From Arenicola marina (lineage: Eukaryota > Annelida > Polychaeta > Arenicolidae), in contig OZ025255.1 of the NCBI GenBank assembly GCA_964019135.1, positions 5,642,001 to 5,706,000 of the forward strand: a DNA stretch of 64,000 bases. The letters are read 5' to 3'. The position numbers and the translations under genes are program-made. Under the pieces are notes generated by a model. The model did no database searches. It saw only the letters and a program-made list of their open reading frames with translations, and was not told where the DNA came from. The stretch's first letter is position 1. The number at the start of each line of letters is the position of its first letter. Shown here piece by piece: positions 1 through 64,000 of this stretch.

Positions 1-414
1 ACTGGGGAGTGGGGTGTGACTCGTGGAGGCCTGGGGTGTGCCCACTGGGGAGTGGGGGGTGACTCGTGGAGGCCTGGGGTGTGCCCACTGGGGAGTGGGG
101 GGTGACTCGTGGAGGCCTGGGGTGTGCTCACTGGGGAGTGGGGGGTGACTCGTGGAGGCCTGGTGTGTGCCCACTGGGGAGTGGGGGGTGACTCGTGGAG
201 GCCTGGGGTGTGCCCACTGGGGAGTGGGGGGTGACTCGTGGAGGCCTGGGGTGTGCCCACTGGGGAGTGGGGGGTGACTCGTGGAGGCCTGGGGTGTGCC
301 CACTGGGGAGTGGGGGGTGACTCGTGGAGGCCTGGGGTGTGCCCACTGGGGAGTGGGGGGTGACTCGTGGAGGCCTGGGGTGTGCCCACTGGGGAGTGGG
401 GGGTGACTCGTGGA
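1..414. repeat. 43-bp GC-rich minisatellite (about 9.6 copies, cut by window edge)
   Basis: The block begins at base 1 and repeats every 43 bases. Each unit carries ACTGGGGAGTGGGG followed by GTGACTCGTGGAGGCC. Copies differ by single bases only (for example near 14-16, 127 and 163), so the array is young or well homogenised. It stops abruptly at about 414 in the middle of a unit, and single-copy DNA follows. The open frame on the reverse strand across it comes from the repeat and shows no coding sign. Confidence 0.95.
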
Positions 415-1708
415 CACTCATTGACCATAATTAACAGTGACATAGCAGGGCACAATACACCGCTCTATTCACTCGCGACGTCTTTCTGTAACAATACCAT
501 TTTGGCGAAGCTTTTCTTTAGTTTTCTGATGGTAAATGTCGTCCCTTTGGGATGTTTCAGGTCTAAATTATTTATATATTATTCTCATACCAATGAATTG
601 CGAGAGAGAATGACCGCTTTTCAATGTGGATCTTTATTTTCCTAGGATGTTATTAAACTGCGAAACTTTGATAATAATAGTAATATTGCACAAACCCCCC
701 CCCCCCCACCGCACACATATGCATTGATGTCCTCCCACCAAGACTGTCTGAGAAAGCCACGTGGTCACAACTGTCGCTCAACCTCTCGAGTTATTCGAAT
801 TTTTGAAACCGTATCAATACAAAAAATTTGCTGATGCACCACGACACATTATAATCCGATATTTAGAAATCGTATGTCTGTATTGACGTTTTAATTTTTT
901 TCAAAATAAAATATAGTTAATATGTCGATTTTTGGCATAATAAGCAATATCATTTATTGAGTTGTCAAGCAACAGGTGGACATATGGTGGACATGTATGT
1001 TCAAAAGGTGGACCTTTCATTATCTGTTCCCACGTAGACGGAAGACAAATATACAAGGACATTTTTTGTAAACCAAATGATACCGAAAACTAGAGTAAAT
1101 TTATAAAAGTAAAGATTTGGAAGTAGTGTCTTTATGTCGGAGAGCCTTACCTGTCGATGGGGTACTTGCCGGGCGCTTGCCGGCACAGGAAAGACACAGA
1201 TGACAACACGTGACGTGTGTGTAATATGATTTATGTCCCAAAAAGCTTATATTAATGGGTAAGAATATGTAGTTCTTCTGACGGTGAAGCTTTGTGTTAA
1301 AGTGTGTACTATAGTGTTGACGCTGTGGGGAGTGGGATAGACTGCTGAGGGGTGCAACAGGCCAACAACCCTGTGATTTCACAGCCCCCTAAGGGGCTCC
1401 CGATGCCTGACGTAATTGTTGGTTGTCATGAGCAACCATTGATTGATGACGTCAGTACAATGGCTGCCGACACAATAAGACTGCCGACCTCTTTCAGTTT
1501 TACCCCTTTTTACGGGAGTTTTTTTGGCGACTCACTGCGCGTGACACCCTCACTGTGACACCCCAGCCATAGCTCACTCCCAGCACCAAGTACCTCACGG
1601 GAAATATCCGCGTGGCATATGGTAATTAGTCACTCGAACCATACATCAAGCGAAATTACGTCGTTTTGAAAGTGCGGATAGTTAACACGCGGCGACGATA
1701 AACAGTCA
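415..1708. other. Single-copy DNA with no recognisable gene
   Basis: This is A/T-richer unique sequence between two minisatellites. It contains a poly-C run near 695-708. I see no domain, RNA gene or transposon ends. Short open frames up to about 90 codons are of the length expected by chance and have low-complexity or unfamiliar translations. Confidence 0.6.
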
Positions 1709-3748
1709 ATAGAGAGGGGCAATGACACAGTGTGGCGGAGTGGTAGAGAGGGGCAATGACACAGTGTGGCGGAGTGGTAGAGAGGGGCAATGACACAGTG
1801 TGGCGGAGTGATAGAGAGGGGCAATGACACAGTGTGGCGGAGTGATAGAGAGGGGCAATGACAGTGTTGCGGAGTCGAAGAGACGGGCAATGACACAGTC
1901 TGGCGGAGTGATAGAGAGGGGCAATGACACAGTGTGGCGGAGTGATAGAGAGGGGCAATGACACAGTGTGGCGGAGTGGTAGAGAGGGGCAATGACACAG
2001 TGTGGCGGAGTGATAGAGAGGGGCAATGACACAGTGTGGCGGAGTGATAGAGAGGGGCAATGACAGTGTGGCGGAGTCATAGAGAGGGGCAATGACACAG
2101 TCTGGCGGAGTGATAGAGAGGGGCAATGACACAGTGTGGCGGAGTGATAGAGAGGGGCAATGACACAGTGTGGCGGAGTGATAGAGAGGGGCAATGACAC
2201 AGTGTGGCGGAGTGATAGAGAGGGGCAATGACACAGTGTGGCGGAGTGATAGAGAGGGGCAATGACACAGTGTGGCGGAGTCATAGAGAGGGGCAATGAC
2301 ACAGTGTGGCGGAGTGATAGAGAGGGGCAATGACACAGTCTGGCGGAGGGATAGAGAGGGGAAATGACACAGTGTGGCGGAGTGATAGAGAGGGGCAATG
2401 ACACAGTGTGGCGGAGTGATAGAGAGGGGCAATGACACAGTCTGGCGGAGTGATAGAGAGGGGCAATGACACAGTGTGGCGGAGTGATAGAGAGGGGCAA
2501 TGACACAGTGTGGCGGAGTCATAGAGAGGGGCAATGACACAGTGTGGCGGAGTCATAGAGAGGGGCAATGACACAGTGTGGCGGAGTCATAGAGAGGGGC
2601 AATGACACAGTGTGTCGGAGTGATAGAGAGGGGCAATGACACAGTGTGGCGGAGTGATAGAGAGGGGCAATGACACAGTGTGGCGGAGTGATAGAGAGGG
2701 GCAATGACACAGTGTGGCGGAGTGATAGAGAGGGGCAATGACACAGTGTGGCGGAGTGATAGAGAGGGGCAATGACATAGTGTGGCGGAGTGATAGAGAG
2801 GGGCAATGACACAGTGTGGCGGAGTGATAGAGAGGGGCAATGACACAGTGTGGCGGAGTGATAGAGAGGGGCAATGACACAGTGTGGCGGAGTGATAGAG
2901 AGGGGCAATGACACAGTGTGGCGGAGTGATAGAGAGGGGCAATGACACAGTGTGGCGGAGTGATAGAGAGGGGCTATGACACAGTGTGGCGGAGTGATAG
3001 AGAGGGGCAATGACACAGTGTGGCGGAGTGATAGAGAGGGGCAATGACACAGTGTGGCGGAGTGATAGAGAGGGGCAATGACACAGTGTGGCGGAGTGAT
3101 AGAGAGGGGCAATGACACACTGTGGCGGAGTGATAGAGAGGGGCAATGACACAGTGTGGCGGAGTCATAGAGAGGGGCAATGACACAGTGTGGCGGAGTG
3201 AAAGAGAGGGGCAATGACACAGTGTGGCGGAGTGATAGAGAGGGGCAATGACACAGTGTGGCGGAGTCATAGAGAGGGGCAATGACACAGTGTGGCGGAG
3301 TGATAGAGAGGGGCAATGACACAGTGTGGCGGAGTCATAGAGAGGGGCAATGACACAGTGTGGCGGAGTGATAGAGAGGGGCAATGACACAGTGTGGCGG
3401 AGTGATAGAGAGGGGCAATGACACAGTGTGGCGGAGTCATAGAGAGGGGCAATGACACAGTGTGGCGGAGTGATAGAGAGGGGCAATGACACAGTGTGGC
3501 GGAGTGATAGAGAGGGGCAATGACACAGTGTGGCGGAGTGATAGAGAGGGGCAATGACACAGTGTGGCGGAGTGATAGAGAGGGGCAATGACACAGTGTG
3601 GCGGAGTGATAGAGAGGGGCAATGACACAGTGTGGCGGAGTGGTAGAGAGGGGCAATGACACAGTGTGGCGGAGTGATAGAGAGGGGCAATGACACAGTG
3701 TGGCGGAGTGATAGAGAGGGGCAATGACACAGTGTTGCGGAGTGATAG
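1709..3748. repeat. 34-bp minisatellite, about 60 copies
   Basis: Units of 34 bases contain ATAGAGAGGGGCAATGACAC followed by AGTGTGGCGGAGTG. The array is very homogeneous. The recurring variants are GTGATAG versus GTCATAG or GTGGTAG, and AGTCTGG versus AGTGTGG. Shortened units with ACACAG deleted occur near 1860 and 2064, close to the left edge. As 34 is not a multiple of three, the reverse strand gives overlapping open frames of up to about 290 codons with the same peptides (PLYHSATLCHC and so on) in shifted frames. That argues against coding. Confidence 0.96.
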
Positions 3749-3859
3749 GTTTGACGAGGAATTAGAGTGGTAAGTAAACCACAGAAGGGGAATGTGGAGA
3801 ATGATAAGATAATACGAAGAAGGGACGACATATTGTGGCAAGATAATAGGGAGTAGTGG

Positions 3860-6136
3860 GGCTCCGTGGGGGTGGGCCGCCTACAGAGTGGGGTTCTGAG
3901 GGGTGGGCAGTTTACAGAGTGCGGTTCCGTGGGGGTGGGCAGCCTACAGAGTAGGGTTCTGAGGGGTGGGCAGTTTACAGAGTGCGGTTCCGTGGGGGTG
4001 GGCAGCCTACAGAGTGGGGTTCCGTGGGGGTGGGCAGCCTACAGAGTGGGGTTCTGAGGGGTGGGCAGTTTACAGAGTGCGGTTCCGTGGGGGTGGGCAG
4101 CCTACAGAGTGGGGTTCCGTGGGGGTGGGCAGCCTACAGAGTTGGGTTCTGTGGGGTGGGCAGCCTACAGAGTGGGGTTCTGAGGGGTGGGCCGCCTACA
4201 GAGTGGGGTTCTGAGGGGTGGGCAGTTTACAGAGTGCGGTTCCGTGGGGGTGGGCAGCCTACAGAGTGGGGTTCTGAGGGGTGGGCAGTTTACAGAGTGC
4301 GGTTCCGTGGGGGTGGGCAGCCTACAGAGTGGGGTTCCGTGGGGGTGGGCAGCCTACAGAGTGGGGTTCTGAGGGGTGGGCAGTTTACAGAGTGCGGTTC
4401 CGTGGGGGTGGGCAGCCTACAGAGTGGGGTTCCGTGGGGGTGGGCAGCCTACAGAGTGGGGTTCTGTGGGGTGGGCAGCCTACAGAGTGGGGTTCTGAGG
4501 GGTGGGCCGCCTACAGAGTGGGGTTCTGAGGGGTGGGCAGTTTACAGAGTGCGGTTCCGTGGGGGTGGGCAGCCTACAGAGTGGGGTTCTGAGGGGTGGG
4601 CAGTTTACAGAGTGCGGTTCCGTGGGGGTGGGCAGCCTACAGAGTGGGGTTCCGTGGGGGTGGGCAGCCTACAGAGTGGGGTTCTGTGGGGTGGGCAGCC
4701 TACAGAGTGGGGTTCTGAGGGGTGGGCAGCCTACAGAGTGGGGTTCTGTGCGGGTGGGCAGCCTACAGAGTGGGGTTCCGTGCGGGTGGGCAGCCTACAG
4801 AGTGGGGTTCTGAGGGGGTGGGCAGCCTACAGAGTGGGGTTCCGTGGGGTGGGCACCCTACAGAGTGAGGTTCTGAAGGGGTGGGCAGCCTACAGGGTGG
4901 GGTTCTGAGGGGTGGGCAGCCTACAGAATGGGGTTCTGTGGGGTGGGCAGCCTACAGAGTGGGGTTCTGAGGGGGTGGGCAGCCTACAGAGTGGGGTTCT
5001 GAGGGGTGGACAGCCTACAGAGTGGGGTTCTGAGGGGTGGGCAGCCTACAGAGTGGGGTTCTGTGGGGTGGGCAGTTTACAGAGTGAGGTTCCTTGGGGG
5101 TGGGCAGCCTACAGAGTGGGGTTGCGTGCGGGTGGGCAGCCTACAGAGTGGAGTTCTGTTGGGGTGGGCAGCCTACAAAGTGGAGTTCTGTGGGGTGGGC
5201 AGCCTACAGAGTGGGGTTGCGTGCGGGTGGGCAGCCTACAGAGTGGAGTTCTGTTGGGGGGGGCTACAGAGTGGAGTTATGTGGGGTGGGCAGCCTACAG
5301 AGTGGGGTTCTGAGGGGGTGGGCAGCCTACAGTGTGACGTTTCGTGGGGGTGGGCAGCCTACAGAGTGGGGTTCCGTGCGGGTGGGCAGCCTAAAGAGTG
5401 GGGTTCTGTGGGGTGGGCAGCCTACAGAGTGGGGTTCCGTGCGGGTGGGCAGCCTACAGAGTGGGGTTCTGTGGGGTGGGCAGCCTACAGAGTGGGGTTC
5501 CGTGCGGGTGGGCAGCCTACAGAGTGTGGTTCTGTGGGGGTGAGCAGCCTACAGAGTGGGGTTCTGTGGGGGTGAGCAGCCTACAGAGTGGGGTTCCGTG
5601 CGGGTGGGTAGCCTACAGAGTGGGGTTCCGTGGAGGTGGGCAATCTACAGAGTGGGGTTCCGTGGGGTGGGCAGCCTACAGAGTGGGGTTCTGTGGGGTG
5701 GGCAGCCTACAGAGTGGCGTTCTGTGGGGTGGGCAGCCTACAGAGTGGGGTGCCGTGGGGGTGGGCAGCCTACAGTGTGGGGTTCTGTGGGGGTGAGCAG
5801 CCTACAGTGGGGTTCTCTGGGGGTGGGCAGCCTACAGAGTGGGGTTCCGTGCGGGTGGGCAGCCTACAGAGTGGAGTTCCGTGGGGGTGGGCAGCCTACA
5901 GAGTGGAGTGTTGTCGGGGTGGGCAGTCTACAGAGTGGAGTTCTGAGGGGTGGGCAGCCTACAGAGTGGGGTTCTGAGGGGTGGGCAGCCTACAGAATGG
6001 GTTTCTGAGGGATGGGCAGCCTACAGTGGGGTTCTGAGGGGTGGGCAGCTTACAGAGTGGGGTTCTGTGGGGGTGGGCAGCCTACAGAGTGCGGTTCTGA
6101 GGGGTGGGCACCCTACAGAGTGGGGTTCTGTGGGGG
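3860..6136. repeat. 31/32-bp G-rich minisatellite, about 72 copies, with a 315-bp higher-order repeat
   Basis: Units combine GGTTCTGAGGGGTGGGCAG or GGTTCCGTGGGGGTGGGCAG with CCTACAGAGTGG or TTTACAGAGTGC. Units of 31 and 32 bases alternate, so the frame drifts and several forward frames stay open for up to about 300 codons by repetition alone. In the left third, blocks recur every 315 bases (about ten units); compare 3966-4214 with 4281-4529. The right half is more variable. It starts only about 110 bases after the 34-bp array ends. Confidence 0.95.
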
Positions 6137-6751
6137 GCCGTCACAGATGCCGAGCTGTTCTGACACCCATAGCCAACCCTTTCACCCCGAGCACTCGCCA
6201 CGCAGCCAGGTCTATACGGACATGACCCTTAACCTGGTTTAAGTATCGAGCTTCTATTTCATCCGATCTCTGTATTTGGGGCGGCGTTCCTCCAGTGTTC
6301 TATGCCCAAGTAATCATGGATAATTTCCTTTTGCTGCGATTCATTTTTTTCCGCTTTTTGCCGTTGTTATACGCACGGGGTCGGTGTTAGTGGCGCCCTC
6401 TCGCGAACAGTGGGCACCGCACACGTAAGAGGAATAGAAAACATGTTTAATATGATAGTAAACTACAGTGCGGTTCTGCGGGCGATCTCATGCTAGTCGT
6501 ACGCCGTGGGGTGCTTGCTTGTACACATTTCTACAGCTCAACGCAAAGCAAATATAAAAACTCGGGCTCTTATGCCGGCAATTGAGGGTAATTTAGCTTA
6601 AAGCTGGGCACGCAAAGCAAAGCACGCAATATGTCCGACAAAAAATATAGGTAACGCAACTTTGCACATTTATTTTTATTGCAGGGAGCGGTATCTTTGA
6701 TCTTCAGTTGGTGATTTCAAGCGGAATAACCTCCATAAGCGGGCTCCAAAG
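6137..6751. other. Single-copy spacer, nothing recognised
   Basis: Unique, moderately A/T-rich sequence between two arrays. I found no gene, RNA gene or mobile-element ends. Near 6598-6627, GCACGCAAAGCAAAG is a small internal repetition. Confidence 0.5.
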
Positions 6752-7206
6752 ATCATCCACCACACCCCATCCACCGCCCCTCATCCACCCCACCCCATCC
6801 ACCCCACCCCATCCACCGCCCCTCATCCACCATACGATGGGGTACCTACCCCAACACCCTCATCCACCCCATTCACTCCATCCACCCTACCTCACTCCAT
6901 CCACCCCACCCAACCTAAACCACACCCCATCTACCCCACCCCATCCACCCCACCCCATAAACTCTAAGAGACACGGACTTTTGGCTGTCCGACAAAAACA
7001 CCCCCATCCACCCCAGCCCATCCACCCCACCTCATCCACCCCCCTCATCCACCATACGATGGGGTACCTACCCCAACACCCCATCCACCTCACAACACCC
7101 CATCCACCTCACAACACCCCATCCACCTCACAACACCCCATCCACCTCACAACACCCCATCCACCTCACAACACCCCATCCACCTCACAACACCCCATCC
7201 ACCTCA
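6752..7206. repeat. CATCCACC-type C/A-rich minisatellites, ending in a 19-bp array
   Basis: From about 6752 to 7080 the sequence is an irregular mosaic of CCATCCACCCCACC-like units. A segment of about 37 bases containing CATACGATGGGGTACCTACC occurs twice (near 6823 and 7046). From about 7080 to 7206 a regular 19-base unit, CATCCACCTCACAACACCC, repeats about 6.7 times. The 174-codon forward open frame that spans this is low-complexity and I do not regard it as a gene. Confidence 0.9.
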
Positions 7207-7264
7207 CGGTTGGGTACAGAGTCAACGGGTGAGTACGCTGAATCAAATGCTGAATAAGGGTGTG

Positions 7265-7437
7265 ACGATTTTGGCAGATTAAAGGGTTGATTAGGGGCCA
7301 GGGGTTACGGCAGGATCAAGGGTGGATTAGCTGTGAGGGATTAGGGCAGAATCAAGGGTGATTAGGGGCAAGGGATTATGGTAGAATCAAGGGTGATTAG
7401 GGGCGAGGGGTTACGGCAGAATCAAGAATGAATTAGA
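7265..7437. repeat. Short degenerate repeat of about 35 bp, about five copies
   Basis: Copies share GGGTGATTAGGGGCGAGGG and TTACGGCAGAATCAA with several substitutions and small indels. The copies are clearly more diverged than in neighbouring arrays, so this looks like an older array. G/A-rich sequence (GAGGGGTGAGGGATAAGGGG) continues to about 7482. Confidence 0.75.
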
Positions 7438-8618
7438 GGTGAGGAGTGAGGGGTGAGGGATAAGGGGTAAGGGGTGAGGGGGATAATCCCACTGACGGGG
7501 GTACGGGGCATGGGTTGCCACGTGCGGAGCGGGGGGGGGAGCAGCCCATGTGCAAGGGTCATGGTCCCGATGCAGTGCCCCGGCAACGGGACCCATGGGG
7601 AACGTTCGATGGCGCAGTGTTTGCAGGAGAAGATTTTTAAAAAAGAGAGAGGTAATTGTGCCTTGTGCAAATTCCTGGCCGTCGTAGCGTTGATAGCCGC
7701 GAGAGGGCCTGTCAACGGGTAACAGACTTGGCGTGGGTCGGGGGGCTTTATTCAAATGTCAGCCACTCCCGGCACTCGGCCAGGTAATTTCTGCTCAGGC
7801 TGCTGCTCCGTGATTGACAGGATGCGTACGTCAGTCAGTTGCCAGAGACACCTGGCGGCCGGCACACGATCTGCCCCCCCCCCCCCATTGCCCCTTGTTA
7901 CCGATAATGAATCGCCCTCCCGGCACTGAGCGCTCTCTCGCAAAGAGGACCACAGTCCAGCGAGCGGGGCAAGGTCATTCAACTGCGGCAATTATGCCAA
8001 CCTACGTGTTCCAGGAGGGAGGTGTTGTGTGGATGTCCCACTCCCTCTCCATGGAGGGGGGAAGGGGGGGGGGGCTGCGTGTAGCTCGGTTCACATTGGC
8101 ATGAGCGCTGGGCCTCGGGTATCCCTCCAGTAATTTAAGGGTGTACATGGAGCCCTTGGCAGCCCTCTCTAACGACGCCAGTCTGGGGAAACACGGGGGC
8201 TGTATGGTAACTTTTCACTGGCCTCTCCCTCACCAATTACTGAAGATAACAAGGTACCTGCCACTCACACTCCCTAACTCCTCTTCAGTCTCCAGGGGAA
8301 CGAATAGTAGCCACATTCTCCGTGCAGGTGGCGCTGCGGTGCTCGGGCCGGGAGGGGTTGGGGAGATGGGTGATATCATATTCACGCCGATCATATTGCT
8401 TACAGTTCGCCCAGATCTCGACTCGACACTGGGTACGGCGTGTCACAGGGGCCCTCGGCCACCACGTCCTCTAGCGGGCTCCAAGTCAACTCTTGTAAAC
8501 AACAACATACGAACTAGGAGACAATGGCCATTACAACTATCGACCATAACATGGACAACGTTCCTCAATTGCTTAAGCTGGGCGTCAGCGGTCGGTGTCA
8601 GTACGAAGGGTTGCTGGC
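7438..8618. other. Single-copy DNA with poly-C and poly-G runs
   Basis: Unique sequence with mononucleotide runs near 7875-7886 and 8066-8080. I see no recognisable domain in any frame and no transposon ends. Open frames of 80-115 codons are present but unfamiliar and rich in simple sequence. Confidence 0.5.
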
Positions 8619-10548
8619 TGAGACCCCGGCTGGCTGAGACCCCGGCTGAGACCCCGGCTGGCAGAGACCCCGGGGCAGCAGAGACCCCGGCTGGCAGAGA
8701 CCCCGGCTGGCAGAGACCCCGGCCGGCAGCAGAGACCCCGGCTGGCAGAGACCCCGGCTGGCAGAGACCCCGACTGGCAGAGACCCCGGCTGGCACAGAC
8801 CCCGGTTGGCAGAGACCCCGGCTGGCAGAGACCCCGGCTGGCAGAGACCCCGGCTGGCAGCAGAGACCCTGGCTGGCAGAGACCCCGGCTGGCAGAGACC
8901 CCGGGGCAGCAGAGACCCCGACTGGCAGAGACCCCGGCTGGCAGAGACCCCGGCCGGCAGCAGAGACCCCGGCTGTCAGAGACCCCGGCTGGCAGAGACC
9001 CCGACTGGCAGAGACCCCGGCTGGCACAGACCCCGGTTGGCAGAGACCCCGGCTGGCAGAGACCCCGACTGGCAGAGACCCCGGCCGGCAGCAGAGACCC
9101 CGGCTGACAGAGACCCCGGCCGGCAGCAGAGACCCCGGCTGGCAGAGACCCCGGCTGGCAGAGACCCCGGCCGGCAGCAGAGACCCCGGCTGACAGAGAC
9201 CCCGGCCGGCAGCAGAGACCCAAGCTGGTAGAGACTCCGGCTGGCAGAGACCCCGGCTGGTAGAGACCCCGGCTGGCAGAGACCCCGACTGGCAGAGACC
9301 CCGGCTGGCACAGACCCCGGTTGGCAGAGACCCCGGCTGGCAGAGACCCCGGCTGGCAGAGACCCCGGCTGACAGAGACCCCGGCTGGCAGAGAACCCGA
9401 CTGACAGAGACCCCGGCTGGCAGAGACCCCGGCTGGCAGAGACCCCGGCTGGCACAGACCCCGGTTGGCAGAGACCCCGGCTGGCAGAGACCCCGGCTGA
9501 CAGAGACCCCGGCTGGCAGAGAACCCGACTGACAGAGACCCCGGCTGGCAGAGCCCCCGGCTGGCAGAGAACCCGACTGACAGAGACCCCGGCTGGTAGA
9601 AACCCCGGCTGGCAGAGACCCCGGCCGGCAGCAGAGACCCCGGCTGGCAGAGACCCCGACTGACAGAGACCCCGGCTGGCAGAGACCCCGGCTGGCAGAG
9701 ACCCCGGCCGGCAGCAGAGACCCCGGCTGGCAGAGACCCCGGCTGGCAGAGACCCCGGCTGGCTCGCAGAGACCCCGGCTGGCTGGCAGAGACCCCGGCT
9801 GGCAGAGACCCCGGCTGACAGAGACCCCGGCTGGCAGAGACCCCGTCTGGTAGAGACCCCGGCTGTCAGACACCCCGGCTGATAGAGACCCCGGGTGGCA
9901 GAGACCCCGGCTGGTAGAGACCCCGGCTGGCAGAGACCCCGGCCGGCAGCAGAGACCCCGGCTGGCAGAGACCCCGACTGACAGAGACCCCGACTGACAG
10001 AGACCCCGGCTGGCAGAGACCCCGGCTGGCAGAGACCCCGGCTGGCAGAGACCCCGGGGCAGCAGAGACCCCGACTGGCAGAGACCCCGGCTGGCAGAGA
10101 TCCCGGCTGGTAGAGACCCCGGCTGGTAGAGACCCCGGCTGGCAGAGACCCCGGCTGGCAGAGACCCCGGCTGGCAGAGACCCCGGCTGGTAGAGACCCC
10201 GGCTGGCAGAGACCCCGGCTGGCAGAGACCCCGGCTGGCAGAGACCCCGGCTGGTAGAGACCCCGTCTGGCAGAGACCCCGGCTGGCAGAGACCCCGGCT
10301 GGCAGAGACCCCGGCTGGCAGAGACCCCGACTGGCAGAGACCCCGGCTGGCAGAGATCCCGGCTGGCAGAGACCCCGGCTGGCAGAGACGCCGGCTGGCA
10401 GAGACCCCGGCTGGTAGAGACCCCGTCTGGCAGAGACCCCGGCTGGCAGAGACCCCGGCTGGCAGAGACCCCGGCTGGCAGAGACCCCGTCTGGCAGAGA
10501 CCCCGGCTGGCAGAGACCCCGGCTGGCAGAGACCCCGACTGGCAGAGC
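8619..10548. repeat. 16/19-bp minisatellite, about 110-120 copies
   Basis: The basic unit is GAGACCCCGGCTGGCA (16 bases). A 19-base variant carries an extra GCA (GCAGCAGAGACCCCGG), and other variants read GACTGGCA, GGTTGGCA, GGCTGACA or GGCTGGTA. Blocks of several units recur, for example the series ending in GGCACAGACCCCGGTTGG near 8790, 9023, 9310 and 9453. Three 16-base units give 48 bases, so a 16-residue periodic peptide appears on the reverse strand (open for 476 codons). The same peptide shows up in other frames, which points to repeat rather than gene. Confidence 0.95.
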
Positions 10549-10710
10549 TCCCTCCGCTATCTGTATGTTCGCGGTATGTGCTCAACTTCTGACGCGGAAG
10601 AATTTGTCGCCATCCGCGGGACTCTTTTATGACTTTATTATGCCTCATATTATATCGGAATTTTTGCCGTGTGACTGACATTTATTGAGCCCTGTGTGGC
10701 TCATATCTGC

Positions 10711-10892
10711 CCCGCCACAGCGCCCCGTATACCCCGCCACAGCGCCCCGTATACCCCGCCACAGCGCCCCGTATACCCCGCCACAGCGCCCCGTATACCC
10801 CGCCACAGCGCCCCGTATACCCCGCCACAGCGCCCCGTATACCCCGCCACAGCGCCCCGTATACCCCGCCACAGCGCCCCGTATACCCCGCC
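10711..10892. repeat. 22-bp minisatellite, about 8 copies, nearly perfect
   Basis: The unit is built from CCCGCCACAGCGCCCCGTAT followed by AC. All copies are essentially identical, so this is a recent expansion. It ends at the divergent CCCGCCGCCGGCTGG. Confidence 0.95.
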
Positions 10893-11596
10893 GCCGGCTG
10901 GTTTATGGGGCTCGCTCCCTGCTCATTGTTTCCACGTCACACCTCGTGCCCCGTCACCAACTCAAAGAGACGCCGCACTCTGTGCAACAGTGGAATATTT
11001 TCAGTATTTAGATGCAACTTTAATGATACAACGATATTCAGCTTAACGCTCAATTCTATTCTCAGTTCTATTGTATATATTTATTAATATTATTTTATGT
11101 GATAAGTATGTTTTTCTTTCCTGTGTCCTTACGAATATAGTGTTCCCCTTCAATGTTTGACGCTTATACTAATATTACTAAGACTTCAATGGCGTTTGTC
11201 ACATAAAGGTTACTTTAAAACGTATGAAATTTAATTGCCAGCAATTATAACGCGTATAAAGAGACACGTCTATGGCGACTGCTTATAGAAACCATCTCCG
11301 CTGAAGTTCTTTAAGTTGAGAAAGTCTTCAAATCCCCCAGAAGCCGTAAACAGAGCAATATAAAGATGACGTCGACAGTAATTTCCTGCCCTTAATAGAC
11401 GTCAGTTTTGTTTTGTTCTTTTGAAAGTTGCTCATGTTTCTCAGGTTCTGACTGTGCCCAGGTGTTTAGTGTGGGCCCCGGTGGTCGCCGGTTTGTCTCC
11501 TCCAGGGTGCGTGACCCTCAAGGATGGGATTGGTTCTCCGTGGAGACGGTGGACGTCCCGTCACTGTCCGTGGGAACCCTTCCTCCCTCAACCCGC
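10893..11596. other. Single-copy A/T-rich spacer
   Basis: Unique sequence, markedly A/T-rich from about 11000 to 11400. No gene, RNA or element ends are recognised. Confidence 0.5.
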
Positions 11597-11813
11597 GGGC
11601 CCTAACCCCGGGCCGCAACCCCGGGCCCCAACCCCGGGCCGCAACCCCGGGCCACAACCCCGGGCCGCAACCCCGGGCCCCAACCCCGGGCCGCACCCCG
11701 GGCCACAACCCCGGGCCGCAACCCCGGGCCCCAACCCCGGGCCGCAACCCCGGGCCACAACCCCGGGCCGCAACCCCGGGCCACAACCCCGGGCCGCAAC
11801 CCCGGGCCCCGTG
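11597..11813. repeat. 13-bp minisatellite, about 17 copies
   Basis: The unit is GGCCGCAACCCCG, with alternatives GGCCCCAACCCCG and GGCCACAACCCCG; one copy lacks two bases near 11690. It is very GC-rich and open in several frames (Pro/Gly/Arg peptides). The three unit types recur in a loosely repeated order, suggesting block duplication. Confidence 0.95.
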
Positions 11814-11939
11814 GGAGAAAGAAGGGAGAGTGGAGCCATATCCCTGGGGGTAACCCCCCTACTCTTTGCGAAGAAGAACATGGGATCATTATCCTGCGAC
11901 CACATCGACATGGCCACAGCCACCAGAATCTATGGGTCT

Positions 11940-12417
11940 AAGCCGGCTCTGAGGGGTCAAATCTTAGGGTCAAATCGGGATGCGGGGTCTCGAATCGGGA
12001 TTCGTGGGACAAATCGGAATTCGTGGGACAAATCGGCATCCAATGTGTCGAATCAGGATACGAGTAGTCTAATATTGCTTAATATGATCAGGATCAGAAG
12101 GGTGAAATCGGGATCTGAACGGTCAAATCGGGATCAGGAGGTAAAATCGAGATCCAAAGGGTCAAATCTCTATGCGACGGCTCTAATCAGGTTCCCATGG
12201 GTCAATCGGGATCCGACGGGTCCAATACGGATTCGCTTGGTCAATCTGGATACTTGGAGTCGAATCGGGATCTCAGGGGTCAAATTTGAATCTAAGGGGA
12301 TAAATCTGGATCCAAAGGGTCAAGTCTGGATCTCAAGGGTCAAGTCTGGATCTCAAGGGTCAAATTCGGACCTGCGGGGTCCAATCGGAATAATACGGGT
12401 CGAGTCGCCATCAATTG
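11940..12417. repeat. Degenerate array of about 20 bp, about 24 copies
   Basis: Most units follow GGGTCAAATCGGGATC with a variable 3-5 base tail. Almost every unit differs from its neighbours at several places; only the pair near 12318-12357 (GGGTCAAGTCTGGATCTCAA) is identical. This is an old array with little recent homogenisation. A forward open frame of about 356 codons starts upstream and crosses it, but its sequence is the translated repeat and I find no domain. Confidence 0.85.
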
Positions 12418-12958
12418 GCGACAATCATAATTACAATAACAGATCAGCCACTCGGAAACATGCGAAAGGATTTTCTGGCACACGCGAGTAAACATAAACG
12501 CATACACCGGTTAAATTTGTTTCCAGAGCACTTTTAAATAAGTTTTTCAAAACTGTTGCATTAGAGGGAAGTATGGTTGTTACAATTGTGGTTGACACAT
12601 GTATACTACGTTAAAAGGAAAACAAGTTTTACATTGCGGTTGATGTTAGAGGAACATTACTGGAAAGACAGTTGCTACATTGCGGGTTTTTACAATTAGT
12701 GGGAAATTGTTCAACAGGGCCTATCACTACGCCTTTATATGGCCTTGCAGTCGGTCTCTTTCTACTTCCCCCCACTGGCCCCTACAACAATTGAGCTATT
12801 CTCCTCCACGTATCTATTAATGTCCTCTATCTTTAATATCTTTGTCTTGTTTGTGGGTTCACTTAAGTACACGCGAGCAAGCCAGACCGGTTGTAACGTC
12901 CACAATACCATGTCCTCATGGCTTGGTCTGAGTGAAACAGGGACATGTCCGCCTCAGC
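12418..12958. other. Single-copy spacer
   Basis: Unique A/T-rich sequence with a loosely repeated GTTGTTACA/GTTGCTACA flavour near 12550-12700. A 94-codon forward frame (12739-13023) runs into the next array and resembles nothing I know. Confidence 0.5.
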
Positions 12959-15900
12959 CCTCTAGGACGACCTCTAGTGCCGCCTCTAGGACCACTCACA
13001 GTCTCGTAGGACCACCTCTTTGAGCACTCACAACCTTCTAGGACCACCTCTAGGACGACCTCTAGTGCCACCTCTAGGACCACTCACAGTCTCGTAGGAC
13101 CACCCCTATCACCACTCACAACCTTCTAGGACGACCTCTAGGACGACCTCTAGGATCACTCACAGCCTCCTAGGACCACCTCTAGGACGATCTCTAGGAC
13201 CACCTCTAGGACCACTCACAGTCTCGTAGGACCACCTCTAGGACCACTCACAGTCTCGTAGGACCACCTCTATCACCACTCACAACCTTCTAGGACGACC
13301 TCTAGGACGATCTCTAGGACGACCTCTAGGACGACCTCTAGGATCACTCACAGCCTCCTAGGACCACCTCTAGGACGATCTCTAGGACCACCTCTAGGAC
13401 CACTCACAGTCTCGTAGGACCACCTCTATGACCACTCACAACCTTATAGGACCACCTCTATGACCACCTCTAGGACCACCTCTAGGACGACCTCTAGGAT
13501 CCTCACAGCCTCCTAGGACCACCTCTAGGACGATCTCTAGGACCACCTCTAGGACCACTCACAGTCTCGTAGGACCACCTCTATGACCACTCACAACCTT
13601 CTAGGACCACCTCTAGGACCACTCAGTCTCGTAGGACCACCTCTATCACCACTCACAACCTTATAAGACCACCTCTAGGACGACCTCTAGGACGACTTCT
13701 AGGATCACTCACAGCCTCCTAGGACCACCTCTAGGACGATCTCTAGGACCACCTCTAGGACCACCTCCAGGACCACTCACAATCTCGTAGGACCACCTCT
13801 AGGACCACTCACAGCCTTCTAGGACCACCTCTAGGATCACTCACATATTCCTAGGACCACCTCTAGGATCACCTCTAGGACCACTCAGTCTCGTAGGACC
13901 ACCTCTATGACCACTCACAACCTTCTAGGACCACCTCTAGGACGACCTCTAGTGCCACCTCTAGGACCACTCACAGTCTCGTAGGACCACCTCTAGGACC
14001 ACTCACAACCTTCTAGGACCACCTCTAGGACGACCTCTAGGACCACCTCTAGGACCACTCACAGTCTCGTAGGACCACCTCTAGGACCACTCACAGCCTT
14101 CTAGGACCACCTCTAACATCACTCACAACCTTCTAGGACCACCTCTAGGACCACCTCTAGGACCACTTCTAGGACCACTCACAAGCTCGTAGGACCACCT
14201 CTATGACCACTCACAACCTTCTAGGACCACCTCTAGAACGACCTCTAGAACCAGTTCTAGGACCACTCACAGTCTCGTAGAACCACCTCTGTCACCACTC
14301 ACAACCTTGTAGGACAACCTCTAGGCCCACCTCTAGGACGACCTCTAGGACGACCTCTAGGATCACTCACAGCCTCCTAGGACCACCTCTAGGACGATCT
14401 CTAGAACCACCTCTAGGACCACCTCTAGGACCACTCACAGTCTCGTAGGACCACCTCTAGGACCACTCACAGCCTTCTAGGACCACCTCTAGGATCACTC
14501 ACATATTCCTAGGACCACCTCTAGGACCACCTCTAGGATCACCTCTAGGACCACTCACAGTCTCGTAGGACCACCTCTAGGACCACTCACAGCCTTCTAG
14601 GACCACCTCTAGGATCACTCACATATTCCTAGGACCACCTCTAGGACCACTTCTAGGACCACCTCTAGGACGACCTCTAGGATCCTCACAGCCTCCTAGG
14701 ACCACCTCTAGGACGATCTCTAGGACGACCTCTAGGATCACTCACAGCCTCCTAGGACCACCTCTAGGACGATCTCTAGGACCACCTCTAGGACCACTCA
14801 CAGTCTCGTAGGACCACCTCTATGACCACTCACAACCTTATAGGACCACATCTATGACCACCTCTAGGACGACCTCTAGGACGACCTCTAGGATCACTCA
14901 CAGCCTCCTAGGACCACCTCTAGGACGATCTCTAGGACCACCTCTAGGACCACTCACAGTCTCGTAGGACCACCTCTATGACCACTCACAACCTTATAGG
15001 ACCACATCTATGACCACCTCTAGGACCACCTCTAGGACCACCTCTAGGATCACTCACAGCCTCCTAGGACCACCTCTAGGACAATCTCTAGGACCACCTC
15101 TAGGACCACTCACAGTCTCGTAGGACCACCTCTATGACCACTCACAGCCTTCTAGGACCACCTCTAGGATCACTCACATATTCCTAGGACCACCTCTAGG
15201 ATCACCTCTAGGACCACTCACAGTCTCGTAGGACCACCTCTATCACCACTCACAACCTTCTAGGACCACCTCTAGGACGACCTCTATGACCACCTCTAGG
15301 ACCACTCAGTCTCGTAGGACCACCTCTATCACCACTCACAACCTTTTAAGACCACCTCTAGGGCGACCTTTAGGACGACCTCTAGGATCACTCACAGCCT
15401 CCTAGGACCACCTCTAGGACGATCTCTAGGACCACCTCTAGGACCACTCACAGCCTTTTAGGACCACCTCTAGGATCACTCACATATTCCTAGGACCACC
15501 TCTAGGATCACCTCTAGGACCACCTCTAGGACGACCTCTAGGACCACTTCTAGGACCACTCACAGCCTTCTAGGACCACCTCTAGGATCACTCGCATATT
15601 CCTAGGACCACCTCTAGGATCACCTCTAGGACCACCTCTAGAACGACCTCTAGGACCACTTCTAGGACCACTCACAGTCTCGTAGGACCACCTCTATGAC
15701 CACTCACAACCTTCTAGGACCACCTCTAGGACCACCTCTAGGACCACTTCTAGGACCACTCACAGTCTCGTAGGACCACCTCTATCACCACTCACAACCT
15801 TGTAGGACAACCTCTAGGCCCACCTCTAGGACGACCTCTAGGACGACCTCTAGGATCACTCACAGCCTCCTAGGACCACCTCTAGGACGATCTCTAGGAC

Positions 15901-16285
15901 CACCTCTAGGACCATCTCTAGGACCACTCACAGTCTCGTAGGACCACCTCTAGGACCACTCACAGCCTTCTAGGACCACCTCTAGGATCACTCACATATT
16001 CCTAGGACCACCTCTAGGATCACCTCTAGGACCACTCACAGTCTCGTAGGACCACCTCTATGACCACTCACAACCTTCTAGGACCACCTCTAGGAAGACC
16101 TCTAGGACCACCTCTAGGACCACTCAGTCTCGTAGGACCACCTCTATCACCACTCACAACTTTATAAGACCACCTCTAGGACGACCTCTAGGACGACCTC
16201 TAGGACCACCTTTAGGATCACTCACAGCCTCCTTAGACCACCTCTAGGATGACCTCTAGGACCACCTCTAAGACCACTCACATCC
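12959..16285. repeat. 12-bp CTCTAGGACCAC minisatellite with composite higher-order units
   Basis: The base unit CTCTAGGACCAC (variants with GACGAC, GATCAC, TATGAC) is interspersed with modules carrying CACTCACAGTCTCGTAGG, CACTCACAACCTTCTAGG, CACTCACAGCCTCCTAGG or CACTCACATATTCCTAGG. Modules recur in similar order many times over 3.3 kb. CTAG occurs in nearly every unit, so TAG stops fall in every frame and no open frame longer than about 60 codons exists; this repeat cannot code. It meets the next array almost without spacer. Confidence 0.96.
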
Positions 16286-16297
16286 TTGCAGGAGCAA

Positions 16298-18304
16298 GGG
16301 CGCTGGGCCTGTTACACCACTGTTTATTGTCGCCGGGCGCTGGGCCTGTTACACCGCTGTTTATTGTCGCCGGGCGCTGGGCCTGTTACACCGCTGTTTA
16401 TTGCCGCCGGGCGCTGGGCCTGTTACACCGCTGTTTATTGTCGCCGGGCGCTAGGCCTGTTACACCGCTGTTTATTGTCGCTGGGCGCTGGGCCTGTTAC
16501 ACCGCTGTTTATTGCCGCCGGGCGCTGGGCCTGTTACACCGCTGTTTATTGTCGCCGGGCGCTAGGCCTGTTACACCGCTGTTTATTGTCGCTGGGCGCT
16601 GGGCCTGTTACACCACTGTTTATTGCCGCCGGGCGCTGGGCCTGTTACACCACTGTTTATTGTCGCCGGGCGCTGGGCCTGTTACACCGCTCTTTATTGT
16701 CGCCGGGCGCTGGGCCTGTTACACCGCTGTTTATTGCCGCCGGGCGCTGGGCCTGTTACACCGCTGTTTATTGTCGCCGGGCGCTAGGCCTGTTACACCG
16801 CTGTTTATTGTCGCTGGGCGCTGGGCCTGTTACACCACTGTTTATTGCCGCCGGGCGCTGGGCCTGTTACACCGCTGTTTATTGTCGCCGGGCGCTGGGC
16901 CTGTTACACCGCTGTTTATTGCCGCCGGGCGCTGGGCCTGTTACACCGCTGTTTATTGTCGCCGGGCGCTGGGCCTGTTACACCGCTGTTTATTGTCGCC
17001 GGGCGCTGGGCCTGTTATACCGCTGTTTATTGTCGCCGGGCGCTGGGCCTGTTACACCGCTGTTTATTGTCGCCGGGTGCTGGGCCTGTTACACCGCTGT
17101 TTATTGTCGCTGGGCGCTGGGCCTGTTACACCGCTGTTTATTGTCGCCGGGCGCTGGGCCTGTTACACCGCTGTTTATTGCCGCCGGGCGCTGGGCCTGT
17201 TACACCGCTGTTTATTGTCGCCGGGCGCTGGGCCTGTTATACCGCTGTTTATTGTCGCCGGGCGCTGGGCCTGTTATACCGCTGTTTATTGCCGCCGGGC
17301 GCTGGGCCTGTTACACCGCTGTTTATTGCCGCCGGGCGCTGGGCCTGTTACACCGCTGTTTATTGTCGCCGGGCGCTGGGCCTGTTACACCGCTGTTTAT
17401 TGTCGCCGGGCGCTGGGCCTGTTATACTGCTGTATATTGTCGCCGGGCGCTGGGCCTGTTACACCGCTGTTTATTGTCGCCGGGCGCTGGGCCTGTTACA
17501 CCGCTGTTTATTGCCGCCGGGCGCTGGGCCTGTTACACCGCTGTTTATTGTCGCCGGGCGCTGGGCCTGTTATACCGCTGTTTATTGTCGCCGGGCGCTG
17601 GGCCTGTTATACCGCTGTTTATTGCCGCCGGGCGCTGGGCCTGTTACACCGCTGTTTATTGCCGCCGGGCGCTGGGCCTGTTACACCGCTGTTTATTGTC
17701 GCCGGGCGCTGGGCCTGTTATACCGCTGTTTATTGTCGCCGGGCGCTGGGCCTGTTATACCGCTGTTTATTGCCGCCGGGCGCTGGGCCTGTTACACCGC
17801 TGTTTATTGCCGCCGGGCGCTGGGCCTGTTACACCGCTGTTTATTGTCGCCGGGCGCTGGGCCTGTTACACCGCTGTTTATTGTCGCCGGGCGCTGGGCC
17901 TGTTATACTGCTGTATATTGTCGCCGGGCGCTGGGCCTGTTACACCGCTGTTTATTGTCGCCGGGCGCTGGGCCTGTTACACCGCTGTTTATTGCCGCCG
18001 GGCGCTGGGCCTGTTACACCGCTGTTTATTGTCGCCGGGCGCTGGGCCTGTTATACCGCTGTTTATTGTCGCCGGGCGCTGGGCCTGTTATACCGCTGTT
18101 TATTGCCGCCGGGCGCTGGGCCTGTTACACCGCTGTTTATTGCCGCCGGGCGCTGGGCCTGTTACACCGCTGTTTATTGTCGCCGGGCGCTGGGCCTGTT
18201 ACACCGCTGTTTATTGTCGCCGGGCGCTGGGCCTGTTATACTGCTGTATATTGTCGCCGGGCGCTGGGCCTGTTACACCGCTGTTTATTGTCGCCGGGCG
18301 CTGG
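16298..18304. repeat. 37-bp minisatellite, about 54 copies, open in all three forward frames
   Basis: Each unit has GGGCGCTGGGCCTGTTACAC followed by CGCTGTTTATTGTCGCC. The unit has no stop on the forward strand and 37 leaves remainder 1 modulo 3, so all three forward frames read the same 37-residue cycle for 490-690 codons. The rare variant TTATACTGCTGTATATTG occurs near 17419, 17900 and 18233, spaced by 481 and 333 bases (13 and 9 units). This shows multi-unit block duplication. I judge it non-coding. Confidence 0.96.
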
Positions 18305-20150
18305 ATAGCGACTCGCGGTAGCCAGAGAACTAAAGACTATGTATGAAGAAGACATCAACTTGAAATAACGCGTGTCTCTTAGTTACCAGCCGGTTTTATT
18401 TGCGTGTTTTATATTTATATATCAGAGACGCCAGTGGCTGACAGAGGTATCCATCGCTCACCCTCGTGTATCAACGCCGCCCCCCCCCCCTCCTCCCTCT
18501 CCACCCGACTCGGCAGCGGTAGAACTACAACACTAACTCGTAAGGTTTGCTGTTCTCCGTGTCTGCCGTCGTCACGGACCGGTGGCTGCCACTTCACGGA
18601 GAATAAGAGCTTCAGTGTCAGTGATTGCAATCAATCCTTAACCGGTAAAGTGATACAATGAACGCTGGAATATCAGCTAACGGGTAATTACGAGTCTCCG
18701 AACCCTCTGGTCACATAATGGGACGTGTAGCAGCAGCGGGCGCATGTCATCGGGCTAGGACTAGTGTCCCGCCCGGTACGCCCATGACGTCACGGTCTTC
18801 CCGGCATACCGATAGGAATATGTCGCATTCCTCCAATGAAATGCAAGCACCGTTTACATCCGGTGTACGTGGGGGCAATGGCACCAGCCTAGTCTATCCC
18901 CATGCAACCAGCCGCCATCTTTACCCGAATGTCACGTGTGGTTTCAAGCGGGATACGATCGGATTGAATGCGCGCGCACCAAACTCGTGCGAAACCAGTG
19001 TTGGGAAGTTTACCGATGTGTAATCTGCGTGGTCGGGTTATTTCAGGGATATAGGGCTGTACAGTCACTACGGGATCTTATCGAGACCCCACGAGACCGG
19101 CATACTTATGCTCTACGTCAATGCGTAGCATCAACGGCCTGTACGTGCTGCCTACCTTACGAACGGCTCACATGCATTATGGAGAGATAAATGTCTTATC
19201 TTTAACTATATTATGATTTCCTAGTTAGCCATGCCTGGACCAAAGCAAACAAAAAATAATTTCACACCCACTCGATTGTTCACGCACAAACCGCGCAGCT
19301 GGCCGGTTCCCAACACTAAAACGTTGACTACAATGAGTGTGCGTCAAGCAGCTGCAGCAAGGCACCAGCGTGATGCGCACTCGTTCTAAGAGCACGTGTT
19401 GTTTTGTTGGTCCCCAAAAGCCCTAAACCGGAAATAGAACCCGCGAGAACTGTACAGCCCTATACCGGGCTACCAAAATAATGCGCCGAGTACAGGTGTC
19501 CTCCAGGCAACGAAGCAAGCAGGTAGCTAGCGTCGCCTGGAACAGATCTTCTGGGAGCGGCCTGCATCCCACAGGATGGCTATTCACTGCTGTGTTAAGA
19601 GCATGTGCGATGTTCGAGGGACCCTGAATGAAAAAGCCATCTATGTAACAGATTATCAAAGATTTATTATTTAAATAGGGTATTTTACATAGCACTACAA
19701 AGTAACGACGTCGACTATGTAAATATAATTTATTCATGTATCAACAGCTATGTTAATGTACGTGTACTAAATTGTCTATGACAATAAAGATTTTAATTAA
19801 AAAATCATAATATGGTATGGTATTCGCTATACTCATCTGGCAAGTTATTGATGAGTGTAAGAAGGCGACCAGCGAGACAGGGGTGGCGATTATGTGCGAG
19901 TTCTACGCGCAATGGGTGCTTCACGTGAAGCTTTCATTAGGAATAGAACGAAAGCTGCAATAATTCAGCCGCGGAAACACAAATGAAAATAGCCAGCGAA
20001 TTGTTCAATTGAGGGTCTGATGAGGTCAAAGCCGCTTTTAATCAAATAAATGACGCATCCCCCCCCCTCTCCTCACCATTCGACCTGTAGTCAAAATCCC
20101 CAACTATCCCTGAACCCCCTTTCCAGCTGCCAACCACACCGTCCATGTCC
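18305..20150. other. Single-copy DNA, no gene recognised
   Basis: Unique sequence with a poly-C run near 18481-18490 and another near 20059-20067. A TGACGTCA palindrome lies near 18785. The 16-base ACTGTACAGCCCTATA at 19449-19464 has a reverse-complement match at 19050-19065, but the flanks do not pair. No domain is visible in any frame. Confidence 0.5.
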
Positions 20151-23100
20151 GGCTGTGGGTGTGATACACAGATACATATGATCTATGCAAACACCATGGC
20201 TGTTGGTGTGATACACAGATACATATGATCTATGCAAACACCATGGCTGTTGGTGTGATACACAGATACATATGATCTATGCAAACACCATGGCTGTTGG
20301 TGTGATACACAGATACATATGATCTACACAAACACCATGGCTGTTGGTCTGATACACAGATACATATGATCTACACAAACACCATGGCTGTTGGTGTGAT
20401 ACACAGATACATATGATCTACACAAACACCATGGCTGTTGGTGTGATACACAGATACATATGATCTATACAAACACCATGGCTGTGGGTGTGATACACAG
20501 ATACATATGATCTATACAAACACCATGGCTGTTGATGTGATACACAGATACATATGATCTACACAAACACCATGGCTGTTGGTGTGATACACAGATACAT
20601 ATGATCTATACAAACACCATGGCTGTGGGTGTGATACACAGATACATATGATCTACACAAACACCATGGCTGTTGATGTGATACACAGATACATATGATC
20701 TACACAAACACCATGGCTGTTGGTGTGATACACAGATACATATGATCTATACAAACACCATGGCTGTTGGTGTGATACACAGATACATATGATCTATACA
20801 AACACCATGGCTGTTGGTGTGATACACAGAGACATATCATCTATACAAACACCATGGCTGTTGGTCTGATACACAGATACATATGATCTACACAAACACC
20901 ATGGCTGTTGATGTGATACACAGATACATATGATCTACACAAACACCATGGCTGTTGGTGTGATACACAGATACATATGATCTATACAAACACCATGGCT
21001 GTTGGTGTGATACACAGATACATATGATCTATACAAACACCATGGCTGTTGGTGTGATACACAGATACATATGATCTATACAAACACAATGGCTGTTGGT
21101 GTGATACACAGAGACATATCATCAATACAAACACCATGGCTGTTGGTCTGATGCACAGATACATATGATCTACACAAACACCATGGCTGTTGGTGTGATA
21201 CACAGATACATATGATCTACACAAACACCATGGCTGTTGGTGTGATACACAGATACATATGATCTACACAAACACCATGGCTGTTGGTGTGATACACAGA
21301 TACATATGATCTATACAAACACCATGGCTGTTGGTATCCAGATACATAAGATCTACACAAACACCATGGCTGTTGGTGTGATACACAGATACATATGATC
21401 TACACAAACACCATGGCCGTTGGTGTGATACACAGATACATATGATCTATACAAACACCATGGCTGTGGGTGTGATACACAGATACATATGATTTATACA
21501 ACACCATGGCTGTTGGTGTGATACACAGATACATATGATCTATACAAACACCATGGCTGTGGGTGTGATACACAGATACATATGATTTATACAAACACCA
21601 TGGCTGTTGGTGTGATACACAGATACATATGATCTACACAAACACCATGGCTGTTGGTGTGATACACAGATACATAAGATCTATGCAAACACCATGGCTG
21701 TTGGTGTGATACACAGATACATATGATCTACACAAACACCATGGCTGTTGGTGTGATACACAGATACATATGATCTATACAAACACCATGGCTGTTGGTA
21801 TGATACACAGATACATATGATCTACACAAACACCATGGCTGTTGGTGTGATACACAGATACATATGATCTATACAAACACCATGGCTGTTGGTGTGATAC
21901 ACAGATACATATGATCTACACAAACACCATGGCTGTTGGTGTGATACACAGATACATATGATCTATACAAACACCATGGCTGTTGGTGTGATACACAGAT
22001 ACATATGATCTATACAAACACCATGGCTGTTGGTGTGATACACAGAGACATATCATCTATACAAACACCATGGCTGTTGGTCTGATACACAGATACATAT
22101 GATCTACACAAACACCATGGCTGTTGATGTGATACACAGATACATATGATCTACACAAACACCATGGCTGTTGGTGTGATACACAGATACATATGATCTA
22201 TACAAACACCATGGCTGTTGGTGTGATACACAGATACATATGATCTATACAAACACCATGGCTGTTGGTGTGATACACAGATACATATGATCTATACAAA
22301 CACAATGGCTGTTGGTGTGATACACAGAGACATATCATCAATACAAACACCATGGCTGTTGGTCTGATGCACAGATACATATGATCTACACAAACACCAT
22401 GGCTGTTGGTGTGATACACAGATACATATGATCTACACAAACACCATGGCTGTTGGTGTGATACACAGATACATATGATCTACACAAACACCATGGCTGT
22501 TGGTGTGATACACAGATACATATGATCTATACAAACACCATGGCTGTTGGTATCCAGATACATAAGATCTACACAAACACCATGGCTGTTGGTGTGATAC
22601 ACAGATACATATGATCTACACAAACACCATGGCCGTTGGTGTGATACACAGATACATATGATCTATACAAACACCATGGCTGTGGGTGTGATACACAGAT
22701 ACATATGATTTATACAACACCATGGCTGTTGGTGTGATACACAGATACATATGATCTATACAAACACCATGGCTGTGGGTGTGATACACAGATACATATG
22801 ATTTATACAAACACCATGGCTGTTGGTGTGATACACAGATACATATGATCTACACAAACACCATGGCTGTTGGTGTGATACACAGATACATAAGATCTAT
22901 GCAAACACCATGGCTGTTGGTGTGATACACAGATACATATGATCTACACAAACACCATGGCTGTTGGTGTGATACACAGATACATATGATCTATACAAAC
23001 ACCATGGCTGTTGGTATGATACACAGATACATATGATCTACACAAACACCATGGCTGTTGGTGTGATACACAGATACATATGATCTATACAAACACCATG

Positions 23101-23479
23101 GCTGTTGGTGTGATACACAGATACATATGATCTATATAAACACCATGGCTGTTGGTGTGATACACAGATACATATGATCTACACAAACACCATGGCTGTT
23201 GGTGTGATACACAGATACATATGATCTATACAAACACCATGGCTGTTGGTATCCAGATACATATGATCTACACAAACACCATGGCTGTTGGTGTGATACA
23301 CAGATACATATGATCTACACAAACACCATGGCTGTTGGTGTGATACACAGATACATATGATCTACACAAACACCATGGCTGTTGGTGTGATACACAGATA
23401 CATATGATCTACACAAACACCATGGCCGTTGGTGTGATACACAGATACATATGATCTATACAAACACCATGGCTGTGGT
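20151..23479. repeat. 47-bp minisatellite, about 71 copies, with a 1216-bp tandem block duplication
   Basis: Units contain GGCTGTTGGTGTGATACACA, then GATACATATGATCTACACAA and ACACCAT. Variants include ATCTATAC or ATCTATGC for ATCTACAC, GGTCTGATAC, GAGACATATCATC, and shortened units with GGTATCCAGATAC. The order of variants from about 20676 to 21891 recurs almost exactly from 21892 to about 23107, an offset of 1216 bases. Reverse-strand open frames of 60-80 codons are repeat artefacts. Confidence 0.97.
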
Positions 23480-23616
23480 GATGCTGGGCTATATAAATCG
23501 CTGTTGGTTTGTGAAGGAGTGTATGATCTTTCCGCGCTATGACACCGGTCAGCGTGCACCAGCACGGCTACACAGATATGGGAGGGTGCAAGGGTTATTC
23601 TCGTCCCTCGGGAATT

Positions 23617-23776
23617 AATCGTGAACTGGGAATATTATTATTAAATAGCCGTGAATCAGGAAATCGCTAATTTAAATCATGTAATACTATCCACCAGTCC
23701 TATGTATGCTGGAAGTTATCCTTTTTAATTCATCGTGACATGGGAATCAAGAAATTTATTCTTCGTGATCGGGGAA
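23617..23776. repeat. Four diverged copies of a TCGTGAnnnnGGGAA motif
   Basis: TCGTGAACTGGGAAT (23619), CCGTGAATCAGGAAAT (23649), TCGTGACATGGGAAT (23733) and TCGTGATCGGGGAA (23763) occur at irregular spacing in A/T-rich DNA. They look like remains of a very old tandem repeat. Confidence 0.4.
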
Positions 23777-24654
23777 CACGACCCCCCCCCCCCCCTAGAT
23801 ATTGCTAAGCGTGAAGACCATCGGGCGACACTTGATAATCGCAGAACAAAATGGCCGCCAGCGATACTGATAACTCCATATTAACAGATGTCATAATCTC
23901 GTTATGGGAATACTTCGCGAGATCTGAAGCGCCAGAAAAAAATGGATTTAATCGGTACAGTCTAGTGATAATGTACTCAAGACTCAAGGATAAGACTTTA
24001 AGAAGAACTTATTGCGTAAATAACTAAAAAAAACAGAGCTTTATTTGCAATCTTGGCCCGCTTCTGTCTGTTTTTGTCGGTTCGTGTTCGCCCTCCGCCT
24101 CTTTCAAATCTCTTAACCATTCCCCCACAATCCACTTCGCGGTCGACACAACGCGGCTCGTAGGACGGAGCTGAAGTCAAGGACCACTTCAACCAACACC
24201 TCGTTGTCTGTACTTACCAACAGCGGAACAAAATTAGCACTTCCTAATCCACTCAACAGTTGGCAGCTATACCCCTATAATTCTGGTGGCTGGAGGCTCC
24301 AGCAACTGGACTCCAGTTTTAATTCACTCAGCGAATATCACTTTGCGATAACGGGGTTGTTGGTGTTATTATTACTGGTGAATGCCACTGCTCGCCACTT
24401 AAAGGAAGACCGGGAGGTAGAGATCCCCGCCAACTTTAAAGTTTCCTCGGGGTGTTTGGGCTGTGTGTTTTGGGGGAGACAAGAATGTTGAGCGGGGAGT
24501 GGAGGGAGGGCGGCGGTGTAGCAGCGGCGAGTCCGTCGGTCCTCGGTGAAACACATCAAGGACTTGCCGCTCACAGGAAAGGCCACACAAATGCCACAAA
24601 ACTAACCTCGTTATCGATAAAGACCGTTTTTTGTTGGTTCCACGGACGCACGAT

Positions 24655-25010
24655 ACGCGCCCGAAGAGGCGGGAAGGTAAGGGAGGGGTCAGGGGAGGTT
24701 GTTGAGAGTCCGGGTATAGAAGGGGAGGAGCGAGGGAGGGGGGGGGGGGGTGGTGAGGGCTGGAGGGAGGATGGAGGATGATTGAAGGATGAGGGGGGAG
24801 GCTGCGAAAGGGCGGTGTAGGGGCTGGAGGGTGGGGTGGGAAGAGTGGTGACGGGCGGAGTAGCTAGAAAGCAAGGCTGGAGAGGGCGGGGGAGAGTGTG
24901 GGGAAAGGGGAGGGAAGTAAAGAGCATACCAAAGCCTCCACAGCCACACATCATGGGTGGAGCCGCGCGAGGAGAGAGGTGGAGGGAGGGAGGAGGGGGG
25001 GTATCGATCG
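24655..25010. other. Strongly purine-rich, G-run-rich tract
   Basis: Over about 350 bases the forward strand is dominated by GGGAGG, GGGTGG and GAGGG runs, including a run of about 14 G near 24739-24752. Such strand asymmetry can form G-quadruplex or triplex structures. The reverse strand gives proline/serine-rich open frames of 110-130 codons that I take as artefacts of composition. Confidence 0.6.
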
Positions 25011-28000
25011 CCGTCTTTAGACAACGCGAAAAGATACGTTTTGAGGCAAAACCAAGAAAACCGATCTACTGTTTCTTTAGATTCTTATAAATAACATTTT
25101 CTTTATCCTCTACAATAAGCACAGTATATGTATGCTCATGTTCATAAATATCGTGCTGCCGCCCCTGTTTCAGTCAGACGATGTCCATGATGTATTATAA
25201 TACTGCATGAGCTCAGACAGAGGATTGTCGGGCCCGTTCTATGCCGAGCGACCCGCATTGACCACCAGCCATATTCAGGGCTCTCTATCAGCCTTAAACA
25301 GCTCAGACAGCAAGTCTCCACCAGCATGATACTCCACATGATAAACTGGAGAAATGACTTCGACATAGTATCTGACTGTGTAAACGTTAACAGTACACAC
25401 AATGCTCCAGTTAGGCCAACAAAATGAAAACTTAAAATATATCATTTCCAATAAAATTACCATGTTAAATAAAGCTGTATCAGTCAATTTGACCTGGACC
25501 CTGATGACGCGTGTAACATGCGCAGGTCAGCTCCCCAGACTGCCATGGCATAGACTACCATCACAGACATGGAAGGGACTGAGCAGAGGTGGCGTCCTGG
25601 CACCATAAGTTCAAAACCGCTGAATACTTCGCCCTCAAATTGGACATTAGCATTGAGCTGGGCGACGTAATGGCCACGGGCCACGCCAGCGAACAGTGCA
25701 TACCACCGGGGAGTGCCGCCATCTGGCGGCGAACGAACGAGATACTTGGATACTTTGACCGGATATCTTGTTGGGTACACATGAATACATAGGATGAATG
25801 AACATACCGTAATCCGTATATTATATATATGGTAGGAGTAACGACATATCGATAAGGGGGGAGGGGGGGGGGGGCGGGGTAGATGTGAGGTCCAGGGTTG
25901 ACCCATGGCAATGTAAACACCAGAGTATTCTGGATCCGCGCAGCACGCCAGACTTATGAGTCATAAACTGCTACCTGTTCAGCTTTCTCTCCACAGTGTT
26001 TAGAGAGTACCCCGACGAGGGGCAGGAGGGGGTGTCCGGGGGGAGGGGATGGCGGGGGCGAAATGTGAGGAACGGAGTGACGGAGGGACTCCCGAGTCAA
26101 GGGTGGTAAGGTCAAGGCCGCCTTGAGAGGTTCGTCTGGGGACACTTGCCTTCCTGCCTTGTATTTGGGTGGGGTTGGGGGGGGGGGTGGCGGAAGAGAG
26201 ACAGAGAGAGAGAGAGCCGAGTTGCACCTAGGCACCTAGCCCCACCCCACCCCCCCCCCCCCCCGCCGGCAGTGCAAGCGCAATACAAAGAGATGCAAGT
26301 GAGGAAATTGGGCTAATTTGAGAGAAAAAACAGCCGTAATGGCTACCGTCACCGTCTCCGATTGCCCGCCATAATCTGAGTTCTGTGGATAAAAAGGACG
26401 CCGGATTGTATCAGTATGTGTCAGTGCGTGTATTATTCACGGCGTGGGGGAGTGGGGAGGGTGATGAGGGGGGCGGGGGGGTACAGGGGGGTTTCCGCCC
26501 AGACCTCGGACGACCAGAGATTGGAACAACTTTGTCCGGACGACTCACAGACACAAGTGGCGCCCTCTCTCGCCTGTAGATTATGAACTATATGCCACTA
26601 CGATACTTACCCCACAAAAACGCATGACTCACCAGAACTGAATGCTTTGTGCAAATATTCCAAGCCACTTCATATATCAGGTATGAAGGTATGCCATTCA
26701 CAAAATGTCGCCAATGACCATGGTGCTAATTAGCCTGTTCCCCCTGTGCACTGGGACACACATTACTCAGCCATATTCTTTATCCAACAATTACAACATT
26801 GCACAACAACAGCATCAATTTGACTTCGATCATTTATTTTGTCTCATTCATTAAATTTTAATCTTGTTTGACAAGATCACACATTCATACATTATAATTA
26901 TAATCAAATATGTACAACATTAAGTCGGCCATTTGCATTTTCAGTTTGACGGTTTCGTACAAGCCCCAGTACCGGATACCCAACAGCCCCCCCCCCCCAC
27001 CCCCTGCGCCAATCAAACATAAAAGCAAGATGTATCATAAAGAACAAATATTTAAAAATGAAATGAGCCACAATTAGAAACGAAACGAATTAGTGGTCGG
27101 ATGGTACAGACTGACAGATAGGTAGACATGACCGATTGCACCCTCGACCGTCACAACTGCGGTCAGCAGCGTTCGAAATCTAACGTTTGGGGAAAGCACA
27201 CAGCTACTGAAAACAGTGGCTCACAGACCGCAAGGAAAATGTGACGTCACATAATGACGTGAAGAGACAGTTTACTGGCTACGCCATATCGGAACTAAAG
27301 CAGCCAACTTTATAATGGGAATGTCACTGGCACAATGAATGTCAGACCTTGCTTTATGTCATAATTCAGACACGTTTCTCGACAATTTAATTAATTTGAG
27401 GTTCCGTGTTAATACAAGCGATACGCGTCCGACAACCTGAGCAACTAAACACCGGAAAAAACATAAGAAAATGTGCTCAATAATGCATTTCAAATGTCCC
27501 CAAATAAATAACAATATTACAGCCAACAAATATATAAAAAGTAAGTCAAATACCCCAAAAAATACGAAGAAAAGCGACACCACAATATTTTACAAGGGAG
27601 TCCTCAACAAAAAGCTACCCCCGCGCGAACAACCTACTGCAATGCCCCGTGGAGACCAGGAACCAAGATGACAGGCGACTGATTGGATAAGGTTGTACTG
27701 CAATGACTGTCAACACTGTTTCACGCCTATCCAACAGCCACACCGCAAAACGCCCACTGATGAAACAGTAAAATCGAATATTGCAAGTATCTCTACCCGA
27801 ACCCTGTATATAAACATTGTGAAAGTATTTACCTAAATGTCTAGGTTTACAACATTATCAGTTTTTTTTTCAGGGTCTTAGTATTGACCTTGAAATGAAA
27901 GTATATTATTGAAATAGTAAAACTAATTGAACTAACTCTGGGGGGAAACAGATTTTGGGAAATGGATAGAGAATCGATGGATACAGAATTATAGACTCAA

Positions 28001-28306
28001 GTTTCCAGGGTTTTTGATAAGCAAATGAGGCATACCACGTGATATATCTCGGCCATGGTTCTAACTGGATAATAGTTCAAAGCAGTTGCCAAGAAAACAT
28101 GTGCTTAATTAACATCGAAGCGCAGAAGAAATAGCGCATGTGAAGCTGATACTACAAGAGATTAAGGTCAATGGCAAGGTCATAAGACAAATAACATTCC
28201 CAGGTATCCCACGGATATGACGTCATAATCACAGAACGAATGTTAACAAGCTTTGCATAGAGCTGTTTGGGTTTCTTTGCATAAGAGTTCAATGTCAACA
28301 TGCTAC

Positions 28307-28320
28307 GTTGCTATGGTAAC
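28307..28320. promoter_or_regulatory. X-box-like (RFX) palindromic site
   Basis: GTTGCTATGGTAAC matches the RFX X-box pattern GTnRCC-N2-RGYAAC with one permitted pyrimidine change at the sixth base. It lies on the 3' side of the GAS1-like gene. RFX factors control ciliary genes in animals. Function at this spot is inferred from sequence alone. Confidence 0.35.
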
Positions 28321-28482
28321 CACAACCGGTAGGTCCACTGCAAGTTGACGGCTGCTAATTAGTAGCTTTACAAAACAAAGAATAACAATAATGCCAAAGA
28401 GTTGACTTACCCACAAGACGCAAGTCTATCACGATTGACTTACGGCACGCATACTAAGCATGATAATCAATCTAACTGGATG

Positions 28483-28491
28483 GGTAGACCT
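28483..28491. repeat. Target-site duplication, left copy
   Basis: GGTAGACCT directly precedes the foldback element and is repeated exactly at 29096-29104, right after its other end. Removing the element and one copy leaves a continuous presumed empty site. Confidence 0.9.
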
Positions 28492-28750
28492 TAGCCCTGG
28501 TACATGCCTCTCTGACCACGCCCGTAAACGGAGCTAGGGTGAGAGCCATGCCGCTGACACGGCCGAAAACAAGAAATCGGCAGAAATCGCGGACCGGTGG
28601 CTCAAGTTGAAGTTCATAACAGAATAAATATACAGTGCCTACCCGACAATGTGCGCCACGACGTTCCTAAAGCTTTTTGGACTTTCGTCGCACTTTCATT
28701 TCTTTGCTTGGTAATGTATTTTCTTGTAATCCAGACAATTTATTTCACCT
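28492..28750 (+). repeat. Left terminal inverted repeat of the foldback element
   Basis: This arm pairs base for base with 28837-29095 read in reverse complement. It runs from TAGCCCTGG to TTTATTTCACCT. On its forward strand it carries AATAAA in CAGAATAAATATACAG. Confidence 0.93.
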
Positions 28751-28836
28751 AAATAAACAAACGCCGCCTGGCAGCGAGTGCTCACGCTAAGATTGTTTAC
28801 TTCCGGCGAGCGGCGGAGGATTCAAAACGAAGCGAG

Positions 28837-29095
28837 AGGTGAAATAAATTGTCTGGATTACAAGAAAATACATTACCAAGCAAAGAAATGAAAGTGCGAC
28901 GAAAGTCCAAAAAGCTTTAGGAACGTCGTGGCGCACATTGTCGGGTAGGCACTGTATATTTATTCTGTTATGAACTTCAACTTGAGCCACCGGTCCGCGA
29001 TTTCTGCCGATTTCTTGTTTTCGGCCGAGTCAGCGGCATGGCTCTCACCCTAGCTCCGTTTACGGGCGTGGTAAGAGAGGCATGTACCAGGGCTA
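28837..29095 (-). repeat. Right terminal inverted repeat of the foldback element
   Basis: Reverse complement of the left arm with about two mismatches and no indel. Read on the minus strand, the strand of the GAS1-like gene, it contains AATAAA at 28959-28964. Confidence 0.93.
28959..28964 (-). promoter_or_regulatory. Candidate poly(A) signal for the GAS1-like gene, inside the transposon arm
   Basis: TTTATT on the plus strand is AATAAA on the minus strand, about 315 bases after the GAS1-like stop codon. I saw no other AATAAA on the minus strand between the stop and this site. Use as a real 3' end is inferred. Confidence 0.4.
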
Positions 29096-29104
29096 GGTAG
29101 ACCT
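29096..29104. repeat. Target-site duplication, right copy
   Basis: GGTAGACCT, identical to 28483-28491, abuts the right end of the foldback element. Confidence 0.9.
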
Positions 29105-29278
29105 GTCAACTGATTTAAATCGAATGTGAATTGATGATTATTCGATAAATACATGGGCCGAAGCGATATTCTCTATCTACTGTCAGAAGAGAACCAAAGT
29201 TGATGAAGTCATGAGTATGAAATGGCGTTGCAATGTACCGTCAGCTTCACCGTATAGCTTACCCCATATGTCACGCGG

Positions 29279-30361
29279 CTACAAGTGAGATGTAAGCAGT
29301 AAAGATATGAGAACGACAAGCGGGAGTGTCAAGGGTATCCGAGTGTTGGCGGTGACTGTATGGCTGGCGCCACTGTGGAGGGAGGAACCCACAACACTGA
29401 TCTCTATCTGGGGGTTACACCCCCGCCCGTTGTCCGTTATGGAATTGTCATCGAGCGGCGGTGAGTCGCCGTCACCGTCCGCGGAGTCATCGCGCTCGTG
29501 GTCATGGCCACCCGGGTGGCGCATGCGCGGCGTGGTAGTCACATGATGGGACGAACCAGCGCCCCCGTGCGGCTCCCGATGGAAGCAGAGCCTGGCCATG
29601 TGCGTCCGTTCGCGCGAGCAATCCATGACGTCATCACCGTCGCAGTAACAGTTGCGCAACTTGTTGGCCTTGCGTTGCCGGAAGAGGATGTTGAGGCTGT
29701 TGTTGCAGCGAGCGGGGCAGCCCTCTCCGCGGAACATCCGCTTGCAATGGCGGTCGTAGAACTCGAAGGCCTTGAGGCACTCCGTGTCCGCCACGCACAC
29801 CGAGGCCGCCAGGTCACAGCTGATGCGCGTGACGTCATCGTTGACGTCATGGAGGGCGGCCTGCACCTCTCGATGACAGATCTCGATGCGGGTCTTCTGC
29901 TGGAGGCAGAACTCCTCGTCCTCGCAGTCGCAGTTGACGAAGTCCTCGCCGCCCTGCTCCTCGCTGGTCAGCAGCATGATGAGGGCCTTGGCGCACTCCG
30001 GCGCGCAGTGGTCCACGGCCCCGTTGGTCACCAGCGTGCAGTGCGTCCAGTAGTTCTGTAGCGCCAGGCGGCACCCGTCCCGCGTGAAGCACCGGTTCTG
30101 CACCCCCTGACACAACTCCCCGCTCACCCCGGACACCATCACCGACACGGCGCTCAACACCGTCCACAGCGCCAACCACGACGTCAACGACTTCCACTCC
30201 ACGTATCCACGGCAACCTTGCAACCGTCGCCAAGGCAACGGCTGTTGCCCGGGCGATGATGACGCCAGCGATGCCGGCGCCGTGCGAAGTAATGTCCCTA
30301 GCAACCGTGTGCGCGCGGCGACCACCCTAGCAACGACAATGCGCTGATCGCCGAATGTCAT
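29279..30361 (-). CDS. gas1: GAS1-like GDNF/GAS1-domain protein, GPI-anchored (single exon as read)
   Basis: The 360-residue protein has two GDNF/GAS1 domains, each with ten cysteines in matching spacing: C84, 91, 97, 108, 119, 123, 144, 146, 152, 162, and C182, 189, 195, 206, 215, 219, 238, 240, 248, 259. The CDC and CYC pairs and the end of domain two, HMARLCF, resemble vertebrate GAS1; GFR-alpha receptors usually have three domains. A hydrophobic stretch at about 59-77 looks like a signal peptide. An acidic linker (about 288-311) and a hydrophobic C-terminus (343-358) suggest a GPI anchor. One N-glycosylation site is at N220. In vertebrates GAS1 is a Hedgehog co-receptor at the cell surface; that role here is inferred. 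The ATG at 30361 has A at -3. It leaves about 55 Arg-rich residues before the signal core, and no other Met precedes the core, so the start may lie in an upstream exon. Confidence 0.9.
   Translation of the reverse strand: MTFGDQRIVVARVVAARTRLLGTLLRTAPASLASSSPGQQPLPWRRLQGCRGYVEWKSLTSWLALWTVLSAVSVMVSGVSGELCQGVQNRCFTRDGCRLALQNYWTHCTLVTNGAVDHCAPECAKALIMLLTSEEQGGEDFVNCDCEDEEFCLQQKTRIEICHREVQAALHDVNDDVTRISCDLAASVCVADTECLKAFEFYDRHCKRMFRGEGCPARCNNSLNILFRQRKANKLRNCYCDGDDVMDCSRERTHMARLCFHREPHGGAGSSHHVTTTPRMRHPGGHDHERDDSADGDGDSPPLDDNSITDNGRGCNPQIEISVVGSSLHSGASHTVTANTRIPLTLPLVVLISLLLTSHL
29626..29633. promoter_or_regulatory. Perfect TGACGTCA palindrome inside the GAS1-like coding region
   Basis: Full CRE palindrome formed by the Asp-Asp-Val-Met codons. 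Two more lie at 29830-29837 and 29842-29849. CREB/ATF proteins bind this sequence in animals. Here codon choice may explain it. Confidence 0.3.
29830..29849. promoter_or_regulatory. Pair of TGACGTCA palindromes 12 bases apart, in coding sequence
   Basis: Both copies are perfect eight-base palindromes, 29830-29837 and 29842-29849. They are encoded by His-Asp-Val-Asn-Asp-Asp-Val-Thr. The 12-base spacing is close to one helical turn. Regulatory use is unproven. Confidence 0.3.
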
Positions 30362-30394
30362 TCTCCCATTGGTCGAGACTGGGGCTAAGAAGTG
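30362..30394 (-). promoter_or_regulatory. Possible splice acceptor and CCAAT sequence just upstream of the GAS1-like ATG
   Basis: On the minus strand CTCACTTCTTAGCCCCAG ends at about 30378, like a branch site and 3' splice site. The frame stays open from there into the ATG. CCAAT (minus strand, 30368-30372) lies only seven bases from the ATG. If this acceptor is used, translation starts in an exon further upstream. If the CCAAT is a promoter element, the start of transcription would fall inside the present reading frame. Both are weak single-site signals. Confidence 0.3.
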
Positions 30395-30507
30395 AGTCCC
30401 TGTCCGCTAGGTCCTCCTCCCTCGCTGGCCACGGCCAACCCCAGGCTGCTGCTGCGCATGCGTGTTCCCGCTAACGGTCATCGACGAGAAAGTTTGGGTC
30501 CCGTCCT

Positions 30508-30625
30508 CAGCTAGGAGGCAGGAGGCGTGGCCCACCCCAGCCTGGGGGCCAGGGGGAAGGGCTGTCTCAGCCAGGCGCCAAGGGGTTGGCCCTCCCCAGC
30601 CGGGGGTTTTGGGGCAGGTCTACCT
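30508..30625. repeat. Diverged tandem duplication of about 59 bp, G-rich
   Basis: Two imperfect copies begin TCAGCTAGGAGGCAGG and TCAGCCAGGCGCCAAGG and both continue through CCCCAGCC and a G-run. It lies in the 5' flank of the GAS1-like gene. Confidence 0.5.
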
Positions 30626-30930
30626 GCCTGCCTCAGGACGACGTATTGTGTCGGCCTCACCGGCTCCTCTGCAGCAGCAGCTGCCCGTCAGCAATCTGTC
30701 GGGAAGAGAAAGACAGTCCAATTACCATAAATCAACAACGAGAAAAGATGTCACGTAGTGTGTATGGTACACACCCCATAGGCGACACACTGACGTAAGA
30801 CAGACATTGTCATTGACTTGGCTATGGCTCTCGTGGCAATCATCCCAGAAACCTTAACAACAGGGACATTATTTCACTGCTCATCCAACGAACAATCAAT
30901 CGTAGACCCGTGGCCTATTTTACGTGCATG

Positions 30931-31016
30931 TTTAGCCGGCTACGGGGCTTCGTCGGCTAAAATCGCCCATCATTTACATGGTAACTTTAGCCGGCTGAGC
31001 CGTGTAGTCGGCTAAA
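30931..31016. repeat. Twin 31-bp imperfect palindromes, 55 bp apart
   Basis: Both units (30931-30961 and 30986-31016) start TTTAGCCGGCT and end CGGCTAAA, so the outer eight bases pair. The middles differ (ACGGGGCTTCGT versus GAGCCGTGTAGT). A 24-base spacer separates them. They could be a small dispersed element or a duplicated protein-binding palindrome. Confidence 0.65.
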
Positions 31017-31959
31017 CTGCGTTCGGGAAATCCGCTACAGATCTACCAATGGAACATTATACATTTTAAACTTGTAAATACTAAATATTAGACATAATTT
31101 ATCATGTACACACATTCAGCGAAGACTAATGCCTTCAGATGACCAGTTGATTCAACCCTTCTGACGGGTGGACACCCATTTGTTGCCAATGACATTGACA
31201 TAGCAAGGACCCAGGCTGGACCACAAAGGGGGCACAATGCTACTACAAATGACCCTCAACCTCCGGCCCTAAAAAACCGGCGCCCAGGGTAAAAAACTCG
31301 TTACTTTCAGAAACAGACGCGCAAATCTGGGCTAAAGTTGGCCTCACAACTTAATGTATATTACAGTAATATGATCCAGTGTCGAGTGCAACCGCTAAAC
31401 ACGCGAGTATGAGGGAGGGGTAAGGGAGAGGGGGGAGGGGGGGGGGGGCAGTGCGACGAAATGGGGAGGGGGAGGGGGAGAAGTTGACGCTTTGCTGTTT
31501 CGCCGCTGTGGCTGAGGTTCGCAAAGTGGGGGGAGAACATTGACAACAGGGGCCACTACCGGCCTGTCACTCCCACTAAAGAATATCTCACTTTTTATGT
31601 GCCCTGTCAAACCCAGCCATGCGCTACAAGGGCAACGGACTCATTTCTTTTTCTTTTCAACTGAAGCCTAAGCTTTTGCTTATGTATATGATATACATCA
31701 CTCATATGGAGAGTCCGCGGGAAGCCGTGTTGTGTAGCTCTGGTGGGTGGAGTGAGGCGTGTGGGTGTGCGGGGGCGGCAGGGGGTGGGGGGCGGGTAGA
31801 AGCGTACGGAGGGCGAGAAGGGTAGTAGGTGGGCTGGGGTTTTACACGGGGGGGGGGGGCTCACTGAGAATCTTTACATCCCAGCAACGTATAGAACACG
31901 AGAAGATACCTATAACCGAAGATGAAGGCGAACGATAATAAAGGAGAAAACCACACCCG

Positions 31960-32045
31960 CGTGCTGGCTGTGGAGTTGTGTGGCGTGCCGTGCCTGTAAC
32001 AGCGTGCTGGCTGTGGAGTTGTGTGGCGTGCCGTGCCTGTAACAG
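31960..32045. repeat. Perfect 43-bp direct duplication
   Basis: Two adjacent copies begin GCGTGCTGGCTGTGGAGTTG and end GCCTGTAACA, with no difference I can see. This looks like a nascent minisatellite. Confidence 0.9.
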
Positions 32046-32547
32046 CGCGGGTCCACGGCGAGCGAGCAGCCCGCTCCAGTAACTAACATTACGGGCAGCT
32101 ATTGCAATAAATCATCTCGCTGGAAGAAGAAGTGCAAGCCGCTACCCGGGCATTGAGCATTCCACGGGCCCTATGGTCGGACCCATGACTGCACACCGGT
32201 CGCCGCGCAGCATGCACCCACGCCAAAACAAATCCAGAGTTACCCCACAGCTTGGGGTGTGCACGGCGGCACCTTCTAGTCCACAAAGTGCTCGACACGT
32301 GTGAACAACAATATCAAAGCCATACAACACCAAACTCACGTCGTCGTCGCTGTGAGATTTCATGGCCACTCAAAAAGTGTCGCTGCCTTAGTCAGGCTGA
32401 ATGTATCCTTGGTAGAAGTTTCAAAGTTATGATCCATAATTCAAATGAGAACTCGTGGCCACTGCGAATGTCTTTATTCGTGCAGAATGTTTCCCTCGCT
32501 GGCATATCCAACTGGTATCCTGTTGGCCCTTTCAGCCAACGTATACG

Positions 32548-32632
32548 CTACGCCACAAAATACTACGGTACAGCGTACTACGTCACATGTACTACGCTAA
32601 AAGACACTACCCACCATGTACTACGCCACAAG
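32548..32632. repeat. Irregular TACTACG repeat
   Basis: TACTACG occurs at 32561, 32576, 32590 and 32619, with a related GCTACGCCACA before the first and TACGCCACA at the last. Spacings are about 14, 15 and 29 bases. Confidence 0.5.
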
Positions 32633-33854
32633 GGAGGCCTGTGCGGGAGAAGCTGAATAATCCTCATGGATGTAATATATGGCCCCTAGCGGAGTCACGT
32701 AACTTGTGTTTGTTAATAAGCTCTCCGGCAGAACAATAACGTGACACGTTTCTCACAATGGAGACCGTTGACGGAGTTCCCTGTAGTGGTGGAGTGGCCG
32801 CTTGGGGAGGACGCCCTCCTGGGTGTTGTCACGCGGGTGTCCCACCAGTGGGCCTCCGCCATCTCACCCCTCGCCTCACCAGCCGGTCGCCAGGTAGAGC
32901 GCCTCGCTCACTGTCCGCCCGCCTGGCTGCCTCGCTCTCTGCCTGCCTTGTGCCGCGGTACCAGCCACTGACACGCTATGTTTCCAGCTGTAGTAACCAG
33001 CAATGTGGCTTTAGCACTTGGCCTCCCGAGCGGGCAATCCATGCCCCCCCCCCCTCCCCGGGGACTCTCTCAGGAGGGATGGTCGGGGGTGGGAGGGGGA
33101 GGATGAGGCGTGTAGGCGGCTGGTGTGAATCAAGCGCCGCTTCTCGTGGCGCCATAGACAGGTAGCGCGCTGCCTTTGATCCCTCCCCACCGCTTGCCAA
33201 TTCACCTGGGCAGAGCGCCACTAACCCCGCCCCCCCCCTCCCCACACACACCCAACCAACGCCACCAGCACAATCCCAAACTCCGCCACCCTCTACACCT
33301 ACCCCCACCCCGGCTGCACACTCACACACACACACACACCCCGATCATGATTTCAGAGGGGAAGACAGACGCAGCCACGGCAACAACTTGGAAACAGCAA
33401 GCCAAAGTTTTTTCCCCTCTTTCTCCTCACTCCCAACTGTCCAAGATTCTTGACACGAGCCATAAAGTTGCCTTTTTCCCCGGCAAATGCCCATCCCCAC
33501 CCCCACCCATCTCCATTTCCACCCCCTCCCCCCAGCACACTACCCGCTTATCGAGATCAGTTGGGAGAGCATGAACATCGCAATTACCTGGTGTCGGGTC
33601 CTGTCTACATCGAGCAGACTCCATCCTACCCCTCCCTGCCTCCACCATGCCCCAGTGGATCGTCTTCCCACCCCCCATCCCTCCACCCCCCACCCGCCAG
33701 TGTCTATCATCGCCATGGCTCCGCACTACAGCCATAATAGTGGCCGAGGAAATAGTTCTTTTCATCGGCGTGAATATCGTCCCGTGGCGAATCCCCGGCT
33801 GTTGATATATTGCATAGCGCGGAAGACTGAAATGCCAGACTCGGATCCACAGCC

Positions 33855-33868
33855 GTTACCCTGGTAAC
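33855..33868. promoter_or_regulatory. Perfect palindromic X-box (RFX) sequence
   Basis: GTTACCCTGGTAAC fits the X-box pattern GTnRCC-N2-RGYAAC at every fixed position. It lies about 3.5 kb on the 5' side of the GAS1-like start. A distal enhancer role is speculation. Confidence 0.4.
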
Positions 33869-34404
33869 CAGTTTCATTTACCGGTTGGTTAGCAAGCTAC
33901 CATGCACAGGTATCCCCTATGCCATCCTTCTTCGCATGAGAAGTGTTTCGTTATAGGAAATATCAGACTGTTTGCAAGATATATCCGCCTGAAGGCAGGC
34001 AACTTGCACCTCTCACAGAGGTATACAGTGCGATTCGGACTTGACCTGAGTAAACAAACAACCAATAGTCCTATATATTGGTCGACTTGTAGAAATAATA
34101 TCAGGTGAAAGATGCAACTGGGGTCATCGAAGGGCGAGTGTAGGAGATTGTGTGGGGAGGGGGTGCAATAGTACATTCCATAAGTTGTATGGACATAGCG
34201 ACAACACTCTGCGAAAGATATTTTTCACTCATGGCCACGTGGCAAGCTGAAGATATATGGACAGTACCGGACCAGTGACGTTTCCGGTTGGAACCAGCCT
34301 CGTGAAGTCTCGACACAGTGGCTCCACGTGCTCACTCCCCGAGGCTCCAGTGACGTTCCCATGGAAACTCGATCACTCTCTGGGATTCTGCGGTCTGTTA
34401 CGCA

Positions 34405-34843
34405 GTACTGTTACAATGGGAGCTCACCCTCTGAGGCTTCAGCACTGTTGCCATGGAATCTCACCCTCTGTGGCCTCAGTACTCTTACCATGGAAGCTCA
34501 CCCCTCTGTGGTTTCAGTACTGTTACCATGGGAGCTCACCCCTCTGTGGTCTCAGTACTGTTGCCATGGGAGCTCACCCTCTGTGGCTTCAATACTGTTG
34601 CCATGGGAGCTCACCCTCTGTGGCTTTAATTCTGTTGCCATGGGCGCTCACCCTCTCTGGTCTCAGTACTGTTACCATGGGAGCCTACCCTCTGTAGCCT
34701 CAGTACTGTTACCATGGGAGCTCACCCTCTGAGGCTTCAGCACTGTTGCCATGGGAGCTCACCCTCTGAGGCTTCAGCACGGTTGCCATGGGAGCCTACC
34801 CTCTGAGGCTTCAGCACTGTTGCCATGGGAGCTCACCCTCTAG
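34405..34843. repeat. 37-bp minisatellite, about 12 copies, more uniform towards the right
   Basis: Units carry TGTTGCCATGGGAGCTCACC then CTCTGTGGCTTCAGTAC, with TTACC or TTGCC and GTGG or GAGG alternatives. Left copies differ more (AATGGGAG, GGAATCTC); the last four are nearly identical. Diverged partial copies may extend left to about 34340. Confidence 0.92.
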
Positions 34844-35037
34844 AGATTCCACCTACCGTCTGTAAAGCATTATAAACTTTGCAGCCGTGAAGAGCAAACT
34901 CCGCGGGGACCGTCTTCCCCTAGCGGAAAAACGCCGCATTATAACCATGTACCGGTTTCCCCACACTACGGACTACTTCCGGTCGCTTCTGGGGGGAGGG
35001 GGCGAAACTTCCGCACCTCCCGTCCCCGACGAGGGGC

Positions 35038-35237
35038 NNNNNNNNNNNNNNNNNNNNNNNNNNNNNNNNNNNNNNNNNNNNNNNNNNNNNNNNNNNNNNN
35101 NNNNNNNNNNNNNNNNNNNNNNNNNNNNNNNNNNNNNNNNNNNNNNNNNNNNNNNNNNNNNNNNNNNNNNNNNNNNNNNNNNNNNNNNNNNNNNNNNNNN
35201 NNNNNNNNNNNNNNNNNNNNNNNNNNNNNNNNNNNNN
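35038..35237. other. Assembly gap of 200 N
   Basis: Exactly 200 undetermined bases, a conventional placeholder length, so the real distance is unknown. A 22-bp array starts 33 bases after it. Any reading frame crossing it is meaningless. Confidence 0.99.
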
Positions 35238-35270
35238 ATAGGGCGCTATGTTCACACGAGCCAGGCAGCA

Positions 35271-36980
35271 GGTACCGGGGTAACAGGGCCAGGGTACCGG
35301 GGTAACAGGGCCAGGGTACCGGGGTAACAGGGCCAGGGTACCGGGGTAGCAGGGCCAGGGTACCGGGGTAGCAGGGCCAGGGTACCGGGGTAGCAGAGCC
35401 AGGGTACCGGGGTAGCAGGGCCAGGGTACCGGGCTAGCAGGGCCAGGGTACCGGGGTAGCAGAGCCAGGGTACCGGGGTAGCAGGGCCAGGGTACCGGGG
35501 TAGCAGGGCCAGGGTACCGGGGTAGCAGGGCCAGGGTACCGGGGTAGCAGGGCCAGGGTACCGGGCTAGCAGGGCCAGGGTACCGGGGTAGCAGAGCCAG
35601 GGTACCGGGGTAGCAGGGCCAGGGTACCGGGGTAGCAGGGCCAGGGTACCGGGGTAACAGGGCCAGGGTACCGGGGTAGCAGGGCCAGGGTACCGGGGTA
35701 GCAGGGACAGGATACCGGGGTAACAGGGCCAGGGTACCGGGGTAGCAGGGCCAGGGTACCGGGGTAGCAGGGCCAGGATACCTGGGTAACAGGGCCAGGG
35801 TACCGGGGTAGCAGGGCCAGGGTACCGGGGTAGCAGGGACAGGATACCTGGGTAACAGGGCCAGGGTACCGGGGTAGCAGGGCCAGGGTACCGGGGTAGC
35901 AGGGACAGGATACCGGGGTAGCAGGGCCAGGGTACCGGGGTAGCAGGGCCAGGGTACCGGGGTAGCAGGGACAGGATACCTGGGTAACAGGGCCAGGGTA
36001 CCGGGGTAGCAGGGCCAGGGCTAGCCGGGGTAGCAGGGCCAGGGTACCGGGGTAGCAGGGCCAGGGTACCGGGGTAGCAGGGACAGGATACCTGGGTAAC
36101 AGGGCCAGGGTACCGGGGTAGCAGGGACAGGATACCTGGGTAACAGGGCCAGGGTACCGGGGTAGCAGGGCCAGGGTACCGGGGTAGCAGGGCCAGGGTA
36201 CCGGGGTAGCAGAGCCAGGGTACCGGGGTAGCAGGGCCAGGGTACCGGGGTAGCAGGGACAGGATACCTGGGTAACAGGGCCAGGGTACCGGGGTAGCAG
36301 AGCCAGGGTACCGGGGTAGCAGGGCCAGGGTACCGGGGTAGCAGGGACAGGATACCGGGGTAGCAGGGACAGGATACCTGGGTAACAGGGCCAGGGTACC
36401 GGGGTAGCAGGGCCAGGGTACCGGGGTAGCAGGGCCAGGGTACCGGGGTAGCAGGGCCAGGGTACCGGGGTAGCAGGGACAGGATACCTGGGTAACAGGG
36501 CCAGGGTACCGGGGTAGCAGGGCCAGGGTACCGGGGTAGCAGGGCCAGGGTACCGGGGTAGCAGAGCCAGGGTACCGGGGTAGCAGGGCCAGGGTACCGG
36601 GCTAGCAGGGCCAGGGTACCGGGGTAGCAGAGCCAGGGTACCGGGGTAGCAGGGCCAGGGTACCGGGGTAGCAGGGACAGGATACCGGGGTAGCAGGGCC
36701 AGGGTACCGGGGTAGCAGGGCCAGGGTACCGGGGTAGCAGGGACAGGATACCTGGGTAACAGGGCCAGGGTACCGGGGTAGCAGGGCCAGGGTACCGGGG
36801 TAGCAGGGACAGGATACCGGGGTAGCAGGGCCAGGGTACCGGGGTAGCAGGGACAGGATACCTGGGTAACAGGGCCAGGGTACCGGGGTAGCAGGGCCAG
36901 GGCTAGCCGGGGTAGCAGGGCCAGGGTACCGGGGTAGCAGGGACAGGATACCTGGGTAACAGGGCCATGGTACCGGGGGG
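35271..36980. repeat. 22-bp minisatellite, about 78 copies
   Basis: The main unit is GGTACCGGGGTAGCAGGGCC plus AG. Variants include GTAACAGGG, GCAGAGCC, GGCTAGCAGG, and a linked pair, GCAGGGACAGGATACC followed by TGGGTAACAGGG. The pair recurs at many places, showing block duplication. Since 22 leaves remainder 1 modulo 3, the 489-codon reverse frame is an artefact of repetition. Confidence 0.96.
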
Positions 36981-37529
36981 CCAGGCCACACCAGTTTCCG
37001 GCCACAAACACCACGACAGCTAGGCACGACGGCATGGATGGCGACAGGCGGGTACGAGTGCGTCATTCAGACATTTCGTACTCGACCTTGTAACAACGTC
37101 ACTTGCTCATGTTGTCGGCGAAAGTATTCAACCGGTCGGTTTATTGGGTGCTTCTCCTTCCAACACCCCCCGCCCCCACCTCCGCCCCACCTACACCACT
37201 GTGTTGTCTGATACCAGTTGGATGACAGAACATAGTCCTTATGTTGCACCGGAAGACTTGGGTTGATTCATGGCTGGCCGGCCCCGTCCAGCCGGGGCGA
37301 TCACTTCACGTCGCCGGGTGGTAGGGAGATGTAACCAGGGCCACCGCTGCCCCCCCCCCCCGGGCTGGACGCACAGGGCACCCTCCCGACAGACGCCCGC
37401 ATGGACCGCAAGTGTGGGCAGGAGGAAAAGAGGGTAAGGATGCAGGGGGGCTGGGTCCGGCGCCCAGGTCACCTCTTATAATTACCAAAGCCACTCAAGC
37501 GCGATGGGCAGCATCGCAGCACTCACCCT

Positions 37530-38110
37530 CAGCGCCCGCCCCCCCCCCCCCCCGTCTCCGCCCCTACCTTACCTCCACCCCCGTCACTTTGCCTTACACG
37601 CCCGGCCGCCGTACTATACCCTCCCCTTCCAGTCCCCCTGCACATCGCCCCCCACCCAACCCCCCACCTCACCCTACACACCCCTCCCAATCACACCCTT
37701 TCAATTTATTTATTGCCACGATCCAAAATTATTTCATGTCTTCTCGTGTATCAGTTTTCAAGTCTGTCCCAACCCGTGCATACATGTTACTTATACCCCC
37801 GCCCCCCCCCACCCCGCCCTCCACCCATATACAGGTCACTGTTTGCCCCCCCCCACCCATCTCCCCGTTCATCCCCTACCCTGCCGATTGCCCCTACTGT
37901 TCGCCACCCCCACCCCCACCCCCCAGCCTCTCGCGTCCAGCCATGGGTTATTATTTATCAGTACCTATCTGGTATTCTGTGACGGGCTGTGACTTATGTA
38001 CGTGACCTGTAATAGATCTCCTATCTTCCACCTGACACCCCCCCCACCCCGCCTTGCCGTCCTCCCTACATACTATACAGCCACCCCCGCCCCCCCTGGC
38101 CGTTCTCCCA
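37530..38110. other. Strand-asymmetric C-rich tract
   Basis: Long runs of C broken by CACC and TCCC units dominate the forward strand, so the reverse strand is G-run rich and could form G-quadruplexes. The Pro-rich forward open frames here (160-197 codons) look compositional. Confidence 0.55.
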
Positions 38111-40063
38111 CACTACACACAAGCAATACGTCCCCCCCTAAAAAAACTCACTACAGCTAGCTTTTGCCGATTTGTTGTGTGAAAAAGGCCCTGGCCACAA
38201 AGGGCGCTAGGCGGTAGGGCGAGGCGGCCTGACAGCAGTAGGCTCCGGGGTGAGTGGCCCCACTTCGCCATGACGTCTGCCTCACTGGTGACAAGGATCT
38301 GACGGGGTGGAGGGGGGAGGGGAGGGGGTGGATGGAAGGAGCCGACCCCCACATCCGCCCGACCCCCGACCAGCCCTGCTCAGTCGTGAAGACCTTATAG
38401 AAAAGGTGATTTTCTCTGTGTCGCCTTTCTCAAGTGCTTCACATGCAATGCCCACCTGGTTACTTGGTTGGGGTTGGAGTATATTCGGTGGAGGGCGCCC
38501 CACACCCCTCCCCATCCCATTACCTACCCCCACCACGGCACAATGCATTGTTCACCCCCCCCCCCCACTCCTTCCCACCCCATTACCTACCCCCACCTCT
38601 CACAAAACATCGTCCACCCCCTCCTCCCCATCGTATGACCCACCCCCACCGCCTGCCGACCCCACTGCCCTAACGATAACTCCCCCGAGCCAGAGCGGTG
38701 GGAACAACTCTATTGAGAACAGCCAAATGGCAGTATTAGACAGGGTTGCCCCCCTAGCGCCATGGCGAATGGCAGGGTATTGACAAGGTGCGGGTGGATG
38801 AGTGCCTCCCCCACCCCACCCCGGGGACCGGGGCTGCTAGAGGGGGCGGGGTGCCCACGCCCGCACTTGGCTTGTTTATCAAACAGCCCTGGGTACTTAC
38901 GTCCTCCCTCGCGGGCCAAGTCCCTCCACACCTAACTAAACAGTTCAACAATAGTACGAAGGGGCTGCGCAAAAAAGTGTGGCCCCTGCACGCCTCTGGT
39001 GTGTCACTGCTGGCAATGGGAGGGCAGACCCCAATCACGGCCGCTAATTACCAAGGCTTTAATCAGGGGGACATCACAGCCCCGGGCCCTACAAGAGACG
39101 CCCCTCCCCTCTCCCTCCGCCCCGCCACCCCGCCAACCCTGCCCTTACCATATCGCTCTCAGCCACAACTCAGTCCACCGCTATTCCGCTGCCGTTATAT
39201 CTCGGCCGGGGGGGGGGGGGTGGGGGGGGGGTGAGCTCTGGCCGCTGATTGATACATACGCTGTGTCACTGCTGCTCAGGTCATAGAAAGTGCTATAAGA
39301 GACAAATAAAACCGTGTTTCACAGATAAAATACCACTTTATCCCGGGTGTTTAGAGCTGTGAATGAAGGAGGGTGCTGTTAACTGGGGGGCCACACGCTG
39401 CCTGGCTCACGGAGCCGATGGCGTCGGGGGGGGGGTGGGGGCGGCGGGTAGATGGTTAGGGGCGGGGGCGCTCCACTTGAGTAAGGTTGTAAAAGTTCTC
39501 CGGGGCTGAAAGAAGCGCCAATAAAAACGTCCCAATTGAAACATGAGAGACTGCCCGGCGGAGGGCGGGTGGACGGGTGGATGAATGAGGGGGCGGGGAT
39601 GGCCGAATGGCCAGCTCCACGCCCAGCCATCACTCTCCCACCCCTATAGATGTCCAGTGGTATCCGTGTAGCTGTGGTTCCGTGGCTGGGTGTGTAACTT
39701 ACCTCTATATCTGTGGGTCGCTGGAGGATGTGTTGCCGTCAGGGTTTAACCGGTGAGTCCCGATGTGTCTGTGTGCCGTTGGGGGCCGTGGTAACCACTA
39801 CTACATGGGTAACTCCAGCTGACTTGTATATGCAATAATCCCTGAGTGTTGTGGGCCCCACCGGCTACTCGGACGTGTTATAACCTCATGGGACACGTTG
39901 CCAGTACAACACCTCAAGCACCCTCTCAAGGAAGGGTGAGGGTGAGGGGGGAGGTGGGAAGGTGGGGGGTGGCGTCAATCAGTCACTCAGTCTCTGGCGC
40001 CCGTCTCGATGTGCTGGGATAAGTATCACACCGACCCGGCCGTGCTCCTTCCCGACAGCGCCT

Positions 40064-40135
40064 CGCTCTCTCTCTCTCTCTCTACCCCCACCGCTCGCCC
40101 TCTCCCTCTCCCTCTCCCCCCCCGCTCCCTCCGAC
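40064..40135. repeat. CT-rich simple repeat
   Basis: A (CT)n run near 40065-40081 is followed by CCCTCTCCCTCTCC-type hexamers to about 40120. This is simple-sequence DNA. Confidence 0.8.
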
Positions 40136-40323
40136 CTCTGCCAGCAGCCGAGCGGCCTAGTATCATTGGGCAGTCCGGAGTCACTTAACAGGATGGCCCG
40201 GGGGTCTCCGCCCCGACTCTGGAATCCGGACTCCACCGTCTGTCGGAGTGTTGTTAGGCGGTGGCTGGTCGTTGAGTAGTCACTCAGCCTGGCCCCTGGC
40301 TGCAGCCCGGAGCCCGTACAGCG

Positions 40324-40332
40324 GTAAGTTAT
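40324..40332 (+). promoter_or_regulatory. Possible 5' splice donor of an unidentified exon
   Basis: GCG then GTAAGTTAT matches a good donor on the forward strand. The 300 bases before it are CT-rich then GC-rich, as in some 5' untranslated first exons. No downstream coding exon is recognised, so this may be chance. Confidence 0.15.
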
Positions 40333-40348
40333 AGCGGGACGCCAGCCG

Positions 40349-40383
40349 CTGTGGCTGTGGCTGTGGCTGTGGCGGTGGCTGCA
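40349..40383. repeat. GCTGTG hexanucleotide microsatellite
   Basis: About five to six copies of GCTGTG, with GGCGGTGGCTG at the right edge. Confidence 0.85.
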
Positions 40384-43300
40384 GTACGCCACCACACCAG
40401 GCTAGGCAGATAGAGTGAAGACTTGCTTGCGGCGACTGGTACAGCAGGGGTAACACTGGGAGTTGCGGCAGCCCACACCAACACACAACACTTCCACACG
40501 GTCCCCGACTCCTTGAAGCAGTCAGTCGTCAGGCAAAGCAAGCGATGGTGAAAGCAAGCGCCAAGCCCTGGTCCTCTATGTCAAACTTGTGGCCGGCCAA
40601 ACGTTGAGGGCGAGGCTGCAGCTTGCAGCGCTTGCCGACACTTTTATAACGCCTCACCTGCCCATCATAGCCGGTTATTATAATCCGTGTGTGTATCTAC
40701 TACGATAGAGGGAGAGAGAGCAAGACGTGAGGGCGTGAGGCGCCAACCGTCGCCCCCGGGTATGGAGGGAGTGGGGGTGGGGATGGGGGGTACCGCTGGG
40801 GGGGCCCCCATGGACAGGCGCGCGGGTACCCACCGTCAGCCGCGGCGCCCAGCGCGAAGCTCCTAACTAGCCAATCACAGGTCGCCCTGGTAGGATCTGC
40901 TGCCTCACGGGGCCAACGCTGTAGCGTGTTGAACGGGGGGCTTTCTGTGACCACCCCCACCCCCCACCCCACGCCTCTCGTGTCAGTCACACTACCTCCC
41001 CACCCGAAGTTATACACATAACTCTTAGATCTACAATAACTTCTCGATGTAACAAACGCGTGAGAAAATCGATTAAAACTTGTGATTCTGGAATAATGAT
41101 TTTTCTCTGATCCGGCATAGGAGTGAAAAACTATACCTCTTTCTTCCCTCCTACTTTCTCCGTATCCACCCTCCCTCCTCCGCCATCGCCAACCCACAGC
41201 TCGTAAGGTGGGGGGGGGGGGGGGGGGGTGCGTGGTCGCCCGGTTCTCGAGTCCCGCCCCCAGTACGCCCCGATGAGCCGTCAATCCTCCGCCCCACAGC
41301 TGTCAATCAAACTTTCAAACTCAATCAATCCTGACGCCAGGGCCCGCGTCAGTCGTCCGGAAACCAGACGGAGCGGGTCGTGATGCCAGCAACTGAGACT
41401 GTTATAAACGTTTATCAACGTTTACAGTGGCGGGATAGCAGTTACACCACCCAGTACTTGACTTGGCGTGAGTCTCAGTGTCTGATTAATTTCCATTCGT
41501 ACGAGGAATTAATAGAGTAGGCCAGTAGTAGACAGCCACCCCCGTCACACGGCCAAACCACCACTCTATTAACATCACCCCACCACCACAATCCCACCCT
41601 TATCACCCTTAAACCGCCACCCCAACACCAATATCCCCACCCCTACCCCACCCCCACCGCAAGGAACCAGTCTACGTCTCAGTGTCATTGGACACGCTTC
41701 CGTCTCACGACAAACCTGTCTCATCCACTCGACGCTACAGGGGAGCACTGACACATAAACGCAGAGTTAGGACAAGTAAATCCAATATAAATATCTACAT
41801 GTTACTGTTATTCCGATATCAATTAGTACTAATGGCTGAAAAACAATATATAGGTACATAGTTCAAAGGCGCATTCAAGATTTTGAAATGGGGCATGGGA
41901 CTCCATATTGGATGAGTCGAGCAATGTTTCCGAACAGCTTGGGGGAAGTTAAAGCTGAAAAGACCAAGCTTACACGTGACACGTGTGATGAAAACTGTCC
42001 AATAAGTCAGCATGGTCTTCGCTAAACAGGCAAACGGGACGGGCGATGATGGGGGGGAGGGGCATCATATTCGCCAGTGTAATTATTTATAAGTCTGCAT
42101 AACCAGGACATTAGCAGCGTTAGCCAATCAGCGACCGCTCCTGTAACCTTTAAACCAATGACGGGCCTCCACACATGTCCTTCAGCCCGCCTGAAGTACG
42201 CGGCAACCAATCAGCAGGCTCGTTACATATGGCATTGTCTCCATACATTCTAACATGTGGAAACTTGTGGATCGCTTTCTTCACACTACTGTACATAATC
42301 CAATGTCTGCACAGTTATAGTATGGTGTCCAGATTGCATAAACTAAAAGAGCATGCTGCACGCTGCCTGTCTGTTACGGCCGTGCCAGAAATACATCACA
42401 GATTTAAATCTCAGCAGATCAGACTTACAAGATACATATAACACGCTTTACTGTCGACGAGGACGAAGAACAGGAAACAAGAAACTTGACTGGTTTAATT
42501 CGCCATTTGCAGAAAAAAGCGTCATTTTGAACCGCGGGACGCTAAATTCCTGTATGTTTCTAATTTCTTGTTAACCTTGATATATGACATATTACGCACC
42601 ACGCAACTGCGTTGAACTCACCATTTCGGTTCTGAATGAAATGAAATAAATAAATTCGCTCCTGATTCTCTTCCGGCCTAATGACATATGGCACTAATTG
42701 TCGAAACTCTTACTAATAAAGCAAGAACAATTAAAGATTTAAATTCAGTACTAAATTTATTTGCTTCCAGAGGCCATGCATATACATTGCTTAGGGTGAC
42801 ATCAAATAGATTATTTGCAAAATTATTGTTGTTTGTATTTAGAAACGCTTTGGTGCATAAGGTGTGGGATAATTTGACTGAAAGAAGAACGTGATATTCT
42901 CGCCGTCGCCACTGGGCCCGCATTTGATTTTTGAATAATACAAGATATCTTGTCGATGTAAAGTTGCGTCAAGTGTCTCACTCGAAATAAATGTCTGACT
43001 AATATTGCTGCATTAAAACACGCTGCAAAGATGACTTTTTTCCAATTGGCCCTGGCGGCTGTTGTGGGTCACACCCTACATATTAAAACCATGTCAAACA
43101 TGCTTCATATTTTGCAGACTTTGACGTTCAGACTCTTTAAGGTTGTGATGTCTTCATCATCTCTCCCCTGTAGAGGTTGTGTTTCTGTGATAGATGGTCC
43201 TCGGCCACAGATTGTTGTCAACCCACCCCGCTATTTTTACGCACTTCATCATTTGAGAGACCTACGTCTTAATTTCAAACAGGGGCTAAAGAGCGGCTAT

Positions 43301-44090
43301 AGACGAATCTTTGTCTCCCGTGTATGCCGTGCCGAAAGTAAAATATGAGGGATCTAATTTTTTGTTAGCTTTCCTTTGTATTCATTTTATCTGCGATGGT
43401 CGGTGATATTTTTCTACTTAAATATAGAAGGCCGCTGGTTTTCTGTCTGCCCAGTGTGGTGTGGTGTGGCTGTCGCCACCCCCCCCCCCCCCCACCCACC
43501 CACCCAGACCCGCCCAGCCCCGCGCTAGCAGCTCCCGGTTTATGTGAACACATATTTTTGGCTGTCGAATAACACAGCGCGCTAGGGCGCCTCCTGTTTC
43601 GGGTCCGTAGCTGAAAGCACTTTACACAATGGCAGTCAACAGCCGACTGACCCGCAAAGGTCGCCCGCTTGTCGCGAAACGGTTGCAATGCCCTCCCAAA
43701 ACTAACAAGTAGTTTTCTTCGGCAAACTTTGGCAAATAAAATAGATACCTCGGACCCTTCCCCGGGCATGAAGGTACACTTCCATCGCGGTCTGGGCCGG
43801 ATAGAAAACTAGTCCCCCCTGACAAATGCCCACATTTTCACACCCGATCTTCTGTCAACACAGCCGAGCCGGCGTCCCTCTCCGCGCGGTGGCGCTCCGA
43901 AATGTCGTACCCTGGCGGCCGACCAGGTAACCCAAGACTGGTGCTCTATACAAGACCAGCGAGTAGATCCCAATCTAAATAAGACATTTAACTGAGGCGA
44001 TACGGCCTAAAGGCGAGGGCGGAGGGCGACGGGCAGGTCCCGCGTAACTTAGCGGCGGGCCCGCCGGTGGCATGCATGCGCAGGCGGGTT

Positions 44091-44407
44091 GGCCGCAGAC
44101 CCGGGGCCGCAGACCCGGGGCCACAGACCCGGGGCCGCAGACACGGGGCCACAGACCTGGCCCTGGGGGTGATAGGTAGGTGTATATCCATGGGGGCTTG
44201 CGCAACCCGTGCCGTGTGCTGGGCCGCAGACCCGGGGCCACAGACCCGGGGCCGCAGACCCGGGGCCGCAGACCCGGGGCCACAGACCCGGGGCCACAGA
44301 CCCGGGGCCGCAGACCCGGGGCCGCAGACACGGGGCCACAGACCTGGCCCTGGGGGTGATAGGTAGGTGTATATCCATGGGGGCTTGCGCAACCCGTGCC
44401 GTGTGCT
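44091..44407. repeat. Two 14-bp arrays, each followed by the same 60-bp segment
   Basis: GGCCGCAGACCCGG and GGCCACAGACCCGG units repeat five times at 44091-44160 and nine times at 44222-44347. Each array ends in the variants GACACGG then GACCTGG and is followed by an identical segment of about 60 bases starting CCCTGGGGGTGATAGGTAGG (44161-44220 and 44348-44407). The array plus segment was duplicated as one block, then gained or lost units. Confidence 0.93.
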
Positions 44408-47400
44408 ACCTGTGGCGGGGATGGTGAGGCGGGGCCCCCACTGGTACCGCCGCGCATGCCCACAGCGCCACCGTGGGAAATATATTAACCAGACAAATAC
44501 AGTTTGGTTTGGTTCGGCCAGCGTGTCGTTGTCGTTGGTGTCACGGATCCGACAGTCCGGCTCTGAGACTCAATCTGGATCCGACGCTGGCTTAGCCGGA
44601 CAGGGACTCCGGCACCCAAGCGCGGAGAATCCAAGATGTTGAAAGGTTGGGTCGGGGGTTGGGTGTGGGGGGGCGTTGTCGGGCATATTCGGTGGGGTGA
44701 GTTTTTTCCTAAAAACGACTCAGGAAAGTGGAGTGGCTCACACCAAACACTTAACCCGTGCAACACTACCCTCCACCTCCCCCTCCCCCTCCCCCTCCCC
44801 CTTGGATCCCATCCTACCTGGCCGCAAGCCCTCCCGTTCTAACCCCTGGTTACCCAACATAAGCGGCGGATCCAGGTGGCGGGGGGGGCACATGGGGCAC
44901 GTGCCCCCCTTTCCCTCGAAAATAGGAAAAAACAGGCACGTGTCATCACAGTTACTATTCTTTCTGTACAATCTCACCTGCACCACCCCACCCGGTCACC
45001 AGCTTTTCTCTGGATAGTGCCCCCCCCCCCCCACCCCCTCTCCTTTCGTAAATTCCTGGATCCACAGAATATAGTGGGAAAGTATGTCTTGCTTGACATC
45101 CGGTCGCGTGGTTGAAAGTTACGTGCACTACGTCACGGGTTTGTGTGTACGGTCCACTTCTTTATTGCATACTTTTATAAATGCTGAGCAATAGATTTTA
45201 GTGCCATTAACGTATAAACTTTGCGATACTCAGGGCATATACTATTACAATGCTGGGTCCTGACATGATTTTGGTGAGGAAACGATGTTTGAATCGTTTT
45301 AACACATAATGTGACACATCAGTGACAGGCGCCATGTTGTCTTCATGACGCTTTGGGAAAACATGGATCTACAATCATATAATAATAAAACGTTTACTAG
45401 AATTCCTGAGGGAAGCTTACTGGGGCGCTCAGCTTTCTTATGGAATGCCGTGAGATCATGACAGAGTAAAACTTAGAACTCAGAGATGGATCAGGCCGGG
45501 ATCATCGTGTCGTCTGCTCTAATAAAAAGCGCGGGAATCCTTCCATCAGTGGCATGGGGCGACACTGTTACAATCGTTTAAATTATCCGTATTGTGCACC
45601 AAAACAGGCGTACAGCAACATTCATTTCATTTCATTTCAGTCGCATTCAGATCCTAAATATGAGTAGAAGGCTAATGCGAGAATTTTCGGTTTCATAGAA
45701 GCCAAGCAAGTCAAAGCACCTGCTACACTGTCACTCTTAAATGGATGGCGTGCTAAGAAATCAGGTAACACGTACAACAGGAGAAAAATAAAATTAAAAA
45801 AACGTATTGGCAAGAAAAAAATAGATACAGACGAGATAGGTGGAATTTAATTTTTGTTTGTTGGGTGAAAGTCCGGAAATAAGAGCTGTAATGTTTGTGT
45901 TTAAAGCTGCGTGGACGGCGGGGGTGACAGGCAAGCCCCGGGGTACGCAGTCGCCTTGACGACAGACACCCCAGCGAGAATAGCGCTGGCAGCCACACGA
46001 AGGCATCCACACGAAGGGCTCTGCCTTAGCGGTGGAGGCGCCGGAAAGGGTGCCGAGGGTGAGCCGGGGGGGGGGGGGGGGGGGGGCAGCCGCAGTTACT
46101 TACATATGAGGCCAGTGAGAAAGTGGTTGGGCATGCCGCGGCCTGGGAACTCGTTGATTAGACGGCAGCGGTGTGAATGATGACTTTCCCCTGTGTAATT
46201 TGTGTGACAAGGGCCAACAAATTGTCACATGCGCCCATTATGACAGGTGATGTATGTGTTGTGTGTGTGTTATATCTGCCTCAGTCGGCGTCTTGTTTTT
46301 ATACCTGGGGTATGATTAAAGGTTACCTCACTGTCACCTTGTCATAATGCAAAGGAAGCGAATATTACCCACGGCAGTTAAAGCGGTATCCGCGTCTGTC
46401 GATAGATGGCGCTTGCTGCTGACCTCGCCGTATTTGCCGCGGGGCTGTCATGCGATCTGCTGAGTCACCCAACATACTCCGCATCTTCTCTAAAGTTACG
46501 TAGCTCAAGTTTTCGTTTCAGTGATTGAATTGTTAAAATCTCGGTCTGAAGTATAATGCCTTCTCTTATCGTCTTCTTGAACAACTTTGAAAGTTATCAA
46601 CGGTCAAATCTGTACATTTTTATTGCGTACTCCTTGCGGGTAGAGATTTATGGAAGAAGTAAAATAGGGCCTGGGGGGCAACGTACCTCATGGTTTGACA
46701 GAGCTATCAACGGGTTGGTGATAGAGACAAATAAGAAGAATGTGTTTTAGTAATAGGTTACGGGTATTTATTTCATGAAATCGCTAAAATCGCATTAAAC
46801 AAAGTTGCCAAACTGAGATCCTGTCTGTTTATTTCAAAGAGCATTGTATGTAAGCGCCATTTGCAAATTATTCGTGATCGATGTCACAAGATTGACAGGT
46901 GAGCTTTAATAATGTATATTCGGCATATCTGTCGTCGCGGGGTGTACTTTTATTCATGGTTAAGTTCTACCGTTGAGTTCCAGCCAATGAAAAGCCGAAT
47001 CTCAGTATAAAGAGTTCTCCTTCTCTTTAAATTCAGATAGGAAGTTATACATTTCGCTCAGAATATGACTCCCCCTACCATTCGACCCCGGGATTCCACC
47101 ACTAACCCTCTCATATAAGCGGGTAAACAAGAGATAATACTGGGAGCCTACAGCGGGTGTCAAACGTAATCTAATCGCGATTTGCATTGAAAGCTTACAT
47201 CTTTAAATTAAATTGGCGAGTTCGTTTCGGGCGCCATTTTGGCGCTCTTAAGAGGACTCTTAACGATTGTCTCCATAAAAAAAACATGATTGGAGTCATA
47301 ATCGCAGCTATTTATATTAGCGATGATCACGCGCTCTTGTGACACAGTAGGTGTCATTTGCGGTTTGAATATAATTAGAGTATCGCCTGTTGATTGGTCA

Positions 47401-48810
47401 ATCGCGGACACGCCTCCAAAAAGGGCTGCCGCCTGGCTAAGCGGCGAAATCATGGCTGGCGGTCACTTCCAAATTTTATTGTGAGCTACAGACAAGACGG
47501 AAAATTCTGTAATTTGGAGGATAGACACTTCGGTATTATACGAATCGGCAAAGCAGCGTTAGAGACCAGGCTGGCGGCTTCCTTTAAGTTGTTTTGGCAT
47601 GGAACCAACACTTTATTGCCAGATTCCAACAGCGAAAGTTCTAACTATATAGTTTGGAGGATTGGAGTGAGTTTGAGTCAGATACCGAACGAAATTTCAT
47701 GATTATAACTTAGTATATATATTGGTATTGCCAGTATTAGTGTGACAGTATGAACAATTATTTTTGAAATGATGAACGTATTTTATGTCATGATAGACGG
47801 CAACATATGGGACACCACGTGACCAAAGGGGGACTGGCGGTTGGTAAGGACCCATTTAAATCATGTGTTTTATCTTTCTTTCAAACAGCTCCAGTGTTGC
47901 CTAAGTAATTGGCTTTTCCAAAAGTGCTGGCGAGATAATTTGACCCAATGTATAGTTTGTGTTTCTGTTGAATCAGTGTCATTACAGACTCTCAGACAGG
48001 ACGCTTCCATGTTCACAGCAAACAAAAACACACTTTGGCAAAGTTTACAACATGTCATGACTGTACCGCGGTAATTACCACAAACTGCATATAATTTTAA
48101 TTTCTGCAAAACTTATGCCCGGGCGGACAATGGTTGGGCTGCGGGGTGCGTGCGCTATGCGTGGTGGACCACCCGGCTGGGAAGGGGGGGGGACCGGAGG
48201 GTTGGGGTGACGGGACGGCGGGGGGGGGGGGGGGGTGATGGGATGGGGGTGGGGGTGAAAAGGGCACGAAATGGCGTCCGGACAGTCGTGGTTGTTCCGC
48301 TTAGCTTCTTCAGTGACGACCGCTCCAGCCCAAGAGGACATTGCGTGATATGCTATATACCCCCCCCCCCGCCATTCCACCCCCCACCCCGTGTCACCGT
48401 CACACAACGCTTATTACAGTCCTTAAAGCAATCCAGGGTGAGTTTTGCATATCAGCCCACGATGATTGTACAGCTGTTTTGTCCTCTACACTTTTGTAGG
48501 CAACAGGACATTAAAACATACGCATCGCAGATTTTCTTCAGTCTCATTTGCGCACAAAACGCAGCTAACGAGGCAGAGATATATTGGGTGTAACTAAGGA
48601 ATTATTGTCCGATGTGTAAGTTCATAAACGAACGACATCAACAGTAATAGCGATTGTGCCAGGAGTTTATACTCGAAGTATTGGACAAATTATCTTGGTT
48701 TTACAGCTTCATCGTTTAAATGCCTTTACAACGCATTTAAACCCAATATCTTAGTTACGCCCAATAATAACAGGTTATGACTAGGCAACAACAGCGAATT
48801 ATTCATAGGA
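44408..48810. other. Single-copy DNA, no gene recognised
   Basis: Contains short simple repeats: CCCCCT hexamers near 44776-44800, TTTCA pentamers near 45626-45640, and poly-G or poly-C runs near 45020, 46069 and 48219. I recognise no exon, RNA gene or element; open frames below 150 codons are unfamiliar. Confidence 0.5.
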
Positions 48811-50016
48811 AGTGTCATACGAAAAGAGAGTCCGGTAAAGGAGTCTCCAAGTGTAATTAGTACGGTAAGAGTGTCATTCACGAGAGAGAGGCCGGTATTA
48901 AAGGAGGCTCCAAGTGTAATTAGTACGGTAAGAGTGTCATTCACCAGAGAGAGGCCGGTATTAAAGAAGGCTCCAAGTGTAATTAGTACGGTAAGAGTGT
49001 CATTCACCAGAGAGAGGCCGGTAAAGGAGGCTCCAAGTGTAATTAGTACGGTAAGAGTGTCATTCACCAGAGAAAGGCCGGTATTAAAGGAGGCTCCAAG
49101 TGTAATTAGTACGGTAAGAGTGTCATTCACCAGAGAGAGGCCGGTATTAAAGGAGGCTCCAAGTGTAATTAGTACGGTAAGAGTGTCATTCACCAGAGAG
49201 AGGCCGGTATTAAAGAAGGCTCCAAGTGTAATTAGTACGGTAAGAGTGTCATTCACCAGAGAGAGGCCGGTAAAGGAGGCTCCAAGTGTAATTAGTACGG
49301 TAAGAGTGTCATTCACCAGAGAGAGGCCGGTATTAAAGGAGACTCGAAATGTAATTAGTACGGTAAGAGTGTCATTCACCAGAGAGAGGCCGGTATTAAA
49401 GGAGGCTCCAAGTGTAATTAGTACGGTAAGAGTGTCATTCACCAGAGAGAGGCCGGTAAAGGAGGCTCCAAGTGTAATTAGTACGGTAAGAGTGTCATTC
49501 ACCAGAGAGAGGCCGGTATTAAAGGAGGCTCCAAGTGTAATTAGTACGGTAAGAGTGTCATTCACCAGAGAGAGGCCGGTATTAAAGGAGGCTCCAAGTG
49601 TAATTAGTACGGTAAGAGTGTCATTCACCAGAGAGAGGCCGGTAAAGGAGGCTCCAAGTGTAATTAGTACGGTAAGAGTGTCATTCACCAGAGAGAGGCC
49701 GGTAAAGGAGACTCCAAGTGTAATTAGTACGGTAAGAGTGTCATTCACCAGATAGAGGCCGGTAAAGGAGACTCCAAGTGTAAATAGTACGGTAAGAGTG
49801 TCATTCACCAGAGAGAGGCCGGTAAAGGAGGCTCCAAGTGTAATTAGTACGGTAAGAGTGTCATTCACCAGAGAGAGGCCGGTATTAAAGGAGACTCCAA
49901 GTGTAATTAGAATGGTAAGAGTGTCATTCACCAGAGAGAGGCCGGTATTAAAGGAGGCTCCATGTGTAATTAGTACGGTAAGAGTATCATTCACCAGAAA
50001 GAGGCCGGTAAAGGAG

Positions 50017-51101
50017 GCTCCAAGTGTAATTAGTACGGTAAGAGTGTCATTCACCAGAGAGAGGCCGGTATTAAAAGAGGCTCCAAGTGTAATTAGTACG
50101 GTAAGAGTGTCATTCACCAGATAGAGGCCGGTATTAAAGGAGACTCCAAGTGTAATTAGTACGGTAAGAGTGTCATTCACCAGATAGAGGCCGGTAAAGG
50201 AGACTCCAAGTGTAAATAGTACGGTAAGAGTGTCATTCACCAGAGAGAGGCCGGTAAAGGAGGCTCCAAGTGTAATTAGTACGGTAAGAGTGTCATTCAC
50301 CAGAGAAAGGCCGGTATTAAAGGAGGCTCCAAGTGTAATTAGTACGGTAAGAGTGTCATTCACCAGATAGAGGCCGGTAAAGGAGACTCCAAGTGTAAAT
50401 AGTACGGTAAGAGTGTCATTCACCAGAGAGAGGCCGGTAAAGGAGGCTCCAAGTGTAATTAGTACGGTAAGAGTGTCATTCACCAGAGAGAGGCCGGTAA
50501 AGGAGGCCCCAAGTGTAATTAGTACGGTAAGAGTGTCATTCACCAGAGAGAGGCCGGTAAAGGAATGGGGCTATTAGTGTAATTAGTACGGTAACCAGAG
50601 AGAGGCCGGTAAAGGAGACTCCAAGTGTAATTCGTACGGTAAGAGTGTCATTCACCAGATAGAGGCCGGTAAAGGAGACTCCAAGTGTAAATAGTACGGT
50701 AAGAGTGTCATTCACCAGAGAGAGGCCGGTATTAAAGGAGGCTCCAAGTGTAATTAGTACGGTAAGAGTGTCATTCACCAGAGAGAGGCCGGTATTAAAG
50801 GAGACTCCAAGTGTAATTAGTACGGTAAGAGTGTCATTCACCAGATAGAGGCCGGTAAAGGAGACTCCAAGTGTAAATAGTACGGTAAGAGTGTCATTCA
50901 CCAGAGAGAGGCCGGTAAAGGAGGCTCCAAGTGTAATTAGTACGGTAAGAGTGTCATTCACCAGAGAGAGCCGGTAAAGGAGGCCCCAAGTGTAATTAGT
51001 ACGGTAAGAGTGTCATTCACCAGAGAGAGGCCGGTAAAGGAATGGGGCTCCTAGTGTAATTAGTACGGTAACCAGAGAGAGGCCGGTAAAGGAGACTCCA
51101 A
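50017..51101. repeat. Segment of the 60/63-bp array recurring 11516 bp to the right
   Basis: Landmarks at 50565 and 51042 (a junction unit with AATGGGGCT) and the reading-frame limits 50536-50961 recur at 62081, 62558 and 62052-62477. The constant offset is 11516. Further left the offset is 11390, a difference of 126 bases (two 63-bp units). Confidence 0.85.
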
Positions 51102-52338
51102 GTGTAATTCGTACGGTAAGAGTGTCATTCACCAGAGAGAGGCCGGTAAAGGAGACTCCAAGTGTAACTAGTACGGTAAGAGTGTCATTCACTAGAGAGA
51201 GGCCGGTATTAAAGGAGGCTCCAAGTGTAATTGGTACGGTAAGAGTGTCATTCACCAGAGAGAGGCCGGTATTAAAGGAGGCTCCAAGTGTAATTAGTAC
51301 GGTAAGAGTGTCATTCACCAGAGAGAGGCCGGTATTAAAGGAGGCTCCAAATGTAATTAGTACGGTAAGAGTGTCATTCACCAGAGAGAGGCCGGTAAAG
51401 GAGGCTCCAAGTGTAATTAGTACGGTAAGAGTGTCATTCACCAGAGAGAGGCCGGTAAAGGAGGCGCCAAGTGTAATTAGTACGGTAAGAGTGTCATTCA
51501 CCAGAGAGAGGCCGATATTAAAGGAGGCTCCAAGTGTAATTAGTGCGGTAAGAGTGTCATTCACCAGAGAGAGGCCGGTATTAAAGGAGGCTCCAAGTGT
51601 AATTAGTACGGTAAGAGTGTCATACATCAGAGAGAGACCGGTATTAAAGGAGGCTCCAAGTGTAATTAGTACGGTAAGAGTGTCATTCATCAGAGAGAGG
51701 CCGGTATTAAAGGAGGCTCCAAGTGTAATTAGTACGGTAAGAGTGTCATACATCAGAGAGAGGCCGGTATTAAAGGAGGCTCCAAGTGTAATTAGTACGG
51801 TAAGAGTGTCATTCATCAGAGAGAGGCCGGTATTAAAGGAGGCTCCAAGTGTAATTAGTACGGTAAGAGTGTCATTCACCAGAGAGAGGCCGGTAAACGA
51901 GACTCCAAGTGTAATTAGTACGGTAAGAGTGTCATTCACCAGAGAGAGGCCGGTATTTAAGGAGGCTCCAAGTGTAATTAGTACGGTAAGAGTGTCATAC
52001 ACCAGAGAGAGGCCGGTATTAAAGGAGGCTCCAAGTGTAATTAGTACGGTAAGAGTGTCATTCACCAGAGAGAGGCCGGTATTAAAGGAGGCTCCAAGTG
52101 TAATTAGTGCGGTAAGAGTGTCATTCACCAGAGAGAGGACGGTATTAAAGGAGGCTCCAAGTGTAATTAGTACGGTAAGAGTGTCATTCATCAGAGAGAG
52201 GCGGGTATTAAAGGACGCTCCAAGTGTAATTAGTACGGAAAGAGTGTCATTCATCAGAGAGAGGCGGGTATTAAAGGACGCTCCAAGTGTAATTAGTACG
52301 GTAAGAGTGTCATTCACCAGAGAGAGGCCGGTAAAGGA

Positions 52339-55300
52339 ATGGGGCTCCAAGTGTAATTAGTACGGTAACCAGAGAGAGGCCGGTAAAGGAGACTCCAAGT
52401 GTAATTAGTACGGTAAGAGTGTCATTCACCAGAGAGAGGCCGGTATTAAAGGAGGCTCCAAATGTAATTAGTACGGTAAGAGTGTCATTCACCAGAGAGA
52501 GGCGGGTATTAAAGGACGCTCCAAGTGTAATTAGTACGGTAAGAGTGTCATTCACCAGAGAGAGGCCGATATTAAAGGAGGCTCCAGAGAGAGAGAGGCG
52601 GGTATTAAAGGACGCTCCAAGTGTAATTAGTACGGTAAGAGTGTCATTCACCAGAGAGAGGCCGATATTAAAGGAGGCTCCAAGTGTAATTATTACGGTA
52701 AGAGTGTCATTCACCAGAGAGAAGCCGGTATTAAAGGAGGCTCCAAGTGTAATTAGTACGGTAAGAGTGTCATTCACGAGAGAGAGGCCGTTATTAAAGG
52801 ACGCTCCAAGTGTAATTAGTACGGTAAGAGTGTCATTCACCAGAGAGAGGCCGGTAAAGGAGGCTCCAAGTGTAATTAGTACGGTAGTAGTGTCATTCAC
52901 CAGAGAGAGGCCGGTATTAAAGGAGGCTCCAAGTGTAATTAGTACGGTAAGAGTGTCATTCACCAGAGAGAGGCCGGTAAAGGAGGCTCCAAGTGTAATT
53001 AGTACGGTAAGAGTGTCATTCACCAGAGAAAGGCCGGTATTAAAGGAGGCTTCAAGTGTAATTAGTACGGTAAGAGTGTCATTCATCAGAGAGAGGCCGG
53101 TATTAAAGGAGGCTCCAAGTGTAATTAGTACGGTAAGAGTGTCATTCACCAGAGAGAGGCCGGTAAAGGAGGCTCCAAGTGTAATTAGTACGGTAAGAGT
53201 GTCATTCACCAGAGAGAGGCCGGTAAACGAGACTCCAAGTGTAATGAGTACGGTAAGAGTGTCATTCACCAGAGAGAGGCCGGTAAAGGAGGCTCCAAGT
53301 GTAATTAGTACGGTAAGAGTGTCATTCACCAGAGAGAGGCCGGTATTAAAGGAGACTCGAAATGTAATTAGTACGGTAAGAGTGTCATTCACCAGAGAGA
53401 GGCCGGTATTAAAGGAGGCTCCAAGTGTAATTAGTACGGTAAGAGTGTCATTCATCAGAGAGAGGCCGGTATTAAAGGAGGCTCCAAGTGTAATTATTAC
53501 GGTAAGAGTGTCATTCACCAGAGAGAGGCCGGTAAACGAGACTCCAAGTGTAATTAGTACGGTAAGAGTGTCATTCATCAGAGAGAGGCGGGTATTAAAG
53601 GACGCTCCAAGTGTAATTAGTACGGTAAGAGTGTCATTCACCAGAGAAAGGCCGGTATTAAAGGAGGCTCCAAATGTAATTAGTACGGTAAGAGTGTCAT
53701 TCACCAGAGAGAGGCCGGTAAAGGAGGCTCCAAGTGTAATTAGTACGGTAAGAGTGTCATTCACCAGAGAGAGGCCGGTAAAGGAGGCGCCAAGTGTAAT
53801 TAGTACGGTAAGAGTGTCATTCACCAGAGAGAGGCCGATATTAAAGGAGGCTCCAAGTGTAATTAGTGCGGTAAGAGTGTCATTCACCAGAGAGAGGCCG
53901 GTATTAAAGGAGGCTCCAAGTGTAATTAGTACGGTAAGAGTGTCATACATCAGAGAGAGACCGGTATTAAAGGAGGCTCCAAGTGTAATTAGTACGGTAA
54001 GAGTGTCATTCATCAGAGAGAGGCCGGTATTAAAGGAGGCTCCAAGTGTAATTAGTACGGTAAGAGTGTCATACATCAGAGAGAGGCCGGTATTAAAGGA
54101 GGCTCCAAGTGTAATTAGTACGGTAAGAGTGTCATTCATCAGAGAGAGGCCGGTATTAAAGGAGGCTCCAAGTGTAATTAGTACGGTAAGAGTGTCATTC
54201 ACCAGAGAGAAGCCGGTAAACGAGACTCCAAGTGTAATTAGTACGGTAAGAGTGTCATTCACCAGAGAGAGGCCGGTATTTAAGGAGGCTCCAAGTGTAA
54301 TTAGTACGGTAAGAGTGTCATACACCAGAGAGAGGCCGGTATTAAAGGAGGCTCCAAGTGTAATTAGTACGGTAAGAGTGTCATTCACCAGAGAGAGGCC
54401 GGTATTAAAGGAGGCTCCAAGTGTAATTAGTGCGGTAAGAGTGTCATTCACCAGAGAGAGGACGGTATTAAAGGAGGCTCCAAGTGTAATTAGTACGGTA
54501 AGAGTGTCATTCATCAGAGAGAGGCGGGTATTAAAGGACGCTCCAAGTGTAATTAGTACGGAAAGAGTGTCATTCATCAGAGAGAGGCGGGTATTAAAGG
54601 ACGCTCCAAGTGTAATTAGTACGGTAAGAGTGTCATTCACCAGAGAGAGGCCGGTAAAGGAATGGGGCTCCAAGTGTAATTAGTACGGTAACCAGAGAGA
54701 GGCCGGTAAAGGAGACTCCAAGTGTAATTAGTACGGTAAGAGTGTCATTCACCAGAGAGAGGCCGGTATTAAAGGAGGCTCCAAATGTAATTAGTACGGT
54801 AAGAGTGTCATTCACCAGAGAGAGGCGGGTATTAAAGGACGCTCCAAGTGTAATTAGTACGGTAAGAGTGTCATTCACCAGAGAGAGGCCGATATTAAAG
54901 GAGGCTCCAGAGAGAGAGAGGCGGGTATTAAAGGACGCTCCAAGTGTAATTAGTACGGTAAGAGTGTCATTCACCAGAGAGAGGCCGATATTAAAGGAGG
55001 CTCCAAGTGTAATTATTACGGTAAGAGTGTCATTCACCAGAGAGAAGCCGGTATTAAAGGAGGCTCCAAGTGTAATTAGTACGGTAAGAGTGTCATTCAC
55101 GAGAGAGAGGCCGTTATTAAAGGACGCTCCAAGTGTAATTAGTACGGTAAGAGTGTCATTCACCAGAGAGAGGCCGGTAAAGGAGGCTCCAAGTGTAATT
55201 AGTACGGTAGTAGTGTCATTCACCAGAGAGAGGCCGGTATTAAAGGAGGCTCCAAGTGTAATTAGTACGGTAAGAGTGTCATTCACCAGAGAGAGGCCGG

Positions 55301-56984
55301 TAAAGGAGGCTCCAAGTGTAATTAGTACGGTAAGAGTGTCATTCACCAGAGAAAGGCCGGTATTAAAGGAGGCTTCAAGTGTAATTAGTACGGTAAGAGT
55401 GTCATTCATCAGAGAGAGGCCGGTATTAAAGGAGGCTCCAAGTGTAATTAGTACGGTAAGAGTGTCATTCACCAGAGAGAGGCCGGTAAAGGAGGCTCCA
55501 AGTGTAATTAGTACGGTAAGAGTGTCATTCACCAGAGAGAGGCCGGTAAACGAGACTCCAAGTGTAATGAGTACGGTAAGAGTGTCATTCACCAGAGAGA
55601 GGCCGGTAAAGGAGGCTCCAAGTGTAATTAGTACGGTAAGAGTGTCATTCACCAGAGAGAGGCCGGTATTAAAGGAGACTCGAAATGTAATTAGTACGGT
55701 AAGAGTGTCATTCACCAGAGAGAGGCCGGTATTAAAGGAGGCTCCAAGTGTAATTAGTACGGTAAGAGTGTCATTCATCAGAGAGAGGCCGGTATTAAAG
55801 GAGGCTCCAAGTGTAATTATTACGGTAAGAGTGTCATTCACCAGAGAGAGGCCGGTAAACGAGACTCCAAGTGTAATTAGTACGGTAAGAGTGTCATTCA
55901 TCAGAGAGAGGCGGGTATTAAAGGACGCTCCAAGTGTAATTAGTACGGTAAGAGTGTCATTCACCAGAGAAAGGCCGGTATTAAAGGAGGCTCCAAGTGT
56001 AATTAGTACGGTAAGAGTGTCATTCATCAGAGAGAGGCCGGTATCAAAGGAGGCTCCAAGTGTAATTAGTACGGTAAGAGTGTCATTCACCAGAGAGAGG
56101 CCGGTATTAAAGGAGGCTCCAAGTGTAATTAGTACGGTAAGAGTGTCATTCACCAGAGAGAGGCGGGTATTAAAGGACGCTCCAAGTGTAATTAGTACGG
56201 TAAGAGTGTCATTCACCAGAGAGAGGCCGGTATTTAAGGAGGCTCCAAGTGTAATTAGTACGGTAAGAGTGTCATTCACCAGAGAGAGGCGGGTATTAAA
56301 GGAGGCTCCAAGTGTAATTAGTACGGTAAGAGTGTCATTCACCAGAGAGAGGCGGGTATTAAAGGAGGCTCCAAGTGTAATTAGTACGGTAAGAGTGTCA
56401 TTCACCAGAGAGAGGCCGGTATTAAAGGAGGCTCCAAGTGTAATTGGTACGGTAAGAGTGTCATTCACCAGAGAGAGGCCGGTATTAAAGGAGGCTCCAA
56501 GTGTAATTAGTACGGTAAGAGTGTCATTCACCAGAGAGAGGCCGGTATTAAAGGAGGCTCCAAGTGTAATTAGTACGGTAAGAGTGTCATTCACCAGAGA
56601 GAGGGCGGTATTAAAGGAGGCTCCAAGTGTAATTAGTACGGTAAGAGTGTCATTCATCAGAGAGAGGCCGGTATTAAAGGAGGCTCCAAGTGTAATTAGT
56701 ACGGTAAGAGTGTCATTCACCAGAGAGCGGCCGGTATTAAAGGAGGCTCCAAGTGTAATTAGTACGGTAAGAGTGTCATTCACCAGAGAGAGGCGGGTAT
56801 TAAAGGAGGCTCCAAGTGTAATTAGTACGGTAAGAGTGTCATTCACCAGAGAGAGGCCGGTATTAAAGGAGGCTCCAAGTGTAATTAATACGGTAAGAGT
56901 GTCATTCACCAGAGAGAGGCGGGTATTAAAGAAGGCTCCAAGTGTTATTAGTACGGTAAGAGTGTCATTCACCAGAGAGAGGCC
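52339..56984. repeat. 2323-bp higher-order repeat inside the 60/63-bp array
   Basis: The order of variant units from 52339 to 54661 is repeated from 54662 for at least about 1.3 kb, including an odd unit where GCTCCAGAGAGAGAGAGG replaces a whole segment (near 52583 and 54906). The part from about 51340 to 52338 is a further partial copy of 53663-54661. After about 55985 the third copy switches to a different unit order. Confidence 0.85.
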
Positions 56985-57002
56985 GGTATTAAATGAGGGC
57001 TC

Positions 57003-60000
57003 CAAGTGTACTTAGTACGGTAAGAGTGTCATTCACCAGTGAGAGGCCGGTAAAGGAGACTCCAAGTGTAATTAGTACGGTAAGAGTGTCATTCACCAGA
57101 GAGAGGCGGGTATTAAAGGAGGCTCCAAGTGTAATTAGTACGGTAAGAGTGTCATTCACCAGAGAGAGGCCGGTATTAAAGGAGGCTCCAAGTGTAATTA
57201 GTACGGTAAGAGTGTCATTCACCAGAGAGAGGACGGTATTAAAGGAGGCTCCAAGTGTAATTAGTACGGTAAGAGTGTCATTCACCAGAGAGAGGCCGGT
57301 ATTAAAGGAGGCTCCAAGTGTAATTAGTACGGTAAGAGTGTCATTCACCAGAGAGAGGCCGGTATTAAAGGAGGCTCCAAGTGTAATTAGTGCGGTAAGA
57401 GTGTCATTCACCAGAGAGAGGACGGTATTAAAGGAGGCTCCAAGTGTAATTAGTACGGTAAGAGTGTCATTCATCAGAGAGAGGCGGGTATTAAAGGACG
57501 CTCCAAGTGTAATTAGTACGGTAAGAGTGTCATTCACCAAAGAGAGGCCGGTACAGGAGGCTCCAAGTGTAATTAGCACGGTAAGAGTGTCATTCACCAG
57601 AGAGAGGCCGGTATTAAAGGAGGCTCCAAGTGTAATTAGTACGGTAAGAGTGTCATTCACCAGAGAGAGGCCGGTAAAGGAGGCTCCAAGTGTAATTAGT
57701 ACGGTAAGAGTGTCATTCACCAGAGAAAGGCCGGTATTAAAGGAGGCTCCAAGTGTAATTAGTACGGTAAGAGTGTCATTCACCAGAGAGAGGCCGGTAA
57801 ACGAGACTCCAAGTGTAATTAGTACAGTAAGAGTGTCATTCACCAGAGAGAGGCCGGTAAAGGAGGCTCCAAGTGTAATTAGTACGGTAAGAGTGTCATT
57901 CACCAGAGAGAGGCCGGTATTAAAGAAGGCTCCAAGTGTAATTAGTACGGTAAGAGTGTCATTCACCAGAGAGAGGCCGGTAAAGGAGGCTCCAAGTGTA
58001 ATTAGTACGGTAAGAGTGTCATTCACCAGAGAGAGGCCGGTATTAAAGGAGACTCGAAATGTAATTAGTACGGTAAGAGTGTCATTCACCAGAGAGAGGC
58101 CGGTATTAAAGGAGGCTCCAAGTGTAATTAGTACGGTAAGAGTGTCATTCACCAGAGAGAGGCCGGTAAAGGAGGCTCCAAGTGTAATTAGTACGGTAAG
58201 AGTGTCATTCACCAGAGAGAGGCCGGTAAACGAGACTCCAAGTGTAATGAGTACGGTAAGAGTGTCATTCACCAGAGAGAGGCCGGTAAAGGAGGCTCCA
58301 AGTGTAATTAGTACGGTAAGAGTGTCATTCACCAGAGAGAGGCCGGTATTAAAGGAGACTCGAAATGTAATTAGTACGGTAAGAGTGTCATTCACCAGAG
58401 AGAGGCCGGTATTAAAGGAGGCTCCAAGTGTAATTAGTACGGTAAGAGTGTCATTCATCAGAGAGAGGCCGGTATTAAAGGAGGCTCCAAGTGTAATTAT
58501 TACGGTAAGAGTGTCATTCACCAGAGAGAGGCCGGTAAACGAGACTCCAAGTGTAATTAGTACGGTAAGAGTGTCATTCATCAGAGAGAGGCGGGTATTA
58601 AAGGACGCTCCAAGTGTAATTAGTACGGTAAGAGTGTCATTCACCAGAGAAAGGCCGGTATTAAAGGAGGCTCCAAGTGTAATTAGTACGGTAAGAGTGT
58701 CATTCATCAGAGAGAGGCCGGTATCAAAGGAGGCTCCAAGTGTAAATAGTACGGTAAGAGTGTCATTCACCAGAGAGAGGCCGGTATTAAAGGAGGCTCC
58801 AAGTGTAATTAGTACGGTAAGAGTGTCATTCACCAGAGAGAGGCGGGTATTAAAGGACGCTCCAAGTGTAATTAGTACGGTAAGAGTGTCATTCACCAGA
58901 GAGAGGCCGGTATTTAAGGAGGCTCCAAGTGTAATTAGTACGGTAAGAGTGTCATTCACCAGAGAGAGGCGGGTATTAAAGGAGGCTCCAAGTGTAATTA
59001 GTACGGTAAGAGTGTCATTCACCAGAGAGAGGCGGGTATTAAAGGAGGCTCCAAGTGTAATTAGTACGGTAAGAGTGTCATTCACCAGAGAGAGGCCGGT
59101 ATTAAAGGAGGCTCCAAGTGTAATTGGTACGGTAAGAGTGTCATTCACCAGAGAGAGGCCGGTATTAAAGGAGGCTCCAAGTGTAATTAGTACGGTAAGA
59201 GTGTCATTCACCAGAGAGAGGCCGGTATTAAAGGAGGCTCCAAGTGTAATTAGTACGGTAAGAGTGTCATTCACCAGAGAGAGGGCGGTATTAAAGGAGG
59301 CTCCAAGTGTAATTAGTACGGTAAGAGTGTCATTCATCAGAGAGAGGCCGGTATTAAAGGAGGCTCCAAGTGTAATTAGTACGGTAAGAGTGTCATTCAC
59401 CAGAGAGCGGCCGGTATTAAAGGAGGCTCCAAGTGTAATTAGTACGGTAAGAGTGTCATTCACCAGAGAGAGGCGGGTATTAAAGGAGGCTCCAAGTGTA
59501 ATTAGTACGGTAAGAGTGTCATTCACCAGAGAGAGGCCGGTATTAAAGGAGGCTCCAAGTGTAATTAATACGGTAAGAGTGTCATTCACCAGAGAGAGGC
59601 GGGTATTAAAGAAGGCTCCAAGTGTTATTAGTACGGTAAGAGTGTCATTCACCAGAGAGAGGCCGGTATTAAATGAGGGCTCCAAGTGTACTTAGTACGG
59701 TAAGAGTGTCATTCACCAGTGAGAGGCCGGTAAAGGAGACTCCAAGTGTAATTAGTACGGTAAGAGTGTCATTCACCAGAGAGAGGCGGGTATTAAAGGA
59801 GGCTCCAAGTGTAATTAGTACGGTAAGAGTGTCATTCACCAGAGAGAGGCCGGTATTAAAGGAGGCTCCAAGTGTAATTAGTACGGTAAGAGTGTCATTC
59901 ACCAGAGAGAGGACGGTATTAAAGGAGGCTCCAAGTGTAATTAGTACGGTAAGAGTGTCATTCACCAGAGAGAGGCCGGTATTAAAGGAGGCTCCAAGTG

Positions 60001-62362
60001 TAATTAGTACGGTAAGAGTGTCATTCACCAGAGAGAGGCCGGTATTAAAGGAGGCTCCAAGTGTAATTAGTGCGGTAAGAGTGTCATTCACCAGAGAGAG
60101 GACGGTATTAAAGGAGGCTCCAAGTGTAATTAGTACGGTAAGAGTGTCATTCATCAGAGAGAGGCGGGTATTAAAGGACGCTCCAAGTGTAATTAGTACG
60201 GTAAGAGTGTCATTCACCAAAGAGAGGCCGGTACAGGAGGCTCCAAGTGTAATTAGCACGGTAAGAGTGTCATTCACCAGAGAGAGGCCGGTATTAAAGG
60301 AGGCTCCAAGTGTAATTAGTACGGTAAGAGTGTCATTCACCAGAGAGAGGCCGGTAAAGGAGGCTCCAAGTGTAATTAGTACGGTAAGAGTGTCATTCAC
60401 CAGAGAAAGGCCGGTATTAAAGGAGGCTCCAAGTGTAATTAGTACGGTAAGAGTGTCATTCACCAGAGAGAGGCCGGTAAACGAGACTCCAAGTGTAATT
60501 AGTACAGTAAGAGTGTCATTCACCAGAGAGAGGCCGGTAAAGGAGGCTCCAAGTGTAATTAGTACGGTAAGAGTGTCATTCACCAGAGAGAGGCCGGTAT
60601 TAAAGAAGGCTCCAAGTGTAATTAGTACGGTAAGAGTGTCATTCACCAGAGAGAGGCCGGTAAAGGAGGCTCCAAGTGTAATTAGTACGGTAAGAGTGTC
60701 ATTCACCAGAGAGAGGCCGGTATTAAAGGAGACTCGAAATGTAATTAGTACGGTAAGAGTGTCATTCACCAGAGAGAGGCCGGTATTAAAGGAGGCTCCA
60801 AGTGTAATTAGTACGGTAAGAGTGTCATTCACCAGAGAGAGGCCGGTAAAGGAGGCTCCAAGTGTAATTAGTACGGTAAGAGTGTCATTCACCAGAGAGA
60901 GGCCGGTATTAAAGGAGGCTCCAAGTGTAATTAGTACGGTAAGAGTGTCATTCACCAGAGAGAGGCCGGTATTAAAGGAGGCTCCAAGTGTAATTAGTAC
61001 GGTAAGAGTGTCATTCACCAGAGAGAGGCCGGTAAAGGAGGCTCCAAGTGTAATTAGTACGGTAAGAGTGTCATTCACCAGAGAGAGGCCGGTAAAGGAG
61101 ACTCCAAGTGTAATTAGTACGGTAAGAGTGTCATTCACCAGATAGAGGCCGGTAAAGGAGACTCCAAGTGTAAATAGTACGGTAAGAGTGTCATTCACCA
61201 GAGAGAGGCCGGTAAAGGAGGCTCCAAGTGTAATTAGTACGGTAAGAGTGTCATTCACCAGAGAGAGGCCGGTATTAAAGGAGACTCCAAGTGTAATTAG
61301 AATGGTAAGAGTGTCATTCACCAGAGAGAGGCCGGTATTAAAGGAGGCTCCAAGTGTAATTAGTACGGTAAGAGTGTCATTCACCAGAGAGAGGCCGGTA
61401 TTAAAGGAGGCTCCAAGTGTAATTAGTACGGTAAGAGTGTCATTCACCAGAGAGAGGCCGGTATTAAAGGAGGCTCCATGTGTAATTAGTACGGTAAGAG
61501 TATCATTCACCAGAAAGAGGCCGGTAAAGGAGGCTCCAAGTGTAATTAGTACGGTAAGAGTGTCATTCACCAGAGAGAGGCCGGTATTAAAAGAGGCTCC
61601 AAGTGTAATTAGTACGGTAAGAGTGTCATTCACCAGATAGAGGCCGGTATTAAGGGAGACTCCAAGTGTAATTAGTACGGTAAGAGTGTCATTCACCAGA
61701 TAGAGGCCGGTAAAGGAGACTCCAAGTGTAAATAGTACGGTAAGAGTGTCATTCACCAGAGAGAGGCCGGTAAAGGAGGCTCCAAGTGTAATTAGTACGG
61801 TAAGAGTGTCATTCACCAGAGAAAGGCCGGTATTAAAGGAGGCTCCAAGTGTAATTAGTACGGTAAGAGTGTCATTCACCAGATAGAGGCCGGTAAAGGA
61901 GACTCCAAGTGTAAATAGTACGGTAAGAGTGTCATTCACCAGAGAGAGGCCGGTAAAGGAGGCTCCAAGTGTAATTAGTACGGTAAGAGTGTCATTCACC
62001 AGAGAGAGGCCGGTAAAGGAGGCCCCAAGTGTAATTAGTACGGTAAGAGTGTCATTCACCAGAGAGAGGCCGGTAAAGGAATGGGGCTATTAGTGTAATT
62101 AGTACGGTAACCAGAGAGAGGCCGGTAAAGGAGACTCCAAGTGTAATTCGTACGGTAAGAGTGTCATTCACCAGATAGAGGCCGGTAAAGGAGACTCCAA
62201 GTGTAAATAGTACGGTAAGAGTGTCATTCACCAGAGAGAGGCCGGTATTAAAGGAGGCTCCAAGTGTAATTAGTACGGTAAGAGTGTCATTCACCAGAGA
62301 GAGGCCGGTATTAAAGGAGACTCCAAGTGTAATTAGTACGGTAAGAGTGTCATTCACCAGAT
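57003..62362. repeat. 2680-bp higher-order repeat inside the 60/63-bp array
   Basis: A landmark unit with AAATGAGGGCTCCAAGTG and TACTTAGTACGG occurs at about 56993 and 59673, exactly 2680 apart. Variant order before and after it matches, including a unit with CACCAAAGAGAGGCCGG and GTACAGGAGG near 57536 and 60216. The true right limit of the second copy is near 60900, where the order changes. Confidence 0.8.
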
Positions 62363-63698
62363 AGAGGCCGGTAAAGGAGACTCCAAGTGTAAATAGTACG
62401 GTAAGAGTGTCATTCACCAGAGAGAGGCCGGTAAAGGAGGCTCCAAGTGTAATTAGTACGGTAAGAGTGTCATTCACCAGAGAGAGCCGGTAAAGGAGGC
62501 CCCAAGTGTAATTAGTACGGTAAGAGTGTCATTCACCAGAGAGAGGCCGGTAAAGGAATGGGGCTCCTAGTGTAATTAGTACGGTAACCAGAGGGAGGCC
62601 GGTAAAGGAGACTCCAAGTGTAATTCGTACGGTAAGAGTGTCATTCACCAGAGAGAGGCCGGTAAAGGAGACTCCAAGTGTAACTAGTACGGTAAGAGTG
62701 TCATTCACTAGAGAGAGGCCGGTATTAAAGGAGGCTCCAAGTGTAATTGGTACGGTAAGAGTGTCATTCACCAGAGAGAGGCCGGTATTAAAGGAGGCTC
62801 CAAGTGTAATTAGTACGGTAAGAGTGTCATTCACCAGAGAGAGGCCGGTATTAAAGGAGGCTCCAAATGTAATTAGTACGGTAAGAGTGTCATTCACCAG
62901 AGAGAGGCCGGTAAAGGAGGCTCCAAGTGTAATTAGTACGGTAAGAGTGTCATTCACCAGAGAGAGCCGGTAAAGGAGGCCCCAAGTGTAATTAGTACGG
63001 TAAGAGTGTCATTCACCAGAGAGAGGCCGGTAAAGGAATGGGGCTCCTAGTGTAATTAGTACGGTAACCAGAGAGAGGCCGGTAAAGGAGGCTCCATGTG
63101 TAATTAGTACGGTAAGAGTATCATTCACCAGAAAGAGGCCGGTAAAGGAGGCTCCAAGTGTAATTAGTACGGTAAGAGTGTCATTCACCAGAGAGAGGCC
63201 GGTATTAAAAGAGGCTCCAAGTGTAATTAGTACGGTAAGAGTGTCATTCACCAGATAGAGGCCGGTATTAAGGGAGACTCCAAGTGTAATTAGTACGGTA
63301 AGAGTGTCATTCACCAGATAGAGGCCGGTAAAGGAGACTCCAAGTGTAAATAGTACGGTAAGAGTGTCATTCACCAGAGAGAGGCCGGTAAAGGAGGCTC
63401 CAAGTGTAATTAGTACGGTAAGAGTGTCATTCACCAGAGAAAGGCCGGTATTAAAGGAGGCTCCAAGTGTAATTAGTACGGTAAGAGTGTCATTCACCAG
63501 ATAGAGGCCGGTAAAGGAGACTCCAAGTGTAAATAGTACGGTAAGAGTGTCATTCACCAGAGAGAGGCCGGTAAAGGAGGCTCCAAGTGTAATTAGGACG
63601 GTAAGAGTGTCATTCACCAGAGAGAGGCCGGTAAAGGAGGCCCCAAGTGTAATTAGTACGGTAAGAGTGTCATTCACCAGAGAGAGGCCGGTAAAGGA
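62081..63698. repeat. 1618-bp duplication near the right end of the array
   Basis: The junction unit AATGGGGCTATTAG occurs at 62081 and 63699, 1618 bases apart. Neighbouring variant units match on both sides. The second copy continues off the window. Confidence 0.8.
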
Positions 63699-64000
63699 AT
63701 GGGGCTATTAGTGTAATTAGTACGGTAACCAGAGAGAGGCCGGTAAAGGAGACTCCAAGTGTAATTCGTACGGTAAGAGTGTCATTCACCAGATAGAGGC
63801 CGGTAAAGGAGACTCCAAGTGTAAATAGTACGGTAAGAGTGTCATTCACCAGAGAGAGGCCGGTATTAAAGGAGGCTCCAAGTGTAATTAGTACGGTAAG
63901 AGTGTCATTCACCAGAGAGAGGCCGGTATTAAAGGAGACTCCAAGTGTAATTAGTACGGTAAGAGTGTCATTCACCAGATAGAGGCCGGTAAAGGAGACT

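Follow-up and report, generated by a model that had tools for sequence, protein, structure and literature searches.

Tc4 of C. elegans and similar foldback elements are near-perfect palindromes with a short loop, and the Rehavkus and FB elements of the Mutator group combine 9-bp duplications with long inverted repeats. The transposon family described here, from the annelid Arenicola marina, shares the palindromic form of the first and the duplication and long repeats of the second, but Tc4 belongs to another superfamily and makes a different and much shorter duplication, while Rehavkus and FB harbor minisatellite repeats in their arms. Palindromes of the size found here break chromosomes in model systems.

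Two further animal families allow a closer comparison. Tm1, a Mutator/Foldback family of root-knot nematodes, is flanked by an 8–10 bp duplication in 45 of 53 cases and shares with the present family a foldback structure, 9-bp duplications, non-coding members and inverted repeats that vary in length (PMC3169594). The same report, however, describes arms made of ~14-bp tandem repeats between end motifs, targets without a consensus and a coding member, whereas in our family the arms are unique sequence, the targets are palindromic and no coding member was found (PMC3169594). Muta1 of Aedes aegypti likewise has 8–9 bp duplications, long terminal inverted repeats and many non-coding derivatives with shortened repeats; it differs in its 145-bp ends, 12-bp subterminal repeats, reported lack of a target preference and other end letters (PMC5225508). 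The instability of interrupted palindromes in E. coli, where one report describes palindrome hairpins and inverted duplications formed via hairpin-capped ends, provides a likeness of mechanism, although it is an experimental system of another kind and our data consist of sequence traces alone (PMC3315005).

We analyzed a window of 64,000 nucleotides (C8:5642001-5706000; the window is the whole stretch of DNA under study) and searched an assembly of 867,369,267 bases in 762 contigs. Our verdict is that the family is ordinary in kind and an unusually clear record of palindrome loss and arm renewal.

Structure of the window copy

An earlier note, made from the letters of the window, had described two gap-free 259-base arms with about two mismatches, an 86-base centre and a perfect 9-bp duplication at both edges, and all of these were recovered at the positions claimed. 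The arms are 259 nt each, gap-free and 86 nt apart, their two mismatches lie at arm positions 23 and 68, and the flanking duplication matches at 9/9 bases. The copy is built as follows, with reference positions taken from the 638-bp copy L012.

28483-28491, no strand: target-site duplication, left, GGTAGACCT; the same 9 bases recur at 29096-29104
28492-28750, + strand: left arm of this copy, corresponding to positions 1-259 of the 638-bp reference; 257 of 259 bases pair with the right arm
28751-28760, + strand: innermost stretch of the left arm, next to a deletion of 34 bp (reference 260-293), from the alignment to the 638-bp L012
28761-28792, + strand: loop, 32 nt, forward orientation, reference 304-335
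28793-28836, + strand: inner segment of the right arm; most of its counterpart on the left is deleted in the window copy
28837-29095, - strand: right arm, complementary to the left arm, ending ...CCAGGGCTA
29096-29104, no strand: target-site duplication, right, GGTAGACCT

The window copy aligns to L012 along its entire length with the exception of reference positions 260-293, and this 34-bp deletion is located at the inner end of the left arm. The arm length of 259 bp given earlier is correct for this copy, while the arm of the family is ~303 bp, as seen in L012, with 34 bp deleted here. The apparent centre of 86 bp arises because the deletion lies beside the loop. As a single strand the copy forms one long hairpin, with a fold of -360.9 kcal/mol compared to -80.7 +/- 4.1 for 20 shuffles, and its long inverted repeats make up almost the whole element, as in foldback elements generally. 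Subterminal tandem repeats, a feature of FB, Tm1 and Muta1, are absent from the arms of the window copy, and Rehavkus-type minisatellite arrays in inverted termini are absent from 28492-29095. There is also no tandem array of any kind inside 28492-29095 and no direct-repeat family in 27500-30100, and a comparison of the window with Rfam gave 0 matches.

The transposon adjoins the end of an open frame at 29282-30406 (- strand, 375 aa), lying just outside it; the frame matches the GDNF/GAS1 domain with 23.6 bits against a cut-off of 22. Further along, positions 48836-63991 are occupied by a very long minisatellite with 63/126 bp units, and several further arrays with units of 16–47 bp take up much of the window.

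Family size, ends and reference copy

The arm used as a query gave 1594 candidate places genome-wide, 40 of which were scored and contained 49 matches, mostly 99–100% identical. Since the arm recurs across the genome, the window palindrome is not a product of chance. A 17-base end, allowing at most one mismatch, matched 1682 times (810 + 872), while the reversed-pattern control matched 3 times (1 + 2), and these 1682 ends suggest a family on the order of a thousand insertions. The reference, L012, is 638 bp long and has 303-bp arms, whose only mismatches are at positions 60, 92 and 255, around a loop of 32 nt at 304-335; undamaged copies in general are ~638 bp with two near-perfect ~303-bp arms about a 32-nt loop. 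Copies are dispersed, have no coding capacity and share the constant ends TAGCCC...GGGCTA, and the loop is found in both orientations relative to the flanks, as expected of a palindrome.

The earlier reading of the locus as a foldback-type DNA transposon agrees with these exact ends and the 9-bp duplication, and the search for other copies returned many that carry both. The three outcomes that the note had set as refuting it, namely absence of further copies, copies lacking the 9-bp duplication and deviating ends, did not overturn this reading when checked. The family is a non-autonomous palindromic (foldback) DNA transposon that is real, recent and abundant. Its kind is already known; the family itself is new within the literature searched, where a search on palindromic MITEs with asymmetric deletion gave no match and the matches listed for TAGCCCTGG included no such element. 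The exact arm 25-mer occurred 0 times in viral contigs.

With about a thousand insertions, as inferred from the ends, of one palindrome in a single animal genome, the family amounts to a natural experiment. The duplication of each insertion can mark its original boundaries, and the breakpoints of independent copies show the site at which the palindrome fails (beside the loop), the extent of arm loss and whether arms renew.

Insertion and target site

Combining the best-scoring copies with the chromosome-1 sample described below gave 47 two-ended copies. A perfect 9-bp duplication flanks 33 of them and 8 of 9 bases match in 6 more, which gives at least 8/9 in 39 of 47. The remaining eight (L013, L016, L055, L065, L080, L097, L102 and the second copy in L103) have no in-register 9-bp duplication, with repeats present in another register at L065 and L080. 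Among 38 target sites, compared without symmetrization, 37 have A/T at position -1 (two bases beyond the duplication on its left side), 35 have it at the mirror position +11 and 34 at both; the left edge is G-rich and the right edge C-rich. The symmetrized logo is also palindromic. The family has a palindromic target preference.

At L042 and L074, both on C1, two copies adjoin end to end with 9 and 4 bp between them, respectively, as if insertion had recurred at one target or next to it.

Source of the transposase

The 9-bp duplication lies within the 8–10 bp (commonly 9) that characterize Mutator-like elements (MULEs), and, judged by this length, a Mutator-like transposase is our best guess and the likely source. 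At least 103 MULE-domain matches are present in the genome. Six MULE loci were read, and none carries the ends or arms of the element; in four of the six, no element boundary falls within the stretch read. One and the same MULE occurs at L108 and L109 (C6 and C18), with PHD, OTU and MULE matches and 200-bp tandem repeats on one side; its MULE score was slightly below the cut-off in the domain check and above it in the genome search. Both copies were rejected as the partner because their visible end is CGGTCCG... and not TAGCCC. At L110, L111, L112 and L113 the stretch read contains neither an arm match (best E 0.33) nor duplication-flanked ends. At L111 (C5:43470900-43475300) the MULE frame is followed by a second frame with weak Ulp1-protease and SWIM matches that fall below the cut-off.

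The larger coding copy with these ends that the earlier note had envisaged was not found among the 72 end groups from the first part of chromosome 1. None of the 100 exact ends listed for C1 face each other at a distance of 1.2–15 kb, and the interiors of L092, L095, L091 and L099, read by eye, contained nothing transposase-like.

Mutator-like elements are the group most typically marked by a strict 9-bp duplication and long inverted repeats, which argues against assigning the element to another DNA-transposon superfamily, for example P-like, Merlin-like or KDZ. The clear palindromic target is a point against a Mutator-like source and in favor of such an assignment, as is the absence of these ends from all six MULE loci read. 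Two animal Mutator/foldback families are reported to lack a target preference; the reports on them agree on 8–10 bp duplications and long repeats (PMC5225508, PMC3169594). Taken together, an origin outside the Mutator group seems rather unlikely to us.

Arm loss and the position of breakpoints

To describe the state of the copies we used the 100 exact ends that come first in order along chromosome 1, which form 72 groups. Of these groups 64 were classified by hand; the other 8 are 7 single ends and one 29-bp fragment beside L074. In 11 of the 64 the palindrome is nearly complete (one of these carries a 350-bp insertion); the others are 22 two-ended copies with one arm shortened, 11 short two-ended remnants and 20 one-ended copies. 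Part or all of one arm is gone in 42 of the 64.

One arm and the loop are kept in 32 copies, 18 of them two-ended. Not entered in this count are full and short copies, those with a retained arm that stops short of 303, the complex loci L077 and L102, and L093, whose flanks are identical to those of L084; L091 was entered at 343 despite carrying an insertion. With positions numbered from the end that is retained, 17 of the 32 have their inner breakpoint at 340–350, 21 at 336–361 and 24 at 330–361, so that the break starts 5–14 bp beyond the loop in 17 of 32. Off the cluster, 7 breakpoints lie beyond 361 and 4 before 340, including one at 303. Against a uniform spread over the second arm the probabilities are ~2e-17 (340–350) and ~3e-16 (336–361), for windows chosen post hoc. 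Among one-armed copies outside the sample, L003 (345), L007 (342) and L036 (342) fit the cluster and L002 (388), L004 (394) and L037 (379) lie off it. The remnant of the lost arm in the 18 two-ended cases ranges from 13 to 235 bp, and since the outer breakpoints are scattered in this way, the copies did not inherit one deletion and the events were largely independent. The palindrome behaves as if the hairpin tip were its weak point, with breakage on the loop side being a tendency only.

The inner breakpoint of the window copy, when mirrored, is 345 and falls within the 340–350 cluster. The best explanation of the window copy is that it is a recent insertion, caught following an initial 34-bp loss on the loop side.

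Timing and mechanism of loss

Several copies have almost no second end and yet a perfect 9-bp duplication: 0 bp of that end remain in L007 and L092, 2–3 in L027, 10 in L022 and 13 in L096. Because such near-absent ends would hardly be usable by a transposase, we infer that arm loss in these five copies came after insertion. For the 20 one-ended copies a downstream duplication was sought, and for most none was found.

Loss could instead have occurred during or before transposition, either through interrupted gap repair at the donor or because already asymmetric elements were mobilized. The perfect duplications on most asymmetric two-ended copies look as if these had inserted asymmetric, and internal deletion by interrupted gap repair is a known origin of non-autonomous elements. 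We nevertheless judge this alternative unlikely, given that copies with ends of 0–13 bp and a perfect duplication (the five named above) are hardly insertable, that it leaves the one-ended copies without a duplication unexplained and that the outer breakpoints vary from copy to copy. It is far less credible still that faulty assembly of palindromes (inverted reads or foldback errors) produced the high arm identity and the one-armed copies. Long palindromes are difficult to assemble, as is generally held and as one report indicates (PMC4057610), but many of the loci carry 9-bp duplications of their own, there are three subfamilies of which the old ones show 5–16% arm divergence, and the truncated forms have filled flanks.

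With arm loss after insertion as the preferred reading, we consider the following overall explanation probable: a palindromic foldback transposon moved by a transposase acting in trans, arm loss that begins beside the loop, and homogenization of the arms of the source elements. The element would move by cut-and-paste, with a transposase encoded elsewhere in the genome that is presumably Mutator-like, judging by the duplication length. Once resident, the palindrome would be unstable: breakage or polymerase switching, beginning 5–14 bp beyond the loop, would take away differing lengths of the other arm, at times extending into the flank, and so yield one-armed copies. This may happen in two ways. 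A nuclease might open the hairpin just below its tip, followed by one-sided trimming and end joining, or the nascent strand might fold back after copying a short stem, lose its place and resume further on. Both would appear to fit the 5–14 bp rule equally. Of the 32 copies, 22 retain the arm on the R side of their loop and 10 the one on the F side, a skew that neither mechanism predicts.

The one-armed copy L086 (C1:31457200-31458800) contains an inverted copy of reference 289–319 located 12 nt past the loop. This inverted loop and inner stem fit the trace expected of snap-back synthesis, as a single case; L086 is the only locus with this signature, and the other two-loop locus consists of two separate elements. 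If the loop-side rule holds across individuals, the nuclease or polymerase step of palindrome instability in the animal germ line becomes testable.

Origin of the similarity between arms

Recent insertion, as proposed in the earlier note, is in accord with the 99–100% identity over the arm among copies of the same subfamily. The note had also considered conversion between the arms of single copies. Among 21 left arms, however, 20 have in another copy an arm no more distant than their own partner, and the same is true of 16 of 21 right arms, which speaks against gene conversion within each copy as the main cause of near identity. Since the two arms of a young copy resemble arms of other copies at least as closely as they resemble one another, recent insertion explains their near identity.

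A deeper relationship was revealed by a careful tree of 42 arms from 21 copies (17 of subfamilies A and B, 4 of C). In this tree both arms of all 17 A/B copies form one clade, apart from the 8 C arms, with 100/100 support, and a topology with one clade per arm (all X arms together) is rejected with an AU p of 5.6e-50. Inversion of the loop might mix up the labels X and Y, yet it could not part both A/B arms from both C arms. The separation of the A/B and C arm clades therefore means that, between lineages, either the arms were homogenized or the palindrome was made anew. Judging from the arm sequences, homogenization or re-copying of arms would have taken place in source elements and would be visible at the subfamily level only. 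In subfamily C the two arms are starting to separate. FastTree trees had suggested separate homogenization of A and B, a scheme that we do not claim, since the careful tree leaves A and B unseparated and does not reject an A clade (p 0.454); the arms appear to support one homogenization step only.

The same tree, with A and B arms in one clade and C arms in another, also fits a history in which the A/B and C arms turned palindromic independently from one-armed ancestors, with no single homogenized palindrome. A/B and C have the loop and the arm boundaries in common, however, and conversion to a palindrome with the same loop and arm ends would have to have happened twice; we regard this history as possible, though clearly the less probable one. 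Under the homogenization that we favor, the arms of source elements would have regained their likeness on one occasion or more, the simplest route being the copying of one arm into the other, be it through snap-back synthesis from the loop-side stem or through arm conversion.

More speculatively, and with considerable doubt on our part, loss and renewal could form a cycle: one arm is lost through breakage at the hairpin tip, and the survivor can be copied into a new perfect palindrome by snap-back synthesis that starts from the short stem beside the loop. If true, such a cycle would give each generation of source elements identical arms at its start, and one-armed copies would be the dead ends of the family and also its raw material.

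Clustered copies and a second palindromic element

Five one-armed copies lie within G000:C5:5596333-5839206, spaced ~57–69 kb apart, in what looks like a tandemly duplicated segment. Inside the truncated copy at L092 (C1:41514900-41515750), at ~183-290, there is a second, smaller palindromic element with the ends TAGCCTGAAAA and a 9-bp duplication of its own, GGGTGAGGC, which is perhaps a relative with similar end letters.
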